This document shows, piece after piece, positions 1 through 61,011 of a stretch of 61,011 nt of DNA. The stretch comes from Actinomycetota bacterium (GTDB lineage Bacteria > Actinomycetota > Acidimicrobiia > Acidimicrobiales > VFJN01). Each line of letters begins with the position of its first letter. Positions within the stretch are counted from its first letter, which is position 1. The translations under genes were made by a program, and so were the position numbers. The DNA is taken from positions 1 through 61,011 of the forward strand of contig VFJN01000084.1 in NCBI GenBank assembly GCA_009886035.1, in the 5' to 3' direction. Under the pieces are notes generated by a model, which was given only the letters and a program-made list of their open reading frames with translations, searched no databases and was not told where the DNA came from.

Positions 1-73
1 CCCGGCGCCGCACCCGACCGCCACCCGGATCACCGCCGTACTGGATCCGTTGCGGTCGATCGAACAAGGCTGA
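1..73 (+). CDS. 3' end of an unidentified gene
   Basis: The frame that starts at base 2 is open from the window edge to a TGA at 71-73 and encodes 23 residues ending in RSIEQG. Most third codon positions are G or C, as in the real genes here, so this is probably the tail of a gene that begins outside the window. It converges on the small minus-strand gene at 154-240. Nothing identifies the product. Confidence 0.35.
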   Translation, partial: PAPHPTATRITAVLDPLRSIEQG

Positions 74-153
74 GCCCCGACGTCGCCACGACGTTGGCCT
101 CCGAACATCACTGTGCCGGTCTGCCGTCGTCACCCCGGCGCCGGGCCGCCCGG

Positions 154-240
154 CTAGCGCAGGAAGAAGAGTTGACCCGCCGCCGCGAACAGAATGATGG
201 CCAGCAGGATGGCCAAGACAAGGGTGGTACCCGGTCTCAT
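154..240 (-). CDS. 28-residue single-span membrane peptide
   Basis: This short frame encodes MRPGTTLVLAILLAI, further hydrophobic residues and the ending FFLR. It is one membrane helix with basic residues at both ends. Its ATG overlaps the TGA of the upstream SAM hydroxide adenosyltransferase gene as ATGA, the same coupled junction used by several clear gene pairs in the window, which supports translation by re-initiation. The function is unknown. It could be a small membrane regulator or a subunit, or it could be a chance frame. The coupled start and well-formed membrane segment make it worth annotating. Confidence 0.5.
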   Translation of the reverse strand: MRPGTTLVLAILLAIILFAAAGQLFFLR

Positions 241-1103
241 GGTTCCTTCCGCCCTGTAAGGCGCACCGGGGTACCCAGGGGCGAATCCTCATCGGTGGGC
301 GCACACAGCGTCACCTCGGTACCCAGCGGCATGGTCAGCTCCGCGGAGGCGGGGCGCTTGCCCATACACACCGACAGCATTCCGTAACTGTCCAGAACCA
401 GTCCGATCTGACCATCGGCCAGGGCCTCGTAGGTAGTCGCTCGTTCGGCGGTGCGCACATCCTCACCCCATCGCATCTGGATGCGGGGCCCTAGGTGAGC
501 CACATCATCAGGGTCCACATTGAGCTGGCAGTTCCCGTAGTGGTCCACCCACAGCACCTCAGCGATCAGCAGACCGCCATCCTCCTCGCGCATGATCGGC
601 ATCAGGCCGGGAAGCAGCGCGAGGGGGTTGATGGCAGGTCCGAAGGCATCGAGCGGCACGCCCAGGCACAGGTGGGCCGCCGCCGGGGCGAACACATCGC
701 GCCCGGCGAAGGTAGCCCCGGGGGCTGGCAGTTGGAACTCGGGGTTGGTGAGTTCGACCGCCGCCGATGCCCCACCGCTCATGGCCACCGCCGAGGCGAG
801 CAGGCCGTTGTCGGGCCCCACGAGGTAACTCTGGCCACCGCCCACCTCCACCGCCACGGCTCGACGTTCGCTACCCACTCCGGGATCCACCACCGCCAAC
901 ACGACGCCGGGACAGAGGTACTGCGCCGCCCGCCCGAGGGTGAGGGAACCCCCCCGCACGTCATAGGGCCTGATGTCGTGGGTGAGATCAATCACCGACA
1001 CCGCGGGAGCGATGGAGCGAATAACCGACTTCACCACGCCAACGAACTCGTCGGCCGTGCCGTAGTCGGAAAGAAAGGTGATGGTGTCGAAGCGGGCGCC
1101 CAT
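237..1103 (-). CDS. SAM hydroxide adenosyltransferase (DUF62 family)
   Basis: At 288 residues this is a full-length member of the SAM hydrolase/adenosyltransferase family, which converts S-adenosylmethionine to adenosine and methionine using water or hydroxide. Family motifs appear in order: TFLSDYGT and DEFVG near the N-terminus, DLTHDI (about 40), VVDPGVGS (about 70), VGPDNGLL (about 95), TFAGRDVFAPAAAHL (about 130) and VDHYGN (about 185). These form the SAM site and trimer interface in the chlorinase/fluorinase fold. The longer loop typical of halogenating members is not evident, so a hydrolase role is inferred. The gene lies downstream of proC and the small HTH gene and is coupled to a 28-residue peptide. 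Confidence 0.92.
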   Translation of the reverse strand: MGARFDTITFLSDYGTADEFVGVVKSVIRSIAPAVSVIDLTHDIRPYDVRGGSLTLGRAAQYLCPGVVLAVVDPGVGSERRAVAVEVGGGQSYLVGPDNGLLASAVAMSGGASAAVELTNPEFQLPAPGATFAGRDVFAPAAAHLCLGVPLDAFGPAINPLALLPGLMPIMREEDGGLLIAEVLWVDHYGNCQLNVDPDDVAHLGPRIQMRWGEDVRTAERATTYEALADGQIGLVLDSYGMLSVCMGKRPASAELTMPLGTEVTLCAPTDEDSPLGTPVRLTGRKEP

Positions 1104-1141
1104 GACGCCCTCTACGGTACCGGCGCCCTAGCCCCGGCCGC

Positions 1142-1342
1142 CTATCCAGCGTCGCTGAAGCGATCCTGGAGGTAGGCGTCGACGTCGTCCTCCCGGATCC
1201 GGTACGACTTCCCGATCCGCGCCGCCCGCAAGTCACCGGACTGAATCAAGCGGTACACGGTCATCGACGACACGCGCAGATGGTCGGCGACCTCTGCGGG
1301 TGTAAGGAACTGAACTCGCGGTGCTATTGCCAAGGAAGGCAC
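1142..1342 (-). CDS. BldC/excisionase-type DNA-binding protein
   Basis: This 66-residue protein is almost entirely a MerR-like winged helix of the excisionase/BldC group: FLTPAEVADHLRVS is the first helix pair, TVYRLIQSGDLRAARIG the recognition helix and wing, and YRIREDDVDAYL the closing helix. There is no phage context, so it is a chromosomal regulator or architectural protein and not a prophage excisionase. The start is a GTG at 1342 with a GGAGAGG Shine-Dalgarno just upstream. A similar small HTH gene next to proC is known in mycobacteria, which suggests old synteny. Its targets are unknown. Confidence 0.88.
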   Translation of the reverse strand: MPSLAIAPRVQFLTPAEVADHLRVSSMTVYRLIQSGDLRAARIGKSYRIREDDVDAYLQDRFSDAG

Positions 1343-1412
1343 CCCTCTCCAAAGGTGTAGGGGAAGCGTACGCGTCTGTGGCTCGTGTGGCTAGTGGGGA
1401 TGTGGGGGCCCC

Positions 1413-2204
1413 TCAGTTCCGGCCTAATTCCCCGCTGCGCGCCGCCGCCGCCGCCACCGCTTCCACAAAGGCGGCCCTCAGGCCGTGGTCCTCCAACACC
1501 CGAAGGCCCTCCGCGGTAGTGCCCCCCGGTGAGGTGACCGCGGCCCGCAGGGCTTCGGGGCTTTGCTCGCCCCGGGCCAGCAGGGTGGCGGCCCCCAGCA
1601 GCGTCTGGATGGACAGCGCCCGGCTCACCTCGGGGGGCAGACCGCAGAGCCCGCCCGCCTCGATGAGGGCTTCCGCCACCAAGAACACATAGGCCGGTCC
1701 AGAACCCGAGAGGCCAGTGACGGCGTCGAGCATGGATTCCTCGACGCGCACGACGGTGCCCACGGCGCCCAGAAGTTCCTCGGCCCAGCGCAGGTCTTCT
1801 TCCCGGGCGTCGCTACCCGGCGCGATGGCTGAAGCACCGAGGCCCACCAGGGCAGGCGTATTGGGCATGGCGCGCACCACGGGGGTGCCATCGGGGAGAT
1901 TGGTTTCCACTGTCGCAATGGTGACCCCGGCGGCAATCGACAGCACCCGACCCGGCCCGGCGGCGCCGGCGATCCGGCACACACCGGCGACGTCTCCCGG
2001 TTTCACCGCGATCACCGTGCCCGCCGCCTCACCGGGGGTGCCCGCGAGGTCGATGCCGGGAAAGATCTGCGCCAACGCCTCGCATCGGGCGGCATCCGGT
2101 TCCACGATGCGAACATCGACCACACGGCGCCCGCCCGCTCGAAGCAAGCCGGCTACCAGGGCCTCGCCCATCCGGCCCCCACCGATGATTTGGAGGTCAA
2201 TCAT
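1413..2204 (-). CDS. proC: pyrroline-5-carboxylate reductase
   Basis: The enzyme reduces 1-pyrroline-5-carboxylate to proline with NAD(P)H, the last step of proline synthesis in the cytoplasm. The 263 residues match the usual length. The N-terminal dinucleotide motif is IGGGRMGEALVAGLL. The C-terminal dimerisation and substrate region has MPNTPALVG, VTGLSGSGPAYVF and QTLLGAATLL, the family signature. A TAGATT hexamer lies 6 nt before the ATG. The neighbours are the small HTH gene downstream and the YbjN gene upstream on the same strand. Confidence 0.97.
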   Translation of the reverse strand: MIDLQIIGGGRMGEALVAGLLRAGGRRVVDVRIVEPDAARCEALAQIFPGIDLAGTPGEAAGTVIAVKPGDVAGVCRIAGAAGPGRVLSIAAGVTIATVETNLPDGTPVVRAMPNTPALVGLGASAIAPGSDAREEDLRWAEELLGAVGTVVRVEESMLDAVTGLSGSGPAYVFLVAEALIEAGGLCGLPPEVSRALSIQTLLGAATLLARGEQSPEALRAAVTSPGGTTAEGLRVLEDHGLRAAFVEAVAAAAARSGELGRN

Positions 2205-2210
2205 CCTTCC

Positions 2211-2216
2211 AATCTA
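2211..2216 (-). promoter_or_regulatory. -10 hexamer of proC
   Basis: TAGATT read on the minus strand, 6 nt before the ATG at 2204. Confidence 0.55.
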
Positions 2217-2398
2217 TCCGCCCACCGGAGGCACCACGGAGCCTCGGGCCCGCCCCGAGCAGCGCCAGGGGCGGGGCGGGGCGGCGATCGCGGCGGACGG
2301 GAGGAGGCCTCGCTCACCCCTTCCCCGATCGGGTGCTGTCGGGGCCACTCCCGCCGCCGAGAGTCAACGTAGATCAGAACAACATGAAAGGCAATGAA

Positions 2399-2863
2399 TC
2401 AGTCTGAAAAACGGGAAGCGAAGCCAATCCGCAGGGCGGGCCGAAAGTACTGCTCGACCCAGGCGTACAAGGAGCCCAGCAGGCGATCGAGTTCCTCGGT
2501 GGTTACGGAGCGGTTGTCGAGTTGGCCCACGAGAAAGACCGCCTCCTCAACGCCGATGCAGAACGCCGCGCCATAGAGCCGCCGATTGCGACGCAGCAGG
2601 TGCTCGTAGAACAACGCGTGGTTCTCCTCCGGCGCCGGCATGACGTACGTCTCGTAGTGCAGGGTGCGCTGCTGCAGGTGAAACCACACCGTGAAAACGT
2701 CCTTGGCCTCGCCGGTAACCCGCACAAACCAGCGGCGTTCGCCCGATTCGCGATCTCGCTCGACGGCCACAACCAGGGGGTTCTCGCGCAACTGTTCGGC
2801 CAACCAATCGCTGATCCGGTGGTCGAGAGCCTGGAGATCCTCCGGCGTGGATGGCATGGACAT
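2399..2863 (-). CDS. YbjN-domain protein
   Basis: This 154-residue soluble protein is made of one YbjN domain, a fold related to type III secretion chaperones. It has the alternating strands RRWFVRVTG, FTVWFHLQQRTLHYETYVMP and a C-terminal helical part with LYGAAFCIG and VFLVGQLDN. YbjN proteins have no agreed enzymatic role; in enterobacteria one is linked to stress and motility. In mycobacteria a homologue sits next to mshA, as here, so the pairing is conserved over a long distance and suggests a link with mycothiol synthesis or its regulation. It has its own -10 hexamer. Confidence 0.88.
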   Translation of the reverse strand: MSMPSTPEDLQALDHRISDWLAEQLRENPLVVAVERDRESGERRWFVRVTGEAKDVFTVWFHLQQRTLHYETYVMPAPEENHALFYEHLLRRNRRLYGAAFCIGVEEAVFLVGQLDNRSVTTEELDRLLGSLYAWVEQYFRPALRIGFASRFSD

Positions 2864-2869
2864 GCCCTG

Positions 2870-2875
2870 AACCTA
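2870..2875 (-). promoter_or_regulatory. -10 hexamer of the YbjN gene
   Basis: TAGGTT read on the minus strand, 6 nt before the ATG at 2863. Confidence 0.55.
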
Positions 2876-2907
2876 CCGGCGAAATGCGCCGGCGGGCACC
2901 GCCGCGA

Positions 2908-4125
2908 TCAGCGGCAGTCGACGAGGCTGCGGGCGGTGATGTCGCTGTAGATGCGTCGTAGCCGGGCCGCTGCGATGGACCAGGTGTAGCGCTGGGCCGA
3001 ACGGGCCGCTCGTTCGGAGAACTCGGCGGCGAGCCCCGGCGAGCGGAGGATCTGATCCGTGCGGGCGGCGAAAACGGCTGGGTCCCGCCCTTCCACGAGA
3101 AACCCGGTACGACCGTCTTCGATAAGGGTGCGCAATCCACCGACGGCGGCGGCCACCACCGGGGTACCGCAGGCGGCGGCTTCCAGCGCCACCAGCCCGA
3201 AGGACTCGGAACGGCTCGGCACCAGCACCACATCGGCCGCCCGGTAGTAGGTGGAGAGGAGGTGATGCGATACCGGCTCGATGAAACGTAACTGGTCCGC
3301 CACCCCCAGATCGGCGGCGAGGTGGTGGATGCGTTCGACCTCAGCCCCGCCTTCCGCTCCGCTGGAGCCGCCCACGATCACCAGCGTCGCATCGAGACGT
3401 TCCAGCGCCGCCAGGGCGCGCACCGCCACGTCAAGGCCCTTCAAGGGCTGGATGCGTCCCACGAACAACAACACCGGTCCCTCGTCCAACCTCAGGTGCG
3501 CCAACGCCAGCCGAGCCCCCACACGGTCTCCGGGGGAGAAAAAGGCATGATCCACGGCGGGGGGCACGATCTCGATGCGCTGTGGATCGGCACCGTAGAG
3601 ACGCACCAGTTGGTCCACCTCCGCTACGCCGTTGGCCAGAATCGCATCGGAGCAGCCGATGACGGCGGCCTCGGCCCGCACCCGACGCTCCGGTTCGGGA
3701 TCCCCCGTCTCCGCCTTTACCCGGGCGAGGGTGTGAAAGGTGGACACCAGCGGCAGATCCAGTTCGTGTTTGAGTTGATGAGCCGCCACCCCGGACAGCC
3801 AGTAATTGGCGTGGAGGGCATCGACGTCGCGGCGAGCGGCGAGGTGAGCCCGAACGCCGTCGGCAAAGACCTCAACCACGTCGGGCAGTTGCTCCTTGGC
3901 CAACTCGAGCGGACCGGCCTCAATGTGCACCACCCGGAACCCGGGCTCTACCTCCACGATTTCGGGGCCGTCTTCCCAACGCCGCGTGAACACATCGGTC
4001 TGAACCCCAGCCTGGGCCAGAGCCGAGACCATCTCACGGACGTACACGTTCATGCCGCCGCTATCGCCCTGACCGGGCTGGGCGAGCGGCGAAGTGTGCA
4101 GCGAAAGGACGGCGAGACGGCGCAT
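2908..4125 (-). CDS. mshA: D-inositol-3-phosphate glycosyltransferase
   Basis: MshA transfers N-acetylglucosamine from UDP-GlcNAc to inositol 3-phosphate, the first step of mycothiol synthesis. The 405 residues form two Rossmann domains of glycosyltransferase family 4. The N-terminal HTSPLAQPGQGDSGGMNVYV is the MshA acceptor signature, VGRIQPLKGLD opens the donor domain, and PSRSESFGLVALEA carries the E-x7-E nucleotide-sugar motif. Presence of this gene implies a mycothiol-producing actinobacterium. It starts 18 nt after the XRE regulator gene and probably shares its transcript. Confidence 0.95.
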   Translation of the reverse strand: MRRLAVLSLHTSPLAQPGQGDSGGMNVYVREMVSALAQAGVQTDVFTRRWEDGPEIVEVEPGFRVVHIEAGPLELAKEQLPDVVEVFADGVRAHLAARRDVDALHANYWLSGVAAHQLKHELDLPLVSTFHTLARVKAETGDPEPERRVRAEAAVIGCSDAILANGVAEVDQLVRLYGADPQRIEIVPPAVDHAFFSPGDRVGARLALAHLRLDEGPVLLFVGRIQPLKGLDVAVRALAALERLDATLVIVGGSSGAEGGAEVERIHHLAADLGVADQLRFIEPVSHHLLSTYYRAADVVLVPSRSESFGLVALEAAACGTPVVAAAVGGLRTLIEDGRTGFLVEGRDPAVFAARTDQILRSPGLAAEFSERAARSAQRYTWSIAAARLRRIYSDITARSLVDCR

Positions 4126-4143
4126 GGAAGGTACCGCCGGTCT

Positions 4144-4536
4144 CTAACGCTGAAAATCGGCGAGTTCTTCCACGCCTAGTCCGAAACTGGCTTTGTTCTC
4201 CCGTTGGAAAGAGTCATAAATCCTGATGAGGGTCTTCTTTTGTTCCTCAGAAAGCTCCGGAGCCCGCCGGATCTCGCCGACGAGATCGGCGCCATCCCGC
4301 TCGTCGAGAATCCCGGCCCGGATATAGAGCGTCTCCGAGGAGATCTCCAGCGCTCGGGCAATCTGCTGCAGTATCTCCACCGACGGCTTGCGCAGGCCCC
4401 GCTCGATCTGGCTCAAGTAGGGATTGGAGATCCCGGCCATCTCGCTCAACTTTCGCAGCGAAAGATGATCGCGGTGACGTTGGTCGCGAATAAACTCGCC
4501 CAAGTCCCGCCACCGGTTCTCCAGTTCTTCCTTCAC
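4144..4536 (-). CDS. XRE-family transcriptional regulator
   Basis: The 130-residue protein has an N-terminal helix-turn-helix (about 18-72: LSLRKLSEMAGISNPYLSQIERGLRKPS, then ILQQIARALEIS) and a helical C-terminal arm that may mediate dimerisation. The start is a GTG at 4536, chosen because a TAGCGT hexamer lies 7 nt upstream. An inverted repeat at 4557-4589 covers where the -35 would be, consistent with self-repression. It lies between rsiG upstream and mshA downstream on the same strand. Its targets are unknown, but mshA is a natural candidate. Confidence 0.9.
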   Translation of the reverse strand: MKEELENRWRDLGEFIRDQRHRDHLSLRKLSEMAGISNPYLSQIERGLRKPSVEILQQIARALEISSETLYIRAGILDERDGADLVGEIRRAPELSEEQKKTLIRIYDSFQRENKASFGLGVEELADFQR

Positions 4537-4543
4537 CCCCGAG

Positions 4544-4549
4544 ACGCTA
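4544..4549 (-). promoter_or_regulatory. -10 hexamer of the XRE regulator
   Basis: TAGCGT read on the minus strand, 7 nt before the GTG at 4536. Confidence 0.55.
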
Positions 4550-4556
4550 CGCGACC

Positions 4557-4589
4557 AGCGCTAGCAATCCATAGTCGGGGGTTAGCGCT
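4557..4589 (-). promoter_or_regulatory. inverted repeat, possible XRE operator
   Basis: AGCGCTA (4557-4563) and its exact complement TAGCGCT (4583-4589) are separated by 19 bases, so the half-sites are about two and a half helical turns apart. The pair begins 7 bp upstream of the XRE -10 hexamer and spans the -35 position. A related sequence (CTAACGCT) occurs at the XRE/mshA junction near 4143. Confidence 0.4.
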
Positions 4590-4593
4590 CGGG

Positions 4594-5124
4594 TTAGAGG
4601 AGCGAGTCCACCGATGCCTCGCCGGTCTTGTAGCGACGGGTGATCTCGGCCTGAAGGGCATCGATCGTCCCGAACAACGCGTGGCGTTGACCCGACACCT
4701 TCACCTCAAGTTCCGCCAGCCGGTCGGTGATGCTGCGGAGTTGTTCGTCGGTCTGCGCCGACAACTGCGACAAACCACTGCCGCCGATGATGGCATCGAG
4801 TTCGGCTTCGAAGTCGGCGGGGAGATCACCCGGCGACATCATCTGGGGGAGCCGACCCAGGCCGGGCGCGTGAGTGCGATCAGACAGAACCTCCGGCAAG
4901 CGGGCAATGAGATCGGCCAGGTCAGCCGGGTCGTCGCCGTTGGCCCGACGCGTGAGTTCGATCCCCACAATATCCAGCCGGCCCTGCACCAGACGGCGAA
5001 GCAGTGACAGGCCCGTCTCCACCTGCTGGCACTCAGCCCGCATCGCCCGTACCTCCTCCATGGGCCGCGCCGGCAGATCGCCGAGGTAGCCGGGATCAAG
5101 GAGAAGGGCGAGATCTGCTGCCAT
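4594..5124 (-). CDS. rsiG: RsiG-type c-di-GMP-binding anti-sigma factor
   Basis: This 176-residue helical protein carries the c-di-GMP-binding signature of RsiG, E(x3)S(x2)R(x3)Q(x3)D, exactly once at E36-S40-R43-Q47-D51 (ETGLSLLRRLVQGRLD). A second copy at E140-S144-R147-F151-D155 is intact except that Gln is replaced by Phe. In Streptomyces venezuelae RsiG uses two such motifs on a coiled coil to bind c-di-GMP and hold the sigma factor WhiG. The sigma partner here is not in the window. A TAGCAT hexamer lies 7 nt before the ATG. A diguanylate cyclase gene lies 8 kb away. Confidence 0.87.
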   Translation of the reverse strand: MAADLALLLDPGYLGDLPARPMEEVRAMRAECQQVETGLSLLRRLVQGRLDIVGIELTRRANGDDPADLADLIARLPEVLSDRTHAPGLGRLPQMMSPGDLPADFEAELDAIIGGSGLSQLSAQTDEQLRSITDRLAELEVKVSGQRHALFGTIDALQAEITRRYKTGEASVDSLL

Positions 5125-5131
5125 GGTGCTG

Positions 5132-5137
5132 ATGCTA
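5132..5137 (-). promoter_or_regulatory. -10 hexamer of rsiG
   Basis: TAGCAT read on the minus strand, 7 nt before the ATG at 5124. Confidence 0.55.
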
Positions 5138-5168
5138 CTCCTCTAGTGGAATCGACTGAGGCACGGCC

Positions 5169-5174
5169 TACCAT
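5169..5174 (+). promoter_or_regulatory. -10 hexamer of the cupredoxin gene
   Basis: TACCAT, 7 nt before the ATG at 5182. It supports this start over an in-frame ATG at 5146. Confidence 0.55.
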
Positions 5175-5181
5175 TAGTCGC

Positions 5182-5550
5182 ATGCGCCACCGTCTTGCTT
5201 ACCTTGCGGCCCTTGCGACCTGCAGCACCGTCCTGCTCGGATGCAGCAGTTCGTCAAACGAGAGCGCCAAAGGGTGCACCCCCACGTCCCAGGTGGCGGT
5301 AACCGGCAACAACGCCTTGAAGTTCGACCAGGAGCGTTATGAAACAACGGCGGGCTGTGTCGAGTTCACCTACCTGAACACGGGACAAACTCCCCATACG
5401 TTGCTGATCAAGAACAACGACGAGCTCATGCTCCAGATCGGCACTTCGGATCGAGGAACCGCGGAACTTGAGGCGGGCCAGTACACGCTCTACTGCAACA
5501 TCACCGGCCATGAGTCGGCCGGCATGGTGGCGGAGCTCATCGTTACCTGA
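5182..5550 (+). CDS. cupredoxin-like lipoprotein
   Basis: The 122-residue product has a lipoprotein signal (MRHRLAYLAALATCSTVLLGC, lipobox LLGC) followed by a single cupredoxin domain. Likely type 1 copper ligands are the His of PHTLLI and the Cys, His and Met of YCNITGHESAGM near the C-terminus, in the usual order and spacing. It should be anchored outside the cell as a small electron carrier or copper-binding protein. A role beside the caa3 oxidase encoded elsewhere in the window is possible but only inferred. It converges on the PuuD-like gene with 13 nt between the stops. Confidence 0.87.
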   Translation: MRHRLAYLAALATCSTVLLGCSSSSNESAKGCTPTSQVAVTGNNALKFDQERYETTAGCVEFTYLNTGQTPHTLLIKNNDELMLQIGTSDRGTAELEAGQYTLYCNITGHESAGMVAELIVT

Positions 5551-5563
5551 ACCTCCCGGGGGG

Positions 5564-6319
5564 TCAGACCGGGAGAAGGATCTCCCAGCCGATGATCCAG
5601 ATGACCACCAGGAGAGTGAAACCGGCGATGATGGTGTGCTTGTGCTTGTCGAAGGCCAGGGTATTGAACGGGCTGTCGAAGCCGCCGATGAGCCCGAGCG
5701 CCGAAGCCTCGATGAACCCGAACAGCGCTAGTACGACGACCCAGTAGACGACGGTGCCACCGATTTGGGCAGGGTAGAACCCACCGCCGTGGGCCGTGAA
5801 CACCATGAACCAGAGCATCGGGATCGAAAACACGGTGTTGCAGCGCGAAGCACGGGCGGCCTTTTTGGCCGCCGCCGGCGCAGCTGGATTGGCGGTACCA
5901 CCGGCGGCCACCGTCTCGGCGTTGCCGATCACGATCTTCTGGTTGCGCCAGATCACCCCCCACACGTTCAGGAACATGGTGATGCCAAAGAGCATCCCCG
6001 TGAGGATCGCCACGCCGGACGGACCGGTGAGGTAGTTGGAGTTTGTGTCGCTGCTCGCGACCCCCACCAGGATAAGGCCCGTGGCGAAGGTGAGCAGCGC
6101 GGCATAGCGGAACCACCACAGCGCCCGGAAGGTCAGCTTCCGCAGTGCCTCGGAGCGGGCCCCATCGGACAGTTCGGCAAACGCCGGGACCTGCACGAAG
6201 TTGAAGAAGTAGAGCAGGCCGATCCAGGTGATGCCGAAGAGGACGTGGGACGCCCGCCCCAACATCGATAGCGCCCCATTGGCCTCGAAGAAATTATTGA
6301 AGAGTTCCACGGTGCACAT
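5564..6319 (-). CDS. PuuD-like (urate hydroxylase N-terminal domain) membrane protein
   Basis: The 251 residues form about seven or eight membrane helices. Segments such as LGRASHVLFGITWIGLLYFFNFVQ, ALWWFRYAALLTFATGLIL and FLNVWGVIWRNQKIVIG resemble the membrane domain of bacterial urate hydroxylase PuuD. PuuD proteins normally also carry a C-terminal cytochrome c domain, which is absent here (no CxxCH), so electrons would have to leave by another route or the protein has a different role. No purine catabolism genes are nearby. The family assignment is fairly firm; the activity is not. The start lies close to an AACAGG sequence. Confidence 0.72.
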   Translation of the reverse strand: MCTVELFNNFFEANGALSMLGRASHVLFGITWIGLLYFFNFVQVPAFAELSDGARSEALRKLTFRALWWFRYAALLTFATGLILVGVASSDTNSNYLTGPSGVAILTGMLFGITMFLNVWGVIWRNQKIVIGNAETVAAGGTANPAAPAAAKKAARASRCNTVFSIPMLWFMVFTAHGGGFYPAQIGGTVVYWVVVLALFGFIEASALGLIGGFDSPFNTLAFDKHKHTIIAGFTLLVVIWIIGWEILLPV

Positions 6320-6478
6320 CCTGTTGTTGTTCGACGGACCCGCAGCAACCTAGCGACCCAGACACGCCGGCTCAACCATCGCGGGTAACTCCCGGGCCAT
6401 GGCTGACCACCCTCCTCCCCCTGAGCCCACCCCAACAGATCTCCCGTGGATGCATCCCGCCCCGGCCATCCCGCCTCC

Positions 6479-7288
6479 TCAGAGAACGAGCCCGATCCCC
6501 CAGCACCCCACCGGCGCCAGGAGCAGCAGGGAGTCGATCCGGCGAAGTGCCGAAGCCGGACCGGCCGCAGTGGGGAGCAGGGCCGACGCCACCACCTGCC
6601 CCGCCGGTGCCCCCACGGCCACCAAGAGGCCGAAGATCCACGAATCGCCAAAACTCAACGTAGAAAGAGGCGTGGTCGACACGATAAAGGTGATCACCAC
6701 TACCGCCACGAGGCCCGCCGCCGGGCCTTCATAGGGAGTTCTCGCCCCGGAGCCCACGATGTAGTCGCCGATCTCGTAGGCCGACACCAGCAACAGCAGC
6801 GCCAGGGCCGAGCCCTGATCAAGCCGATCCAGCAACACCATCGACAGCCCCACCAGCCCGGGGAACAGGCCACACTGAATCGTCCAGCCGACATCGACAA
6901 CGATGGCATGGGGCGACTTCCAATCACCCCCCGCCACCACGCCCGCCACCACCACCCCGGCCAGCAGGGCGACTCCGGCGGCGGCGGCACCGAGGACGGC
7001 GCCCGCCGCCATCGCCCCGGCCATTCCAGCCGCCACTACTTCGTTGGGGCGAGCGCCCCCTCGACGCCAACAACGGGCTGATTGGGCGGCGGCCGCTGCC
7101 GCCATTCCCCCGTACACAATGGCGGTGGGAAGCGGGCCCACCGTCAACGCCGCCCCCGCCGCCAGGAACCAGACGATGCCCAGGCGCACACGCGGGCCGG
7201 CGGTGTCGTAGGGCACGGCGTAACGGCGCGTCGCCCGTCGAGATCGCGGGGCAGGACCGGCCCGACGGGCGCGGGCGGACTTCGCCAT
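6479..7288 (-). CDS. CdsA-like membrane protein lacking key motifs
   Basis: The 269-residue polytopic protein resembles phosphatidate cytidylyltransferase (CdsA) in its second half. EIGDYIVGSGARTPYEGPAAG lines up with the CdsA stretch around the KK-x-WEG motif, and LRRIDSLLLLAP with the terminal R-x-D signature. The lysines of the KK motif and the PGHGG residues are missing, so it may be a non-catalytic or repurposed relative; a distant membrane transferase is also possible. The ATG at 7288 overlaps the TGA of the MoaD-type gene (TGATG), so the two are probably translated together. The N-terminus is strongly basic (KSARARRAG). Confidence 0.55.
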   Translation of the reverse strand: MAKSARARRAGPAPRSRRATRRYAVPYDTAGPRVRLGIVWFLAAGAALTVGPLPTAIVYGGMAAAAAAQSARCWRRGGARPNEVVAAGMAGAMAAGAVLGAAAAGVALLAGVVVAGVVAGGDWKSPHAIVVDVGWTIQCGLFPGLVGLSMVLLDRLDQGSALALLLLVSAYEIGDYIVGSGARTPYEGPAAGLVAVVVITFIVSTTPLSTLSFGDSWIFGLLVAVGAPAGQVVASALLPTAAGPASALRRIDSLLLLAPVGCWGIGLVL

Positions 7289-7530
7289 CAGGCCATGCCT
7301 CCCGACACCGGTGGCAGCACAGCCACCTCGTCGGCATCTCCCACCGCATCGTTGGCGGCACACGGCTCGCCGTTACACCAGATCTGACAATGGTCCAGAA
7401 CCGCGGTGAAGGCGTCGCCATAGCGATCTTGGGCCGCCTTGAGCACCGCCGCCACGGTGGCGCCTGGCACCTCATCGCGGCCGGTGCCGGCGGCGTCCCG
7501 GGCACCGGCGAACAGTCGTAATACAGCCAT
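7288..7530 (-). CDS. MoaD/ThiS-type sulfur-carrier protein with a C-terminal extension
   Basis: This 80-residue beta-grasp protein has the ubiquitin-like pattern of MoaD: VLRLFAGARDAAGTGRDEV, IWCNGEP, and DEVAVLPPVSGG near the end. MoaD and ThiS normally end in the Gly-Gly that is adenylated and thiolated. Here Met-Ala follows before the stop, so the tail would need trimming or the protein does not act as a classical carrier. The start is the ATG at 7530, with a GGAGGAGGT Shine-Dalgarno 7 nt upstream. No other molybdopterin or thiamine gene is in the window. Confidence 0.85.
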   Translation of the reverse strand: MAVLRLFAGARDAAGTGRDEVPGATVAAVLKAAQDRYGDAFTAVLDHCQIWCNGEPCAANDAVGDADEVAVLPPVSGGMA

Positions 7531-7617
7531 CGCAGCCACCTCCTCCGGTCCGGTCGCCCTCGCTGATCGTAGCGAGACCACGGGGCGGCCCGATCACCCG
7601 GCGGGGAACGGCGAAGG

Positions 7618-7647
7618 TTGAGACAGATCCCGCCCGCCTTGTACGTT
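7618..7647 (+). promoter_or_regulatory. promoter of the histidine phosphatase gene
   Basis: TTGAGA (7618-7623) and TACGTT (7642-7647) are 18 bp apart. The -10 lies 7 nt before the ATG at 7655. Confidence 0.65.
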
Positions 7648-7654
7648 TCCGGGC

Positions 7655-8299
7655 ATGACAAGAGTGCTGCTGGTGCGCCACGGCCAGTCGGAATGGAATG
7701 CCAGTGGCCGTTGGCAGGGGCAGGCCGACCCGCCGCTCACCGATCTCGGACGTCGGCAGGCCGCCCACGCCGTGGCCGGCGTTCGCCAGGCCCGGATGGA
7801 TTCCATCGTGGCTTCCCACCTGCAGCGAGCCCAGGAAACCGCCGCGATCATCAACGACGGATTGGACATCGGGCCCGTGGCGACGGAACCCAATCTCTGC
7901 GAGCGCGACGCCGGCGAATGGACCGGCCTCACCAGAGTGCAGATCGAAGAGGCGTGGCCCGGTTACCTCGACCGCCCCCACCGGCGCCAGGAGGCCACCG
8001 ACTCCAGCCCGACGCCCCCCCGGCGACCACCGAGGTGGGAATCGGATCACGCGCTCCTCGAGCGAGTGACCGGCGCCCTCTCCACCCTCTACGACCAGGC
8101 ACCCGATGGCCGGGTGCTGGTGATCACCCACGGCGGCGTCATCTACGCCATCGAACAGCGGTTGAACGGCGGCTTCAATCCCATGGCCAACCTCATGGGC
8201 CGTTGGGTCGAGATTGGCTCGGGGGGCACGCTCATCTCCCTCGGCGAGCGGGTCACCCTCGTCGATCCCGACGAGGTAACCATCCCCGCCGGCATCTAA
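7655..8299 (+). CDS. histidine phosphatase family protein
   Basis: This 214-residue member of the phosphoglycerate mutase-like superfamily opens with the catalytic LLVRHGQSEWN motif. It has the LTDLGRRQA and SHLQRAQETA motifs and the second catalytic histidine in VITHGGVI (about 160). These residues form the phosphohistidine site, so it is a phosphatase acting on a small phosphorylated metabolite or sugar, probably not a true glycolytic mutase. The mutase-type insert is short. It stands alone in its transcript, facing away from the MoaD gene. Confidence 0.9.
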   Translation: MTRVLLVRHGQSEWNASGRWQGQADPPLTDLGRRQAAHAVAGVRQARMDSIVASHLQRAQETAAIINDGLDIGPVATEPNLCERDAGEWTGLTRVQIEEAWPGYLDRPHRRQEATDSSPTPPRRPPRWESDHALLERVTGALSTLYDQAPDGRVLVITHGGVIYAIEQRLNGGFNPMANLMGRWVEIGSGGTLISLGERVTLVDPDEVTIPAGI

Positions 8300-8331
8300 G
8301 CCGATCCCCACCAGTGTCCTACCCCCGTCGG

Positions 8332-8337
8332 TACTGT
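8332..8337 (+). promoter_or_regulatory. -10 hexamer of the YgjP gene
   Basis: TACTGT, 7 nt before the GTG at 8345. Confidence 0.5.
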
Positions 8338-8344
8338 CGAGGAC

Positions 8345-8920
8345 GTGGACACCCTGTGGTCGATCGACGAATGGCCCAAGAGCGAAGAAATCAGTCCCTC
8401 GCCACACGCCGAGCCCGGTTCACCCCCGGTGGCGTCATTGGAGGTGGAAATCATCCGCTCGGCCAAGCGCCGCAAGTCCGTGTCGGCGCGCATCGTGGAC
8501 GGACGGATCGTCGTGCGTATGCCCCAGTGGATGACAAAAGCCCAAGAGGTGGAGTACGTCGCCTGGATGCGCGAGAAACTCGATCGCCAGCACACCAGTA
8601 CCGCGATCGACCTCACTGAACGAGCCGACCAACTCGCCCGCCGCTATCGCCTACCGGCACCCACCTCGATCCGATGGGTCACCAACCAGCACAGCCGATG
8701 GGGATCGTGCTCACCCACCGCCGGCGAGATCCGGATCACCGACCGAATCGCCACCTTTCCCGACTGGGTGGTTGATGCGGTCATCGTGCATGAACTCGCC
8801 CACCTCGTCGAAGCCAATCACAGCCCCCGCTTTCACCAACTCGCCAACCGCCACCCCAAACAGGAGCGTGCCCACGGCTACCTGCTCGCCATGCAGAGCC
8901 AGCACGAGGACCTTCGCTAA
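8345..8920 (+). CDS. YgjP-type zinc metallopeptidase (DUF45)
   Basis: The 191-residue protein has the YgjP arrangement: an N-terminal basic beta part (RSAKRRKSVSARI), WGSCSPTAGEIRI in the middle, and the zinc motif HELAHLVEANHSPRF (HExxH plus the downstream His) near 145-160. YgjP relatives are minigluzincin peptidases found widely in bacteria and also fused to restriction systems; the physiological substrate of the stand-alone form is unknown. The GTG start is favoured by the -10 hexamer. A tRNA-Lys gene follows on the other strand. Confidence 0.9.
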   Translation: MDTLWSIDEWPKSEEISPSPHAEPGSPPVASLEVEIIRSAKRRKSVSARIVDGRIVVRMPQWMTKAQEVEYVAWMREKLDRQHTSTAIDLTERADQLARRYRLPAPTSIRWVTNQHSRWGSCSPTAGEIRITDRIATFPDWVVDAVIVHELAHLVEANHSPRFHQLANRHPKQERAHGYLLAMQSQHEDLR

Positions 8921-8990
8921 GCCGGAGACCAACCGGGAACGGCCGCCGAAGCCACGCGCATCCCCGCTCGTTTCGACGGCCATGAAAACC

Positions 8991-9066
8991 TGGTGGGGGT
9001 GGAGAGGATCGAACTCTCGCGCTTCGGATTAAAAGTCCGCTGCTCTGCCGGCTGAGCTACACCCCC
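8991..9066 (-). tRNA. tRNA-Lys (anticodon TTT)
   Basis: A complete cloverleaf can be drawn. The acceptor is GGGGGTG/CACCCCC, the D stem GCTC/GAGC, the anticodon loop CTTTTAA reads TTT, and the T arm is GAGAG-TTCGATC-CTCTC. The 3' CCA is encoded, unlike in the three tRNAs at 39.4 kb. The outermost anticodon-stem pair is a G-A mismatch. Confidence 0.97.
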
Positions 9067-9089
9067 GCAATGGCCAGTATCATCCGTCG

Positions 9090-10013
9090 TCAGGCCGGGC
9101 GGTCGCCAATGACCGTGGCGCGCTCCATCACCCGACGGGCTGGCCAGTAGTCACTGCAGGCGTAATGCTGCACGGCGCGGTTGTCCCAGAAGGCCACCGA
9201 ACCGGGGCTCCACTGAAAGCGGCACTGGTACTCCACTACCTCGGCCTGGCGGCAAAGCCGGTCGATGAGAGCCTGGCTCTCATCGTCGGGAAGACCGATG
9301 ATCCGCAGGCCGAAGAACCGGTTGAGATAGAGCAACCGCCGACCCGTTTCGGGATGAGTGCGCACCACCGGATGCTCCACCGGCGGGTAGCGCTGGCGCA
9401 TTTCCGCTTGCTTCTCCGGCGGCAACGACCGGCCAAAGACCTGCGTGAAGTCGTGCTCGGCCTGTAGCGGATCGATGAGGGCCCGCGTGTCGGCATCGAG
9501 CCCGTCGTACACAGCGCCCATATCGGCAAAGAGCGTGTCGCCCCCGCTCGGTGGCACCTCGATGGCGCGCAGAATCGATCCCATCGATGGCTCGGCCCGC
9601 CAGGACACATCACTGTGCCAACCGTTCTCATAGCCACCGACCTCGGGCGACTTCTCGAACCGCACCAACTCCCGGAGCGACGAATTGCTCTTCAAGAATG
9701 GGTGCACTTCGAGATCACCGAACCGCCTGGCGAAGGCCACGTGCTGTTCGGCGGTGAGGTGCTGATCGCGAAAAAACACGACCTTGTAATCAAGTAACGC
9801 CTGGCGCACTTCGGCCACTACCGGAGCGGGCAGATCCTGGGCTAGATCCACACCAGTGAGCGTGGCTCCGATGGTGGCGCCGTGGGGAGCTGCGTCGAAG
9901 TGCTCCCAACTCAGACCCTCTAGTCGCTGGCGCTCCGCCTGGAGATGAGCCACCGGACCCGCCTTAATGTTGTAGCGACCAATACGGATGCGCGGCGGGG
10001 CCAACTCTGACAT
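9090..10013 (-). CDS. TauD/TfdA-family Fe(II)/2-oxoglutarate dioxygenase
   Basis: The 307-residue enzyme has the family iron triad: the His and Asp of WHSDVSW (about 130) and the distal His in WDNRAVQHYA (about 280), followed by the 2-oxoglutarate-binding arginine in RRVMERATV. GDTLFADM and VVFFRDQHLT are also typical. Members hydroxylate taurine, 2,4-D, alkyl sulfates and other acids with release of CO2; the substrate cannot be told from sequence. No sulfonate transporter is nearby. The next gene on the same strand is an F420-type oxidoreductase, so a catabolic pathway is possible. A TAAGGT hexamer lies 6 nt before the ATG. Confidence 0.92.
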   Translation of the reverse strand: MSELAPPRIRIGRYNIKAGPVAHLQAERQRLEGLSWEHFDAAPHGATIGATLTGVDLAQDLPAPVVAEVRQALLDYKVVFFRDQHLTAEQHVAFARRFGDLEVHPFLKSNSSLRELVRFEKSPEVGGYENGWHSDVSWRAEPSMGSILRAIEVPPSGGDTLFADMGAVYDGLDADTRALIDPLQAEHDFTQVFGRSLPPEKQAEMRQRYPPVEHPVVRTHPETGRRLLYLNRFFGLRIIGLPDDESQALIDRLCRQAEVVEYQCRFQWSPGSVAFWDNRAVQHYACSDYWPARRVMERATVIGDRPA

Positions 10014-10019
10014 TCCCCC

Positions 10020-10025
10020 ACCTTA
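10020..10025 (-). promoter_or_regulatory. -10 hexamer of the TauD-family gene
   Basis: TAAGGT read on the minus strand, 6 nt before the ATG at 10013. Confidence 0.55.
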
Positions 10026-10059
10026 CAAATCGCCGCTCCGCCTTCGGGTAGAGGCGCCC

Positions 10060-11139
10060 TTAGCGGCCCGGGTTGGGTGCTCGGCCCGCAAATCGGTCAG
10101 CCGGGCGCACGGCGGCGTAGGCCCGGACCACCGGTTCGAGTTCGGCCGGGGTGGACCCATGAAGAATCACCCCGTCGGCCCCCGCCGCAAACTGATCGAG
10201 CACCCTCGACGCGCAGTGCTCGGCCGAACCCACCGCGGCCGGGAGCCACTCCGGGGGGATGAGTGTCTGGATGTGATCGAGTTGATCGAGAGTGGCGACG
10301 GCATCGATGGCACCCGGGACCGACCGCACTACCTCGTCGTCCCGAAAACGCGCGAGCGGCGCCGGGTCCCACCCGTTCATGGCGACGAGCGCATCGCCGT
10401 AGGCCTGGAAGTAGGTGGCCATCCGCCCGGTCATGCCGCGCTGGAGACGCTCGTGGTCCGGCTCGTGAAGGGTGGCCAGAATCGCCCATACCTTCACCGC
10501 CGCCGGATCCCGCCCCGCTTCCTCCGCGCCCCGACGCACCTCGGCCACGCAGCGCGCCAGGGCCTCATCGGTGACGAAGGTGTGGAGAATCACCCCATCG
10601 AACACGCGACCCGCCCACCGCATGGTCTTGAACCCGAGGCACGCCGCCAGCACCGGGATGTCTTCGTTGAATCCCGAGCCCAGCGACAACAGCGGGTACT
10701 TCCCCGCCGGCCCGTCGTGACCAAAGATCGCCTCGCCCTTCCACAACCGTCGGTAGAGACCAACGTGGTCCTCCATCTGGGCCATCGTTATCTTCGGGAT
10801 GCCCATGATGTCTAGTAGCGGCCCGATGCCCCGTCCGATCCCCAGGGCGAAACGGCCCCGACTCAGCCGGTGCATCGTGGTGGAAAAGGCGGCGGTCACG
10901 AGGGGGTGGCGCGTGGGGGTGTTGGTCACCCCGGTGGCGATACCAACCTCGTCGCTCACCGCCGCGGCCGCTCCGCACAGCGTCGCCGCCTCCTTCACGT
11001 TGAAGCGTTCCGAGATGAACACCGAACCAATACCGATCCGTTCGGCATCGCGCACCTCATCGAGGAGCACCCTCGGATCATCGGCGTGTCCGGCCAGGCC
11101 GTAGCAGCCCAACTCCACCATTCGCTCGGGATTCACCAT
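10060..11139 (-). CDS. LLM-class F420-dependent oxidoreductase
   Basis: The 359 residues form a luciferase-like monooxygenase TIM barrel of the coenzyme F420-using type. Motifs include SVFISERF, ATGVTNTPTRHPLVTAAFSTTMHRLSRGRF (the family signature, about 65-95), LGIGRGIGP and GSGFNEDIPVLAA. It resembles the actinobacterial subfamily labelled TIGR03857. The substrate is unknown; neighbouring P450, SDR and TauD genes point to lipid, steroid or xenobiotic oxidation. An alternative ATG six codons downstream is possible. It diverges from the P450 gene across a 40-nt gap. Confidence 0.91.
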   Translation of the reverse strand: MVNPERMVELGCYGLAGHADDPRVLLDEVRDAERIGIGSVFISERFNVKEAATLCGAAAAVSDEVGIATGVTNTPTRHPLVTAAFSTTMHRLSRGRFALGIGRGIGPLLDIMGIPKITMAQMEDHVGLYRRLWKGEAIFGHDGPAGKYPLLSLGSGFNEDIPVLAACLGFKTMRWAGRVFDGVILHTFVTDEALARCVAEVRRGAEEAGRDPAAVKVWAILATLHEPDHERLQRGMTGRMATYFQAYGDALVAMNGWDPAPLARFRDDEVVRSVPGAIDAVATLDQLDHIQTLIPPEWLPAAVGSAEHCASRVLDQFAAGADGVILHGSTPAELEPVVRAYAAVRPADRFAGRAPNPGR

Positions 11140-11167
11140 CCTGGGGGTCTAGTCGAAGTAGCCGCAC

Positions 11168-11173
11168 TAGGTT
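11168..11173 (+). promoter_or_regulatory. -10 hexamer of the P450-SDR operon
   Basis: TAGGTT, 6 nt before the GTG at 11180. Confidence 0.55.
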
Positions 11174-11179
11174 CCAGCC

Positions 11180-12385
11180 GTGCCCGGCGATCATGAACCC
11201 CTCACCGACGCCCTCCTCGATCCGGCTACCTACGCCGGCGACCTCCACGCCACCCTCCAGCGATTGCGCCGCCAATGTCCTCTGGCCTGGAATGCCACCT
11301 CGGGGTTCTGGGCCGTCACGCGCCACGCCGACGTATCAGAAGCGTCCAGCGACCCGAGCCGATTCTGCTCGGGCAAAGGGATCCTGGTGGAGGAGATCGG
11401 CGTCTCCTACGACAGTCCGCCCACCATGATGCATGCCGACCCCCCCGAGCACACCCGGTACCGGAAGTTGGCTCGGCCAGGCTTCACCAACACCGTGGTG
11501 CGTTCACTCGAGGGCCTCGTGCGGGACCGCACCGGCCGTCTACTGAACGAGTTGGCCATTAAGGCCGCCGAGGGAGCGGTGGTGGACGTGACCGCCGAGC
11601 TGGCCGTGCCGCTTCCGATCCAACTCATCGCCGCCCTACTCGGACTCCCCCCCGGCGACGAAGACCGGCTCTTTCGGTGGTCCGAGGCCGTCATCCCTGG
11701 CGCCACCGACTGGTCCGACGACGAGCGCATGGCGCTTCTCGGCGAGATGACCGTGGAGTTGCTCGCACTGGCCTCGCAACGCCGGGCGACCCCCCAAGAC
11801 GACGTCGTATCCATGCTGGCTCGCTACTCCGAAGACGGCGAGGAACTCAGCGACAGCGAGCTGGGCATGTTTCTCATCCAGTTGCTGGTGGCAGGTAACG
11901 AAACCACCCGCAACTCCATCTCGGGGGCACTGGTGGCCCTGGCCGACTACCCCGAACAACTCGACCGGCTCCGGGCCGACCCAGCCCTGCGGCCCAGCGC
12001 AGTGGAGGAGGTGCTGCGCTGGACCACGCCGGTTACCTCCTTCCTGCGCACCGCAGTAACCAGCACCGTCCTCGGTGGAGTTGAGATCACCGCCGGCGAT
12101 CCCCTCCTGTTGATCTACGCCTCGGCCAACCGCGACGAGGCTGAGTTTGGCCCCACCGCCGGTGCCTTCGATGTGGGCCGGTCGCCCAATCACCACGTGG
12201 CATTGGGCCACGGCCCCCACTTCTGTCTCGGCGCCGCCTTGGCCCGCCTGGAACTCTCCGTCGTCCTCGAGGGGGTTGTGCAACGCTGGCAGCGCCTCAC
12301 CGTTGCGGGTCCGGTGCGGCGCAGTGGTTCGTCGATCATCTCCGGGATCAAGGCCGCCCCCCTGGTGATGGAGCCGCGACAATGA
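11180..12385 (+). CDS. cytochrome P450
   Basis: At 401 residues this is a standard bacterial soluble P450. The I-helix oxygen-activation motif is LLVAGNETTRN, the ExxR pair is in VEEVLRW, and the haem-binding loop is LGHGPHFCLGAALAR with the thiolate Cys. It has no membrane anchor and no fused reductase, so it needs partner ferredoxin and reductase proteins not found here. Its stop overlaps the start of the SDR gene (ATGA), so the two are co-translated and probably act in one pathway, for instance hydroxylation followed by alcohol oxidation. Confidence 0.96.
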   Translation: MPGDHEPLTDALLDPATYAGDLHATLQRLRRQCPLAWNATSGFWAVTRHADVSEASSDPSRFCSGKGILVEEIGVSYDSPPTMMHADPPEHTRYRKLARPGFTNTVVRSLEGLVRDRTGRLLNELAIKAAEGAVVDVTAELAVPLPIQLIAALLGLPPGDEDRLFRWSEAVIPGATDWSDDERMALLGEMTVELLALASQRRATPQDDVVSMLARYSEDGEELSDSELGMFLIQLLVAGNETTRNSISGALVALADYPEQLDRLRADPALRPSAVEEVLRWTTPVTSFLRTAVTSTVLGGVEITAGDPLLLIYASANRDEAEFGPTAGAFDVGRSPNHHVALGHGPHFCLGAALARLELSVVLEGVVQRWQRLTVAGPVRRSGSSIISGIKAAPLVMEPRQ

Positions 12386-13173
12386 CCGGCGAGCGCGACC
12401 TCCAGGGCCATTGCGCCGTCGTAACCGGCGGCGGTTCGGGAATCGGGGCCGCCACGGTCCGCTGCCTTGCTCAACGAGGGGCGGCGGTGGCCGTCCTTGA
12501 CCGCGTCATGGCCAGCGCCCGCGCCGTGGCCGAGGAGGTGGGCGGCCTCGCGTTGGAGGTGGACGTTGCTGATCCGGATGCCACCACCGCCGCCGTGGGG
12601 GCGGCCGCGGAAGCGATGGGCGGCCTCACCGACGTGGTGGCCAACGCCGGGTTCGGGCTGAACAAGCCGTTGCACCTCTACTCCGACAAGGAATGGCGAC
12701 TGGTGGTGGGCGTGAATCTCGACGGCACCTTCCACACCATGCGCGCCGCCATTCCCCTGCTGCTCAACGGCGGCGGCGGCAGCATCGTCACCGTGGCCAG
12801 CCTGAATGCCAGCCGTCCTCTGCCGGGGGAGGCGCCCTACAGCGCCGCCAAAGCCGCCGTGGTGAACCTCACCGCCACCGCCGCAATGGAGTACGCCCCC
12901 ACTATCCGTGTGAACTGTGTGTCACCCGGGATGATCGCCACCAACCTCACCACCGTGATCACCAACGACCCCCACTTCACCGCCATCGCCGAGCAGGGCA
13001 CCCCGTTGGGGCGCATCGGGTCGGCGCCCGAGGTGGCCGAGGTCATCGCCTTCCTCTGCTCGCCGGCCGCCGCCTACCTCACCGGCCAAAACCTGATTGT
13101 CGACGGCGGCGCTGGCCTCCCGAACCTCCAGGCCGACACCATCGTCCGGGCCGTGCGGGAGCGATATTCGTGA
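12382..13173 (+). CDS. short-chain dehydrogenase/reductase
   Basis: This 263-residue classical SDR has the cofactor motif VVTGGGSGIGAA, the structural NAG at NAGFG, the catalytic Ser in VASLNAS and the YSAAKAA Tyr-Lys pair, and ends with LTGQNLIVDGGAGL. An Asp after the second strand (VLDRV) favours NAD. The gene overlaps the P450 gene by four bases and is likely its pathway partner, oxidising the hydroxylated product. The following 267 bases to the GGDEF start are non-coding. Confidence 0.95.
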   Translation: MTGERDLQGHCAVVTGGGSGIGAATVRCLAQRGAAVAVLDRVMASARAVAEEVGGLALEVDVADPDATTAAVGAAAEAMGGLTDVVANAGFGLNKPLHLYSDKEWRLVVGVNLDGTFHTMRAAIPLLLNGGGGSIVTVASLNASRPLPGEAPYSAAKAAVVNLTATAAMEYAPTIRVNCVSPGMIATNLTTVITNDPHFTAIAEQGTPLGRIGSAPEVAEVIAFLCSPAAAYLTGQNLIVDGGAGLPNLQADTIVRAVRERYS

Positions 13174-13426
13174 CTTCACTCCCCTACCGGTGGTGAGGAA
13201 GGAGGTGGACAACTCAACGTTGTCGGCCTCGGAACTTCGGTGGCCATCGCGACGCATCCCCGCCCTGCGCGGAGTGGATTGCCGCCAAGGCGGCCCCGAC
13301 TGTTTGATCTCGGTGGCAACCTACGGCCGTAAAGATTTGTTCTGGCCGACACCCCCATTCCCGCCCCTACCGCTACCGCTGGTCGTTTTAACCCGCTGAC
13401 AAAAGGCGTGAGTCGCCCAAGCAGCG

Positions 13427-13432
13427 TAAGGT
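13427..13432 (+). promoter_or_regulatory. -10 hexamer of the GGDEF gene
   Basis: TAAGGT, 8 nt before the GTG at 13441. It favours this start over an in-frame GTG at 13408. Confidence 0.45.
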
Positions 13433-13440
13433 CAAAGGGC

Positions 13441-15036
13441 GTGCAAACCAAGGTTGAAGTGGCGATGAAAGCCCTCCGCGGGCTCATAGAACTCTCCTCC
13501 AACGCGGTCGAGGAAGACTTAGCCGATTCCCTCCAAATAATCGTGGGTGACCTCGCCGCGGTCCTCGGTTGCATGGCCGTGGCGATCAACCTCGTGCGCC
13601 CCGCCTGGAACGACTTCGAGGTCGTGGCCATCCACGGTCCCCCCGAGGTCGTTGCGAAATTAGCCGGCATCACGTTTTCGCAAGAGGCCCTGAGTGGCCA
13701 TTTCGCACCCAAATTCGATGTTGGTCACGCTTTCTTTATCCCCAGCGGCTCCTTTCCCGACCCTCATGATCAGGAAAGCACCGCCGTCATTGTGCGTGAT
13801 CGTTCGCCTGAGAAACCTGGCGCATGGCAGGCCGACGACCAGTTCTTCGTGCCGATGCGCGATGACCACGACACGGTGGTGGGGTTTGTCTCGATCGATG
13901 AGCCGCTGTCCGGCCTCCGACCCAGTGCTGAGGAAATCGCCCTGATGGTCGCGGTGGTGGATGCACTTTCAGTCGGCATACGAAGCGCCCTCCGAGTGGT
14001 GGAAGCCCGCCAGAACACCAAAGCCCTCGAGGTGCTGTTCCGGTTGTCCACTCACTTCGGCACGGCGGAATCCACCGATCAACTCCTCACGACGTGCTCC
14101 GAGAGCATCCGTCGAGCGCTGGGCTTTGATCGCGTGGTCATCCAACTATGCGAGCCCGGTTCCACCAGCATCACGTCTCGTGCGTCGGCGGGATGGAACG
14201 GCGACCCGCCCGTCACGGGTGTACCCACCCTGACCGAGGCCAAGCGACTCTGTATCCCCAGGTTCGAAATCGAAGGGTGCTACCTCCTCCCGGTCGACGA
14301 CGCGCTGACCATCATGGGGAGCGATTCCCGCCGATTCACCTCGGTCCGCAATGGCTCCGGTCCGCTGGCGTGGGATCACCACTGGCTCCTGATCCCCCTC
14401 ACCGACGACACCGGCTCAATGGTGGGTTGGGTGTGGCCCGACGACCCCATCGACCACCTCATTCCGAGCCGAGCCAAACTTCGCATCCTGCGCACTTTCT
14501 CCAACCAGGCCCTCGTGGCGATCACCGGAGCCAACCGCCTGAACGAACTTCGCACCATCGCCAGCCGCGATGACCTCACCGGCGCCCTCAACCGGCGCGC
14601 CTTTTCCGAGCGTCTCAATCAGGAACTGATGCTCACCCGTGGATCGAATGAGCAGATCACGCTGGTGCTGTACGACCTCGACCAGTTCAAGACGCTCAAC
14701 GACACCCACGGCCACCCCGCCGGCGACGACGCCCTACGCGGCTTCACCAGGATCCTGACGCAAAATTTGCGAACGTCCGATGCCGTAGGACGCCTCGGTG
14801 GCGACGAATTCGCTATCTTCCTGGTGGGGTCCGACCACACCAGCACCAAGCAGGTCGTCGAGCGCGTCGCCGGGATGCTCGCCAATGACCCGACCGCCCG
14901 GTCACTCCTCGGAGCGAGTTACGGAACCGCCCAAAGCCCCGCTGATGGAACCACTTCTGATGAACTCATCTCGGTGGCCGATGCCCGCCTCTACGAACAA
15001 AAGCGTTTCCACCAAAACACCAAGAGCGACGAATAG
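13441..15036 (+). CDS. diguanylate cyclase with two GAF-like sensor domains
   Basis: The 531-residue protein has two N-terminal GAF-like domains (about 5-190 and 195-365), the second containing several Cys and His residues, and a C-terminal GGDEF domain (about 370-520). The active-site loop GGDEF (about 453-457) is intact, as are the LTGALNRRAF opening and the LVLYDLDQFKTLNDTHGH metal site. The inhibitory RxxD site (RTSD) sits exactly five residues before GGDEF, so product inhibition by c-di-GMP is expected. There is no EAL or HD-GYP domain and no membrane segment. It should make c-di-GMP in response to a cytoplasmic ligand, possibly for the RsiG homologue in this window. Confidence 0.92.
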   Translation: MQTKVEVAMKALRGLIELSSNAVEEDLADSLQIIVGDLAAVLGCMAVAINLVRPAWNDFEVVAIHGPPEVVAKLAGITFSQEALSGHFAPKFDVGHAFFIPSGSFPDPHDQESTAVIVRDRSPEKPGAWQADDQFFVPMRDDHDTVVGFVSIDEPLSGLRPSAEEIALMVAVVDALSVGIRSALRVVEARQNTKALEVLFRLSTHFGTAESTDQLLTTCSESIRRALGFDRVVIQLCEPGSTSITSRASAGWNGDPPVTGVPTLTEAKRLCIPRFEIEGCYLLPVDDALTIMGSDSRRFTSVRNGSGPLAWDHHWLLIPLTDDTGSMVGWVWPDDPIDHLIPSRAKLRILRTFSNQALVAITGANRLNELRTIASRDDLTGALNRRAFSERLNQELMLTRGSNEQITLVLYDLDQFKTLNDTHGHPAGDDALRGFTRILTQNLRTSDAVGRLGGDEFAIFLVGSDHTSTKQVVERVAGMLANDPTARSLLGASYGTAQSPADGTTSDELISVADARLYEQKRFHQNTKSDE

Positions 15037-15044
15037 ACCTGCCG

Positions 15045-15959
15045 TTACGCGGGGGTCAGTTCGGCTGTTTCTTCGCGCCGAGCCGCTAACCGGCGACCAG
15101 CCCTGGCGATGCGACCGATGCGCTTAACCAGCGCCGCCCGCGACTGCTCGGCCTCGGGGCTAAGGCCCTCGATACTCTCCACCGCCCAATGACGAAGCAC
15201 CACCGGTGCCAAAATCTGGTCGTGGTGAATAGAAAAGTCATAGATGCCGGCATTGGCGATCGCTTTGGCGTGCACCTCGAAATCAAGGATCCCCGTACCA
15301 GGCATCTCGAACGTGCGCACCTGACGCTCGATAGCCATCACCGTGCCTGACGGATCGACCGCCAAGGCCTCGGTGACCAGATCTCGGTAAAAGAGATAGT
15401 GCCGATTCTCGTCGCTTGCCACCTTCTTCATGACCTCGTACCCCGCGGGATCGGACAACAACTTGCCCGTGTTGTGGTGCGAGATTCGGGTAGCCAGTTC
15501 TTGAAGGGCGACGTAGACGAAGCCATCCAGCGCCGTTTCTGGCTCCGGCACCTCGCCACAGGAGACCTGCGCCATTCGGGCTCGCTCAAGCTGCACGGGG
15601 TCGATGGAGCGGGTCACCGTGAGGTAGTCGCGGATCACGATGGAGTGACGGCCCTCTTCCGCGGTCCAGCGTCGTGCCCAAGTGCCCCAGGCCGTGTCGG
15701 CTCCGAACATCCGCTCAATGGTGCGGAAATAGTACGGAAGGTTGTCCTCGGTGAGGAGGTTGACGAACAGAGCACTTCGGACCTCGGGGGACAACGAGGC
15801 CTCCTGCGGATCCCATTGATAGTCCGCCTCGAAATCCCTCCCTTGGCCCCACGGCACCAATTCGTGAGGAAACCACTCCTTGTTGGAGGCCAGATGGCGA
15901 TCCAAGAGGCGGGCGGCGGTGGGTTCCAGATCCGTGAGCAGGGCTCCCGACGAGGTCAT
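15045..15959 (-). CDS. acyl-ACP desaturase (ferritin-like di-iron)
   Basis: The 304-residue protein is a soluble fatty-acid desaturase of the DesA/stearoyl-ACP type. The di-iron ligands are seen in LLTEDNLPYYF, AEEGRH (E-x2-H) and ASDENRH (second E-x2-H), with a further Glu in ALQELATRI. It introduces a double bond into acyl chains held on acyl carrier protein, using ferredoxin and oxygen. The -10 hexamer overlaps a TetR-like inverted repeat, so expression is probably repressed by a lipid-sensing regulator encoded elsewhere. It converges with the GGDEF gene. Confidence 0.92.
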   Translation of the reverse strand: MTSSGALLTDLEPTAARLLDRHLASNKEWFPHELVPWGQGRDFEADYQWDPQEASLSPEVRSALFVNLLTEDNLPYYFRTIERMFGADTAWGTWARRWTAEEGRHSIVIRDYLTVTRSIDPVQLERARMAQVSCGEVPEPETALDGFVYVALQELATRISHHNTGKLLSDPAGYEVMKKVASDENRHYLFYRDLVTEALAVDPSGTVMAIERQVRTFEMPGTGILDFEVHAKAIANAGIYDFSIHHDQILAPVVLRHWAVESIEGLSPEAEQSRAALVKRIGRIARAGRRLAARREETAELTPA

Positions 15960-15965
15960 TCCAAC

Positions 15966-15971
15966 ACCCTA
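15966..15971 (-). promoter_or_regulatory. -10 hexamer of the desaturase gene
   Basis: TAGGGT read on the minus strand, 6 nt before the ATG at 15959. It overlaps the inverted repeat that follows. Confidence 0.55.
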
Positions 15972-15988
15972 CCTAACGGTCGGTAGGG
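15967..15988 (-). promoter_or_regulatory. 22-bp inverted repeat, TetR-like operator
   Basis: Arms CCCTACC (15967-15973) and GGTAGGG (15982-15988) are perfectly complementary. The 8-bp centre TAACGGTC is partly symmetric, giving an overall pattern like the ACCnACCGnTnGGT operators of TetR-family repressors. Placed across the -10 of the desaturase gene it would block initiation when bound. The repressor gene is not in the window. Confidence 0.5.
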
Positions 15989-16004
15989 AGAAAAGTCATA
16001 GGGT

Positions 16005-16859
16005 TTACCGCTCCCCTGGGCCCATCGACGCCGAGCCGTCCACCGCCTCATCCCCGTATAACGCCCTCGCCCAATGCTCCACGTTGGGGCCACGACGCAG
16101 AGTGTGGCCGCCGTCCACGCTGATGCACTGGCCCGTGATCCAACTCGATTCGGGACCACAGAGAAACCGGATCAACGGCGCGACGTCCTCCACGGTGCCC
16201 GTGCGGCCCATCGGGATGTTGGCGAGATAGTCGGCCAGCACCTCGGGGTCTTGCTCGAGCGGTGCCGCCAACTCGGTGGCTACCATGCTCGGCCGCACGG
16301 CGTTGACCCGCACATTCGCCCGGCCCAACTCATCGGCGCCATTGCGCACCAGAGCCTCCAAACCTGCTTTAGACACGCAATAGGCCGACATGAACGGGTG
16401 GGTGAGCGGACCGGCGATCGAGGACAACCCCACAAAGGCACCGCCCCCCGAGCGGACCATGGCCGCCCCCGCATGTTTCAGTGTGAAAAAGGCGCCGTGG
16501 AGATTGATATCGAGCACGCGGTGCCACTCCTCGGCGGGCATTGCCACCACCGGAGCGACGGTGCCCGTGCCGGCGGAGGCCACACAATGTTGCAGCGCCC
16601 CGGTGATGCTCACCGCCGCCGCTACCGCTCCCGCCACGTCATCTTCCCGGGCCACATCGCACACCACCGAGCGCACCTCCGCCCCCCCCGGAGCGTCGCG
16701 TCGCAACTCGGCCACGGCGGCGTCGAGACGTTCCCGGTTCCGACCCGCCAACGTGACCGAGGCCCCATCGCGCAGTAGATGGCGAGCGGCCGCCAGCCCA
16801 ATACCGCTGCCGCCGCCGGTGATAAGGCCAGCGGTTCCCGCCAGCACTAGCTCTCCCAT
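16005..16859 (-). CDS. short-chain dehydrogenase/reductase
   Basis: This 284-residue SDR has GLITGGGSGIGLAAA, an Arg/Asn-containing cofactor loop (LAGRNRERLD) that suggests NADPH use, the Ser in GLSSIAG, the catalytic YCVSKAG and a terminal WITGQCISVDGG. The ATG at 16859 is chosen because a GGAGGG Shine-Dalgarno lies 7 nt upstream; the frame is also open to a GTG at 16889. It lies upstream of the acyl-ACP desaturase on the same strand but is separated from it by that gene's own promoter and operator. The substrate is unknown. Confidence 0.93.
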   Translation of the reverse strand: MGELVLAGTAGLITGGGSGIGLAAARHLLRDGASVTLAGRNRERLDAAVAELRRDAPGGAEVRSVVCDVAREDDVAGAVAAAVSITGALQHCVASAGTGTVAPVVAMPAEEWHRVLDINLHGAFFTLKHAGAAMVRSGGGAFVGLSSIAGPLTHPFMSAYCVSKAGLEALVRNGADELGRANVRVNAVRPSMVATELAAPLEQDPEVLADYLANIPMGRTGTVEDVAPLIRFLCGPESSWITGQCISVDGGHTLRRGPNVEHWARALYGDEAVDGSASMGPGER

Positions 16860-16913
16860 GGCCGAACCCTCCATCGTCGATCGAACCACCTAGGGGCGCA
16901 CCTTAGGGTCGGC

Positions 16914-17297
16914 TCAGGCCAATGCCGCCAGAAACCGCGTGGTGGCCTCGGTCGCGGCGGCGGCGAGGAGGTGGGCCGCCCCCGGAAGCCGCACCGTGAA
17001 GGTCACCGGCGGACCTTGGGACAGTGCCCGCAGCTCAACATCGGCCCGCGGCCAGCGACCCACCGAGCTCCCCGATGGGGTAGTGACCACCAACGTGCCA
17101 TCCACCACCGCCAACCGCACGCGATCCGGCCAGGGATCGCCCTCCCCGCGATGGTGGCGTACCACCCCCGGCAGGCGACGGAACCGATTTGCCACCGCGA
17201 CCAAACCGGAATCGTGCACGCGCCACGCCTCGATCCCCGCCGAACCCAACCCGCCCGGCGGATCGGTCGCCGCCATACCTCCCGGTTCGCTAGTCAC
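16914..17297 (-). CDS. small PH-like protein of unknown function
   Basis: The 127-residue soluble protein is not recognised. Its middle has alternating beta strands ([41 protein letters not shown]) and it ends in one amphipathic helix ([20 protein letters not shown]), a layout like a PH or GRAM domain. The GTG at 17297 overlaps the dut stop codon (GTGA), implying coupling; an ATG at 17276 has a GGGAGG too close to serve as a ribosome site. It probably forms an operon with dut. Confidence 0.6.
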
Positions 17298-17734
17298 ACG
17301 CCGGTGGAGCCGAAGCCGCCGCCGCGGCTTACCCCGTCGAGAACGTCGACCGGCTGCCACACCACCATGGCCACCGCCTGGACCACCAGTTGCGCAATGC
17401 GATCACCCCGGTGGATCGGGAACGGCTCGGTGGGATCAAGATTCACCAGCAGCACCTTGATTTCATCCCGATAACCGCTGTCGATGAGGCCCGGAGTATT
17501 GAGACACGTAACTCCGTGCTTCAAGGCCAGGCCGCTCCGGGGCTGCACGAACCCGGCGTACCCCTCGGGTAGGGCCACCGCAATCCCGGTGGGCACCAGC
17601 GCCCGACCGCCGGCGGGCGCGAGGGTGACCTCGGAGCGAGCGAGCAGGTCCAACCCGGCGTCCCCCGGGGTGGCGTACGCGGGGAGCGGGAGTAACGGGT
17701 CGAGCTGAACAACGGGAACAGGCAGGCCTTCCAT
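17294..17734 (-). CDS. dut: dUTP diphosphatase
   Basis: The 146-residue trimeric dUTPase hydrolyses dUTP to dUMP, keeping uracil out of DNA and feeding dTMP synthesis. The five family motifs are present: AGLDLLA (1), PRSGLA (2), [11 protein letters not shown] (3), RGDRIAQLV (4) and the P-loop-like RGGGFGSTG at the C-terminus (5). The ATG at 17734 is supported by a TAGGTT hexamer 7 nt upstream; the same open frame extends much further but would overlap orn. It diverges from orn. Confidence 0.97.
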
Positions 17735-17741
17735 CCCGCCG

Positions 17742-17747
17742 AACCTA
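17742..17747 (-). promoter_or_regulatory. -10 hexamer of dut
   Basis: TAGGTT read on the minus strand, 7 nt before the ATG at 17734. Confidence 0.6.
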
Positions 17748-17767
17748 GGCCCTGTGGCTCCAGTGGG

Positions 17768-17773
17768 TAGTGT
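17768..17773 (+). promoter_or_regulatory. -10 hexamer of orn
   Basis: TAGTGT, 6 nt before the GTG at 17780. Confidence 0.55.
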
Positions 17774-17779
17774 GCCCCC

Positions 17780-18325
17780 GTGCTCGTCTGGATGGATCTG
17801 GAAATGACCGGCCTCGACCCGGCCCACTGCGTCATCGTGGAGATCGCCACCATCGTGACCGACGATCAACTCGAGATCGTGGCCGAAGGCCCAGACCTGG
17901 TGGTCCATCAACCCGCCGACGCGATGGTGGGGATGGAGCAAATCGTGCTGGACATGCACACCTCCAGCGGTCTCCTCACAGAGATTGCCGCCTCCACCAT
18001 CACTCTCGCCGAAGCCGGGGCCGCCACGCTCGACTTCATCAAACAGCACGTGCCACAGCCCCGCACCATCCCGCTGTGTGGCAACTCGATCGGCACCGAT
18101 CGACGTTTTCTGGCCGCCTACCTCCCCGAGATCGAGGAGTACCTCCACTACCGATCGGTGGATGTGTCCACCATCAAAGAACTCACCCGCCGCTGGTACC
18201 CCGGCGCCCTCGAAGCCCTGCCCCGCAAGGCCACCGCCCACCGCGCCCTCGACGACATCCGTGAGTCGATCCACGAGTTGCGGTGGTACCGCCAACACGT
18301 GTTCCTCCCCCCGCCCCCCACCTGA
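17780..18325 (+). CDS. orn: oligoribonuclease
   Basis: Orn is a DEDDh 3'-5' exonuclease that degrades 2-5 nt RNAs and the c-di-GMP breakdown product pGpG. The 181 residues contain the first Asp and Glu in [23 protein letters not shown] with the second Asp, DVSTIKEL, and the final catalytic His and Asp in [14 protein letters not shown]. The length and the C-terminal YRQHVF are typical. It connects functionally with the diguanylate cyclase and the RsiG homologue in this window. Confidence 0.97.
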
Positions 18326-18349
18326 GCCTGCGCCTGCGCCGAACCATCC

Positions 18350-19435
18350 ATGAGATTTCGCAAAACCGTGCCGCCCGTCACCCCCCCGCGTCGGCCCACC
18401 CAGGAACAAGAACCGGCGAGCCCGGAGATCACCGAGATGAGCCCGGGCATCCTGCGCTCGCAACTGCCTATTTCCCTTCCCGGCCTCGGCCACGTGAACT
18501 GCTACTTCCTCGAGGACGAGCGCGGCGTGGCCGTGATCGATCCGGGAATGCCGGGACCGGCATCGTGGCGGGCACTCGTGCACCGTCTCAAGCAGGCGGG
18601 CTACCGCCCCCGGCACGTCCACACGGTGGTGGTGACCCACTCCCATCCGGATCACTTCGGGGGGGCCGGCCGCCTACGCGATGTCTACGGTTCTGAAGTC
18701 ATCACCCACCGCAGTTTCCGCACCTGGTTCGACCCGGCCGATGACGAAGCCCTCCCCACCCCCGCCGGCGAGGCGCCTTCGGTGGGACCATGGGATCATG
18801 CCCTGCCCTGGCGGGATGGCACTACCTTCCGGCCCCCCATGCCTCGCCGGGTCAACATCGGGCTCTACCGGCTGGCGCTCAAACGGTTCATGCGCACGCC
18901 CGCCCCCACCCGTCGGGTCGACGACGCCGAGGTCATTACCCTGGGTCGTCGCCCGTGGGTATCACTCCACACCCCTGGTCATACCAACGACCACCTCTGC
19001 CTCTTCGACCCGGTGGCGGGCATTGTGCTCTCCGGTGATCACGTGCTGCCGACGATCACCCCTCACATCTCCGGGCTCGTGGCCGGGGCCGACCCGTTGA
19101 GCGAATTCTTCGCCTCCCTGGACAAGGTGGCGGCCCTCCACGGGGTGCAACTCGTGCTCCCCGCCCACGGCCAGCCCTTCCAAAACCTCGCCAGCCGAGC
19201 AAACGACATCCGCGCCCATCACCAGGAGCGTCTCGACCGCCTCCGCACCGCTGCCGAGGAGCTGGGGGATGCCAGTGTGGAGGCGTACTCCCACGAGTTG
19301 TTCAAACCTCGTTCGTGGGGACAACTGGCCGAAAGCGAGACGTACGCCCACCTCGAACACCTGCGCATCACCGGCGAGATGGTGAGCCACCACCAGGCCG
19401 GCGCCCTGCACTATCGCCTCATCGAGACCCGCTAG
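18350..19435 (+). CDS. MBL-fold metallo-hydrolase
   Basis: The 361-residue protein has the metallo-beta-lactamase metal motif [14 protein letters not shown] (HxHxDH, about 90), a further ligand His in [13 protein letters not shown], the Asp in VLSGDHVLP and the last His in [10 protein letters not shown]-terminal helical region with HHQERLDRL resembles the LACTB2/RNase Z-like hydrolase group that also includes thioesterase-like enzymes. There is no signal peptide, so it acts in the cytoplasm. The substrate is unknown. Its 3' end overlaps the thioesterase gene on the opposite strand by 17 bp. Confidence 0.9.
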
Positions 19436-20180
19436 CGACCCCACTCCCCCCGGGGCGAACCTGCGCAGTGGCGGCCAACCGGCCATCCGCCACTACCCAC
19501 AGGCCCAGGCCACCGTCGGCCAGCGGCGCGGTGGATACCTGCACCTCACTGCCTCGCTCGATGGCGGTGCGGTGCTGCACCTCGGCTCGCACCGGCGCCC
19601 GCAGGTCGCGCCGAAGGGCCAGTGCCTCTTCCACGATCTGCCAGTAGACGGCGTTGTTCACATGGTGGAGCACGTCGAAATCAGTGACCCGGAGCGGCCA
19701 GCGGAATGCGCTGGCCCCCGAGGGTGCTACCTCAGGGTGGTCGAGCCGTGCCGTCAACCGTCGGCTACCGGCCGCCTCGCCGTAGATCTTCTCGAATCCC
19801 GCTGGTATGCGGGCTGGTCGGCCGGTGGCTCGATTCAACTTCACCCATGTGGTGGCCGCTTCCAGCACCCCGCCCCGCTCACCGTGCATGCTGATTCTCC
19901 GCTCCGCCCAATGACTCCCCGTACCCGAGCACCAGGTGACCAAGGCCATCGACTCGAGGTAGGCGGGGAAGGACTCCACCACGATCATGGTCTTTCGCAC
20001 CACCCATGCCTCCGCGTCGGGGAGCGCGGCGTCGGCCGTATCGTCGGCCGAGAGGTCCTGGAGAAAGCGGGCCGCACCGTCGAGGCGGAGGCGGCCGGCT
20101 GGGCTCACATCGGCGAGGCGAACTCGACGGGTGCCGGCAAAAACCCGACCCGTAGGGGGGCGCGCCACGAGGTCATCCAT
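19419..20180 (-). CDS. acyl-ACP thioesterase-like double hotdog protein
   Basis: The 253 residues contain two hotdog folds in tandem. The first has FAGTRRVRLADVSPAGRL and RFLQDLSADDTADA; the second has RVTDFDVLHHVNNAVYWQIVEEAL, the motif with the conserved Asn and His of plant and bacterial acyl-ACP thioesterases. It should release fatty acids from acyl-ACP or acyl-CoA. A TACGTT hexamer lies 8 nt before the ATG. With the acyl-ACP desaturase nearby it adds to a set of fatty-acid tailoring genes. Confidence 0.86.
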   Translation of the reverse strand: MDDLVARPPTGRVFAGTRRVRLADVSPAGRLRLDGAARFLQDLSADDTADAALPDAEAWVVRKTMIVVESFPAYLESMALVTWCSGTGSHWAERRISMHGERGGVLEAATTWVKLNRATGRPARIPAGFEKIYGEAAGSRRLTARLDHPEVAPSGASAFRWPLRVTDFDVLHHVNNAVYWQIVEEALALRRDLRAPVRAEVQHRTAIERGSEVQVSTAPLADGGLGLWVVADGRLAATAQVRPGGSGVASGSR

Positions 20181-20188
20181 AGCCCAGG

Positions 20189-20194
20189 AACGTA
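20189..20194 (-). promoter_or_regulatory. -10 hexamer of the thioesterase gene
   Basis: TACGTT read on the minus strand, 8 nt before the ATG at 20180. Confidence 0.5.
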
Positions 20195-20222
20195 CCCGTC
20201 TCAGGGGTTTCAGCGGGGCCGG

Positions 20223-20240
20223 CCGATTAATCGGTTGACT
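20223..20240 (+). promoter_or_regulatory. 12-bp palindrome next to a TTGACT element
   Basis: CCGATTAATCGG (20223-20234) is a perfect palindrome immediately followed by TTGACT (20235-20240). Downstream, three TAnnnT hexamers (20274, 20283 and 20292) precede the 84-residue gene, and CGTAG/CTACG (20272-20286) forms a small inverted repeat. The exact promoter is unclear, since the TTGACT is too far from the hexamers for a standard pair. The palindrome is probably a regulator site. Confidence 0.4.
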
Positions 20241-20318
20241 CGCCAGGGCCGGGCGTGGTCCGATGATGGGGCGTAGATTCCCTACGTTCGCTAAGTTTTC
20301 CCCCAGGAGACCGTGACC

Positions 20319-20573
20319 ATGTCCGCTCAGACGCACACCACCGCAGGCCGCACGGCCTCCGCCGGTGCCCCGCGCCTGAGTGTTGGCGCGGGCGACTTCG
20401 ATGCCACCGTCAGCACCGCGACCGCCATGTATGCCGGCGCCGTGGTCCATGCGATGGCTGGCGGGAACCACGCCATTTCCTGGACTAAGGGCGCCCTTGC
20501 CAAGCCGAGCACCTGCGTGGTGTTTGACAGCAAGAACCGCCCGACCCGGCCCCTCTCGGAGCTCTCGCTCTAG
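20319..20573 (+). CDS. 84-residue protein of unknown function upstream of whiB
   Basis: The frame starts at an ATG 8 nt after an AGGAG Shine-Dalgarno (a GTG two codons earlier is possible) and encodes a soluble protein rich in Ala, Ser, Thr and Gly. It has a single Cys and a polar C-terminus (DSKNRPTRPLSELSL). It is not recognised and has no signal or membrane segment. It is followed after 31 nt by a strong intrinsic terminator and then by the WhiB7-like gene. It may be a leader gene that controls whiB expression, or an independently expressed small protein. Confidence 0.6.
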   Translation: MSAQTHTTAGRTASAGAPRLSVGAGDFDATVSTATAMYAGAVVHAMAGGNHAISWTKGALAKPSTCVVFDSKNRPTRPLSELSL

Positions 20574-20604
20574 CTAAACCACAGCGAGACGCAGCCAACC
20601 GAGA

Positions 20605-20640
20605 GGCCACCGGGATTCCAACCCGGTGGCCTTTCTCGTT
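20605..20640 (+). terminator. intrinsic terminator/possible whiB attenuator
   Basis: A perfect 10-bp stem (GGCCACCGGG at 20605-20614 with CCCGGTGGCC at 20622-20631) has a 7-nt loop and is followed by TTTCTCGTT. It lies between the 84-residue gene and whiB. The 69 bases between it and the whiB start contain no TA dinucleotide, so no -10 of the local type. Confidence 0.85.
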
Positions 20641-20709
20641 GCGCCCCGCCCACCGATCTTCCACCCATCCACCGATCCATCCAACCCCACCACGACAAGG
20701 AGCAGGGCG

Positions 20710-21093
20710 ATGTTGCCCCAGCGCTACGACAACAACTTCGACGGTCCTGAAAACCGCGACAGCACCGAAGATCGCCAGTGGTGGGCCCAAGCCCGCTGTA
20801 ACGACTCCGCCGGCACCATGAGCGGGCTGTTCTTCAGCGAAGAACTGCACGACATCTCGACCGCCAAGCGGATCTGTGGACAATGTCCCGTGATGACCCA
20901 ATGCCTTGCCGGGGCGCTCGATCGGCGCGAGCCGTGGGGGGTATGGGGAGGCCAACTGCTGCTGCACGGCAGGGTTCTCACGAGCAAGCGGCGGCGGGGT
21001 CGGCCCCCCACGCTCGCTCGCCCGGAGGACCAGTTCCCGGACATTCCCATCCCGGTCCATCTCCAAAATCGCGTGGTCTACCAGATCGCGTAA
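20710..21093 (+). CDS. WhiB-family regulator, WhiB7-like
   Basis: The 127-residue protein has the four iron-sulfur cysteines of the Wbl family (C30, C56, C59, C65) and the glycine turn EPWGVWGG. After the turn, KRRRGRPP is an AT-hook in the same position as in WhiB7, the regulator of intrinsic antibiotic resistance that binds AT-rich DNA with the primary sigma factor. The C-terminus is longer than in mycobacterial WhiB7. The ATG at 20710 has an AAGGAG Shine-Dalgarno. No promoter is visible between this gene and the terminator upstream, so read-through control is likely. WhiB7 is best supported; another AT-hook Wbl is possible. Confidence 0.9.
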   Translation: MLPQRYDNNFDGPENRDSTEDRQWWAQARCNDSAGTMSGLFFSEELHDISTAKRICGQCPVMTQCLAGALDRREPWGVWGGQLLLHGRVLTSKRRRGRPPTLARPEDQFPDIPIPVHLQNRVVYQIA

Positions 21094-21298
21094 CCCCACC
21101 GTCACCGGCAGGGCCAGGCCACGGCGCCAGGCACCGCCGGTGCGAGGTCACCGCCTAGGGGCGGGCCGGGGCAACGGCCGCCAATTCGCACGGGCATTCC
21201 CCCCGTCGTGCGGGTTGTCCGACGACCGACCCCCGGCCTGCCCGCGGTCAACCTGCGTGCGCTCCGGCAGCGACGTGTGCCCCCGGGTGCGACGGCGA

Positions 21299-21304
21299 TA
21301 CCGT
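21299..21304 (+). promoter_or_regulatory. -10 hexamer of the tlpA-ccdA operon
   Basis: TACCGT, 7 nt before the GTG at 21312. Confidence 0.5.
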
Positions 21305-21311
21305 CAACGCT

Positions 21312-21884
21312 GTGCCGTCCTCCTCGCGATTGCCCTGGCCCCTCGTGGTGCTCTCCACGGTGCTGGCTCTCTTCGCGGCCGTGGGCACCTACCGGCTCTT
21401 GGACCGACCGGTCCCCCCTGAGCCCACCGTCACCGCCGAGAACAACATCTCCCTTACGCCGGATGAGCCCATCGACCCCGATGACGCCACCTTCACTACC
21501 TTCGACGATCAGACCGTGTCCTTCGCAGCGGTCTACGGCGCTCCGACGGTGGTAAACTTCTTCGCCTCCACCTGCGTCCCGTGTATCACTGAGATGCCAA
21601 TCTTCGAGCAAGTGCACCAGGAACTCGGCGATTCCGTTACCTTCCTGGGCCTAGCGGTAGCGGATCGACCCGAGGATGCCCAGGAACTCGTGACCCAAAC
21701 CGGGGTGTCGTACCGCACCGGCCAGGACCGCGACGGTTCGGTCATCACCGCGCTCGGCGGATCCTTTCTGCCCACCACCGTCTTGCTGGACAGCGACGGC
21801 ACCATCGTGGATGTCCACACGGGCGAGCTAACCGCGGCCGAACTGCGCGCCCTCATCGCCGACAAACTCGGCGTCCCCGGATGA
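21312..21884 (+). CDS. TlpA/ResA-like membrane-anchored thioredoxin
   Basis: The 190-residue protein has an N-terminal membrane anchor (WPLVVLSTVLALFAAVGTYRLL) and an extracytoplasmic thioredoxin domain. The redox pair is in NFFASTCVPCITEMP, and the cis-proline loop in GSFLPTTVLLD. CVPC-type members reduce disulfides, for example in apocytochrome c, using electrons from CcdA, whose gene follows with an ATGA overlap. The product may keep the haem sites of the CtaC cytochrome c domain reduced. Confidence 0.9.
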   Translation: MPSSSRLPWPLVVLSTVLALFAAVGTYRLLDRPVPPEPTVTAENNISLTPDEPIDPDDATFTTFDDQTVSFAAVYGAPTVVNFFASTCVPCITEMPIFEQVHQELGDSVTFLGLAVADRPEDAQELVTQTGVSYRTGQDRDGSVITALGGSFLPTTVLLDSDGTIVDVHTGELTAAELRALIADKLGVPG

Positions 21885-22729
21885 TCAACGCTCCCTTGGC
21901 CCTTGCCTTTGCCTCGGGGATGCTCACCATCGTCAACCCCTGTGGCTTTGCCATGCTGCCCGCCTACCTCGGCTACTTCCTCGGGCGCGATGGCGACGAC
22001 CAAAACCTGCGGACCAGCGTCGCCCGATCGGTGGGCGTTGGGCTTTCGGTAGCGGCCGGCTTCCTGTTCGTATTCGGCCTGGTGGGCCTCGCCACTTACC
22101 ACCTGTCGGTTCGTTTCAGCAGCGGCACCCCGTGGGCCACGATGCTCATCGGGGTGGTCCTGGTGGCGGTCGGGGTGACCATGGTGGCGGGCTACCAACC
22201 CAACGTGAACCTGCCCAAACTGCAACGCGGTGGCCGCACTCGTGAAAGCCGTTCGATGTTTGTGTTCGGCGTGTCCTACGCGATTGCTTCGATCTCCTGC
22301 GCCTTTCCCCTCTTCGCCGCCAATGTGGTGGGCACGCTCCGCCGGGAGAATCTGGCCTCGAGCGTGGCGGTGTTTGTGACGTACGCGCTCGGGATGACCC
22401 TCGTGCTGCTGGCCCTCACCGTCAGCCTGGGCATGGCCCGCCAGGGGTTGCTCCAACGTCTCCGTTCTGTTCTCCCCTACGTGACGCGTGCCTCCGGGGC
22501 TCTCCTGGTCCTGGCGGGCGCCTACCTCGTCCACTACGGCTGGTATGAGCGCGGGGTGCAACCCGGTGAAGTGGGACAGCGGTCGCCGTTGGTCGACCGG
22601 GTCACCGGAGTCTCCGACACCATCGCCGACTGGATCTACCGCGTGGGCCCCACCGAACTCGGTCTCGTGTTGGCGGCGGCGCTGGCCTCGCTGTTGATCG
22701 CCACCCTCGGCACCCGGGCTCGCCGTTAA
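21881..22729 (+). CDS. ccdA: CcdA-type thiol-disulfide transporter
   Basis: This 282-residue polytopic protein of the DsbD/CcdA family moves electrons from cytoplasmic thioredoxin across the membrane. The first helix has NPCGFAMLPAYLGYFLG with the conserved Cys and Pro, and the fourth has the second Cys in ASISCAFPLFAA. About seven helices can be counted, plus a short C-terminal addition. It forms an operon with the TlpA-like gene and is followed directly by a peptidase gene whose ATG abuts its TAA. Confidence 0.9.
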   Translation: MINAPLALAFASGMLTIVNPCGFAMLPAYLGYFLGRDGDDQNLRTSVARSVGVGLSVAAGFLFVFGLVGLATYHLSVRFSSGTPWATMLIGVVLVAVGVTMVAGYQPNVNLPKLQRGGRTRESRSMFVFGVSYAIASISCAFPLFAANVVGTLRRENLASSVAVFVTYALGMTLVLLALTVSLGMARQGLLQRLRSVLPYVTRASGALLVLAGAYLVHYGWYERGVQPGEVGQRSPLVDRVTGVSDTIADWIYRVGPTELGLVLAAALASLLIATLGTRARR

Positions 22730-23344
22730 ATGGGACGCTTCGCCGAGTTGCTCGCCCACGACGGTGTCGAAGAAGACATCGAGTTGCGATCAACGTTTGG
22801 CTTTATGGCATTTCATGGCGGCAACCTCGAGGTGGGCACCGACATCGCCGCCCGCGCCGCCGCGGAACAATCCGGTGCCTCGCTCTACGCCGTGCGCCAA
22901 CCCCCCGACCTGCGCTGGCACATCCCCTCCATCGAGGTGACCCCGAACGACTCGCCCGGGTTGGCTCGCTTTCTGCAGCATGTGGATGTGGTGGTGGCAC
23001 TCCACGGCTTCGGGCGCGAAGGGTTCTGGACCACCCTGTTGCTGGGCGGCGGCCACCGCCCCCTCGCCGCCCATCTCGCCACCCATCTGCGGCCGGCCCT
23101 GCCGAGCTACCGCGTGGTGGACGACCTCGACGAGATCCCCCTTGAGCTGCGGGGTGTCCACCGGAACAACCCGGTCAACCTCACTCGGGGCGGCGGGGTA
23201 CAGATCGAACTGCCCCCCCGGGTGCGATCCCACGGGCCGTTCTGGGCCGACCTCCCTGCCGACGCACCGATCCCCCACACCGCGGAGCTCGTCGCGGGCC
23301 TGGTGGCGGCGGCCACGACCTGGCCGCTCTCCCCTACGGGCTGA
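22730..23344 (+). CDS. poly-gamma-glutamate hydrolase family protein
   Basis: The 204-residue protein belongs to the DUF867/PF05908 group of zinc amidases first known from phage poly-gamma-glutamate hydrolases. Visible signatures are FMAFHGGNLEVGT (His and Glu metal ligands), VVALHGFG and GVHRNNPVNL. There is no signal peptide. No poly-gamma-glutamate synthesis genes are nearby, so the substrate is unknown. The start directly follows the ccdA stop, implying one transcript. The 3' end overlaps pdxH on the other strand by 11 bp. Confidence 0.82.
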   Translation: MGRFAELLAHDGVEEDIELRSTFGFMAFHGGNLEVGTDIAARAAAEQSGASLYAVRQPPDLRWHIPSIEVTPNDSPGLARFLQHVDVVVALHGFGREGFWTTLLLGGGHRPLAAHLATHLRPALPSYRVVDDLDEIPLELRGVHRNNPVNLTRGGGVQIELPPRVRSHGPFWADLPADAPIPHTAELVAGLVAAATTWPLSPTG

Positions 23345-23975
23345 GCCGGACGATCCGCCACGCCGCACCGGGGGCGTCGCGCTCATAGCGCAGCCGGTCG
23401 TGCATCCGACTCGGACGTCCTTGCCAGAGTTCGATCGAGTCGGGCACGAGCCGGTAGCCACCCCAGTAGGGCGGGCAGGGTACGACCTGGCCCTCGAAGC
23501 GTTGTTCCGCCTCGGCAAACCGCCCTTCCAGTTCGCCTCGGTCGGTCACCTCGCTCGATTGATGCGAAGCCCAGGCCGCCAACTGGCTCCCCCGGGGTCG
23601 GCCAGCAAAATACGTCTCACTCTCAGCCCGCTCGACCTTGGCAATCGCGCCCCGGGCGTTGACCTGGCGCAGCAAGGGGACCCAACTCGCGAGAATCGTG
23701 CCGACGGGATGGGCATCGAGGTCCTGGCCCTTCCGACTCTCGTAACTCGTGAAGAACGTAAAACCGGAGGCATCGAGCCCGCGCAGCAACACGGTACGAG
23801 CCGAGGCGTGGCCGGCGGCATCGGCGGTCGCCAGGACCACTGCATTCGGTTCGTTGGGGGCCACCGCGGACCACTCATCCCACCAGCGGTGTACCTGCAC
23901 GAACGGGTCGGGGTCGGCGTCACCCACATCGAAGCCGACTGTTTCATATTCCACGCGCTGGGCATCCAGGGTCAT
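23334..23975 (-). CDS. pdxH: pyridoxamine/pyridoxine 5'-phosphate oxidase
   Basis: PdxH uses FMN and oxygen to make pyridoxal 5'-phosphate. The 213 residues show the FMN-binding RTVLLRGLDASGFTFFTSYESRKGQDL, GSQLAAWASHQSS and the C-terminal WRIVRLSP signature. The length is normal. A TATCCT hexamer lies 5 nt before the ATG. It is followed on the same strand by no close gene, and serS lies just upstream. Confidence 0.95.
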   Translation of the reverse strand: MTLDAQRVEYETVGFDVGDADPDPFVQVHRWWDEWSAVAPNEPNAVVLATADAAGHASARTVLLRGLDASGFTFFTSYESRKGQDLDAHPVGTILASWVPLLRQVNARGAIAKVERAESETYFAGRPRGSQLAAWASHQSSEVTDRGELEGRFAEAEQRFEGQVVPCPPYWGGYRLVPDSIELWQGRPSRMHDRLRYERDAPGAAWRIVRLSP

Positions 23976-23999
23976 GCCCCAGGATACGGGGGGAGCGGA

Positions 24000-25292
24000 T
24001 CAGCGGCGACCGGTGATCACCTCAACGCCGAGATAGCTCTGCAACGCTTCCACCACGGCGATCGACCCGTTGGGCTGCCGATGGGTTTCGAGGTAGGCCG
24101 CCACGGTGCGGGGCCAGCCCATGGCCGAGCCATTTACCGTATGGCACACCTCGGTACCCTTACCCCCCACCGGCCGGTACCGGATGTTGGCCCGGCGGGC
24201 CTGGTAATCCGAGAACCAGGACACCGAACTGACCTCGAGCCACATGTCGCACCCGGGGGCGTAGGCCTCGATGTCCCAGGTACGCGCCGCCGATGCCCCA
24301 ATATCTCCGGTACAGAGATCGAGGATCCGGTAGGGCAGACCCAGTTCGGTAAGCAGCGCCTCGCTGCGGGCGAGAATGTCTTCCTGGCAGGCCATTGCCT
24401 CCTCGGCCCCGGTGGCCAACGCCAGTAACTCAACTTTGTCGAACTCGTGCACGCGCAAAAGGCCACGCGTGTCTCGGCCCGCTGCCCCTGCCTCCCGCCG
24501 AAAGCACGACGTGTGGGCGGTGTAGCGCAGGGGCAAGTCGGCGCCGTCGAGCACCTCATCCCGATGCATGGAGGTGAGCGGAACCTCCGCCGTGGGGATC
24601 GCCCAAAGATCGTCGCGTTCGATGTGGTACGCCTCGTCGTCGAACTTGGGGAGATGACCGGTGGCGATCATCGTGTCAGTTCGAACCAGGCTCGGCGGAC
24701 GAAGTTCCTCAAAGGCATCCGCGTTGCGGTCGAGGCTGAGTTGCACCATGGCGCGCAACAGCCGCGCGCCCCAGCCGCGGTACATGGTGAACATGGAGCC
24801 AGCGATCTTGGTGGCCCGCTCCCCGTCGAGGATCCCGAGTTGGCTCCCGATGTCCCAGTGCGGAACCCGCTGGTGGTCGCCGTAGGCATCGGGATCGAAC
24901 CCCTCGAGACGCAGCACGATGTTGTCGGCCTCGCCCGCCCCGGTGGGGCAGTCCGGAGACGGCACGTTGGGGGTGCGCAGCAGGAGGTCTCGCATCTCGG
25001 CGGCGAGCTCTGCCACCGAGGCATCGAGGGCCTTCTCCTGCTCACCCAACACCCGGCTCTCCGCCATCAGGGCCTCGGCGCCATCAGCATCACCCTGGGC
25101 CCGTAACCGGCCCACGTCCTTGGACAACGCCTTCACCTGGGCCCGTCGGTCGTCTCGTTCGGTGCCCAGGGATCGCTGACGAATATCGAGATCGATGATG
25201 CGATCCACCGAGGCGGCGGCGTCGCCTCCCCGCTGGGCCAGTCCGGCCCGCAAGACGTCGGGTTCGGAACGGAAGCGGCGAATGTCGAGCAT
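24000..25292 (-). CDS. serS: seryl-tRNA synthetase
   Basis: SerRS charges tRNA-Ser. The 430 residues begin with the N-terminal helical arm (MLDIRRFRSEPDVLRAGL onward, with coiled-coil QAQVK-type heptads to about 110) and continue into the class II core with motif 2 TSCFRREAGAAGRDTRGLLRVHEFDKVE and motif 3 near NGSAMGWPRTVAAYLE. The ATG at 25292 is supported by a TACCGT hexamer 8 nt upstream; the open frame beyond overlaps the aminotransferase gene. Confidence 0.98.
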   Translation of the reverse strand: MLDIRRFRSEPDVLRAGLAQRGGDAAASVDRIIDLDIRQRSLGTERDDRRAQVKALSKDVGRLRAQGDADGAEALMAESRVLGEQEKALDASVAELAAEMRDLLLRTPNVPSPDCPTGAGEADNIVLRLEGFDPDAYGDHQRVPHWDIGSQLGILDGERATKIAGSMFTMYRGWGARLLRAMVQLSLDRNADAFEELRPPSLVRTDTMIATGHLPKFDDEAYHIERDDLWAIPTAEVPLTSMHRDEVLDGADLPLRYTAHTSCFRREAGAAGRDTRGLLRVHEFDKVELLALATGAEEAMACQEDILARSEALLTELGLPYRILDLCTGDIGASAARTWDIEAYAPGCDMWLEVSSVSWFSDYQARRANIRYRPVGGKGTEVCHTVNGSAMGWPRTVAAYLETHRQPNGSIAVVEALQSYLGVEVITGRR

Positions 25293-25300
25293 GACCCCAG

Positions 25301-25306
25301 ACGGTA
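25301..25306 (-). promoter_or_regulatory. -10 hexamer of serS
   Basis: TACCGT read on the minus strand, 8 nt before the ATG at 25292. Confidence 0.5.
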
Positions 25307-25356
25307 GCGGCGGACCACCGCTAGGTTGGGCTCCTGACCGGAGTAGAGAGGCCGCC

Positions 25357-26574
25357 GTGACTGAGCACATATCTGATGTCTGGTTTCGAGTGACCGACTT
25401 GGAGGTGGTCTCCGGCACAGGGTGCGTGGTGACCACCAGCACCGGCGAGGACTACCTGGACTTTTCCAGCGGCATCGCGGTCACCAGCACCGGCCACTGT
25501 CACCCCCATGTCGTGGCGGCTATCCAAGCCCAGGCCGCCCGGTTCATCCACGCCCAGGTCAACGTCTATCGCCACGATCGGCTGGCCGAGCTGGCGGGGC
25601 GCCTCGCCGCCATCGCCCCGGAGCCGGTCGACACGTTCTTCTTCGCCAACTCCGGGGCCGAGGCCACCGAGGGCGCGGTGAAACTGGCCAAGCAAGCCAC
25701 CGGGCGACCGAATGTGATCGTCTTCCAGGGCAGTTTCCACGGCCGCACCCACCTGACCATGGCGATGACCACCTCCAAGACGATCTACCGGGCCGGCCAT
25801 GACCCCCTACCCAGCGGCGTGTTCGTGGCACCGTTCCCCCACTCCGACGATGACGTCGATCGCTGCCTGGCGGCGGTCCGTCTGCTGCTCGTCAGCCAGA
25901 CCTCCCCCGCCGACACCGCCGCTATGGTGCTGGAACCCGTGCTGGGGGAAGGCGGCTATCTCCCGGCCCCCACTGCCTTCCTGCAGGGTCTGGCGGCGAT
26001 CTGTCAGGAGCACGGGATCCTCTTCGTCGCCGACGAGGTACAGAGCGGATTCGGTCGGACCGGGACCATGTTTTGCATCGAGCAGCACCAGGTGCGCCCC
26101 GACATCATCGTGATGGCTAAGGGCTTGGCCTCGGGCTTCCCGATCTCGGCCATTGGCGCGTCGGCGGAGATCATGGCCCGCTGGCCGCCGGGCAGCCACG
26201 GTGGTACCTACGGCGGTAATCCCATCGGCTGTGCGGCCGCTATCGCCACCATCGATGTGCTCACCGAGCCCGGTTTCCTCGCCCAGGTGGTGGCCCGCGG
26301 TGACCAACTCCGCGCCGGCCTGCGGGCCCTGGCGGCCCACCACCCCGGCATCGTCGACGTGCGGGGTCCGGGCCTGATGGTGGCGAGCGAGTTTGCCGAC
26401 GCCGCCCGGGTCGGTCCCGTGCTCACGCATTGCCTGCGCGAGGGCCACCTGATCCTCATGAACGCCGGAACCTTCGGCAACGTGGTGCGTTGGATGCCTC
26501 CTCTGGTGGTCACCGAAGCCGAAATCGACGAAGCCCTCGCCGCCTTCGGCCGAGCCCTCGCCGCCACCGGATAA
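25357..26574 (+). CDS. class III aminotransferase (acetylornithine/4-aminobutyrate type)
   Basis: The 405-residue PLP enzyme has the cofactor-binding FFANSGAEATEGAVKLA, the Asp in LFVADEVQSGFGRTG, and the Schiff-base lysine in VMAKGLASGFPISAIG, followed by HGGTYGGNPIGCAAA. These place it with 4-aminobutyrate, acetylornithine and related omega-aminotransferases. No arginine or GABA genes flank it, so the amino donor is uncertain. The GTG at 25357 is the first start that does not overlap serS; an AGAGAGG precedes it. Confidence 0.91.
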   Translation: MTEHISDVWFRVTDLEVVSGTGCVVTTSTGEDYLDFSSGIAVTSTGHCHPHVVAAIQAQAARFIHAQVNVYRHDRLAELAGRLAAIAPEPVDTFFFANSGAEATEGAVKLAKQATGRPNVIVFQGSFHGRTHLTMAMTTSKTIYRAGHDPLPSGVFVAPFPHSDDDVDRCLAAVRLLLVSQTSPADTAAMVLEPVLGEGGYLPAPTAFLQGLAAICQEHGILFVADEVQSGFGRTGTMFCIEQHQVRPDIIVMAKGLASGFPISAIGASAEIMARWPPGSHGGTYGGNPIGCAAAIATIDVLTEPGFLAQVVARGDQLRAGLRALAAHHPGIVDVRGPGLMVASEFADAARVGPVLTHCLREGHLILMNAGTFGNVVRWMPPLVVTEAEIDEALAAFGRALAATG

Positions 26575-26614
26575 CCCTCCTCCCCCCGGCACCGAGATGG
26601 TCTCCCGGGCTGGC

Positions 26615-26620
26615 TAGCGT
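26615..26620 (+). promoter_or_regulatory. -10 hexamer of the ABC exporter operon
   Basis: TAGCGT, 7 nt before the ATG at 26628. Confidence 0.55.
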
Positions 26621-26627
26621 GGCCGGT

Positions 26628-27575
26628 ATGGCCGCGGTAGAGGTGCACGAGTTGACCGTGCGCTACGGCGACACCATCGCGGTGGATGGCATCAGCTTCG
26701 AAGCGCAGGCCGGGCAGATAACGGCCATCCTGGGACCAAACGGCGCCGGGAAAACCACCACCGTGGAGGTATTGGAAGGCTTCCGCCGACCCCTGGCTGG
26801 CCGAATCTCCGTGGCCGGCCTCGACCCCATCGCCGACCATGCCGCCCTCACCCGCCGCATGGGTGTGATGCTCCAAAGCGGTGGGGTGGGCCCGGGCGTT
26901 CGGGTGTTGGAAGCGCTACGCCACACCGCCGCCCTTTATGACAACAGCCTCGACCCCCGTACGTTGCTCGAACAGGTGGGCCTCAACGGCACGGAGCATC
27001 GAACGTGGCGACAGATCTCCGGCGGCGAACAACGTCGCTTGGCCCTGGCGCTGGCGCTGGTGGGGCGTCCGCAGGTGGCGTTCCTCGACGAGCCCGGTTC
27101 GGGAGTGGACCCGCAGGGGCGACTAGCCATTCGCGAGGTAGTGGCGGGCCTACGCGACGACGGCGTCACCGTGGTGCTCACCACCCACGATCTCGATGAG
27201 GTGGAGAAACTGGCCGACCATGTCGTGATCCTCGACGGCGGCCGGATTGTGGCGGCGGGGAGCCCGGCGCAGTTGATGACGGCCGGACAATCCGACGAGG
27301 TGCGCTTCGGTGCACCCCCGGGACTCGACGCCACCGCACTCGCTCAGCGAATCGGCGCCCCCGTGCACGAGGGGGCACCGGGCGAATACGTGGTGGCGGC
27401 CCCGGGCACCCCTGCCCTGGTCGCCGCGCTCACCGCCTGGCTGGCCGAGCACGACCTCCCCCTCGCCGACCTACGCGCCGGGCGCCAGCGCCTCGAAGAC
27501 GTGTTCCTTCGCCTCGTGGCCGAAGGGTCCTTCACCCGCCCGGAACCGCGGCGCCGGCGGCGAGGGCGGCGATGA
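26628..27575 (+). CDS. ABC transporter ATP-binding protein
   Basis: The 315-residue ATPase has Walker A GPNGAGKTTT, signature ISGGEQRRLALALAL, Walker B VAFLDEPGSGVD and the switch His in LTTHDLDE. A C-terminal extension of about 90 residues after the core is as in DrrA-type exporters of drugs and lipids. It pairs with the overlapping ABC-2 permease gene. The start at 26628 is chosen because the -10 hexamer covers the only nearby upstream alternative. The substrate is unknown; drug or lipid export is typical of the family. Confidence 0.95.
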   Translation: MAAVEVHELTVRYGDTIAVDGISFEAQAGQITAILGPNGAGKTTTVEVLEGFRRPLAGRISVAGLDPIADHAALTRRMGVMLQSGGVGPGVRVLEALRHTAALYDNSLDPRTLLEQVGLNGTEHRTWRQISGGEQRRLALALALVGRPQVAFLDEPGSGVDPQGRLAIREVVAGLRDDGVTVVLTTHDLDEVEKLADHVVILDGGRIVAAGSPAQLMTAGQSDEVRFGAPPGLDATALAQRIGAPVHEGAPGEYVVAAPGTPALVAALTAWLAEHDLPLADLRAGRQRLEDVFLRLVAEGSFTRPEPRRRRRGRR

Positions 27576-28288
27576 AACCCCTCCTCGCCCACCTGCGCCT
27601 CGAACTCACCCTGATCGCCCGCAACGGCGAGTCGTTGCTCCTCACGCTGGGCATTCCCGTGCTGTTGCTCACGTTCTTCGCCACGGTGGATGTACTGCCG
27701 ATCGACGGCGAGCCGATCAACTTTCTGGCCCCGGGGGTACTGGCGCTGGCCGTGCTGTCGACCTCGCTGGTGAACCTGGCCATCAGTACGGGGTTCGAGC
27801 GCGAGTACGGCGTGCTCAAACGTCTGGGATCCACCCCGCTCGGCCGGCCGCGTCTCCTCGCCGCCAAGACGCTCGCCACCCTGGCGGTGGAGATCGTGCA
27901 GGTGGGAACCCTGTGGATCCTGGCCCTCGCCCTCGGATGGGACCCGAGCGTGAGGGTGGGATTCCTCGCCGCCATGGTCCTCGGCACCATCGGCTGCGCC
28001 GGTCTGGCGTTGTGTCTCGCCGGTTCCCTCAAAGCCCTCGTGACACTGGCCGCCGCTAACGGCCTTTACCTTCTGCTCCTGCTGCTGTCGGGCATGGTCA
28101 TCCCCATTGCCCAGCTCCCCGGTCCGATCCAAGGCATCGCCCGGGCGCTGCCGAGTGGCGCCATGACCGAGGCTGTCCGGGGATCGCTGAGCGCTGGAGG
28201 CTCCGTACCCGGCCGCGCGTGGGCGGCGCTGGTGATCTGGGCTGTCCTCAGCCCGCTCCTGGCTGTCCGTCTCTTTCGCTGGGAATAG
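27572..28288 (+). CDS. ABC-2 type transporter permease
   Basis: The 238-residue membrane protein has six helices in the ABC-2 layout, with a conserved region after helix 2 (STGFEREYGVLKRLGSTPLGRPRLLAAK) and LLLSGMVIPIAQLPGPIQGIARALPSGAMTEAVR before the last helix. It overlaps the ATPase gene by four bases (ATGA), so the two form one exporter. A hairpin made from its stop codon and the stop codon of ctaG ends the transcript. Confidence 0.92.
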   Translation: MKPLLAHLRLELTLIARNGESLLLTLGIPVLLLTFFATVDVLPIDGEPINFLAPGVLALAVLSTSLVNLAISTGFEREYGVLKRLGSTPLGRPRLLAAKTLATLAVEIVQVGTLWILALALGWDPSVRVGFLAAMVLGTIGCAGLALCLAGSLKALVTLAAANGLYLLLLLLSGMVIPIAQLPGPIQGIARALPSGAMTEAVRGSLSAGGSVPGRAWAALVIWAVLSPLLAVRLFRWE

Positions 28289-28308
28289 GCCCCCGGGCCC
28301 CGGGCCTA
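28286..28308. terminator. bidirectional hairpin between convergent genes
   Basis: TAGGCCC (28286-28292) and GGGCCTA (28302-28308) are exact complements around a GC-rich loop. The outer TAG of one arm is the permease stop and the CTA of the other is the ctaG stop. There is no T-run, so termination strength is uncertain, but the placement suits both transcripts. Confidence 0.55.
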
Positions 28309-29199
28309 CCGCTGAGGTTCGGGGACCGTCGGGGCGGGGTGGTCGTGGAAGGATCGCTCCACCTCGTCCCACGTGAGGACCTCGCGTTCGGTGGGCACAT
28401 AGCCGCGGTTGCTGGCCTGCTCATGACGCGCCGCCCACCGGAAGAAGATCACCACGATGATCACCCACAAGAAACTCCCGCCCACCAGTTTCATGATGGC
28501 GCCCGCCGCTTGCTGATCGGTTACCACCGAAATGCCCCACATCCGCTCGGGGATGTCGTAGGTCTTGTACACGGCACCGGTGGCAAACACCATCCAGGCC
28601 CCCGGCACGGTCGGCACGAGTGATTGTATGAAGAGGTAGATCATCTGGCCCGGCAAGGAGATCCGCACCTCGGGGAACGGGCCGCACACCGGCATCCAAA
28701 ACAGCAGGGCTGACGCCACCAGGGCCGTGTGTACCCCGTAATGAAACAGCCCGTTGCTGGCGGCGGTGTTGACCACGATCGGGGCGTGCGACCCCAGGGT
28801 GAGCAAGGCCATGATCGCCCCCGCCGGCACTGGCCGGGCCAGCCGGTGAACGATCGTGTTCACACGGCCATTGCCCACCACGAGGCGGGCCAGCCACTCG
28901 GGAATGGCCATCAACATGGCCGCCGCCACCAGGAGGGTGAGAACGAGATGTTGGCTCATGTGCACGAGAAAGAGATAGCGCTCGGCCACATCGTGGACGG
29001 GCCAATCCGATGCGGCCCACAGCAGAAGGATTGCCATGGCGAACCAACACCACTGCGACCGACTGATGGCGGGGGTCCCAGCCGGAACGATCTTGGGCCC
29101 GATCACCAGCCCGGCGTAGAGATAGAGCCCGGTGATTCCGACCACCAGCAGCCACACTTCGGGGTGGGGCACCCAGGCGAGGAAATCGACCGGTGGCAT
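28306..29199 (-). CDS. ctaG: cytochrome c oxidase assembly factor CtaG
   Basis: The 297-residue polytopic protein matches the caa3-type CtaG family (distinct from Cox11), needed to assemble the copper sites of the oxidase. Motifs are HPEVWLLVVGITGLYLYA, FLVHMSQHLVLTLLVAAAMLMAIPEWL, FHYGVHTALVASALLFW and DQQAAGAIMKLVGGSFLW. It is the last gene of the oxidase operon, 7 nt after the COX4 gene. Confidence 0.92.
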   Translation of the reverse strand: MPPVDFLAWVPHPEVWLLVVGITGLYLYAGLVIGPKIVPAGTPAISRSQWCWFAMAILLLWAASDWPVHDVAERYLFLVHMSQHLVLTLLVAAAMLMAIPEWLARLVVGNGRVNTIVHRLARPVPAGAIMALLTLGSHAPIVVNTAASNGLFHYGVHTALVASALLFWMPVCGPFPEVRISLPGQMIYLFIQSLVPTVPGAWMVFATGAVYKTYDIPERMWGISVVTDQQAAGAIMKLVGGSFLWVIIVVIFFRWAARHEQASNRGYVPTEREVLTWDEVERSFHDHPAPTVPEPQR

Positions 29200-29206
29200 C
29201 AGTGAC

Positions 29207-29560
29207 TCACCGGAGAATCTGGAGAAAGTCGCTGGAGAAAAAGCCGAAGGTGGTCAACATGACGCCGAACACCACCACGGAAAGGAAAAGGCCGAAGAGG
29301 AACACCCGGCGGAAGATCGGATTGTCGTACTTCAGATGCATGAAGTACCCGGCCACTATGAGGAACTTTACGATCATCATCGGCACCAGAATCCCTACCA
29401 ACAACGTGGTCGTGGCTTCTTCGATGAAGTAAGTGCCCACCTCGAGGACGGTGATGAAGGCGAGGATCAGCGTGATCTTCACGTACTGCGCGTCCGACGG
29501 CAGATCGTGACCGTGGCCGACGGGGGCTTCGGCGGGTTCGTTGTCGGTGATGGTGGTCAT
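29207..29560 (-). CDS. cytochrome c oxidase subunit IV
   Basis: The 117-residue protein has three membrane helices and the prokaryotic COX4 signature LIVAGYFMHLKYDNP. It is a small structural subunit of the aa3/caa3 oxidase. A His-rich N-terminus (VGHGHDLP) precedes the first helix. It lies between ctaE and ctaG with 16- and 7-nt gaps. Confidence 0.92.
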   Translation of the reverse strand: MTTITDNEPAEAPVGHGHDLPSDAQYVKITLILAFITVLEVGTYFIEEATTTLLVGILVPMMIVKFLIVAGYFMHLKYDNPIFRRVFLFGLFLSVVVFGVMLTTFGFFSSDFLQILR

Positions 29561-29576
29561 GAGATCGTCCTCGGGT

Positions 29577-30185
29577 TCAAGGGATCAGGTAGACGACGGT
29601 GAAAATGATAATCCACACGATGTCGACAAAGTGCCAGTACAGGCCAATTGTTTCAACCGTTTCCGACCGCTCCGGGCCCAGATTGCCCCGAAACGACATC
29701 ACCAGCATGGACATCAACATCACGATCCCCACACTCACGTGCACGCCGTGGAAGGCGGTGAGCGTGTAAAACGCCGAACCAAAGATGTTGGTGGTGTAGC
29801 CCAAGCCCTCTCGGTAGAAGGTAGTGAACTCGTACACCTGCCCGCCGATGAACACCGCCCCCAGCATGGCGGTAGTGCCCAGCCAGATGCGGTTGAGACG
29901 CACATCCCCGCGCATGAGGGACGACACCGCCAGGACCATCGTGAGCGAACTCATCAGTAGCACGAAGGTGCTGACCGAGGTGAAGGGGATGTCGAATAAT
30001 TCCTCGGGCGTGGGGCCACCCACACTGCGGTGACGGAGCAACAGGTAGGTGGAGATGAGGCTGCCGAACAGCAGGCAATCCGACCCTAAGTACACCCACA
30101 TGGCCAGTTTCGTGTTCGAAATACCCGTCGAGGTGGCGTGACCGTGGTCGGCCGCTCCCGGAGTTCCCAGCGCCGTGTCAGTCAC
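29577..30185 (-). CDS. ctaE: cytochrome c oxidase subunit III
   Basis: The 202-residue subunit has the short five-helix form of bacterial subunit III. Conserved features are WVYLGSDCLLFGSLISTYL, AFYTLTAFHGVHVSVGIVML and GLYWHFVDIVWIIIFTVVYL, including the His, Glu and Asp residues expected of a functional subunit. Its start overlaps the end of ctaD by eight bases. A paralogue lacking these residues is encoded at 34180-34791. Confidence 0.95.
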   Translation of the reverse strand: MTDTALGTPGAADHGHATSTGISNTKLAMWVYLGSDCLLFGSLISTYLLLRHRSVGGPTPEELFDIPFTSVSTFVLLMSSLTMVLAVSSLMRGDVRLNRIWLGTTAMLGAVFIGGQVYEFTTFYREGLGYTTNIFGSAFYTLTAFHGVHVSVGIVMLMSMLVMSFRGNLGPERSETVETIGLYWHFVDIVWIIIFTVVYLIP

Positions 30186-32187
30186 CGACGGTCACCTCTT
30201 CGCGCTCGGCGGCGGGAGCCGCATGGTCGTCATCGCCGTCATCGTGGCCATTGCCGTCGTGGCCGTGCGGGAGTTGGTCCTCATCGTCGCTCGGCTCCAA
30301 CGCCCAGCCCACCATCGAGCCGAGCAGTACCAGGCCGCCCACGAAGGAAATCGCGAGGTTGAAAATGAGGCCATAGCCAATGAGGGGGAAGGCGGTCGCC
30401 ATGACGATCGGCCAGTAGGACGGCGCCGGCAGATGGGCCCGAGAGCCATCGCCGATCATGGCGATCTCTTCGGGCTCGTGCACCTTTACCACCCGACCGG
30501 TTTCGTCGGCCTGGTACTTGCGGTGCCACCAATCATCAAAGTGCACCACCACCGGATCGTCGTCGAAGTTGTGCTCCGGGGTAGGCGAGGGAACGCTCCA
30601 CTCCAGGCTGCGGCCATCCCAGGGATCCGGTCCGGGCGCCGACTGCAGGTGAGCCCCCCGCTTCGAGCGGGCAATGTTCACGAAGAAGATCAGAACGCTC
30701 AGCGCAATGATGAACGCCCCGATGGTGGAGACAAAGTTCCAGAAATTGAAGCCGTACCCATCGCGATACGTCTGGATCCGGCGGTTCATTCCCTGCAGGC
30801 CCAAGATGTGCATAGGGCCGAAGGTGAGGTTGAAGCCCACCAGCGTCAACCAAAAATGCACCTTGCCTAGTTTGTCGTCGAGGAAATAGCCGAACACCTT
30901 CGGCCACCAGAAGTAGAAGCCGCCGAGGAAGCCGAAGAGGGCCCCACCAAAGATCACATAGTGGAAGTGGGCCACGATGTAATACGTGTCGGTTTGTTGC
31001 GTATCAGCGGGGGCCACGGCGTGGGTTACCCCGGACAGACCACCGATGGTGAACATCGCTACCAGCCCGATCGAGAACAACAAGGGGGTGGTGAAGCTGA
31101 TCTTCCCGCCCCACAGCGTGGCCATCCAGTTCAAGATCTTTACCCCGGTGGGCACGGCAATGAACATGGTGGACACCGAGAACGCCGCTACCGAGATTGG
31201 ACCGAGACCGGAGGCGAACATGTGGTGAGCCCACACGCCCCAGCCCATGAACCCGATGGCGATACCCGAGAACACCATGAAGGGGTAACCGAAGATCGGC
31301 TTCCGGGAAAACACCGGGATGATCTCCGAGACGATGCCAAAGGCAGGAAGGATGAGGATGTAGACCTCGGGATGTCCGAAAATCCAGAAGAGGTGCTCCC
31401 AGAGCAGTGGGTCTGCCCCCTGCTGCACGTTGAAGAAGTTGGCGCCGAAGAGTCGGTCGAAGGTGAGCAGGAAAAGCGCCACGGAGATCACCGGCACGGC
31501 AAAGATGAGAAGCACCTGGGTGACCAGGCTCATCCAGGTGAACACCGGCAACTTCATCATCGTCATACCCGGGGCCCGCATGTTGAGCACGGTGACCACG
31601 AGGTTGACACCACCCACCAGCGAGGCGATGCCGGTGATCTGCAGGCCGATGGCGTAGAAGTCCATGCCGTGGCTGGGTGAGAAGATGACGCCGGTGTTGG
31701 GGGCGTAGGCAAACCATCCGCCGTCGGCGCCACCGCCGAGGAACCAGGAGGTGTTGAGGAAGATTCCGCCGAAAATGAACGTCCAGAAACTCAGGGCGTT
31801 GAGGCGGGGGAAGGCCACATCACGAGCCCCGATCTGCAGCGGCATGAGATAGTTCATGAAGGCGGCGCCCATCGGCATCACCACCAAGAAAATCATCGTG
31901 ACGCCGTGCATCGTGAACACCTGGTTGTACAGGGCCGCCGACAGAAGTTTCTGACCGGGCGCCGCCAATTGCGCCCGAATGGCTAGCGCTTCGATGCCAC
32001 CGATCACGAAGAAGAAGAGCGACGACGCTCCGTACATGATGCCGATCTTCTTGTGATCCACCGTGGACACCCAGGAGCGCCACCCAGTTTTGGCCCGGGG
32101 CCGGCTGAACACACCCATCGGGGCGCGAGCCACTCCGGCCCCCGGGGGAAGGGCAAGAATATCTGAGGACCGTTCAATAATCGCCAT
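30178..32187 (-). CDS. ctaD: cytochrome c oxidase subunit I with C-terminal extension
   Basis: This is the catalytic subunit of a type A haem-copper oxidase, reducing oxygen to water and pumping protons. All ligands are present: H94 (TMHGVTM) and H409 for haem a, H407 for haem a3, and H272 (GHPEVY, with E274 and Y276), H321 and H322 (AHHMF) for CuB. At 669 residues it is about 100 longer than a minimal subunit I. After the core come two further hydrophobic segments (YWPIVMATAFPLIGYGLIF, VLLGSMVGWAL) like a fused CtaF subunit, then a His/Asp-rich tail (PHGHDGNGHDDGDDDH). Confidence 0.97.
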   Translation of the reverse strand: MAIIERSSDILALPPGAGVARAPMGVFSRPRAKTGWRSWVSTVDHKKIGIMYGASSLFFFVIGGIEALAIRAQLAAPGQKLLSAALYNQVFTMHGVTMIFLVVMPMGAAFMNYLMPLQIGARDVAFPRLNALSFWTFIFGGIFLNTSWFLGGGADGGWFAYAPNTGVIFSPSHGMDFYAIGLQITGIASLVGGVNLVVTVLNMRAPGMTMMKLPVFTWMSLVTQVLLIFAVPVISVALFLLTFDRLFGANFFNVQQGADPLLWEHLFWIFGHPEVYILILPAFGIVSEIIPVFSRKPIFGYPFMVFSGIAIGFMGWGVWAHHMFASGLGPISVAAFSVSTMFIAVPTGVKILNWMATLWGGKISFTTPLLFSIGLVAMFTIGGLSGVTHAVAPADTQQTDTYYIVAHFHYVIFGGALFGFLGGFYFWWPKVFGYFLDDKLGKVHFWLTLVGFNLTFGPMHILGLQGMNRRIQTYRDGYGFNFWNFVSTIGAFIIALSVLIFFVNIARSKRGAHLQSAPGPDPWDGRSLEWSVPSPTPEHNFDDDPVVVHFDDWWHRKYQADETGRVVKVHEPEEIAMIGDGSRAHLPAPSYWPIVMATAFPLIGYGLIFNLAISFVGGLVLLGSMVGWALEPSDDEDQLPHGHDGNGHDDGDDDHAAPAAEREEVTVGD

Positions 32188-32194
32188 CGGGGGG

Positions 32195-33319
32195 TTACTC
32201 CAGCGTTCTCAGGTAGGCGACGAGGGCATCAATCTGTGACTCAGTAAGTTGAAGGTTCGGCATACCGCGCCCACCCTGGGGATACATCGGCTTCTCGGCG
32301 GGCGGATTGCGGAGCCACTTTTTGACGTCGGCAACATTGAAAATCTTACCGATCTCTTCGGTATCCACCTCCCCGTTTACGTTGGTATCAAGCCAAAGAT
32401 CGAAAATGGAGCCCGCAAATACACCACGACTGGCGAAGTGCGTGAGATTCGGAGCCGCTCCACTCACCTGGGCAGTGCCTTTGTAGATATCGGCATCCCC
32501 GCCCGGCCCGCTCGCGAGGTGACAGCCCGAGCAGGAGATGCGGAACTGCTCGAGGCCCTTCTTAGCCAATGCCTCCTGCGGCACGTCGGCACCGGTGAGT
32601 TGGTTGTCCTGCCATGTCTTGTAGTCGGCGGCGGCCAAGGCGACCACTCGCATTCGCATGTACGAATGGGAAAGACCACAGAACTCGCTGCACTGGCCTC
32701 GGTACACCCCGGGCTCGTCGGCTTCGATGGTGAGCGGCTGGGCCCGTCCGGGAACGGCGTCACGCTTGCCGTTGAGGGCGGGAATCCAGAAGGAGTGGAT
32801 CACGTCACGCGACTGGATGGTGAGAGCGATGGGTTGGCCGACCGGGATCACCAGATCATTTGCCGTGATGATGTCGTCTTCGCCGTCACCATCTACGTCG
32901 TAGCGATACTCCCACCACCACTGCTGACCAATCACCGTGACCTCTTGGGCATCGGCAGGCGTATCGGCGAGATCAAACAGGGTGAACACCGAGGCGGCCC
33001 CCACGCCGGCAAGCACCAGCGCCGGGAGAATGGTCCAGCCGATTTCGAGTTTGAAGTTGCCATGGTGCTGGACCGGAAGGCTGTCGTCGTCTTTACGCCG
33101 ACGGAACTTGATGGCCAGGAACAGCACGCCAAACTCCACCAGCACGAACACCACCGCCGCGATGGCGAAAACGGGCACGACCAGGTTCTGGATGGCGTCG
33201 GCCTCCGGCCCCTTGGGGTTCAGAGAGTCGAGCGGAGCATCGGTGGCACAGGCTCCGAGCGCCAGAAGGATCGGCACTCCCAGCAGCGCCTTCACGAGAC
33301 CAGAGTTACGTAGCTTCAT
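32195..33319 (-). CDS. ctaC: cytochrome c oxidase subunit II fused to cytochrome c
   Basis: The 374-residue protein begins with a lipoprotein-type signal (lipobox LGAC), followed by a membrane helix, the CuA domain (ligands in CSEFCGLSHSYM, about 245) and a C-terminal cytochrome c domain with the haem motif CSGCH and a distal Met in GMPNLQ. This is the caa3 layout, in which the oxidase accepts electrons through its own bound cytochrome c. The ATG at 33319 shares TGATG with the gene upstream; the longer open frame on the same strand runs through that gene and is rejected. Confidence 0.96.
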   Translation of the reverse strand: MKLRNSGLVKALLGVPILLALGACATDAPLDSLNPKGPEADAIQNLVVPVFAIAAVVFVLVEFGVLFLAIKFRRRKDDDSLPVQHHGNFKLEIGWTILPALVLAGVGAASVFTLFDLADTPADAQEVTVIGQQWWWEYRYDVDGDGEDDIITANDLVIPVGQPIALTIQSRDVIHSFWIPALNGKRDAVPGRAQPLTIEADEPGVYRGQCSEFCGLSHSYMRMRVVALAAADYKTWQDNQLTGADVPQEALAKKGLEQFRISCSGCHLASGPGGDADIYKGTAQVSGAAPNLTHFASRGVFAGSIFDLWLDTNVNGEVDTEEIGKIFNVADVKKWLRNPPAEKPMYPQGGRGMPNLQLTESQIDALVAYLRTLE

Positions 33320-34164
33320 CAACCCTCTCCCTCCGGGACGGTGGTCGTCGTGCTCTTGTTGGTGCCCGGCGGAATAAAGGCCTTGTTGCCGGTCCCCGTG
33401 TCTTCGTTGGTGGACTCGTTGGGCGCTTCGGTCACCCGTTCGCCGCGCGACGCCGCCCCCACCCCCGCCACCCCGACACCGATTGCCATGATCACCAGCA
33501 CCCCAGCAATCAAGTTGGGCGACAACGTGGGGCGGCTGGCGAACAGGATGCCCACCAACAGGATGACCGCACCCAGGCCCATCGCCACCGCTACCGCCCC
33601 CAACACCGACGAGGTGAGCAGCAGCCGCGAGAACGCCCCCACCGCACCGCCCACGATGAGAATCCCCACGATCGGGATCTCCAGCGGAGCCATGAAACGG
33701 TTTCGGATCATCCGGTTGGCCGCCGGGTCCCCGGTGGCCCGATCGGACCAGTCGCGCACCATCCACTCGATGAGCACGGCCAGCAGGAGAAAGAGTCCGA
33801 CCACGAACATCACATTGCTCACCACCAGACCCAGCAGGATCAAACCAGCGCCAAAGGCTCCGACCGCGGGCTCAAAGGCTCGTCCGGCCGGAACGGCCTC
33901 GGCGGGGGCGGTCTCCATGCCGGCCAGTTCCGCCAATGCGTTGGACTCGGCGTCGCGGGTGGCCACCGCCACCAGACCCAGGAAGATGCCCAACAGACCA
34001 AAGGACACCAGCAGCGTGTAGCCGAGGTGATCCCCGACACCCCCGTTGTAGCCCGCCGTCACCGGGCCGAGGCCAGTGCCGCCGGTGGTCCACCCATAGA
34101 GAGCCGCCAGGAACAGCGAGAATGCGCCGATGCCGAGAAACGTCTTGGACCCAGTGGTGAACAT
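33319..34164 (-). CDS. membrane protein of the oxidase operon, unknown function
   Basis: The 281-residue protein has about seven membrane helices, a soluble Glu/Ala segment near 75-100 and a Ser/Thr-rich polar C-terminus (KSTTTTVPEGEG). It is not recognised as any known oxidase subunit. It is translationally coupled to ctaC (TGATG) and starts 15 nt after the subunit III-like gene, so it belongs with the oxidase and the pseudo-oxidase module. It may be an assembly or accessory subunit. Confidence 0.75.
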   Translation of the reverse strand: MFTTGSKTFLGIGAFSLFLAALYGWTTGGTGLGPVTAGYNGGVGDHLGYTLLVSFGLLGIFLGLVAVATRDAESNALAELAGMETAPAEAVPAGRAFEPAVGAFGAGLILLGLVVSNVMFVVGLFLLLAVLIEWMVRDWSDRATGDPAANRMIRNRFMAPLEIPIVGILIVGGAVGAFSRLLLTSSVLGAVAVAMGLGAVILLVGILFASRPTLSPNLIAGVLVIMAIGVGVAGVGAASRGERVTEAPNESTNEDTGTGNKAFIPPGTNKSTTTTVPEGEG

Positions 34165-34179
34165 TGCAGGAAACCCTCG

Positions 34180-34791
34180 CTACTTTGTGATGTAGATGCC
34201 GTACCAAATGACGACGTAGACGGCGATGATGGCGAACCAGTAGAGGGCCGCCGCGCTCATACCCTCGGCGTCACGACCAGTGAGCTGACCACCCAGGGCT
34301 TGGAACCCCATGACGGCAATAAACAGCATGCCCACCACCACCATCAACAGGTGGGTAGCGGTGACGATGTAGAGCAGCGTTCCGGCGGTGGAGGCGGTGA
34401 CCCCCATGGCCAACTGTTGGTAGAGGTAAACGGTGGAGTTGATGAAGGCGACGCCGAGGAGCAGCGTGAGCCCAAGAGCCACGTAGGCGTTGGGGCGATC
34501 ATCGTTGCGGAGGGAATAGACCGCCCAACTGATCGTCACCGCCGACATGGCCAGCGTGACCATTCCCATGCTTCCCGGCGTGAGCGGCAGCACAACGCCC
34601 TCGGGGAAGGTGGCATCGCCGGCGGACGCCAGCTGACCCCGCACCTGCAGGTAGACCGCCAATTCCGCCGCCACGAGGAGGACTGACGCCGCCGCACCGA
34701 ACGCGGCCCCCACGAAGAGCACGCGCGGCCGACGGGGCGGCGCGCTCGGGGCATTGATGAGGGGATTTTGGGCGACCGGAGCGGTGCTCAT
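34180..34791 (-). CDS. subunit III-like protein, degenerate
   Basis: The 203-residue, five-helix protein is a distant homologue of oxidase subunit III, seen by aligning it with CtaE. LLYIVTATHLLMVVVGMLF matches AFYTLTAFHGVHVSVGIVM and ALYWFAIIAVYVVIWYGIYI matches LYWHFVDIVWIIIFTVVYL. The FHG-HV and WHFVD residues are lost. The ATG overlaps the stop of the subunit I-like gene (ATGA), so the two are made together. It probably binds the degenerate subunit I as CtaE binds CtaD. Confidence 0.75.
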   Translation of the reverse strand: MSTAPVAQNPLINAPSAPPRRPRVLFVGAAFGAAASVLLVAAELAVYLQVRGQLASAGDATFPEGVVLPLTPGSMGMVTLAMSAVTISWAVYSLRNDDRPNAYVALGLTLLLGVAFINSTVYLYQQLAMGVTASTAGTLLYIVTATHLLMVVVGMLFIAVMGFQALGGQLTGRDAEGMSAAALYWFAIIAVYVVIWYGIYITK

Positions 34792-36425
34792 TGAGCGGAA
34801 GCCTCCTGGTGACGGGCGTCGTAGAGCGGCGCCTCCGACGTAATCTCGGGGAGGCTGGGGAAATTCCCCGCCGGCGGTGGAGAAGACGTAGCCCACTCGA
34901 GCGTATGGCCCGACCAGGGATCATCGCCCACCCCCTCGTGGCCCCGAATCGCCTGAACCACCAGGCCGAGGAACCCGAGGAACCCGAGGGCAAGGAACAA
35001 ACCCCCCGCCAGCGACACCGCGTTGAGGCCTTCGATCGCGGTGACGTTCTCGGCCACCGGACCCGGGATGTCGCCACCCTGGCCCAGTAGCCCGGAGACC
35101 AAATCGGGGAAGCTCCAGAGCACTGTGCCCACCAACAGGAGCGCCGCAACCCCGCGAGCGGCCCCCTCTCGCAAGCCGCGCCCGATCAATTTAGGGGCCC
35201 AGAACGTGATGCCCCCCAGAAGCGCAATGGCGAGCGACAACAGCACGTACGACGCCACCGCGGTGGTCCATGACGTGCCGTAGAGCGAAGTGGCGGGCCC
35301 GTCGACCAGCGTTTTGATCGGCTCGATGGCTTGCACCGCCCCCGCCAACAGCCCCACCAGCAGCATCAGCAGCGCCGACGCGGCAAAGAGCAACGGGCTG
35401 GCCAGGGTGACCTGTCCGTTCCGAAGGGTGACCGCCCACAATCCCACCAACGCCAGGACGGGGATCAGAATAAGGAAGGACACCGCCACCCAAGGCAGTT
35501 GGTAGAGCCACGGAGTGCTCGCGCCGACGAAACTGGGCAGGGCCCAGCCCCCGATGACCAAGGCGCCCACGGCGGCGATGGCGGTGCGGGCGAAGCGGTG
35601 CAGGTGATGTCGGGTGGCGCTAAGGACGGGCACCACCGTGGCGATGAACCCGAGCACCGGAAGAGCGAAGGCGTAGACCGCCGGCGGGCCGAAGACCCAG
35701 CTGATGCGGGCGTAAATGCTGGCGCTGTCTTCGCCGAGGTAGCGCACAAAGACGTAGGTGATCACCAACATGGCCACCAACACGGGCAGGGTGAGCAGCC
35801 AAACGGCGCCCGCTATCAAAACCGACCAGGAAAATAGAGGGGTGCGGGCCAGCGTCATACCCGGGGCCCGCAGGGTGACGACCGTGGTCATGATGCAGAT
35901 CCACGCCAGCAGTTCCGAGACGACCACCAACCCGAGGCCCGCCACAAAAAGCCGCACACCGTCGAGACTCGTGCCGAAGGGCCCACCGTCGATCGAATAG
36001 GCCCCGATGACGAGACCACTTCCCACGAGGTAACCCCACACGGCGGCGGCGGCGGCCCGGGGGAAGGCAATTGTGGAGGCCCCCACCTGGAGGGGGACGA
36101 TCACGGTGGCGAGGCCGATCGTGATCGGTAAGAGCACGAGGAAGGTGCCCCCGATCGCTCGATACGTGACGATCTGGGAGAACCAGTCGCTCGGACTATC
36201 GGTGAGTTTGGTGAGGCCAGCCAGGTCGAGGCGCATGGCGGCGACATAGAGCGACGCTCCCAGTACGAGCAGCAACTGCGCCAGGGCGGCCACGATCCAA
36301 AGCCGCCCCACCAGCTTGTGGTCGCCCGACGACAGTACGGCCACGAGCCCGGAGGGGGACGAGGCGGGGGTACTGGGCGCTGGGGCCACCAGTTCGGAGA
36401 CCGGAGCGTCTTCTGTGACGGTCAT
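34788..36425 (-). CDS. cytochrome oxidase subunit I homologue lacking all metal ligands
   Basis: The 545-residue, roughly 12-helix protein is clearly homologous to CtaD. PLQVGASTIAFPR, TLRAPGMTLARTPLFSW, LPVLGFIATVVPVLS, LLGGITFWAPKLIG and DPWSGHTLEW each have a matching CtaD segment. Yet every redox ligand is replaced: haem a ligands R89 (His in CtaD) and A391, haem a3 ligand A389, and CuB ligands P247 (GPPAVY for GHPEVY) and L296-P297 (for His-His). The proton-path Glu is A249; only the Tyr (Y251) remains. It cannot be an oxygen reductase. The frame is intact and coupled to its neighbours, so it looks selected, not decaying. A structural or assembly role is inferred. Confidence 0.88.
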   Translation of the reverse strand: MTVTEDAPVSELVAPAPSTPASSPSGLVAVLSSGDHKLVGRLWIVAALAQLLLVLGASLYVAAMRLDLAGLTKLTDSPSDWFSQIVTYRAIGGTFLVLLPITIGLATVIVPLQVGASTIAFPRAAAAAVWGYLVGSGLVIGAYSIDGGPFGTSLDGVRLFVAGLGLVVVSELLAWICIMTTVVTLRAPGMTLARTPLFSWSVLIAGAVWLLTLPVLVAMLVITYVFVRYLGEDSASIYARISWVFGPPAVYAFALPVLGFIATVVPVLSATRHHLHRFARTAIAAVGALVIGGWALPSFVGASTPWLYQLPWVAVSFLILIPVLALVGLWAVTLRNGQVTLASPLLFAASALLMLLVGLLAGAVQAIEPIKTLVDGPATSLYGTSWTTAVASYVLLSLAIALLGGITFWAPKLIGRGLREGAARGVAALLLVGTVLWSFPDLVSGLLGQGGDIPGPVAENVTAIEGLNAVSLAGGLFLALGFLGFLGLVVQAIRGHEGVGDDPWSGHTLEWATSSPPPAGNFPSLPEITSEAPLYDARHQEASAQ

Positions 36426-36461
36426 GCAAGCACCTGGGAGAAGGGAACGATCCAGATTGCG

Positions 36462-36467
36462 AATCTA
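36462..36467 (-). promoter_or_regulatory. possible -10 hexamer of the oxidase operon
   Basis: TAGATT read on the minus strand, 36 nt before the ATG at 36425, in the 86-nt gap after ctaB. No clear -35 is seen. A weak AGGTG lies 7 nt before the ATG. Confidence 0.35.
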
Positions 36468-36511
36468 GTCACATGGACCTCCGCCGTTCGAACTGTGCGA
36501 GCCATCGACCA

Positions 36512-37456
36512 TCACCATCCGAAACGCAGCAACTGATCCAGGGCCATGGCCACGAACAGAAGGGTGAGGTAGGTGATCGACCAAGTAAAGAGGCGCATCG
36601 CCGTGGAGCGGATCTCCGGCTCGCTCGATCCGCCCGCCGCCGGGCCGGATCGCTCCACCCGATTGGCCAGGGTGAGCAACCGCAGTGCGTGGTAGGTGAA
36701 AACCGCCCCCAGCACGACGGCCGAGCCGAGGTACACCAGCCCCATGTCGCCTATCGGGGTAAAAACGAGCGTGATGGCCCAGAGAAAAAGCGTGTAAGCC
36801 AAGATTCGCTCCGCCGTGCGCTTGAGATTCACCACCGACGGCAGCATTGGCACATCCGCCGCCGTGTAGTCGTCCCGGTAGCGGATGGCGAGGGCCCAGA
36901 AGTGCGGAGGCGTCCAGTAGAAGACGATGGCGAAGAGGACCACGGGCTCCCAGCCGAGACTGTCGGTTACCGCACTCCACCCGATGAGGACCGGAGCGGC
37001 GCCGGCCGCCCCCCCGATGACAATGTTGTGGGTCGAGGTGCGCTTCAGCCACAACGTGTAGACGAACACGTAGAAAAGACAGGCAGCCACGGCGAGCGCC
37101 GCACTCAGCAAGTTCACCGTGGCCCACAGGAACAAGAAGGCCAGGATCTCCAAGCCGATGGCGAAGATCAAGGCGGATCGGGGCGTCAGCGCCCCGGTGA
37201 CCAGCGGCCGGTTCTTGGTGCGCTCCATGAGGGAATCGATGTCGCGGTCGACGTACATGTTGATGGCGTTGGCGCCACCGGCCGCCAGGGTGCCCCCCAG
37301 CACGGTGCAGACCATCAACCACAGCGGCGGCATACCCTGCTCAGCCACCACCATCGTGGGGACGGTGGTCACCAGCAGCAGCTCGATGATCCTCGGCTTG
37401 GTGAGCGCCACGTAGGCGCGGATGCGCGCAGCAGGAGAGAGGACAACGGCGGACAC
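36512..37456 (-). CDS. ctaB: haem O synthase (protohaem IX farnesyltransferase)
   Basis: CtaB attaches a farnesyl group to haem B, the first step to haem A. The 314 residues form about nine helices with the first Asp-rich prenyl motif NMYVDRDIDSLMERT and a second region YRDDYTAADVPMLP. TKPRIIELLLVTTVPTM opens the protein. The GTG at 37456 is chosen because a TAGCCT hexamer lies 8 nt upstream; the open frame beyond overlaps ctaA. Confidence 0.95.
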   Translation of the reverse strand: MSAVVLSPAARIRAYVALTKPRIIELLLVTTVPTMVVAEQGMPPLWLMVCTVLGGTLAAGGANAINMYVDRDIDSLMERTKNRPLVTGALTPRSALIFAIGLEILAFLFLWATVNLLSAALAVAACLFYVFVYTLWLKRTSTHNIVIGGAAGAAPVLIGWSAVTDSLGWEPVVLFAIVFYWTPPHFWALAIRYRDDYTAADVPMLPSVVNLKRTAERILAYTLFLWAITLVFTPIGDMGLVYLGSAVVLGAVFTYHALRLLTLANRVERSGPAAGGSSEPEIRSTAMRLFTWSITYLTLLFVAMALDQLLRFGW

Positions 37457-37464
37457 GACGGGTA

Positions 37465-37470
37465 AGGCTA
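37465..37470 (-). promoter_or_regulatory. -10 hexamer of ctaB
   Basis: TAGCCT read on the minus strand, 8 nt before the GTG at 37456. Confidence 0.5.
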
Positions 37471-37536
37471 GGGCTGCCCGTGGCCACGGGGCGAACCCTG
37501 AGAGCCGCTGGCTGGAGCCGCTGGGTCTGTGGTCCG

Positions 37537-37542
37537 TAGCCT
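37537..37542 (+). promoter_or_regulatory. -10 hexamer of ctaA
   Basis: TAGCCT, 7 nt before the GTG at 37550. It overlaps an earlier in-frame GTG at 37529, which is therefore disfavoured. Confidence 0.5.
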
Positions 37543-37549
37543 GGGGATC

Positions 37550-38512
37550 GTGCTTCGTATCCGCCGGTACCTCGTCGCCGTCTGGCGGGGCCCGATCCGC
37601 CCCGAGACCTACCGAGTGATCACCGCCGCCGCGCTGGTGGCGGTATGCGCCATCATCGTGTCGGGGGCCGCCGTTCGGCTCACCGGCTCGGGAATGGGGT
37701 GTCCCACCTGGCCGTCGTGCGAGAGCGGTTCGCTCGTCCCCCGCGGGGCTACCGGCGGCCATGGATGGATTGAGTTCGTGAACCGCACCTTCACCGGCGC
37801 GGTGTCGGTGGCGGTGGCCATTGCGGTGCTCGGCTCTCATCGCCGCCAACCGCGCCGGAGAGACCTCATCTTCTGGTCGTGGGGCCTCGTGGCCGGGGTG
37901 CTGGCCCAGGCTCTGCTCGGCGGAATGGTCGTGCTTCTCCACGTCACCCCGATCGCCGTGGCGGGTCACTACCTCCTCTCGGCCGTCCTGGTGGCCAACG
38001 CGGTAATCCTCCACCACAAGGCCAGCGAGCCCGATGGCCCGCGGCGAGCCCGGGCCACCCCGAGCCTCATGGCGCGCTCGCGCGTGCTGGTGGGCCTCGC
38101 CGGGTTAGTCCTGCTGACCGGAACCGTCGTCACCGGCAGCGGGCCCCACAGCGGCGACACGGCCGCCGACCGCCTTCCCTTTATGGTTTCCACCGTTGCT
38201 CGGATACACAGCCTCACCGTCTGGGCCTTCCTGCTCACCGCGGTGATCGTGCTGCGCATGGTGACCGCCGGCGATGCGGCGGCGTCCACCGTTGGCCGAG
38301 GCCGCCTGCTCGTGGGCGCGATCCTGGCCCAGGGACTGCTCGGCTATGTGCAGTACTTTGCGGGGGTGCCGGAGATCCTCGTGGGAGCTCACGTGGCCGG
38401 CTCAGTGCTCGTCTGGGTAGCTGCTCTCCGCTTCTACCTCGCCCTTACCGAGCCGATCCCCACCATCACCCCACCGGCCCTGCCGCGCCCGCTGGCCCCG
38501 GTGGTGGGCTGA
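37550..38512 (+). CDS. ctaA: haem A synthase (CtaA/Cox15)
   Basis: CtaA oxidises haem O to haem A. The 320-residue membrane protein has eight helices in two related halves, a Cys pair in [14 protein letters not shown], and three of the four expected haem-ligand histidines: VAGHYLL, ARIHSLT and GAHVAGS. The fourth, normally in an ExxHR motif, reads EFVNR, with Asn in the His position; this may be usual in actinobacterial members. Its stop overlaps the clpS start (TGATG). It diverges from ctaB, the enzyme before it in the pathway. Confidence 0.93.
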
Positions 38513-38817
38513 TGGTCGCTCCCACCCCGGCGCCCGCCCCCTCCGAGGTTTCCCAACCCGTTGATGACACCCGCACCAAACCCGACCAACCGTGGATCGT
38601 GCTGGTGTGGAACGACCCCATCAACCTGATGTCCTACGTCGCCTTCGTGTTGCAAAAGTTGTTCGGCTACTCGAGGGAGAAAGCCGACGGCCTCATGCTC
38701 CAAGTCCACCATGAGGGCAGAGCGGTGGTGGCCAACGGTCCCCGGGAAACATGCGAACTCCACGTGTTCCGGCTCCATGAACACGGCCTGTGGGCCACCA
38801 TGCAGCACGACCTGTGA
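38512..38817 (+). CDS. clpS: Clp protease adaptor ClpS
   Basis: ClpS delivers N-degron proteins to the ClpCP or ClpAP protease. The 101-residue protein has a disordered Pro-rich N-terminus and the core [27 protein letters not shown], with the Asn-Asp-Pro and Met that contact the N-terminal residue, then [16 protein letters not shown]. It lies between ctaA and DUF2017 with overlapping stops and starts on both sides. Confidence 0.96.
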
Positions 38818-39320
38818 TGGCTCGATTCCGCCGTCGCGTCACCCGCACCCGGCGGGGCACCTACCAAATACGTCTCCCTCAAGGCGAAAAGGACCTACTG
38901 GAGAACCTGGCTACTCAGTTGCGCACCATGCTTTCCCTCGGCACAAGTGATCCCGCCCTGCGTCGCCTGTTCCCCACCGCCTATCACGAGGACGTCGAGC
39001 GTGATCGCGAGTATCAGCAACTCGTGCGCGACGAACTCGTCGATCGCCGGCTGGCGGCGCTCACCACCGTGGAAGAAACCTCTGCTGTGCAGGAGGTCAC
39101 CGAGGAGCAACTTGCCCACTGGCTCACCGGGCTCAACGACTTACGACTCGTCCTCGGCACCCGCCTGGACGTGAGCGAGGACACCGACGGGACCGACGGT
39201 GACGACGACGATCCCGACGTGACCGCCCGTTCCATCTATGACTACTTGGGTTTCCTCCTGACCGAGATAGTCGACGCTCTCGCCGAAGGGCTCCCGCCCT
39301 CCGTCGAATCCGATATTTGA
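38817..39320 (+). CDS. DUF2017 protein (AosR family)
   Basis: The 167-residue protein pairs with clpS as in most actinobacteria; the mycobacterial member AosR is a redox-responsive transcription factor that works with SigH through a disulfide. This homologue contains no cysteine at all, so it cannot use that switch. Recognisable parts are the basic N-terminus (RFRRRVTRTRRG), LRTMLSLGTSDPALRRLFPTAY, WLTGLNDLRLVLGTRLDV and YDYLGFLLTEIVDAL, with an acidic insert (DTDGTDGDDDD). Its start overlaps the clpS stop. Confidence 0.88.
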   Translation: MARFRRRVTRTRRGTYQIRLPQGEKDLLENLATQLRTMLSLGTSDPALRRLFPTAYHEDVERDREYQQLVRDELVDRRLAALTTVEETSAVQEVTEEQLAHWLTGLNDLRLVLGTRLDVSEDTDGTDGDDDDPDVTARSIYDYLGFLLTEIVDALAEGLPPSVESDI

Positions 39321-39371
39321 GGGAGGGGACGCCGCTGCTAGGGTTTGCCGCCCCTACCCACAACGGGCCCA

Positions 39372-39444
39372 GCCCCCATCGTCTAGCGGCCTAGGACACC
39401 GGCCTTTCACGCCGGCAGCACGGGTTCGAATCCCGTTGGGGGTG
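39372..39444 (+). tRNA. tRNA-Glu (anticodon TTC)
   Basis: Acceptor GCCCCCA/TGGGGGT, anticodon stem CCGGC/GCCGG around the loop CTTTCAC, and T arm ACGGG-TTCGAAT-CCCGT. No CCA is encoded. It is the first of three closely spaced tRNA genes. Confidence 0.96.
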
Positions 39445-39473
39445 CGGAAAATGCAAAATAGTGAAATCACCAC

Positions 39474-39548
39474 GGTCCCGTGGTGCAGTTTGGAGTGCAC
39501 GCCGGCCTGTCAAGCCGGAGGTCGCGGGTTCAAATCCCGTCGGGACCG
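39474..39548 (+). tRNA. tRNA-Asp (anticodon GTC)
   Basis: Acceptor GGTCCCG/CGGGACC, D arm GTGC/GCAC, anticodon stem CCGGC/GCCGG around the loop CTGTCAA, and T arm GCGGG-TTCAAAT-CCCGT. No CCA is encoded. The 29-nt spacer before it is AT-rich. Confidence 0.96.
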
Positions 39549-39559
39549 CTGAAGTTCGA

Positions 39560-39632
39560 GGTCGGGTAGCTCAGTTGGCAGAGCGCGCGCCTGAAAAGCG
39601 TGAGGTCACCGGATCGACGCCGGTTCCGACCA
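39560..39632 (+). tRNA. tRNA-Phe (anticodon GAA)
   Basis: Acceptor GGTCGGG/TCCGACC, D stem GCTC/GAGC, anticodon stem CGCGC/GCGTG around the loop CTGAAAA, and T stem ACCGG/CCGGT. The T loop reads ATCGACG, with A at the position (54) that is almost always T. No CCA is encoded. All stems are intact, so it is probably functional. Confidence 0.9.
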
Positions 39633-39640
39633 CTCGAGAA

Positions 39641-39675
39641 ACCACCGGCCAGGAGCCTCGCTCCTGGCCGGTGGT
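39641..39675. terminator. terminator after the tRNA cluster
   Basis: A perfect 16-bp stem (39641-39656 with 39660-39675) closes on a 3-nt loop and is followed by CTTGGTTCT. It lies between the tRNA genes and the convergent acyltransferase gene and could serve both. Confidence 0.8.
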
Positions 39676-39692
39676 CTTGGTTCTCCCCCGCA

Positions 39693-40826
39693 TCAGCGGG
39701 TCAGGAGGCGGCGAGCAGGCTTCTCGATAAATCGTCGGCTCACTTCGCCCGCCACAAACGCGCCGGCCAGCGCCAGGCCAATCCCAACGGCGGCCACGAT
39801 CGGGGGGCCCTGCAGGACAGGACGCAACAGGCGCAACACCTGCAGGTGCCAGAGATAGAAGCCGTAGGAGGCCGCCGCCAACGCCAGCAGCCACCGATGC
39901 TCAAGCCACCGATGCCGGGCGGTGCCCAAAGCCAGCGGGGCGAGGAGCAAGAAGCCCACCAATATCTGCCCGAAGGACTGAGCCATCCGCTCCGGCCCTG
40001 GCCCGAAGGCCGGAGCGGTAGTACTGGGGCGCAACACCACCGCCATCGTGATGAACGTCGCCACCCCCAGCGCGCCGCACAGGCGCGGGTGGGCGGCCAG
40101 GCGTTGGATCCCTCGGGGCACGGCGCCCAGCCAGGTGGCGTAAGGCCCATCGGCCTCGGCGGCCGCCAGGAGCATCCCCACCGCGAACGTCGGGAGAAAT
40201 GGTGGTAGCACCCGCAACGGAGCGGGCGTGGGGCCCAGCGAGGTCACCACGATGGCGAGGCCACCAATCGCCACCATGGCCAGACACAAGCCAACCCATG
40301 CATCAAGTCGCGGGCGTCGTTTCAGCACGGCCAAAGCGGCCAAGGGCACCACCAGGACATAGAAAGAAACCTCCACCACCAGCGTCCAAGACAACCGCAA
40401 TCCGGTGCCACCCGGGTTGGCGAACCAGCTGTCCACCAGAAACCCCTGCTTGAGCCACCCGCTCACACCGTCGACCGTGCCGATCCCCAGCAGTACCGCC
40501 CCCGCCAGGGCGAGCAGGTACGCCGGCCAGATGCGGGCGACCCGGCGGCGCCAAAAATCAACGAGGCGCACCGGAGGGCTGCCCGCCGCGGCATGAGCCA
40601 CCAGAGGACGCGCCACCAGGAAGCCCGAGAGGATGAAAAAGATCTCCACACCGATGTCGGCATGCCCGAACAGGCGACTCAGCGGACCTAACGCCGGAGT
40701 GCGCCAACTGGCGTGGAAAAAAAAGACCGACAGGGTGGCGATCGCGCGCGCCCCGTCTAGTCCGGCCACCTTGGCCGAGGCGCCGGCGGCAACTTCGGAA
40801 CGCTCGCTAGAGGATGCATCGGACAC
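39693..40826 (-). CDS. membrane acyltransferase (acyltransferase-3/OafA type)
   Basis: The 377-residue protein has ten or so membrane helices. The acyltransferase-3 motifs are GLDGARAIATLSVFFFHAS (with the conserved His), GVEIFFILSGFLVARPLV and FWRRRVARIWPAYL. Such enzymes acetylate or succinylate cell-surface sugars or lipids. The GTG at 40826 is preferred over an ATG twelve codons upstream because TATCAT lies 8 nt before it. It diverges from the glycerolipid acyltransferase gene. The acceptor is unknown. Confidence 0.88.
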   Translation of the reverse strand: MSDASSSERSEVAAGASAKVAGLDGARAIATLSVFFFHASWRTPALGPLSRLFGHADIGVEIFFILSGFLVARPLVAHAAAGSPPVRLVDFWRRRVARIWPAYLLALAGAVLLGIGTVDGVSGWLKQGFLVDSWFANPGGTGLRLSWTLVVEVSFYVLVVPLAALAVLKRRPRLDAWVGLCLAMVAIGGLAIVVTSLGPTPAPLRVLPPFLPTFAVGMLLAAAEADGPYATWLGAVPRGIQRLAAHPRLCGALGVATFITMAVVLRPSTTAPAFGPGPERMAQSFGQILVGFLLLAPLALGTARHRWLEHRWLLALAAASYGFYLWHLQVLRLLRPVLQGPPIVAAVGIGLALAGAFVAGEVSRRFIEKPARRLLTR

Positions 40827-40834
40827 AACCGCCC

Positions 40835-40840
40835 ATGATA
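40835..40840 (-). promoter_or_regulatory. -10 hexamer of the acyltransferase-3 gene
   Basis: TATCAT read on the minus strand, 8 nt before the GTG at 40826. Confidence 0.5.
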
Positions 40841-40911
40841 CAAACGGAACCCCATCCCCCATCGCCCCTTCACCCGCCGCGCCCGGTGGCCGCAGCGGGC
40901 AGACTCAGACG

Positions 40912-42201
40912 ATGAGACGTCTCGTTGGATGGGTCGTGCGATTCGCGTCGATCATGGCGCTGCGCCGGGTGGAGGTGGCGGGTCGGTCGCATATCCCCGC
41001 CGGGCGGCCCGTGTTGGTGGTCTCGAACCACTTCAACGGAGTCATCGACCCGGTGGTGCTGACCGTCGCCCTCCGGCATCTTCCTCGTTTTATCGCCAAG
41101 GACGGCCTGGCCAAGTTGCCGGTGGTGGGCTTCTTGCTGCGCTCGGCCGGTGTGGTGTTCGTGCACCGGCAGGTGGACCGCGGGAGCGCGCCGGGCAACA
41201 CCGACGCCTTCCGCGAATGCCACGAGGCCCTCCGGAAAGCCGATGTGGTGGCAATCTTCCCCGAGGGCACCACGCACGACCGCCCCCGCATGGACCCGAT
41301 CAAGACCGGGGCAGCCCGCATCGCGCTCGGGGCCCGGGCCGCGGGCGCGACCGGGCTGGTCATCCTTCCCATCGGCCTCACCTTTCCCGACAAGATCGCG
41401 CTGCGGGTGTCGGCTCTGGTGCAGATCGGCCTGCCGATCGAACTCGACGAAGCCATCGCCCCTGGCGTCGGGCCCGACGATCACGAGGCCGTGCGCCACC
41501 TCACCGCCACCATCGACGCCGGCTTGCGCGATATCAGCCCCAACTTCCCGGATGTTGAAACGGCCATAGCCCTCGATCAGGCCGCCCACATAGCCCTCAC
41601 CAGCGTCGACCGGCCGGACCAGTCCCTCGTGGATCGATACGCCCTGGCCCGATACCTCGGCACCGTGGCGGAGCATCACCAGCAAACCATCCGCCGAGAA
41701 GTCGGTCGTTACAACACGATCCTCACCGGCCTGAGCCTCACCGACGAGGATGTGATCCGGCCCACCAATCCGGCCCGGCTCTTTCGGTCCATCATCATCA
41801 TTGCCGCCATCGTGGCCCTCCTCGGCGGGTTGGTGGCCGCCACCGCCATTGTGAATGTGTGGCCAGCGGGGTTGGTGGTTATCGCCAGCAGCGTGGTGAA
41901 GACCCCCGTGAGCAAAGGGACCGTCCGCATCGTCGTGGGACTAGTGGCGTTCCCCACCGCCTGGATTATCGCCGGTGTCCTCGGGGCCGACGGGTTCGTC
42001 GCCGCCCTGCTTCTCGCACTGACCTCAGCGGCGGGCGCCGTCGCCGCTATCTGGCTGGTGGAGCGAGCCATCGCCCTCAGCCACATGCTTATGCGGTGGC
42101 GAGCACAGCGCGAACGGATCGGCACCGTGGAGTGGACGGAGCCCGTGCGGGCCGACCTGGTGGCGGCGGTTTCGGCGGCCTCCCCCGAGGACACCCCATG
42201 A
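40912..42201 (+). CDS. glycerophospholipid acyltransferase (PlsC-like) with C-terminal membrane domain
   Basis: The 429-residue protein starts with an LPLAT domain: VVSNHFNGVIDP (the H-x5-D variant with Asn, seen in GPAT-like members), VFVHRQVDRGS, AIFPEGTTHDRPRMDPIKTGAARIAL and ILPIGLTF. After about residue 220 comes a helical linker and then four membrane helices (SIIIIAAIVALLGGLVAATAIV onward), an unusual addition for a simple PlsC. It probably acylates lysophosphatidate or glycerol phosphate at the membrane. Its stop overlaps the start of the CREST-family gene (ATGA). Confidence 0.9.
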   Translation: MRRLVGWVVRFASIMALRRVEVAGRSHIPAGRPVLVVSNHFNGVIDPVVLTVALRHLPRFIAKDGLAKLPVVGFLLRSAGVVFVHRQVDRGSAPGNTDAFRECHEALRKADVVAIFPEGTTHDRPRMDPIKTGAARIALGARAAGATGLVILPIGLTFPDKIALRVSALVQIGLPIELDEAIAPGVGPDDHEAVRHLTATIDAGLRDISPNFPDVETAIALDQAAHIALTSVDRPDQSLVDRYALARYLGTVAEHHQQTIRREVGRYNTILTGLSLTDEDVIRPTNPARLFRSIIIIAAIVALLGGLVAATAIVNVWPAGLVVIASSVVKTPVSKGTVRIVVGLVAFPTAWIIAGVLGADGFVAALLLALTSAAGAVAAIWLVERAIALSHMLMRWRAQRERIGTVEWTEPVRADLVAAVSAASPEDTP

Positions 42202-42734
42202 GGGAGCACGTGGCCCGTAACGATTGCGAAGCGATCCGCCCCGGGTGGATCGGCCAGCCGTACAACACCGCCTCGAGCCTGGCCTTCGTGCTGGCGGCGG
42301 TCCCCCTGTGGCGAGCGGCTCGACAACCCGGCGGCGCAGCCTGGGCCGGGGTGGCGGTGGCGGCCGCGTTCGAAGGCATCGGCAGTGCTGGCTACCACGG
42401 CCCGGGAGGACCGGTGTCCAAGTTCATCCACGATGCAGGCCTCGCCGTCATCGCCGTCACCACCGGGAGGGCCCTCATCAGCGATCCTCGAGCCCGCCTG
42501 CGGCCTCTGTCGGCTGGGTTGGCGGCGGCGGCCCTCCTGCTCCATACGCTGAGCCGCACCGGAGGACCGCTGTGTGGACACCAGCGCCAACTGCCGGGCC
42601 ATGCCGTGTTCCACCTACTGGCGGCGGCGGCCTTGGCGAGCGCACCCCCCCGGACCGCAAGCCGGTCCCCGCGCTCCGGCTCATCGGTAGGGCCCACCGA
42701 GGCGGGGCCGCCACTCGGATCGTCGCTGCCGTAA
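42198..42734 (+). CDS. CREST-superfamily membrane hydrolase (ceramidase-like)
   Basis: The 178-residue membrane protein matches the alkaline ceramidase/CREST group. It has CEAIRPGWIGQPYNTASSLAFVLAAVPLW at the N-terminus, IGSAGYHGPGGPVSKFIHDAGLAV with Ser, His and Asp metal ligands, and GHAVFHLLAAAALA with the last two His. CREST proteins are zinc-dependent lipid amidases or receptors. Translational coupling to a glycerolipid acyltransferase points to membrane lipid remodelling. Bacterial substrates of the family are largely unknown. The C-terminal 30 residues are polar and low in complexity. Confidence 0.75.
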   Translation: MREHVARNDCEAIRPGWIGQPYNTASSLAFVLAAVPLWRAARQPGGAAWAGVAVAAAFEGIGSAGYHGPGGPVSKFIHDAGLAVIAVTTGRALISDPRARLRPLSAGLAAAALLLHTLSRTGGPLCGHQRQLPGHAVFHLLAAAALASAPPRTASRSPRSGSSVGPTEAGPPLGSSLP

Positions 42735-42771
42735 TCGGCGAAGCGTCGGGATGGTGATCTTCTCACCTCCT

Positions 42772-42789
42772 TCACAGGAAACTCACAGG
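42772..42789 (+). promoter_or_regulatory. direct repeat, OmpR/PhoP-type box
   Basis: TCACAGG (42772-42778) and TCACAGG (42783-42789) are identical and four bases apart, giving an 11-bp period. This matches the layout of the mycobacterial PhoP box (TCACAGC-N4-TCACAGC). It lies 22-39 bp before the GTG of the response regulator and suggests self-regulation. Confidence 0.65.
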
Positions 42790-42810
42790 GATTGGCGCGA
42801 TGCTTCCGCA

Positions 42811-43494
42811 GTGGCCCCGATCCGAGTGTTGCTCGTCGACGACGAAGACAACCTTCGTTCGATGCTCGAGGCCGCCTTGAGCCACTCCGGCTTCGACGTG
42901 CACCCGGTGACCAACGGCCGAGCCGCGCTGGAGGCGGTGCCCATCGTGCAGCCCGACCTCATCGTCCTCGACGTGATGCTGCCGGACCTCGACGGATTCG
43001 ACGTGTGCAAGCGTCTGCGGAGCTCCGGCGACCGAACACCGATCCTCTTTCTCACCGCTCGCGATGCCACCGAGGATCGTGTGCACGGGCTCACCCTCGG
43101 GGGCGACGACTACCTCATCAAGCCCTTCAGCCTCGATGAACTGGTAGCCCGGATCACCGCAGTGCTGCGGCGCAGCGGGCTCGACCGCACCAGTGAGGAT
43201 CTCCGCTGCGCCGATCTGGAGATGGACGACGAAGCCCACCTCGTGCTGCGGGCTGGCCGCGAGGTGCAACTCTCCCCCACCGAGTTCAACCTGCTGCGTT
43301 ACCTGCTCGTCAACCAGGGACGAGTGGTGTCCAAGGCCCAGATCCTGGACCACGTATGGGACTACGACTTCGGAGGCGACGGGGGTGTGGTGGAGACCTA
43401 CATCGGCTACCTCCGCCGAAAGCTCGACACCTCCGAGCCCCATCTCATCCAAACGATCCGCGGCGTGGGCTACACGCTGCGGGTGACGCAATAG
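42811..43494 (+). CDS. OmpR/PhoP-family response regulator
   Basis: The 227-residue protein has a receiver domain with the acidic pocket D10-D11, the phospho-acceptor D54 in LIVLDVMLPD, Thr in LFLTARD and Lys in DYLIKPFS, followed by a winged-helix output domain (about 130-225: EFNLLRYLLVNQGRVVSKAQILDHVW, then VVETYIGYLRRKLD and IRGVGYTLR). The GTG at 42811 is preferred to an ATG at 42751, which would place the direct-repeat box inside the gene. The kinase gene follows 6 nt later. Confidence 0.95.
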   Translation: MAPIRVLLVDDEDNLRSMLEAALSHSGFDVHPVTNGRAALEAVPIVQPDLIVLDVMLPDLDGFDVCKRLRSSGDRTPILFLTARDATEDRVHGLTLGGDDYLIKPFSLDELVARITAVLRRSGLDRTSEDLRCADLEMDDEAHLVLRAGREVQLSPTEFNLLRYLLVNQGRVVSKAQILDHVWDYDFGGDGGVVETYIGYLRRKLDTSEPHLIQTIRGVGYTLRVTQ

Positions 43495-43500
43495 CCCACC

Positions 43501-44901
43501 ATGTCCCTTCGGATTCGGCTGGTCCTATCGGCGGTGCTCATCGCGCTCGTACTGGCGATAGCGGCAGTCACCATCGCCCGCACCACCGAAAACCAATTGA
43601 TGGGACAGGTCGATACGCAGTTACGGGGGGCCAGTTCCCGAACCGGCGCTCCTCCCCGGCGGGCCGACCCAAGCGCCGATAACCCCGACCGGTTGAGTTC
43701 CCTCTACGTGGGGTTCGTAGATGACGACGGAGTTCTTCGCACCGCATTCACCCCCAACCTGGCGACCGACGACGGCCCCATCCCGGTGCTGAACGCCACC
43801 GACCTCACCGCCATGAGGGACGGGGAGCTCATCACCGTTCCCAGCCGCCAGTCGACGGTGGAGTACCGGGCGCTCGCTCGCAATGGCCCCAACGGCACCA
43901 CGATTATTTTAGCCCTGCCGCTCGATGGTGTGGCCGAAGCGGTGAACCAGCTCATCGTGGTGGAACGAATGGCGGGCCTGGCAATCATACTGGTCCTGGC
44001 GCTCGTCACCACATGGGTGATCCGACTGGGCGTACGCCCGGTGCAGCGAATGACCGAAACCGCCAGTGCCATCGCAGCGGGCGACCTGAGCCAACGCGTT
44101 CCCGAGGGAAGCCCCGGCTCCGAGGCCGGCGAACTCGGCATCGCCCTCAACGCAATGCTCGGCCGCATCGAGGAAGCCTTTGAGCAGCGCCGCGCCTCCG
44201 AGGACCGGTTGCGGCAGTTCATAGCCGACGCGTCACATGAGTTGCGTACCCCCGTCACCACCATCCGCGGCTATGCCGAGCTCTACCGAACCGGAGGGCT
44301 GCCACAAGCCACCGACGTCGACGAGGCCATGCGCCGCACTGAGCAAGAGGCCATTCGCATGGGCTCCCTGGTGGATGACCTCCTCCATCTTGCCCGCCTC
44401 GACCAGGGTCGGCCCCTCGGCCGCCAACCGGTGGAGTTGAGCCAACTCGCCCACGACGTGGTGAACGACGCTCTGGCCGTGCATCCGAGCCGATCAATCA
44501 CGGTCATCGCCCCCGATCCGGTGACGGTGACCGGCGACGATGCTCGGCTCCGACAAGTGGTCTCTAACCTGCTCACCAACGCCGTCCTGCACGCCCCCGA
44601 TGCCACTATCGAGGTGCGGATCCAGGCCACCCCCGACGGCGCCCAGATCGAGGTGGCCGACGCCGGTCCCGGCCTGTCCGACGTCGATGCGGCTCGGGTC
44701 TTCGAACGCTTCTACCGGGCCGATGCATCGCGCGTCCGGCAGCAAGGCGGCAGCGGCCTGGGCCTTGCCATCGTGGAAGCCACCGTGCGCGCCCACGGTG
44801 GTGTCGTGTCGCTCACCACGGCACTCGGCCAGGGCACCACTGTTCGGGTGGACCTACCCCACCAGCCCCCACTGGACCACAATCCTCCGGTCGCCGACTA
44901 G
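43501..44901 (+). CDS. sensor histidine kinase
   Basis: The 466-residue kinase has a first membrane helix (about 5-28), an extracellular domain of about 130 residues without Cys, a second helix (MAGLAIILVLALVTTWVI, about 158-178), a HAMP linker, the phospho-acceptor H246 in DASHELRTP and an ATPase domain with the N box SNLLTNAVLHA, the G1 box DAGPGL and the G2 region GGSGLGLAIV. It should phosphorylate the adjacent response regulator. The sensed signal is unknown; the nearby secreted protein may be a target or modulator. Confidence 0.95.
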   Translation: MSLRIRLVLSAVLIALVLAIAAVTIARTTENQLMGQVDTQLRGASSRTGAPPRRADPSADNPDRLSSLYVGFVDDDGVLRTAFTPNLATDDGPIPVLNATDLTAMRDGELITVPSRQSTVEYRALARNGPNGTTIILALPLDGVAEAVNQLIVVERMAGLAIILVLALVTTWVIRLGVRPVQRMTETASAIAAGDLSQRVPEGSPGSEAGELGIALNAMLGRIEEAFEQRRASEDRLRQFIADASHELRTPVTTIRGYAELYRTGGLPQATDVDEAMRRTEQEAIRMGSLVDDLLHLARLDQGRPLGRQPVELSQLAHDVVNDALAVHPSRSITVIAPDPVTVTGDDARLRQVVSNLLTNAVLHAPDATIEVRIQATPDGAQIEVADAGPGLSDVDAARVFERFYRADASRVRQQGGSGLGLAIVEATVRAHGGVVSLTTALGQGTTVRVDLPHQPPLDHNPPVAD

Positions 44902-44956
44902 GCCGAACACCCGGGCGCACCGCGGTGGCCGACGCTGTGGGACTTAGTGGCGGACT

Positions 44957-44974
44957 CTCAGGTTCCCTTCAGGT
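44957..44974 (+). promoter_or_regulatory. direct repeat upstream of the secreted repeat protein
   Basis: CTCAGGT (44957-44963) and TTCAGGT (44968-44974) are four bases apart, the same 11-bp phasing as the box before the response regulator and sharing a TCA-AGG core. It lies 44-61 bp before the ATG at 45018 and probably binds the same regulator. Confidence 0.55.
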
Positions 44975-45017
44975 GCACCAGGCAAGGTAACGCCGAACCA
45001 ACCACTAAGGAGTCCCC

Positions 45018-45755
45018 ATGAAGACCAACGGAAAGATCCTCGGAGCCATCGCCTTCTCCCTCGCCCTCGCGGGCGGAGGGGTGGCGGGAGCGGTGATCGG
45101 TGTGCCCAGCCTCTCCGGAGCGCAGAGCGAGCCCACCGAAACAACCCCGGCCAACCACAACCGCCCGGCGCGAGCGGACCGCCTCGCCACCGCGGCCGAA
45201 GCCATCGGCATCAGCACCGACGACCTCCGAGCGGCGCTGAAGGGTGGGCAATCCATCGCCGAGGTGGCCGAGGCCAACGGGGTAGAGGCCCAGACCGTGA
45301 TCGACGCCCTGGTGGCCGAGGCCACAACTCGTCTCGAGGGCCTCCTCGCCGAACTGCCCGACCGCGTCGCCGAAGCCGTGAACCGTAAGGGCCCGCCCGA
45401 CCATGAAGGCCCCGGTCACGGTGGCCCCGGTCAAGGTGGCCGGCGCGGACCCGGCCTGGAGGCGGCGGCCCGCGCCATCGGCATCTCCGTCGAAGACCTC
45501 CGCACCGCCGTGAAGGGCGGCGACACCGTCGCCGAGGTGGCCGCCGCCAACAACGTTGAGGTGCAGACGGTGATCGACGCTCTCATCGCCGACGCCACCA
45601 CCCATCTCAACCAAGCCGTGGCCGACGGCCGCCTCAGCGAAGCCGACGCCGCCGAGCGGGCCGCCGACCTCAGCGAGCGGATCACCGCCATGGTGAACGG
45701 CACGATGAGCCCCGGTGGCCCCGGCCGCCAAGGACCCCCGCCGGCCATGAACTGA
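45018..45755 (+). CDS. secreted protein with two internal helical repeats
   Basis: The 245-residue protein has a signal peptide (MKTNGKILGAIAFSLALAGG, cleavage probably near residue 35). It then has two copies of a roughly 50-residue helical unit (58-107 and 149-198), each reading AIGIS-DLR-A-KGG-AEVA-N-VE-QTVIDAL-ATT-L, joined by a Gly/Pro/His-rich linker (125-146). The unit resembles helical repeats found in secreted actinobacterial and clostridial proteins of unknown role. A strong AAGGAG site precedes the ATG and a hairpin follows the stop. Its gene directly follows the two-component system. Confidence 0.85.
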   Translation: MKTNGKILGAIAFSLALAGGGVAGAVIGVPSLSGAQSEPTETTPANHNRPARADRLATAAEAIGISTDDLRAALKGGQSIAEVAEANGVEAQTVIDALVAEATTRLEGLLAELPDRVAEAVNRKGPPDHEGPGHGGPGQGGRRGPGLEAAARAIGISVEDLRTAVKGGDTVAEVAAANNVEVQTVIDALIADATTHLNQAVADGRLSEADAAERAADLSERITAMVNGTMSPGGPGRQGPPPAMN

Positions 45756-45766
45756 CCCACCTACCC

Positions 45767-45810
45767 GACGCGACAAGGGGGCGCCGACATCGGTGCCCCC
45801 TTGTCGCGTC
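45767..45810 (+). terminator. long hairpin after the secreted protein gene
   Basis: A perfect 16-bp stem (45767-45782 with 45795-45810) encloses a 12-nt loop that can itself pair through CCGA/TCGG. It is followed by TACCCCC and lacks a T-run. It sits between convergent genes and could act in both directions. Confidence 0.65.
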
Positions 45811-45835
45811 TACCCCCAGAACCGGCGGCGTACCG

Positions 45836-46237
45836 CTAGGACGACAACAGTGTTCCGACGTCGATGCTCACCAGCCAGAGCAGGGCCACCACAATCACGC
45901 TGGCCAGCACCGTGTAATGCCAGCGGTAGCGGTGATCGGCACGCCAGAAGCGGCGGACCGACGCAACATTGGCCACGATGGCGACCAACCCGACCACGAT
46001 GCCGAGCACCGGTCCGATGCCAAACTTCAGCCCCACCAGAGGGGCCAGGAAGGGCAAAAAGACGTAGGTGAGCAGGCACCTCGACGCCGAGATCAGCAGC
46101 GAGGTCTCCACCAAACCTTGGGCTGACGCGACCGAGGCGGGGGCCGCATCAACCGGCAGGCGCAGGAGATGCCGCATCCGACGATCACTGGCCGACCACT
46201 CGGCCACCGGGATGGTGGGAGCATCGACAGTGGGCAC
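45836..46237 (-). CDS. small membrane protein of unknown function
   Basis: The 133-residue protein has a polar N-terminus of about 45 residues and three membrane helices (LLTYVFLPFLAPLVGL, GIGPVLGIVVGLVAIVANVASV, WHYTVLASVIVVALLWLVSI) with a basic loop (RRFWRADHRYR). It is not recognised. The GTG start has TATCCT 6 nt upstream. It lies alone between the secreted protein and malic enzyme genes. Confidence 0.75.
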   Translation of the reverse strand: MPTVDAPTIPVAEWSASDRRMRHLLRLPVDAAPASVASAQGLVETSLLISASRCLLTYVFLPFLAPLVGLKFGIGPVLGIVVGLVAIVANVASVRRFWRADHRYRWHYTVLASVIVVALLWLVSIDVGTLLSS

Positions 46238-46243
46238 GGCGAC

Positions 46244-46249
46244 AGGATA
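46244..46249 (-). promoter_or_regulatory. -10 hexamer of the small membrane protein gene
   Basis: TATCCT read on the minus strand, 6 nt before the GTG at 46237. Confidence 0.5.
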
Positions 46250-46281
46250 GCGCCGGTGATCCCGGGTACCCAGCCCAGGTC

Positions 46282-47688
46282 TTAGACCATCGGCAGACGG
46301 CAGACGCCCTCCGCCACCGCGGCGGCCGCCACGTACTGGGCCACCAGGGGCCCCACCCGGGGGTCAAACACCGACGGCACGATGTAATCAGCCCGCACAT
46401 CCTCGCCCACCACCTCGGCGATGGCACGAGCCGCTTCCAGTTTCATGCCCTCGGTGATCTTGGTGGCGCCCGCATCAAGCGCCCCCCGGAAGATACCGGG
46501 GAAGGCCAGCACGTTATTGATCTGGTTCGGGTAGTCGCTTCGACCGGTAGCGATCACGGTGGCTAGCCCATCGGCCTCTTCTGGCCGGATCTCCGGATCG
46601 GGGTTCGCCATGGCAAACACGATCGGATCTTTGGCCATCTTGCGGAGGTCCGATGCCGTGATCAGACCCGGGCCCGATACCCCCACGAAGACGTCGGCAC
46701 CGGGAAGCACATCGCTCAGCGTGCCCTCGCGGCGATCCCGGTTCGTGTGCTCGGCAAACCAAAGTTTAGCCACATTGAGTTCGTCCCGACCTTCCCAGAT
46801 CGCGCCTTTGCGATCCACGCCGATGACCTCCCCCACTCCAGCATTGAGCAGGATCTTGCTGATCGCCACGCCCGCCGCACCCACTCCGGCGATCACCACG
46901 GTGAGCGCGCTCATCGGCTTATCCACGATGCGCAGGGCATTTTCCAACGCCGCCAGGGCGACGACGGCGGTGCCGTGCTGGTCATCGTGGAAGACCGGGA
47001 TGTCGAGAAGTTCTTTGAGGCGGTCCTCGATCTCAAAGCACTGTGGGGCGGCGATGTCTTCCAGGTTGATACCACCGAACACCGGGGCGAGACGCACCAC
47101 CGTGTCCACGATCTCATCCGCGGAGTTCACGTCGAGGCAGATCGGGAATGCATCCACACCAGCAAAGTTTTTGAACAGGAGCGCCTTTCCCTCCATCACG
47201 GGTAGTGCGGCCGCCGGGCCGATGTTGCCGAGGCCCAACACGGCGGTGCCGTCGGTGACAATGGCCACGGTGTTCTTCTTGATCGTGAGCTCGTGCACGA
47301 GATCGGGCTGCCGCTCGATCGCCGTGCAAACCCGGGCCACCCCCGGGGTATAGGCCATCGACAGATCGTCGCGGTCGGCTACCGGCATCCGGGCGAGCAC
47401 CTCGATCTTGCCGCCGGCGTGCATCTCAAAGGTCCGATCCGCCGCCGTAATCACCTTGACACCATCCACCGCTCCTACGGCATCGATGACCCGCTTGATG
47501 TGGTCCTCCGATGAGCAGTTGACGATCACATCCTCATCCAGGTGCGCGCCTCGTACGTCGAAGCCCCCAATGGCGGTGATATTCCCACCGGCCTCACCGA
47601 CGGCGGTAGCGAGATGCCCGAGCGTGCCCGGACGGTTGTCGAGACGAACGCGCAGGTGAATCGAAAACGCGGCGGTGTTCGTGGGCAT
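46282..47688 (-). CDS. malic enzyme with N-terminal ACT domain
   Basis: The 468-residue enzyme converts malate to pyruvate and CO2 with NAD(P). Residues 8-85 form an ACT domain (RLDNRPGTLGHLATAVGEAGGNITAIG), usually a small-molecule sensor. The catalytic part has MAYTPGVARVC, TIKKNTVAIVTDGTAVLGLGNIGP, KALLFKNFAGVDAFPICLD, FHDDQHGTAVV and VIAGVGAAGVAISKILL for cofactor binding. It is a short prokaryotic-type malic enzyme, probably controlled by an amino acid through the ACT domain. The frame stays open upstream, but the ATG at 47688 gives the expected N-terminus. Confidence 0.95.
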   Translation of the reverse strand: MPTNTAAFSIHLRVRLDNRPGTLGHLATAVGEAGGNITAIGGFDVRGAHLDEDVIVNCSSEDHIKRVIDAVGAVDGVKVITAADRTFEMHAGGKIEVLARMPVADRDDLSMAYTPGVARVCTAIERQPDLVHELTIKKNTVAIVTDGTAVLGLGNIGPAAALPVMEGKALLFKNFAGVDAFPICLDVNSADEIVDTVVRLAPVFGGINLEDIAAPQCFEIEDRLKELLDIPVFHDDQHGTAVVALAALENALRIVDKPMSALTVVIAGVGAAGVAISKILLNAGVGEVIGVDRKGAIWEGRDELNVAKLWFAEHTNRDRREGTLSDVLPGADVFVGVSGPGLITASDLRKMAKDPIVFAMANPDPEIRPEEADGLATVIATGRSDYPNQINNVLAFPGIFRGALDAGATKITEGMKLEAARAIAEVVGEDVRADYIVPSVFDPRVGPLVAQYVAAAAVAEGVCRLPMV

Positions 47689-47864
47689 GGCGCAGGGTCC
47701 TGTCGTTGGGGCGAGGGCCACCGGGCCCAAGGGTCCACCGTACCCGCGGGCCTCGGCGCGCCGAAACCGGGGGAAGCCAACCATCGGTGCCCCACGCAGG
47801 AGCGCCCCTCGCCGGATATTCCGGTCGGAGAACGAGCAGAGGAGCGCGTGGGGGGCCAGGTGGA

Positions 47865-47870
47865 TAACTT
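47865..47870 (+). promoter_or_regulatory. -10 hexamer of the leucine dehydrogenase gene
   Basis: TAACTT, 7 nt before the ATG at 47878. About 40 bp upstream is an inverted repeat, CCGGA-TAT-TCCGG (47812-47824), that could be a regulator site. Confidence 0.55.
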
Positions 47871-47877
47871 GCCACCG

Positions 47878-48957
47878 ATGGTATCTCCGCTCTCGGTGAT
47901 GGCCGATGACGACTTCGAGCAGGTGGCGTACCGCTACGACGCCCCCACCGGGCTTCGGGCCATCGTGGCCATCCACTCCACCGTGCTCGGTCCCGGCTTA
48001 GGCGGCACCCGATTCTGGCCCTACGTCAGCGAAGAGGAAGCCCTCATCGACGTCACCCGGCTGGCCAAGGGGATGACGTACAAGCACGCGGCGGCGGGCC
48101 TTCACCAAGGGGGAGGTAAGGCCGTGATCATCGGCGACCCCGCCCACCTCCGCAGCGACGAACTCATCCTGGCCTACGGCCGGTTCGTGGAGGGACTGGC
48201 GGGCCGCTACGTCACGGCGGAGGACATCGGGACCACCCAGGCCGACATGAACCTCATCGGCACAGTGACCTCACACGTCGCCGGTCGGAGCGAGGCCCTC
48301 GGCGGCTCCGGCGATCCCTCACCGGCCACCGCTCTCGGTTTGGTGTGGGCCATGCGAGCGGTGGCCGAACGACTTTGGGGCGAGGCCACCTTGACTGATC
48401 GCCACGTGTGCATCGCTGGAGTAGGGAAGGTGGGCGGAGCCCTCGCCGACCACCTCCACGCGCAGGGGGCTCGCCTCACGGTGGCCGATATCCACCCCGG
48501 CGCGGTGGCCGCCGTGGTGCATCGCACCGGCGCCGCCGTCGTTGATCCCGACGGCGCTCATGCGGTTGAGGCTGACCTGTTCGCCCCCTGCGCGTTAGGG
48601 GCCGGGCTCTCCGCCGTCACCATTCCCGAGTTGGGCTGTCAGGCCATCGTCGGATCGGCCAACAACCAACTCGCCACCGCCGAAGACGCTCAGCGGATCC
48701 AAGACTCCGGCGTTCTCTACGCCCCCGACTACATCGTGAACGCCGGCGGAGTGATCAACATCGCCGAAGAAAAAGTCGGCTACGAGCGCGACCGCGCCAA
48801 CGAACAGATCGCCCGCATCCACGACACCGTGCTCACGGTGTTCGACCTCGCCGAGAGCGCCGGCATCACCACGGCGGCGGCCGCTGACCGGCTCGCCGAA
48901 CAACGCCTCACCGAAGCCCTCAACCTTCGTAGGGAAAGCCCAGGTCTGGGGCAGTAA
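47878..48957 (+). CDS. leucine/valine/phenylalanine dehydrogenase
   Basis: The 359-residue enzyme belongs to the Glu/Leu/Phe/Val dehydrogenase superfamily, smaller than glutamate dehydrogenase and typical of leucine dehydrogenase. The catalytic Lys region is GMTYKHAAAGLHQGGGKAVI, the Asp lies in TAEDIGTT, and the NAD motif is CIAGVGKVGGALADHL. PDYIVNAGGVINIAEE is a signature of the branched-chain group. It deaminates branched or aromatic amino acids to 2-oxoacids, which could feed branched fatty-acid synthesis. Its end overlaps pyrE on the other strand by 38 bp. Confidence 0.94.
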   Translation: MVSPLSVMADDDFEQVAYRYDAPTGLRAIVAIHSTVLGPGLGGTRFWPYVSEEEALIDVTRLAKGMTYKHAAAGLHQGGGKAVIIGDPAHLRSDELILAYGRFVEGLAGRYVTAEDIGTTQADMNLIGTVTSHVAGRSEALGGSGDPSPATALGLVWAMRAVAERLWGEATLTDRHVCIAGVGKVGGALADHLHAQGARLTVADIHPGAVAAVVHRTGAAVVDPDGAHAVEADLFAPCALGAGLSAVTIPELGCQAIVGSANNQLATAEDAQRIQDSGVLYAPDYIVNAGGVINIAEEKVGYERDRANEQIARIHDTVLTVFDLAESAGITTAAAADRLAEQRLTEALNLRRESPGLGQ

Positions 48958-49477
48958 CCAGCGCCCGCAGCGGGAGGCCGTACTCGGCCGCCATGGCTTC
49001 CACCGTGCCCCCGCGGTCCACCACCGGGAGCAACAAGACTGCTTCGGCCTCGCCTTCGGTGCGCACCACTTGCGCGGCTTCGAGCATCGACACACCCCGA
49101 GTGACGGCATCCTCGGTGATCACAACGCGATCGCCAGGCCGCAGGGCACCAGCGATACGACCGCCGCCGCCATGGTCCTTCACTTCCTTGCGCACGCTGA
49201 AACTACGCAGGGGACGCCCGCGTGATGCGGCGATGGCGGCGATGCCGAAGGCCACCGCATCGGCCCCCATCGTCAGACCGCCAATCGCCGTGACGTCGGC
49301 GGGAATCACCTCCAAGGCGGCATCGGCCACCAACAGCATTCCCGCTGCCCGGCAGGTCGTCTGCTTGGCATCGATAAACCAGTGGCTCTTCTTGCCGCTC
49401 TTCAGGGTGAAGTCCCCGGTGCGAACGCTGTACTCAAGAAGGTGCGCCACCAAGGCGGCGTGGGCGGACGAAGTCAT
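48920..49477 (-). CDS. pyrE: orotate phosphoribosyltransferase
   Basis: PyrE joins orotate and PRPP to make OMP in pyrimidine synthesis. The 185 residues have FTLKSGKKSHWFIDAK at the N-terminus, the catalytic-loop RKEVKDHGGGGRIAG and the PRPP-binding RVVITEDAVTRGVSM. A GGAGAGG Shine-Dalgarno lies 8 nt before the ATG. It lies downstream of purM on the same strand. The C-terminal end (DLGFPYEG) runs antisense to the dehydrogenase gene. Confidence 0.95.
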   Translation of the reverse strand: MTSSAHAALVAHLLEYSVRTGDFTLKSGKKSHWFIDAKQTTCRAAGMLLVADAALEVIPADVTAIGGLTMGADAVAFGIAAIAASRGRPLRSFSVRKEVKDHGGGGRIAGALRPGDRVVITEDAVTRGVSMLEAAQVVRTEGEAEAVLLLPVVDRGGTVEAMAAEYGLPLRALVTAPDLGFPYEG

Positions 49478-49550
49478 CGATAGATCCTCTCCAAAAGGGT
49501 GCCGCGGGCGGGATTCTCATCCCTACGCACGACCATGAGGGGCCCCTGTC

Positions 49551-50582
49551 TCAAAGAAAGCGAACCTCCCCGCGCCCGGGCACGATCCGACCGATCTCGG
49601 CGGCACGATGACCCTCCGTGCGCAACACGTCGAGCGTTCGATGCACCTCATCGGGGGCCACCGCCACCACCATGCCGATACCCAGGTTGAAAACCTTGCG
49701 CATCTCGTCGTCGCTCACCTCGCCCCGCCGTTGGATCTCACCGAAGATGCGGGGGACGTCCCAGCGGGACGGATCAACTTCGGCATCGGTCCCCGGCGGC
49801 AACACGCGGTTGAGATTCCCGGGCAACCCCCCGCCGGTGATGTGCGCCACCGAAGCGACCGCCACCGCCCGCTGAAGGGCGGCGATGGCCGGGGCGTAGA
49901 TCACCGATGGAAGGAGGAGCTCATCGCCGAGACTGTGCGGGGCCCCCGGATAGGCCGGTGCCGACAAGGACAATCCGGCAGTCTCCAAGAGCACCTTGCG
50001 GGCCAGCGAGTAGCCGTTGGACCGTAACCCCGGTGAGGGCAGCCCGATGAGTACATCGCCGGGCCGCACGCTCTCTCCGGTGATGAGGCGGTCCCGTTCG
50101 GCCACCCCCACCGCGAAGCCCACCAGGTCGAACTCCCCGGCCGCCATGGCGCCGGGATGCTCGGCCATCTCTCCCCCGATCAAGGCACAACCCGCCTGAC
50201 GACACCCGTGAGCCACCCCTTCCACGAGTTGTTCGATGTGGTCGGGATCGAGCTTGCCCACCGCGATGTAGTCGAGGAAGAAGAGCGGCTCGGCGCCCTG
50301 ACAAACAATGTCATCGACGCACATCGCCACGAGATCAACCCCGATGGTGTCGAAGCGTCCCACCGCCTGCGCAATGAGCGCCTTAGTGCCCACGCCATCG
50401 GTGGAAGACACCAGAACCGGATGTGTGTAGCGGTGTTGAGCGAAGGCGAAGAGCCCTCCGAACCCACCGATGTCGCCGATCACCTCAGGACGAAACGTGG
50501 ACCGGACCTTGGACTTGATCCGCTCCACCGCCTCCTCACCGGCCGAGATGTTGACGCCCGCATCTTCGTAGCTCGTACCCAC
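49551..50582 (-). CDS. purM: phosphoribosylformylglycinamidine cyclo-ligase
   Basis: PurM makes aminoimidazole ribotide from FGAM and ATP, step five of purine synthesis. The 343-residue protein has SYEDAGVNISAGEEAVERIK, GGFGGLFA, VLVSSTDGVGTKALIAQ, DLVAMCVDDIVCQGAEPLFFLDY and HITGGGLPGNLNRVLP, all family hallmarks. It starts with GTG 20 nt after purF and is likely on the same transcript. Confidence 0.97.
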   Translation of the reverse strand: MGTSYEDAGVNISAGEEAVERIKSKVRSTFRPEVIGDIGGFGGLFAFAQHRYTHPVLVSSTDGVGTKALIAQAVGRFDTIGVDLVAMCVDDIVCQGAEPLFFLDYIAVGKLDPDHIEQLVEGVAHGCRQAGCALIGGEMAEHPGAMAAGEFDLVGFAVGVAERDRLITGESVRPGDVLIGLPSPGLRSNGYSLARKVLLETAGLSLSAPAYPGAPHSLGDELLLPSVIYAPAIAALQRAVAVASVAHITGGGLPGNLNRVLPPGTDAEVDPSRWDVPRIFGEIQRRGEVSDDEMRKVFNLGIGMVVAVAPDEVHRTLDVLRTEGHRAAEIGRIVPGRGEVRFL

Positions 50583-50601
50583 CCTGGTCCGTACCCCTCA
50601 G

Positions 50602-52140
50602 TCAGTCGATCGCGGTCTGGATCGGGGCCGCCAACGGCGCCGCCGCCGGCACCTCGAGAACATGCTTGCGGAGAGTGACCGAGACCGCCACGGGGTAGTT
50701 TCCCGTGAAACAAGCATCACAGAACCCGGCTCCGGGTGCGCCGGTGGACGCCACCAGACGGTCGAGTTGCACGTAGGCGATGCTGTCGACGTTCAGGTAC
50801 TCGCGGATTTCGTCCACCGTGAGCGACGAGGCCAGCAGTTCTGTGCGATCGCCAGTGTCGATGCCGTAGAAGCACGACCACTTCACCGGCGGCGACGTAA
50901 TACGCAGGTGCACCTCGGTCGCCCCGGCCTCGCGCAGCATCTTGGTTAGTTGTTTCTGCGTGGTCCCGCGCACGATCGAGTCGTCCACCACCACAATCCG
51001 CTTACCGGCCACGTTCTCGCGCAGCGGGTTCAACTTCATCCGCACCGCCCGGGCCCGGAGTTCTTGGCTGGGGGCGATGAAACTGCGGCCGATGTAGCGG
51101 TTCTTCACTACCCCCTGGCCATAGGGGATCCCGCTGCGCCGGGCGAACCCCTCGGCGGCGGGCACCCCCGACTCCGGCACCCCCATGACCATGTCGGCCT
51201 CTACCGGGGCCTGCTCCGCCAGTTGCTCGCCGATCCGCACCCGGGCCTGGTGCACGCTTTGGTTGTACAGCCGCGTGTCGGGCCGGGCGAAGTACACGAA
51301 CTCAAACAGGCACAGCCGCGGGTCGACTCGGCTGTCGGGGAACGGGCGGATGGACCGAGGGCCCTTCGCATCAATCACCACCATCTCGCCCGGATCGAGT
51401 TCCCGCACGAAGTGGGCGCCCACGATGTCCAGAGCCGGACTCTCCGAAGCGAGCACCCAGCCGTCGTCGAGTTTGCCGAGGCAGAGCGGCCGGAAGCCAT
51501 TGGGATCTCGCACGCCAATAATCCGAGACTGATCCATCACGACGAATGAAAATGCGCCTTCGAGCCGTGGCAACACGCTGGCCAGGGATCGCTCCAGATC
51601 GTCATCAGCGCTGTCGTCAGGCAGGTGGCCGAGGGCGTTCCCGATCAGTTCGGCCACCAAGTCGGTGTCGCTTGTGATGGTGCCGGGCAGCATTCCCCCC
51701 TCCTCGATGAGGGCTTCCGTGTTGGTGAGATTTCCGTTGTGGCCGAGAGCGAAGTGCCGATCCCCCACCCCGCGGTACGCCGGTTGGGCGTTGCGCCACG
51801 TGGAGGATCCTGTGGTGGAGTACCGGCAATGGCCGATCGCCAGGATGCCGTCCAGACCGGCCAACGTGCGGTCGTCGAACACGGCGGCCACCAGGCCTTG
51901 GTCCTTCACGACGGTCACATCGGACCCGTCGCTGACGGCCATTCCAGCCGCCTCTTGGCCGCGGTGCTGCAGAGCGAAGAGGCCCAGATACGTCAGGTGG
52001 GCTACGGGTTGACTAGGGCTGTAGATACCGAAGACACCGCAGGCTTCCTTCGGTGAGTCGTCGTCCTGGACGGAATCGTCGGACGGCTCACCGGAGGACA
52101 CCCTCCCAGTCTGCCAGGGACGGAGGGGCAACCTGGTCAT
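50602..52140 (-). CDS. purF: amidophosphoribosyltransferase
   Basis: PurF begins purine synthesis by making phosphoribosylamine from PRPP and glutamine. The 512-residue protein has the glutaminase nucleophile Cys in KEACGVFGIY, preceded by a stretch of about 30 residues that would be removed as a propeptide, as in Bacillus-type PurF. HRGQEAAGM, GHCRYSTTG and the PRPP site RIVVVDDSIVRGTT are present. Cysteines near the C-terminus (GFCDACFTGNYP) fit the iron-sulfur type. It diverges from the sugar-nucleotide cassette. Confidence 0.97.
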   Translation of the reverse strand: MTRLPLRPWQTGRVSSGEPSDDSVQDDDSPKEACGVFGIYSPSQPVAHLTYLGLFALQHRGQEAAGMAVSDGSDVTVVKDQGLVAAVFDDRTLAGLDGILAIGHCRYSTTGSSTWRNAQPAYRGVGDRHFALGHNGNLTNTEALIEEGGMLPGTITSDTDLVAELIGNALGHLPDDSADDDLERSLASVLPRLEGAFSFVVMDQSRIIGVRDPNGFRPLCLGKLDDGWVLASESPALDIVGAHFVRELDPGEMVVIDAKGPRSIRPFPDSRVDPRLCLFEFVYFARPDTRLYNQSVHQARVRIGEQLAEQAPVEADMVMGVPESGVPAAEGFARRSGIPYGQGVVKNRYIGRSFIAPSQELRARAVRMKLNPLRENVAGKRIVVVDDSIVRGTTQKQLTKMLREAGATEVHLRITSPPVKWSCFYGIDTGDRTELLASSLTVDEIREYLNVDSIAYVQLDRLVASTGAPGAGFCDACFTGNYPVAVSVTLRKHVLEVPAAAPLAAPIQTAID

Positions 52141-52235
52141 CGGCGGTCAGCCCGCCAGTCCACACTGGGGTCGCCCGGCTCCATGCGTCACTATTTCTTC
52201 GACGACGGCGGTCCCAGCGGTACCCTTTCCCGGGC

Positions 52236-53237
52236 ATGATGGACCACTCCAACTCCCCCTGGGAACCGGCGCGAGCGTTCTGGCTCGATCGCCGGGTGGC
52301 GGTCACCGGGGCCACCGGTTTTCTCGGCTCCCACCTCGTCGGCCTGCTCACTGACGCCGGCGCCCACGTGGTGATCCTGGAGCGAGATCAGGTGGAACCG
52401 ACCGCAATCGCCAGCCACTGGCTCCCCCGGGTGGCCATCGTCACCGGCGATGCCACGAACCAGGCCCTCCTCGAACGTCTGCTCGGAGAATACGAGGTGC
52501 AAACGGTCTTTCACCTAGCCGCCCAGACCCAGATCCAGGTGGCCAACCACAACCCCGTCTCCACCTTTGAATCCAACATCAAGGGCACCTGGTCTCTGCT
52601 GGAGGCCGTGCGCCGCACCCCGCACATCGAACAGGCCATCTGCGCCAGCAGCGACAAGGCCTACGGAGCCCAGCCCACCTTGCCCTACGAGGAGACGATG
52701 CCCCTCCTCGCCGTCAACCCCTACGACGTTTCCAAGGCCTGCGCCGACCTCATCACCCAGACCTACCACCAGCGCTGGGGCACGCCCGTGGCGATCACCC
52801 GCTGCGGCAACTTTTTCGGACCGGGTGACATGAACTGGGAACGCCTTGTGCCCGGGACCATCCGATCGCTCCTTCGAGGGGAGCGACCGATCATCCGCTC
52901 CAACGGTGCCCTCATCCGCGACTACCTCTACGTGGTGGACGGTGCGCTCGCCTATCTCCGCCTCGCCGAGGCCATGGCCACCGACCCCACCCATCTCGGG
53001 GAGGCGTACAACTTCTCCACCGAACGACCGCTATCGGTCCTCGAGTTGGTGGCTTTCATCCAAACAGCCGCCGGTACCAATTTGGTTCCCGACGTGCGCG
53101 ATACCGCGGGGCACGAAATCGATGCCCAACACCTGTCGGCCAGGAAGGCTAAGACCCGGCTCGGATGGCAGCCGAACCACACGGTGGAAGACGCGCTCAT
53201 CGAGACCGTGCGTTGGTACGCATCCCATCTTGAATGA
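52236..53237 (+). CDS. rfbG: NAD-dependent 4,6-dehydratase, CDP-glucose type
   Basis: The 333-residue extended SDR has the NAD motif VTGATGFLGSHLVGLL, the SSDKAYG segment and catalytic NPYDVSKACADL (Tyr and Lys). The RfbG-like features are VFHLAAQTQIQVANHNPVSTFESNIKGTWSLLEA, GNFFGPGDMNWERLVPGTIRSLL and a final LGWQPNHTVEDALIETVRWY. With RfbF two genes away it should convert CDP-glucose to CDP-4-keto-6-deoxyglucose. A TACCCT hexamer is 9 nt before the ATG. The cassette lies on the strand opposite to the surrounding pur genes. Confidence 0.85.
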   Translation: MMDHSNSPWEPARAFWLDRRVAVTGATGFLGSHLVGLLTDAGAHVVILERDQVEPTAIASHWLPRVAIVTGDATNQALLERLLGEYEVQTVFHLAAQTQIQVANHNPVSTFESNIKGTWSLLEAVRRTPHIEQAICASSDKAYGAQPTLPYEETMPLLAVNPYDVSKACADLITQTYHQRWGTPVAITRCGNFFGPGDMNWERLVPGTIRSLLRGERPIIRSNGALIRDYLYVVDGALAYLRLAEAMATDPTHLGEAYNFSTERPLSVLELVAFIQTAAGTNLVPDVRDTAGHEIDAQHLSARKAKTRLGWQPNHTVEDALIETVRWYASHLE

Positions 53238-53268
53238 TGAGCCCACCCAACACCGGGAGTTCCCCCCC

Positions 53269-54213
53269 ATGGGACCAATAGCGGTGGTGGGCGCCGGTGG
53301 CTTTGTGGGCGGTCGCCTCGTTCAGCACCTGCGTCAGACCGGGGCCGACGTGGTGCCCATCAGTCGGCACCCATGCCCGTGGCTCGGCGAGGGCAACATC
53401 GCTCTCGACCTCATCGAGGAGCCGGCCTCCGCCGTTGATCGAGCCATCGCCGGCGCTGCCGTCGTGATCGATCTCGTGGGCCACAACGAAGTGGTGGCGG
53501 CCACCGAGCCCGAGCGAGCCCTCACTGAAACCGTGACCATGAGCCATCGCCTCGCTGAGGCCATGCACCGAAACGGCACCCCCCGAGTGGTCTACCTCTC
53601 CAGCGTGCACGTCTACGGAGCCGCTCTCGAGCCCGCCGCAGTGATCACCGAAAACACCGTGCCTCGACCGCGGTCCGGCTATGCCATTGCCCGCCTCACG
53701 TCGGAACACGTGTTAGCCAGTCGGCTGGCCGGCGCCGCCGATGTCGTGGTGCTGCGCCTCACCAACTCGGTGGGCGCACCCGCCAGCCCCGAACTGGATC
53801 GGTGGACCGCCCTTGTTAACGATCTCTGCCGGCAGGCCGCCCACTCGGGAAGTCTCGTCCTGAACAGTCCGGGGCTCCAGCAGCGCGATTGGGTGAGCCT
53901 TGGCGATGCCTGCGGTGCCATCGCGGCGGCTTGTCACCCCACCACCGTGCCCGCCGGCACCTACAACCTTGGCTCGGGGGTCTCGAAGTCCGTGCGGGCC
54001 ATGGCCGAGCTGGTGGCCGATGCGTGGGACGCGACGACTCAGGAGCGCCCCCTCATCGAGGCACCGACGGCCCGTGAGGCCGCTCCCGAGCCCTACCAGG
54101 TGGATATCCAGCGCCTGGCATCACTGGGTATCCGCCTCGACACACCCATCGCCACCGCCGTGGCGGAAATGGTGAAGTTCTGCCTCGTCCACCGAAATCG
54201 CCTCACGCGATAG
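53269..54213 (+). CDS. NAD-dependent epimerase/reductase of nucleotide sugars
   Basis: The 314-residue extended SDR opens with IAVVGAGGFVGGRLVQHL and has the Ser in VYLSSVHVYG and the SGYAIARLTSEHVL Tyr, with Arg where Lys is usual two residues before the Leu (YxxxR in place of YxxxK). The lower half has WVSLGDACGAI and TYNLGSGVSKSVRAMAELV. It probably epimerises or reduces the 4-keto sugar made by the neighbouring dehydratase, but the product cannot be named. A GGGAG site lies 9 nt before the ATG. Confidence 0.82.
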   Translation: MGPIAVVGAGGFVGGRLVQHLRQTGADVVPISRHPCPWLGEGNIALDLIEEPASAVDRAIAGAAVVIDLVGHNEVVAATEPERALTETVTMSHRLAEAMHRNGTPRVVYLSSVHVYGAALEPAAVITENTVPRPRSGYAIARLTSEHVLASRLAGAADVVVLRLTNSVGAPASPELDRWTALVNDLCRQAAHSGSLVLNSPGLQQRDWVSLGDACGAIAAACHPTTVPAGTYNLGSGVSKSVRAMAELVADAWDATTQERPLIEAPTAREAAPEPYQVDIQRLASLGIRLDTPIATAVAEMVKFCLVHRNRLTR

Positions 54214-54223
54214 CGCGGCGGCT

Positions 54224-54229
54224 TACGCT
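54224..54229 (+). promoter_or_regulatory. -10 hexamer within the sugar cassette
   Basis: TACGCT, 6 nt before the GTG at 54236, so the last two genes may also be transcribed alone. Confidence 0.4.
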
Positions 54230-54235
54230 AGCCAG

Positions 54236-54691
54236 GTGACAGAGATCCAAGGGGTGCGAGTCACCCCCCTCCAGCGCATCCCCGATGAGCGCGGGGCCGT
54301 CCTGCACATGCTGCGTGAAGACAGCGACGGCTTCGAACGCTTCGGGGAGATCTACTTCTCGATGGTCTACCCCGGGGCCATCAAGGCCTGGCATCTCCAC
54401 ACCGAGATGACGCTCAACTACGCCGTACCCGTGGGGATGATCAAGTTCGTCTGTTATGACGACCGTGAAGGATCGCCCACCCGGGGCAACACCCTCGAAC
54501 TCCACCTCGGCGAATTGAACTACGCCCTCGTCACCGTGCCGCCGCTCGTGTGGAACGGCTTCAAGGGCGAGGGCGTGGCGCCGGCGCTCGTAGCCAACTG
54601 CGCCACCCTGGCCCACCACCCCGATGAGATCATCCGAGCCGATCCTCACGAGCACGTGAGCGCCTACCACTGGTCCCGGCGTGATCACTGA
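54236..54691 (+). CDS. dTDP-4-dehydrorhamnose 3,5-epimerase family cupin
   Basis: The 151-residue cupin resembles RfbC: TPLQRIPDERGAVLHMLRE, FGEIYFSMVYPGAIKAWHLHTEMTLNYAVPVG (with the metal- or base-position His residues), ELHLGELNYALVTVPPLVWNGFKG. RfbC epimerises C3 and/or C5 of the 4-keto sugar. Here the sugar is probably on CDP. Its 3' end overlaps rfbF by 11 bases. Confidence 0.84.
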   Translation: MTEIQGVRVTPLQRIPDERGAVLHMLREDSDGFERFGEIYFSMVYPGAIKAWHLHTEMTLNYAVPVGMIKFVCYDDREGSPTRGNTLELHLGELNYALVTVPPLVWNGFKGEGVAPALVANCATLAHHPDEIIRADPHEHVSAYHWSRRDH

Positions 54692-55505
54692 GGTACCCAC
54701 CATCATCCTCTGCGGTGGGCGCGGCTCCCGCATCAGCGACGTAAATCCAGGGCTCCCCAAGCCCATGCTGCCCATCGGCGAGCGCCCCATGCTCTGGCAC
54801 ATCATGAAGACCTACGCCGCCCACGGTCACCGAGATTTCGTGCTGGCCCTCGGTTGGCTCGGCCCCGAGATTCGGCGCTACTTCCTCCAGTTCCAGGCGA
54901 TGACCTCCGATTTCCGCATCGAACTCGGCCACCCCGATGCCATCGAGTATCTCGGGGCCAACGACGAGTCCGATTGGCGCATCACCTGCATGGACACCGG
55001 CCTCGACTCACTCACCGGTACCCGGGTGCGCCGGGCCAGCCAACACCTCGCTGACGGACCAATCATGGTTACCTACGGCGACAGCATCGGCCCGGTGGAC
55101 ATCACCGGCCTCCTGGCGTTCCACCGCTCGCACGGCAAACTGGCCACCGTCACCTCTGTCCGTCCACCCGGACGTTTCGGTGAGCTCATCCTCGATGCCC
55201 ACGGGCGGGTGGGGCGCTTTGAGGAGAAGCCCCAGACCAGCGCCGGATCGATCAACGGCGGTTTTATGGTGATCGAAAAGGAAGCCATCGATGCCTTCAT
55301 TCCCGCCGAGGGCGAGGTCATGCTGGAACGCCAACCAATGGCGGGCCTCGCCGCCGCCGGACAACTCATGGCCTTCGAGCACGACGGCTTCTGGCAACCC
55401 ATGGACACCCCGCGGGAGCGGGAACTTCTGGAGCAGCTGTGGGCGGGAGGGTCAGCCCCATGGACCGCTCGCTGGTCCACCCCCGTGCCTCTGCCCCGGC
55501 CCTGA
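54681..55505 (+). CDS. rfbF: glucose-1-phosphate cytidylyltransferase
   Basis: The 274-residue nucleotidyltransferase makes CDP-glucose from CTP and glucose 1-phosphate. It has the nucleotide-binding ILCGGRGSRI and LPKPMLPIGERPMLWHIMKTYAAHG, where the WHIMK-Y motif is characteristic of RfbF. Also present are MVTYGDSIG (Asp of the active site) and a FWQPMDTPRERELLEQLW C-terminus. It starts with a GTG inside the previous gene. It is the entry enzyme of the cassette. No glycosyltransferase or polymer gene follows. Confidence 0.9.
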   Translation: MITEVPTIILCGGRGSRISDVNPGLPKPMLPIGERPMLWHIMKTYAAHGHRDFVLALGWLGPEIRRYFLQFQAMTSDFRIELGHPDAIEYLGANDESDWRITCMDTGLDSLTGTRVRRASQHLADGPIMVTYGDSIGPVDITGLLAFHRSHGKLATVTSVRPPGRFGELILDAHGRVGRFEEKPQTSAGSINGGFMVIEKEAIDAFIPAEGEVMLERQPMAGLAAAGQLMAFEHDGFWQPMDTPRERELLEQLWAGGSAPWTARWSTPVPLPRP

Positions 55506-55538
55506 AGCCATCGGGCCGGCGGCACCGAACCCCTGAGG

Positions 55539-57755
55539 TCAGTGACCCAGAGTCGAGGGCAGCGCCGCGCGCCAGGCGGTGGTGGCCGTGACCACGCTGA
55601 CCTCGAAGAGCCCTTCCACCACCAGGTCCGATCCACCGGCGGACCCCAGTGGCCGAGCGAGCACCCCCGCGGCGGCGGCCGCTCGCACCACGTCATCGCC
55701 ATGACCCGGCGCCACACAGGCCACCACACGGCTGGCTGACTCGGCGAACAGCCAGGCGTAGTCGCTATCGGGGACCGCCACTCGGAAGCCCTCGCCGGAT
55801 CGCACGGCCATCTCCGCCAAGGCCACCCCGAGGCCATCGGCGGTGTCGTGCACCCCCGCGAGCCAGCCCGCCATGACCACCTCGCGCACCAGGGCGGCCA
55901 CCGCCGCGTGGGCGTCGAGATCAAGAGCCGGGGCCGGACCCGCCTGGTAGCCGCGCTCCCAGGCCCACCGGGAGCCCGCCAGTGCCCGCGGCTCGGGGCC
56001 GAGCGCTATCAGGTCGGCCCCGGCCCGGAGTTGCACCCCCGGCGGCGGACGATCGAGCCGGTCAAGGATGCCCACCAGGCCCACCACCGGCGTGGGATCG
56101 ATGTCCCGGCCGCGGCTTTCGTTATAGAGGCTCACGTTGCCACCCACCACGGGGATGCTCAGCGCCCGACAGGCATCCCCCATACCCCCGATGGACTCCA
56201 CGAGTTGCCACATCACCTCAGGGTGCTCAGGGTTGCCAAAGTTGAGGCAGTTCACGAGACCAAGCGGACGTGCCCCCACACAGGCGAGGTTCATCACCGC
56301 CTCGGCTACCACCAAGGCGGTCCCCCGACGGGGGTCGAGGGCGCACCAGCGATGATTGCCATCACAGGTGAGCGCCAGGCCCCGGCCGGTATCCACCCCG
56401 GTCGTGGGGTGCTTGAGCCGCAGCACGGTGGCGTCGCCGCCGGGGCCCTCAACCGTGTTCAGGAACAGTTGGTGGTCGTACTGCCGAAACACCCAGGACG
56501 GGTCGGCCAAGAGGCCCAGAAGATCAGCCGCCACATCCGCCGGCGCCCCCGGTTCGGCCCGATCGGCCATTCGCCCCGCCCGGCCCGCCGGTTCCTGGCG
56601 GGGCCGGTCGTAGAGGGGGGCGTCGTCGTCGAGCGAGCTCGCCGGTAGGTCGCCCAACACGGTGCCGCCGGGTCGGTCCAGGATGCGGAAGCGACCCGTA
56701 CCGGTCACCGTGCCAATCACCGAAGCCCGGATCTCCCACGCTTCACAGATAGCGAGGAGTTCGTGCAACTTGGCGGGCTCCACGATAGCCAGCATCCTCT
56801 CCTGGCTCTCGCTCGTCATGATCTCGAAAGGCTCCATGCCCGCTTCGCGCACATGTACCTCCGAGAGGTGGAGATCCATACCCACCCCTCCCTTCGAGGC
56901 CGTTTCGCTGGCGGCGCCGGTAATGCCGGCCGCCCCGAGATCCTGGATCCCCACCACCAGCCCGGCTTCGAGTATCTCCAGACAGGCTTCGATCAGACGT
57001 TTTTCCTCGAACGGATCGCCCACCTGCACGCTCGGCCGCTTATCGGCGTCGGCAGCATCGTCACCAAAGCCCGCCGAGGCCAACACGCTTGCCCCCCCGA
57101 TGCCATCGCGCCCCGTGGAGGATCCGAACAGCACCGTGAGGTTGCCCGGACCCGACGCCCGAGCCAACACCAGTCGTTCCTTGGGAAGCAGCCCGAGACA
57201 GAACACGTTGACCAGTGGATTGTCCTGATAGGTGGGATCAAACACCGTTTCGCCGCCCACCGTGGGAACGCCTACGGAGTTCCCGTATCCGGAAACTCCC
57301 GCGATCACCCCCTCGGCAATCCACCGACTGCGCGGATCGTCCAACGGACCAAAGCGAAGCGGATCCATCAAGGCGATCGGACGGGCCCCCACCGAAAACA
57401 CATCCCGCAGGATCCCGCCCACGCCGGTGGCGGCGCCCTCGTAGGGCTCAATGGCCGATGGGTGGTTATGGCTTTCGATGCGGAACGCGGCGGCGATGCC
57501 ATCCCCCACATCGATCACCCCGGCCCCTTCACCGGGCCCGACCATCACGTGCGCAGCCTCGGTGGGTAGCGTCCGCAAATGTTTTTTCGACGACTTGTAA
57601 GAGCAGTGTTCCGACCACATGACCGAGTACATCGCCAACTCGAGATGATTCGGTGATCGGCCCAGAATGGCCTCGATAGAAGCCGCTTCGTCGTCGGTGA
57701 GCCCGAGGGCACGGTGCAAGGGAACCGCGGCCGAAGAGGGGGGCGAAGCGACCAT
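55539..57755 (-). CDS. purL: phosphoribosylformylglycinamidine synthase subunit PurL
   Basis: The 738-residue small PurL makes FGAM together with PurQ and PurS. Motifs are MYSVMWSEHCSYKSSKKHLR, IESHNHPSAIEPYEGAATGVGGI, GRDGIGGASVLASAGF, QDLGAAGITGAASE and SIPVVGGNVSLYNES. A TAGGCT hexamer lies 6 nt before the ATG. Unlike a typical purQ-purL pair, an opposite-strand gene (57837-58268) separates it from purQ. Confidence 0.98.
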   Translation of the reverse strand: MVASPPSSAAVPLHRALGLTDDEAASIEAILGRSPNHLELAMYSVMWSEHCSYKSSKKHLRTLPTEAAHVMVGPGEGAGVIDVGDGIAAAFRIESHNHPSAIEPYEGAATGVGGILRDVFSVGARPIALMDPLRFGPLDDPRSRWIAEGVIAGVSGYGNSVGVPTVGGETVFDPTYQDNPLVNVFCLGLLPKERLVLARASGPGNLTVLFGSSTGRDGIGGASVLASAGFGDDAADADKRPSVQVGDPFEEKRLIEACLEILEAGLVVGIQDLGAAGITGAASETASKGGVGMDLHLSEVHVREAGMEPFEIMTSESQERMLAIVEPAKLHELLAICEAWEIRASVIGTVTGTGRFRILDRPGGTVLGDLPASSLDDDAPLYDRPRQEPAGRAGRMADRAEPGAPADVAADLLGLLADPSWVFRQYDHQLFLNTVEGPGGDATVLRLKHPTTGVDTGRGLALTCDGNHRWCALDPRRGTALVVAEAVMNLACVGARPLGLVNCLNFGNPEHPEVMWQLVESIGGMGDACRALSIPVVGGNVSLYNESRGRDIDPTPVVGLVGILDRLDRPPPGVQLRAGADLIALGPEPRALAGSRWAWERGYQAGPAPALDLDAHAAVAALVREVVMAGWLAGVHDTADGLGVALAEMAVRSGEGFRVAVPDSDYAWLFAESASRVVACVAPGHGDDVVRAAAAAGVLARPLGSAGGSDLVVEGLFEVSVVTATTAWRAALPSTLGH

Positions 57756-57761
57756 CGCCGC

Positions 57762-57767
57762 AGCCTA
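57762..57767 (-). promoter_or_regulatory. -10 hexamer of purL
   Basis: TAGGCT read on the minus strand, 6 nt before the ATG at 57755. Confidence 0.5.
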
Positions 57768-57800
57768 CGCGGCTGGCCCAGGGCCCGAGAACACATAACC

Positions 57801-57829
57801 TGGCACACATTTTTTCGAACCCATACAAT
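57801..57829 (+). promoter_or_regulatory. promoter of the small basic protein gene
   Basis: TGGCAC (57801-57806) and TACAAT (57824-57829) are 17 bp apart in an AT-rich patch. The -10 lies 7 nt before the ATG at 57837. This is the best-formed promoter in the window. Confidence 0.7.
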
Positions 57830-57836
57830 CGACTAC

Positions 57837-58268
57837 ATGGCCGAAAATCCGCAAAAGAAACCCATGACTGATGAGCACAAAGTCGCCCTGGCCGAAGGCC
57901 GTAACGAGGGTCGTACCGTCCGCATTTACCTCAAAGCTTTGGAGGCACAGAAACCCAAAAGGGGTCCCCGACGCACCCCTGAATCCCTAGAGAAGCAACT
58001 GGCTGCTCTGGCGGTGGATCTCGACAAAGCCGAACCGCTGAAGCGCCTCCACCTCATCCAGGAGCGGCTAAACCTACGCGCCGAACTAGACCAACTCCAG
58101 CAGGCCAGCGCCGCCCCGGACAACCCGCCTGATATCACCGCCCTAGAGATGGCCTTTGTTGATTGTGCGAAGGCCTACAGTGCCCGCAAAGGCATCTCCT
58201 ATGCCGCCTGGCGGGAGTATGGCGTAAAGCCTGCCGTGCTCAAGCGGGCCGACATCAGCCGCTCCTGA
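57837..58268 (+). CDS. small basic helical protein, unknown function
   Basis: The 143-residue protein is not assigned to a named family. It has a Lys/Arg-rich N-terminal third (EAQKPKRGPRRTPESLEKQL), a helical middle (LHLIQERLNLRAELDQLQQ, coiled-coil-like) and a C-terminal unit DCAKAYSARKGISYAAWREYGVKPAVLKRADI that looks like a small DNA-binding helix-turn-helix, similar to endings seen in other actinobacterial proteins. A nucleoid-associated or ribosome-related role would fit, but this is a guess. It lies between purL and purQ on the opposite strand, with a strong leaderless promoter. Confidence 0.75.
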   Translation: MAENPQKKPMTDEHKVALAEGRNEGRTVRIYLKALEAQKPKRGPRRTPESLEKQLAALAVDLDKAEPLKRLHLIQERLNLRAELDQLQQASAAPDNPPDITALEMAFVDCAKAYSARKGISYAAWREYGVKPAVLKRADISRS

Positions 58269-58277
58269 GCCGTCGGC

Positions 58278-58955
58278 TTAGGCCACCGGGGTGCCGGCGC
58301 TCGCCAGCAGCGACCGGAGGAGTACGGCCCCGTCCTCGGAGCCGAGCAAGCGATGGCAGGCCCGCTCCGGATGGGGCATGAGGCCCACCACATTGCGGCC
58401 CTCGTTGCAGACCCCGGCGATGTTGTCTACCGAACCGTTGGGGTTGTCCACATAGCGAACTACCACGCGATCCTCGGCCCGCAACTGCGCAAGGGTGTTG
58501 GCATCGCAGGTGTAGTTGCCCTCGAAATGGTTGATCGGAATCCGCAGTTCGTCGCCCGGCGTGGCCAGCGAGGTGAGGGCGGTGGTGGTGGTCTCCACGC
58601 GCACGGTAATCGTGGTGCATAAAAACTTGAGGCCGGCGTTCTTCTGCAGTGCACCCGGCAACAATCCGGCCTCCGTGAGCACCTGGAACCCGTTGCAGAT
58701 ACCCACCACGGGACCACCGTCGGCGGCAAAGGTTCGCACCGCATCCATGACCGGCGAGAACCGAGCGATCGCCCCTGGTCGCAAGTAGTCCCCGTGGGCG
58801 AACCCGCCGGGCACAACGAGGGCATCGCAGCCCTCCACCGAGCGATCGCCGTGCCACACCAACTCCGCCGTACCCCCGAGGTGGCCGATGGCTTCGAGGG
58901 CATCCAGTTCGCAGTTGGATCCCGGAAAGAGGATCACCCCCACCCGAGCGACCAT
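58278..58955 (-). CDS. purQ: phosphoribosylformylglycinamidine synthase subunit PurQ
   Basis: The 225-residue class I glutaminase supplies ammonia to PurL. It has VGVILFPGSNCELDAL, the nucleophile Cys in VVGICNGFQVLTEAGLLPGAL and the His-Glu pair in GLMPHPERA. The start overlaps the purS stop (TGATG), so PurS and PurQ are co-translated. Confidence 0.97.
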   Translation of the reverse strand: MVARVGVILFPGSNCELDALEAIGHLGGTAELVWHGDRSVEGCDALVVPGGFAHGDYLRPGAIARFSPVMDAVRTFAADGGPVVGICNGFQVLTEAGLLPGALQKNAGLKFLCTTITVRVETTTTALTSLATPGDELRIPINHFEGNYTCDANTLAQLRAEDRVVVRYVDNPNGSVDNIAGVCNEGRNVVGLMPHPERACHRLLGSEDGAVLLRSLLASAGTPVA

Positions 58956-59215
58956 CAGACGGATTCGGTCACCGCAACGGACACATCCGCCGCTTCGATC
59001 ACCGGGTTGATCAGAAATTGCTGGGTCACCGCGGTGGCCTGGGCGAGCGCAGTGGTTTCGTCGGGGGCCTCGAGTTCGAAGCGAATCGCCTTCCCGACCC
59101 GCACGCCCCGAATCCCCTCGAAGCCCAACGTGGGTAATGACCGTTCTATCGTGGCGCCCTGCGGATCGGCGATCCCAGGACGGAGGCGGGTCTCCACCAA
59201 CACCGAAAAGAGCAT
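58955..59215 (-). CDS. purS: phosphoribosylformylglycinamidine synthase subunit PurS
   Basis: The 86-residue PurS helps PurQ dock on PurL. It shows VETRLRPGIADPQGATIERSLPTLGF, GIRGVRVGKAIRFEL and a C-terminal helix QQFLINPVIEAADVSV, as expected. A TAGGAT hexamer lies 7 nt before the ATG, so purSQ has its own promoter after purC. Confidence 0.96.
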   Translation of the reverse strand: MLFSVLVETRLRPGIADPQGATIERSLPTLGFEGIRGVRVGKAIRFELEAPDETTALAQATAVTQQFLINPVIEAADVSVAVTESV

Positions 59216-59222
59216 GAGGCCG

Positions 59223-59228
59223 ATCCTA
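59223..59228 (-). promoter_or_regulatory. -10 hexamer of purSQ
   Basis: TAGGAT read on the minus strand, 7 nt before the ATG at 59215. Confidence 0.5.
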
Positions 59229-59236
59229 GCGACGGC

Positions 59237-60121
59237 TCAAGAGACGCCCGGCCACATCGCAAAGGATCGTCCGGTGATTCGCTCGTAAGCGTCGATGTAG
59301 CGATGAGAGGTCGCCGTGACCACTTCCGGCGGCAGGGGCGGCGGTGGCGGGTTCTTATCCCAATCCAACGTCTCGAGATAGTCACGCACGGGTTGCTTGT
59401 CGAAACTGGGGGGCGTGGTACCCGGCACCCAGGCATCGACCGGCCAGAAGCGACTTGAGTCCGGCGTCAGGATCTCGTCGCAAACCACCAGCGCGCCGTC
59501 GATCAGCCCGAGTTCGAACTTGGTATCGGCAATGATGATTCCGCGTTCACGGGCCAGTTCCGCCCCTCGACGGTAGAGAGCCAGCGAGATCTCCCGAGCC
59601 TCGGTAGCCACCGACTCCCCCACGAGGTCCACCGCCTGGGCGAAGGAGATGTTCTCGTCGTGAACATCGCTCTTGGTCGACGGGGTAAACATCGGTTCCG
59701 GGAGACGGTCGCTCTCGCGCAGCCCCGGCGGCAGTGCTTGTCCGTGCATCGTGCCGTGCGCCTGGTACTCCTTCCACGCCGAGCCGGAGAGATACCCCCG
59801 CACGATGCACTCGATCGAAAGCATCTCAGCCCGGCGGCAGAGCATGATGCGCCCGGCTAGATCCGGCTCGGCGGCCAACACCTCCGGATCGAGATCGTGC
59901 GCATCGGTAGACACGAGATGGCTGCCGGCAATGTCGCCGAGAACCTCGAACCAGAAGGCGGAGATGGCGGTAAGCACTCGGCCCTTGTGCGTGATCGGCT
60001 CGTCGAGCACCACGTCGAACGCCGAGAGGCGGTCCGAGGTGACCATCAGCAACTCATGGTCACCCACGGCGTAGATGTCGCGAACCTTGCCGGAATACAA
60101 GTGGGGTAGAGGCAACGTCAT
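59237..60121 (-). CDS. purC: SAICAR synthase
   Basis: PurC joins CAIR and aspartate. The 294-residue protein has YSGKVRDIYAVGDHELLMVTSDRLSAFD at the N-terminus, ECIVRGYLSGSAWKEYQ, and IIADTKFELGLIDG with ILTPDSSRFWP, all diagnostic. The ATG at 60121 is preferred to one three codons upstream because TAGGTT lies 7 nt before it. It follows purB on the same strand after an 18-nt gap. Confidence 0.97.
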   Translation of the reverse strand: MTLPLPHLYSGKVRDIYAVGDHELLMVTSDRLSAFDVVLDEPITHKGRVLTAISAFWFEVLGDIAGSHLVSTDAHDLDPEVLAAEPDLAGRIMLCRRAEMLSIECIVRGYLSGSAWKEYQAHGTMHGQALPPGLRESDRLPEPMFTPSTKSDVHDENISFAQAVDLVGESVATEAREISLALYRRGAELARERGIIIADTKFELGLIDGALVVCDEILTPDSSRFWPVDAWVPGTTPPSFDKQPVRDYLETLDWDKNPPPPPLPPEVVTATSHRYIDAYERITGRSFAMWPGVS

Positions 60122-60128
60122 GCCCCTC

Positions 60129-60134
60129 AACCTA
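60129..60134 (-). promoter_or_regulatory. -10 hexamer of purC
   Basis: TAGGTT read on the minus strand, 7 nt before the ATG at 60121, in the short gap after purB. Confidence 0.5.
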
Positions 60135-60139
60135 GAGGA

Positions 60140-61011
60140 CTACAAGATGGTCTCGGGGCGGTACCCGGCGGCGACCGGATGAGCGGCCACCACAACCTCC
60201 ACCTGCGCCATAAAGACCCCCACCTGCGCCAGGGCGGTGCCCACAAAACTCAATGGCTCCCCCACCAGGGCATCGAGGGCGGCACGATCCAACGGGAGGC
60301 GATCCTCGGCGGCAAGGCGGTCGAGCAGGTCATTGCCCGTCGCGCCCTCCTCCCGCATCGAGAGCGCCACGGCCACGGCATGCTCCTTGATGGCCTCATG
60401 GGCCACCTCGCGTCCCACCCCCGCTCGCACGGCCCCCATCAGCACCTTGGTGGTGGTGAGGAACGGCAGATACCGCTCCAGTTCGCGATCGATCACCGAC
60501 CGGTAGGCACCGAAATCCTCCACCACGGCCAGGAACGTCTGGAACAGGCCATCGGCGGCCAGAAACGCATCCGGCAGCGCCACCCGTCGCACCACCGAGC
60601 AAGACACATCCCCCTCGTTCCACTGATCACCCGCCAGTTCACCCACCATCGAGAGGTGGCCTCGCAGCACCACCAATAGTCCATTGATGCGCTCACAGGA
60701 CCGGCTGTTCATTTTGTGGGGCATGGCGGAGGAGCCCACCTGCCCCGGCTGAAACCCCTCGGTAGCCAGTTCGAGCCCGGCCATGAGGCGGATCGTGGTG
60801 GCCAGGCTGGCCGGGCCGGCCGCCGCCTGCACCAGCGCGGCCACTACGTCGAGGTCGAGGGAGCGCGGGTACACTTGGCCCACGTTGGCGAGCATTTCGC
60901 CAAAGCCAAGGTGAGCGGCCACCGATGCCTCCAGGGCATCGACCTTGTCGGCACTACCAAGGAGGTCGGCCATGTCCTGCTGCGTACCTACCGGCCCCTT
61001 GATGCCCCGCA
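60140..61011 (-). CDS. purB: adenylosuccinate lyase, 5' end outside the window
   Basis: PurB cleaves SAICAR and adenylosuccinate. The frame runs off the window edge: reading in from base 61011 gives RGIKGPVGTQQDMADLL, the catalytic RGxKG-TGTQ region. The family signature SSAMPHKMNSRSCE with its flexible catalytic loop follows. About 290 C-terminal residues are present out of roughly 450. The C-terminal GYRPETIL is complete. Confidence 0.95.
   Translation of the reverse strand, partial: RGIKGPVGTQQDMADLLGSADKVDALEASVAAHLGFGEMLANVGQVYPRSLDLDVVAALVQAAAGPASLATTIRLMAGLELATEGFQPGQVGSSAMPHKMNSRSCERINGLLVVLRGHLSMVGELAGDQWNEGDVSCSVVRRVALPDAFLAADGLFQTFLAVVEDFGAYRSVIDRELERYLPFLTTTKVLMGAVRAGVGREVAHEAIKEHAVAVALSMREEGATGNDLLDRLAAEDRLPLDRAALDALVGEPLSFVGTALAQVGVFMAQVEVVVAAHPVAAGYRPETIL

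Follow-up and report, generated by a model that had tools for sequence, protein, structure and literature searches.

The locus considered here raises the question of how a whiB gene is expressed when a strong terminator stands between it and the transcript upstream. WhiB7 is a master regulator that helps bacteria survive ribosome-blocking drugs. The preliminary description of the window, by which we mean the whole 61,011-nucleotide stretch of DNA analysed, held that a WhiB7-like gene is apparently reached only by read-through of that terminator, perhaps under attenuation by an upstream reading frame. We conclude, with a probability of about 0.85, that this is an autoregulated whiB7 gene under a translation-sensing transcription attenuator with an upstream open reading frame (uORF). 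Evidence drawn from sequence supports assigning the locus to a known kind of control, the uORF attenuator of the whiB7/wblC type, in a distant and little-studied lineage.

Motif content, the match to a solved structure and the tree all support assigning the gene at 20710-21093 to the WhiB7 type, in agreement with the preliminary description. The gene product (P0001) combines the Cys ligand set C30/C56/C59/C65 with GVWGG and a C-terminal AT-hook. The Pfam model Whib matches it at E 5.5e-16, and among solved structures WhiB7 is the best match (E 2e-16), followed by WhiB1 (4e-8). The source genome, a 2.70-Mb assembly of 203 contigs, encodes six WhiB proteins. A maximum-likelihood tree with 41 rows, for which the program flagged long branches, places the window protein among 36 WhiB7-like sequences and splits off its five paralogs from the same genome with support of 100/99. 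The named relatives are Acidimicrobiales records: among those listed, 'Acidimicrobiales bacterium isolate C12_metabat.bin.16' stands closest (78% identity), and Microthrix and Ilumatobacter are among the more distant. On the 3' side of whiB7, positions 21312-22729 hold two frames which, by eye, resemble a thioredoxin-like protein (TlpA/ResA-type) and a CcdA-type membrane protein.

The leader features are collected in Table 1. Upstream of the uORF lies a promoter layout, TTAAT-CGG-TTGACT-N18-TCCGAT (20227-20264), from which transcription would start at about 20271. The pattern WWAWTNNNTTGAC-N17..19-TNNNNT has the whiB7 leader promoter as its sole match in the 2.7-Mb assembly. A search for a wider regulon found the strict box pattern nowhere in the assembly except at whiB7; a looser pattern returned three places, against two in a reversed control, and both places other than whiB7 looked like chance. 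The uORF ends 31 nt before the hairpin position 20605, just as first described. The 10-bp stem noted at that time is exact (20605-20614/20622-20631, with a tail to 20640); folding lengthens it to 14 bp, and a 161-nt segment surrounding it has a folding z-score of -4.96, which 0 of 200 shuffles equalled. An intrinsic terminator, with an imperfect U-tract, is predicted between uORF and whiB7. The hairpin is missing from the output of a simple terminator scanner, probably because its tail is a weak U-tract. A search of Rfam with window positions 19901-21400 gave no family match, returning two sub-threshold minus-strand matches only.

Table 1. Features of the whiB7 leader and gene, in window coordinates
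Feature	Position	Strand	Details
AT-rich WhiB7-type box, 5' of the -35	20227-20234	+	TTAAT plus 3-nt spacer CGG; assembly-wide pattern search
Predicted leader promoter	20235-20264	+	-35 TTGACT 20235-20240, -10 TCCGAT 20259-20264; conserved in genus
Shine-Dalgarno-like sequence of uORF	20305-20310	+	AGGAGA; 5-nt match plus ATG in 4/4 genus members
Leader frame (uORF)	20319-20573	+	84 codons plus stop; 84, 84 and 84 codons in genus, 80 in its more distant member
Antiterminator 5' arm, within the last ten uORF codons	20545-20569	+	CCCGG 20545-20549, CCUCUCGG 20552-20559, GCUCUCGCU 20561-20569
Antiterminator 3' side, includes terminator 5' arm	20583-20614	+	AGCGAGA 20583-20589, CCGAGAGG 20599-20606, CCGGG 20610-20614
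Intrinsic terminator (predicted)	20601-20640	+	stem 20601-20614/20622-20635, tail TTTCTCGTT 20632-20640; -29.5 kcal/mol
Shine-Dalgarno-like sequence of whiB7	20697-20702	+	AAGGAG; read in sequence
whiB7	20710-21093	+	ATG at 20710, stop ending at 21093, 127 aa; WhiB7-type Fe-S transcription regulator, AT-hook KRRRGRPP; motifs, Pfam, solved match, tree

The same arrangement was sought upstream of whiB7 homologues in 79 relative genomes, ranging from one genus to one order and including the source genome. Strong WhiB7-like matches (E <= 4.5e-24) occur at 59 places in 58 of these genomes. The remaining 21, some nearly complete, have no strong match, which suggests repeated loss of whiB7 within the order. 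WhiB7-like genes number two or three, in part arranged in tandem, in two genomes of the order (G012:C1:679964-681177, comprising L064 and L082; G184:C1:4345961-4347335 and 2510230). The analysis covered 57 WhiB7 loci, with L065 (the second copy of G012) and L067 left out; L070 is a duplicate of L008 among the surveyed loci. A uORF followed by a G+C-rich hairpin is present at 55 of the 57, with 14-33 nt between uORF stop and hairpin (25-29 nt in 40 of the 55). The device is missing at L035, which has no hairpin, and at L032, which has no leader frame; L032 (G006:C358) belongs to the window's own family, and L035 (G056:C1) lies directly 3' of a longer gene. The fit is poor at L025, L036, L062 and L064, the last being one of the WhiB7-like copies of G012 and having no convincing terminator in its leader, and no uORF start with a Shine-Dalgarno match was found at L017, L025 and L062. 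When close relatives (L008, L009, L010, L047 and L061) and three leaders without a usable start are dropped, the median uORF length is 62 codons (range 29-99, n = 47). The initial impression of an unusually long upstream gene is not upheld by these lengths, nor by the frames of 90-108 and 53-68 codons in probable Streptomyces and Mycobacterium whiB7 leaders, respectively.

Promoter architecture is shared as well. Of the 55 leaders, 50 have a WhiB7-type box followed by a TTGAC -35 element ahead of the frame, as compared with a mean of 0.63 and at most 3 in dinucleotide shuffles, and no such box occurs in the terminator-to-whiB interval of any of the 55. A covariance model, R1, was built from 16 leaders of families other than the window's. 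With a threshold of E <= 1e-4, whole-genome searches found matches to it in 65 out of 118 genomes from the order, few of them with a second place; the source genome gave no match at this threshold, its window leader being found at 20.5 bits only. In divergent leaders it is chiefly the terminator that R1 recognises, frequently on both strands, and the model is therefore not counted here as evidence for an antiterminator.

Folding of the window leader does reveal a putative antiterminator, in which the end of the uORF can pair with sequence that includes the terminator 5' arm (-33.3 kcal/mol, z -2.97). Across the 55 leaders the mean fold z-score is -3.66, and 48 fall below -2. In a swap test, uORF ends were exchanged between species in 10,000 random assignments. 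Native combinations of uORF end and terminator arm average -19.8 kcal/mol, versus -9.9 for between-species swaps (n = 55); the permuted mean has a standard deviation of 0.5, and the best of the 10,000 reached -12.0. Without close relatives the values are -19.7 and -10.1 kcal/mol (n = 50). As a control for position, uORF windows lying 45 and 90 nt further up gave -6.0 and -5.4 kcal/mol, and shuffled ends gave -6.4. Coevolution of the uORF end with the terminator 5' arm, as a predicted antiterminator conserved across the order, is supported. A simpler count of leaders with at least five arm nucleotides paired (53 of 55 native) was dropped as evidence, since shuffles average 29 of 55. When RNAalifold was applied to 16 leaders, the outer antiterminator helix was absent from its output; the columns concerned hardly vary and are also claimed by the terminator hairpin. 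Two layouts occur: in the window's group the arm precedes the uORF stop by 13-25 nt, and in a second group by about 25-37 nt. L042-L058 and L007-L031 differ in this respect, and the more distant type has an extra middle helix. In either layout, a ribosome that has come to the end of the frame, or close to it, would be expected to disturb the pairing arm.

At equilibrium, the terminator together with upstream folds is more stable than the antiterminator in all 55 leaders (-46.4 versus -33.9 kcal/mol in the window). Equilibrium folding was rejected as a model of the switch on this ground. The switch could therefore operate only kinetically, with the antiterminator forming before the 3' arm of the terminator has been made. 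Classical attenuators are thought to act kinetically. The same equilibrium result would suit a device in which Rho or another factor decides the outcome in place of the hairpin, untranslated uORF RNA being terminated and translation promoting expression, and a 252-nt untranslated GC-rich stretch would be a plausible target. We nevertheless consider this very unlikely, as hairpin and pairing partner coevolve across the order and a device based on Rho alone needs no such pairing.

A translation-sensing attenuator is thus the reading we prefer, and the attenuation by an upstream frame that was proposed at the outset gains support from the 55 of 57 loci with frame and hairpin, from the coevolved antiterminator and from the promoter box. 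The promoter with its WhiB7 box would start a leader that carries the 84-codon uORF, which is presumably translated. During free translation, a ribosome at the end of the uORF would cover the antiterminator 5' arm, which precedes the stop by 13-25 nt; the terminator hairpin would then form and transcription would cease before whiB7. A ribosome-targeting antibiotic, or a lack of charged tRNA, would halt or delay the ribosome at an earlier point of the uORF. Left bare by such a stall, the final uORF codons would pair with the terminator 5' arm as it emerges, and with the antiterminator formed, RNA polymerase would read through into whiB7. The WhiB7 product would in turn stimulate its own promoter.

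A different account takes the 84-codon frame for a small-protein gene of the ordinary kind that has a terminator to itself, with whiB7 driven by a separate promoter and no attenuation taking place. The frame is indeed conserved within the genus, at 51-87% identity, and a strong hairpin directly follows it. The peptide, however, is recognisable by sequence in only 4 of the 79 genomes, all of the window's genus, yet a frame occupies the same place at nearly all order loci. Among three close genus members, the ratio of replacement to silent changes is about 1-2 in the uORF, with 1.0-1.5 over its full length, versus 0.07-0.30 in whiB, on counts that are small for the uORF (about 4-8 silent changes per pair), and with these counts no amino-acid constraint was seen in any uORF segment of the genus comparison. 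The pairing of antiterminator and terminator arm, together with a WhiB7-type box that stands before the frame and never between terminator and whiB, also argues against a free-standing gene, and we regard this account as extremely improbable. To speak of an upstream 'protein', as the preliminary description did, is misleading. The uORF is probably not a functional protein gene, and a conserved 84-residue product, which we considered as a candidate, is most likely wrong given that replacement changes are about as frequent as silent ones where whiB is constrained. What appears to be kept is the frame, the position of its stop and the RNA pairing, the peptide appearing irrelevant. An arrest peptide was likewise considered; no motif is common outside the genus, and one may exist within it. 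Codons 52-75 of the uORF (20472-20543), 5' of the antiterminator, are conserved in the genus with equal silent and replacement rates, and this stretch may be an RNA element or a pause site.

With the frame kept, the peptide free to vary and no arrest motif common outside the genus, stalls anywhere in the frame are predicted to suffice; comparison of the leaders suggests that any stall in the uORF would do. According to a passage of PMC12121999, tests of stalling in the whiB7 uORF were still lacking. We put forward tentatively, as a possibility, that the leader frame of whiB7 acts as an elongation sensor independent of sequence, a design that would be common from Acidimicrobiales to Streptomyces and mycobacteria. 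If so, selection would maintain an open frame of tens of codons, the position of its stop and the pairing of its end, while the peptide drifts. Any stall in roughly the first 70 codons would open the switch, and sensitivity would therefore be set by the length of the frame and not by an arrest motif.

A more specific attenuator would sense mainly particular amino acids, namely alanine and threonine, through stalling at their abundant codons. Ala and Thr make up 16.9% and 10.1% of uORF bodies, respectively, compared with 14.9% and 9.2% in position-class shuffles (standard deviations 0.46 and 0.42), and of the 84 residues in the window uORF, 16 are Ala and 10 are Thr. By its title, a 2024 report is said to link whiB7 to alanine starvation in mycobacteria. 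The excess is small, however, and conserved runs of these codons are absent, so that we think it unlikely that sensing of these two residues is the main function. Amino-acid and antibiotic inputs to the attenuator are not mutually exclusive.

Whether read-through is the sole route to whiB7 is a separate matter. Direct reading bears out the early remark that the 69 bases between terminator and ATG (20641-20709) have no TA dinucleotide. The claim built upon it, that whiB is reached by read-through alone, is not proven: a TAnnnT element occurs in this interval in 4 of 55 leaders, below the shuffle mean of 8.3 though within the shuffle range of 2-15. Absence of TAnnnT from the window interval is weak evidence, because the probable leader promoter itself has TCCGAT as its -10 element. 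A second, weak promoter 3' of the terminator, giving basal whiB7 expression, would draw on this latitude in the -10 element and on the four relatives that do have TAnnnT; the lack of any TA in the window and the low count among relatives speak against it, and its existence seems to us improbable.

With these leaders placed in the known class, the range of an antibiotic-sensing attenuator grows to include an order whose members are mostly uncultured. The present analysis contributes the order-wide anatomy, the coevolved antiterminator, the box-bearing promoter and the finding of a frame that is kept while its peptide is not. In the literature searched we found no account of Acidimicrobiales whiB7 leaders, and earlier surveys may include the order. 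A uORF-mediated attenuator of whiB7 in Mycobacterium, or of wblC in Streptomyces, was reportedly described by Lee, Lee & Roe in 2022 and by Burian & Thompson in 2018. In the wider phylum, 55 of 296 genomes matched the WhiB7 search; a terminator scan covered 19 leaders, and detailed reading covered 17. The antiterminator is weaker or absent in some of these (0 of 10 arm nucleotides are paired in L109), and the strict order box pattern occurs in 0 of the 17. The terminator arm in the order is mostly GGCCGYCGG (GGCCACCGG in the window), whereas terminators of the probable Streptomyces and Mycobacterium leaders start GGCC(A/G)CGG. Taken together, the comparison suggests that the uORF attenuator is ancestral to WhiB7 control.

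According to passages in PMC11550727 and PMC13393426, translation of the whiB7/wblC uORF favours the terminator, and antibiotics or amino-acid depletion favour the antiterminator; summaries of this attenuator also stand in parts of PMC4128351 and PMC13236596. The predicted device of the window is alike in having a uORF with a Shine-Dalgarno sequence, a Rho-independent terminator, a mutually exclusive antiterminator and an autoregulated promoter, and unlike in its lineage, its unrelated uORF sequence and its TTGAC -35 element. The WhiB7/WblC box is given in a passage of PMC7157823 as GAAAWY, AT-rich and with 3 nt between it and the -35 element that follows in its own promoter. An AT-rich box, 3 nt and TTGAC recur in the window and in 50 of 55 leaders, not letter for letter as GAAAWY. 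In the amino-acid attenuators of trp and ilvB1, the position of a ribosome also picks between antiterminator and terminator, in kinetic competition (for ilvB1, as described in part of PMC13236596). Unlike the whiB7 uORF, in which none is seen, their leader frames contain runs of control codons. The classical trp leader is also far shorter than the whiB7 uORF found here. A further parallel is the toiL uORF of Escherichia coli topAI, which belongs to another gene and organism, and in which, according to a passage of PMC12121999, a single uORF senses several classes of ribosome-targeting antibiotics.

Follow-up and report, generated by a model that had tools for sequence, protein, structure and literature searches.

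The oxidase operon in the 61,011-nucleotide stretch of Acidimicrobiales DNA analysed here (the window) raises the question of why a cytochrome oxidase subunit I homologue stripped of its metal ligands is kept beside an active one. The gene at 34788..36425 is read on the minus strand, from 36425 down to 34788 (an earlier sequence-only reading gave no strand), and encodes CtaD', a cofactor-free COX1 paralogue or pseudo-oxidase core of 545 aa. The intact frame and subunit I sequence seen in that reading proved to be those of a full-length COX1 protein: Pfam COX1 (PF00115) matches it from end to end (E=2.8e-49; 168.6 bits against a cut-off of 34.8, hence family-level similarity), and mycobacterial CtaD (6adq_F) matches at E=6.6e-56. 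Its nearest solved structures are mycobacterial and corynebacterial CtaD, the window's own CtaD shares 28% identity with it (E=1e-58), and on the equivalog-level CtaD model TIGR02891 it scores 226.9 bits, short of the cut-off of 670.75. Compared with the CtaD found in the mycobacterial bc1:aa3 supercomplex, an AlphaFold2 model made with 25 family members as input (mean pLDDT 84.8, pTM 0.89) reached a TM-score of 0.83, which identifies a COX1 fold. Since the modelled fold is complete, the missing ligands sit inside an otherwise whole protein.

Ligand positions were assigned by aligning CtaD' to two references, the active CtaD of the window and the mycobacterial protein. All six histidines are replaced, by R, S, V, P, L and P, as had been claimed: the haem-a ligands by R89 in helix II and by S392, the haem-a3 ligand by V390, and the CuB ligands by P247 (GHPEVY having become GPPAVY, which begins at 246) and by L296 and P297 in place of HH. 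The loss of HFH also stands, at a corrected position, this motif aligning with VAS at 390-392 and not with AVA at 389-391. The Glu286 equivalent, the proton-path glutamate whose loss had been noted, is A249, and the tyrosine near it is retained as Y251. The K-path lysine (Lys362 equivalent) and both haem-propionate arginines are gone, and the Asn139 equivalent is replaced as well, so that neither the D nor the K proton path is retained. With these sites absent, the alignment agrees with the earlier statement that the window protein cannot bind haem a, haem a3 or CuB.

A shift of the ligands to nearby positions, which the sequence-only reading had named as grounds for its own rejection, was checked and rejected. 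The seven histidines of CtaD' (36, 273, 274, 276, 496, 507 and 539) are located in loops or at the ends of helices, outside the membrane core as delimited from the AlphaFold2 model, and C177 is the single cysteine; no alternative set of haem or copper ligands is visible in the window CtaD'. That displaced or alternative ligands still allow the protein to bind metal or haem is very improbable: the retained Y251 and the one CuB-position histidine of a few other members might point that way, but a transmembrane core without histidine and a lone cysteine argue against it. Because the defining ligands are absent, CtaD' cannot be classed among the haem-copper oxidases and is instead a variant of their fold without cofactors.

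The surroundings of the gene bear out its earlier placement in an oxidase operon, the order being ctaB, CtaD', CtaE', CtaF', ctaC, ctaD, ctaE, subunit IV and ctaG, with ctaA divergent. All but ctaA lie on the minus strand. The active caa3-type oxidase comprises CtaC, a subunit II with a C-terminal cytochrome c (32195..33316, start approximate; PF00116 at 6.2e-24, PF02790, PF00034); CtaD, an active subunit I with all six histidines present in the ligand table (30178..32187; TIGR02891 at 691.7 bits, over the cut-off); CtaE, its subunit III (29577..30185; PF00510); and subunit IV (COX4_pro, 29207..29560; PF03626). A C-terminal extension of the active CtaD (window 30289-30447, residues 581-633) weakly matches PF12270, the actinobacterial subunit IV (E=1e-4, below cut-off). 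Two observations concern other parts of the same genome (G000). A further COX1 protein (L003, G000:C77:14330-15835), whose open frame is long (848 aa) and retains all six histidines, belongs to a separate terminal oxidase. In a separate Rieske cluster (L163, G000:C128), cytochrome b is encoded in two pieces by two genes (262 and 253 aa), whereas QcrB is a single gene in most Actinomycetota.

CtaD' is joined to the next gene by an ATGA overlap, reported earlier and read directly in the DNA. That gene encodes CtaE', a COX3/CtaE-like partner of 203 aa (34180..34791, minus strand; PF00510, E=1.5e-15; NF050119 aa3_CtaE_Actin, E=7.6e-13, under its cut-off). Then comes CtaF' (33319..34164, minus strand), a protein with no database name that resembles CtaF, the actinobacterial COX4, and has extra transmembrane helices. 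When its family profile (A3) was compared with the PDB, the four top matches were all actinobacterial CtaF (1.2e-6 to 4.3e-5), and the match at E=1.2e-6 spans the first half of the protein. Foldseek with the CtaF' model, whose pTM is only 0.55, also gave CtaF as the two best matches, weakly (E 0.14-0.18) and with a low TM-score. Reading the three genes as a single three-part module depends on this moderate CtaF match. As CtaE-like and CtaF-like genes follow CtaD', the operon looks like one that carries a second CtaD-CtaE-CtaF core, without a subunit II of its own.

Genes for haem A synthesis and assembly flank this module, which makes a transient role in assembly the main rival of the structural-partner model that we favour below. 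CtaD' could be a maturation platform that binds assembly factors, or transiently receives CtaE/CtaC, during haem A and copper insertion into the real CtaD, and that is absent from the final enzyme. Its gene lies between ctaB, for haem O synthase (36512..37414, minus strand; UbiA PF01040, 1e-64), and ctaC, while ctaA, for haem A synthase (37529..38512, plus strand; PF02628, 1.5e-19), and the gene for a CtaG-like assembly factor (28306..29199, minus strand; PF09678) occupy the ends of the cluster. A thioredoxin-like gene moreover adjoins the module in several early-branching operons, and such proteins are often used in metal-site assembly. Co-transcription alone would be compatible with an assembly factor too. 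Still, the whole CtaE-like and CtaF-like set is kept, which goes beyond the needs of a chaperone, and deep relatives with haem ligands and a blue-copper site indicate an enzyme-like origin; we therefore think this role unlikely, if the strongest of the alternatives.

Whether the arrangement is peculiar to this genome was answered by related sequences. A relative with 87% protein identity occurs on a contig of Candidatus Microthrix parvicella, which NCBI taxonomy places in the Acidimicrobiia, Acidimicrobiales; a peptide-pattern scan of genome contigs returned only one relative, its patterns probably being too specific. With 60 relatives and 298 genomes of Acidimicrobiales searched, CtaD' was found in many families of the order, and the 60 loci read from these genomes had nearly all the same gene order. 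The sequence-only reading had proposed looking for the homologue beside a functional ctaD in related genomes. From 130 CtaD' coordinates, leaving aside six pairs on different contigs and 26 active genes missing from the active-CtaD list used, all 98 resolvable pairs lay on one contig and one strand, with CtaD' upstream of the active gene by 2593 to 3417 bases. Twenty further operons with an active ctaD of this type were read, the majority chosen for want of a clear CtaD' signal from the profile, and 18 contained it; of the other two, one starts within CtaE' where its contig ends, and for the other the upstream stretch that was read is too short. We thus know of no ctaD operon of this type without CtaD' among those inspected where the stretch was readable. 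All 54 active CtaD proteins of the first set keep the six histidines, and of the three at CuB every CtaD' inspected retains at most one. A search through the order, the class and the phylum for a CtaD' with a full CuB site, as a functional ancestor would have, found none; the best comparably scoring matches outside the order, as read, are ordinary CtaD with six histidines.

Such constancy is hard to reconcile with a decaying duplicate without function. The earlier reading took the intact frame as a sign of selection, and the dN/dS check that it proposed gave an omega of 0.14-0.24 for CtaD'. In pairwise comparison with M. parvicella (dS 0.30-0.46 by NG86), omega by NG86 was 0.23 for CtaD', 0.10 for CtaE', 0.25 for CtaF', 0.09 for CtaD and 0.14 for CtaC; the YN00 values were 0.14, 0.06, 0.22, 0.07 and 0.11. 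The three module genes are therefore under purifying selection (NG86 omega 0.10-0.25). Decay would account for the lost ligands and for an evolution faster than that of the active subunits, but frames are open across scores of genomes, omega is well below 1, and synteny is constant and the partners are kept throughout the order; we give this explanation hardly any credence.

How the constraint is distributed along CtaD' is also informative. Compared with the active proteins, conservation is 0.79-0.93 in helices III-V with the IV-V loop, in the X-XI loop and at the C-terminus; it is lowest, 0.60-0.67, in helices VI-X, which hold five of the six ligands, and in helix XI. In cytochrome oxidase structures, helices III-VI make up the face of subunit I that is turned towards subunit III. 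The pattern is consistent with a kept subunit III contact and a released cofactor pocket. The module evolves faster than the active subunits, as both omega and its long branches indicate, and the constraint on an interface therefore looks moderate.

A maximum-likelihood tree, from which the ligand columns were left out, indicates how the present state arose; it was a quick search with some long branches, and its deepest order is unsure. All 61 CtaD' sequences group in a single clade (SH-aLRT 100), placed among actinobacterial CtaD sequences of the aa3 type. An origin of CtaD' as a duplicate of the neighbouring ctaD was considered and rejected, the tree placing CtaD' elsewhere. Deep branches of the clade keep most ligands, and the complete replacement of metal ligands stated earlier is therefore true of the window but not of the whole family, in which relatives keep one or two haem sites. 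In five of the first operons, both haem-a histidines and the haem-a3 histidine are kept, the CuB positions being R-A-G or R-L-P; in another, the same three are kept with L-A-L. Intermediate members keep the haem-a pair only, and 44 of the 61 have lost that pair. One CuB-position histidine occurs in 5/61 and two in 0/61. One CtaD' of a Gln-type lineage (L060/L164, G231) has the haem-a pair and the a3 histidine with a CtaF-like partner that lacks a cupredoxin. Parsimony on the tree gives six changes for the haem-a pair, five for the a3 histidine and three for the cupredoxin. The nearest sister group of the window CtaD' (L095, L126) still has the haem-a pair, and the loss in the window lineage is therefore comparatively recent. 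The window CtaD' is an end stage of an order-wide family.

In the operons described above with R-A-G, R-L-P or L-A-L, CtaF' ends in a cupredoxin domain that has a type 1 copper motif (Cupredoxin_1, E=1.6e-11 in one early-branching homologue), a domain that is missing from the window CtaF'. CtaF-like proteins with such a domain and motif (e.g. CDFHxNM) occur in the early-branching operons L109 (5135-6136), L110 (8555-9553), L128 (12051-13025), L132, L165 and L085, and possibly the cupredoxin is an electron donor to a haem-keeping CtaD'. Several of these operons have a TlpA/thioredoxin-like gene between the CtaF-like gene and ctaC (L109:6091-6732, L110:8052-8600, L132:548-1132), which the window lacks. 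In family f7 (L104, L106, L111, L112, L116 and L117), the CtaF-like protein is extended at its C-terminus by a segment that lacks copper ligands and could be a degenerate cupredoxin; a Pfam scan of two examples (L111, L112) gave no significant match. A strict coupling of haem-a3 histidine loss with cupredoxin loss was near perfect at first and failed on wider sampling, the exceptions being L164 (a3 histidine without cupredoxin) and L132 and L165 (cupredoxin without a3 histidine), and the association is not significant on the tree. As to the distribution of the cupredoxin, we claim only that it is restricted to deep branches.

Glutamine is the commonest replacement at the haem-a3 position (23/61) and at two CuB positions (30/61 and 38/61), and this points to a polar pocket that much of the family has conserved. 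The emptied pocket could then bind another ligand, such as menaquinone or lipid, or conduct protons or ions, with the module still performing chemistry or transport, and the quinone that CydB binds at haem positions would be a precedent (PMC6853902). The window CtaD' does not follow the glutamine pattern, having V at the a3 position and P, L and P at the CuB positions, and its D- and K-path residues are lost; we consider this explanation improbable, somewhat more so than a role in maturation.

Selection keeps an intact but stripped copy, and CtaD' therefore probably serves the working enzyme as a structural partner. The reading that we favour, with modest confidence, is that the active caa3-type oxidase has the CtaD'-CtaE'-CtaF' pseudo-oxidase module as an obligate structural partner; a scaffold or part of a larger complex was among the earlier suggestions, of which the chaperone and the quinone- or lipid-binding options are kept here as rivals. 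CtaD', without redox centres, would form a membrane module with its CtaE-like and CtaF-like partners; the module would dock permanently on the active oxidase (CtaC-CtaD-CtaE-COX4) of the same operon and would stabilise or orient it, and its emptied haem pocket may be filled by lipid or quinone. We infer this physical complex, the stabilising role and the filling of the pocket from the conserved features above, and two known systems offer precedents. In M. smegmatis, CtaE and CtaF together are the equivalent of subunit III and mediate III-IV contacts (PMC8361435), and CydB has the fold of CydA without haem and carries, along the former haem positions, a quinone with a proposed stabilising effect on it (PMC6853902). 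More tentatively, Acidimicrobiales with this oxidase may use a two-core terminal oxidase in which an active core is obligately paired with a stripped one, and living lineages might preserve the steps that turned a respiratory enzyme into a structural subunit, from two haem sites without CuB and a fused blue-copper donor to haem a only and then to an empty protein.

Throughout an order, a central respiratory operon contains such a subunit I homologue without haem ligands as a fixed element, together with intermediates that keep some cofactor sites. We know of no earlier description, in the haem-copper superfamily, of a subunit I that lacks haem ligands. A search of the open literature found no description of such a protein, which is weak evidence of absence, subscription papers being mostly outside its scope. 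Automatic annotation is likely to label these genes cytochrome c oxidase subunit I. The family would allow tests of how a redox enzyme turns into a scaffold, of what subunit I contributes beyond catalysis, and of terminal oxidases as asymmetric pairs.

Among known systems, the aa3 CtaD of M. smegmatis and C. glutamicum is closest to CtaD', sharing the COX1 fold, the best sequence and structure match, and CtaE-like and CtaF-like companions. It differs in that CtaD' lacks the metal ligands, the proton-path residues and a subunit II of its own, and adjoins another complete oxidase. NorB of nitric oxide reductases likewise has a COX1 fold without CuB. NorB, however, keeps all six histidines and binds iron in place of copper, whereas the window CtaD' keeps no ligand histidine and its deepest relatives lack a complete CuB site; the combination of six histidines with FeB-site glutamates that marks NorB is not found in CtaD', whose best matches are CtaD. 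CydB of cytochrome bd belongs to another fold family and has been seen in structures of its complex, while the complex of CtaD' is a proposed one. CtaD' would nevertheless resemble CydB as a cofactor-free partner of the same fold as its active core subunit: it is homologous to that subunit by alignment, tree and fold, lacks the haem ligands, and is accompanied by it in all 98 pairs and, wherever the stretch was readable, in the further operons.
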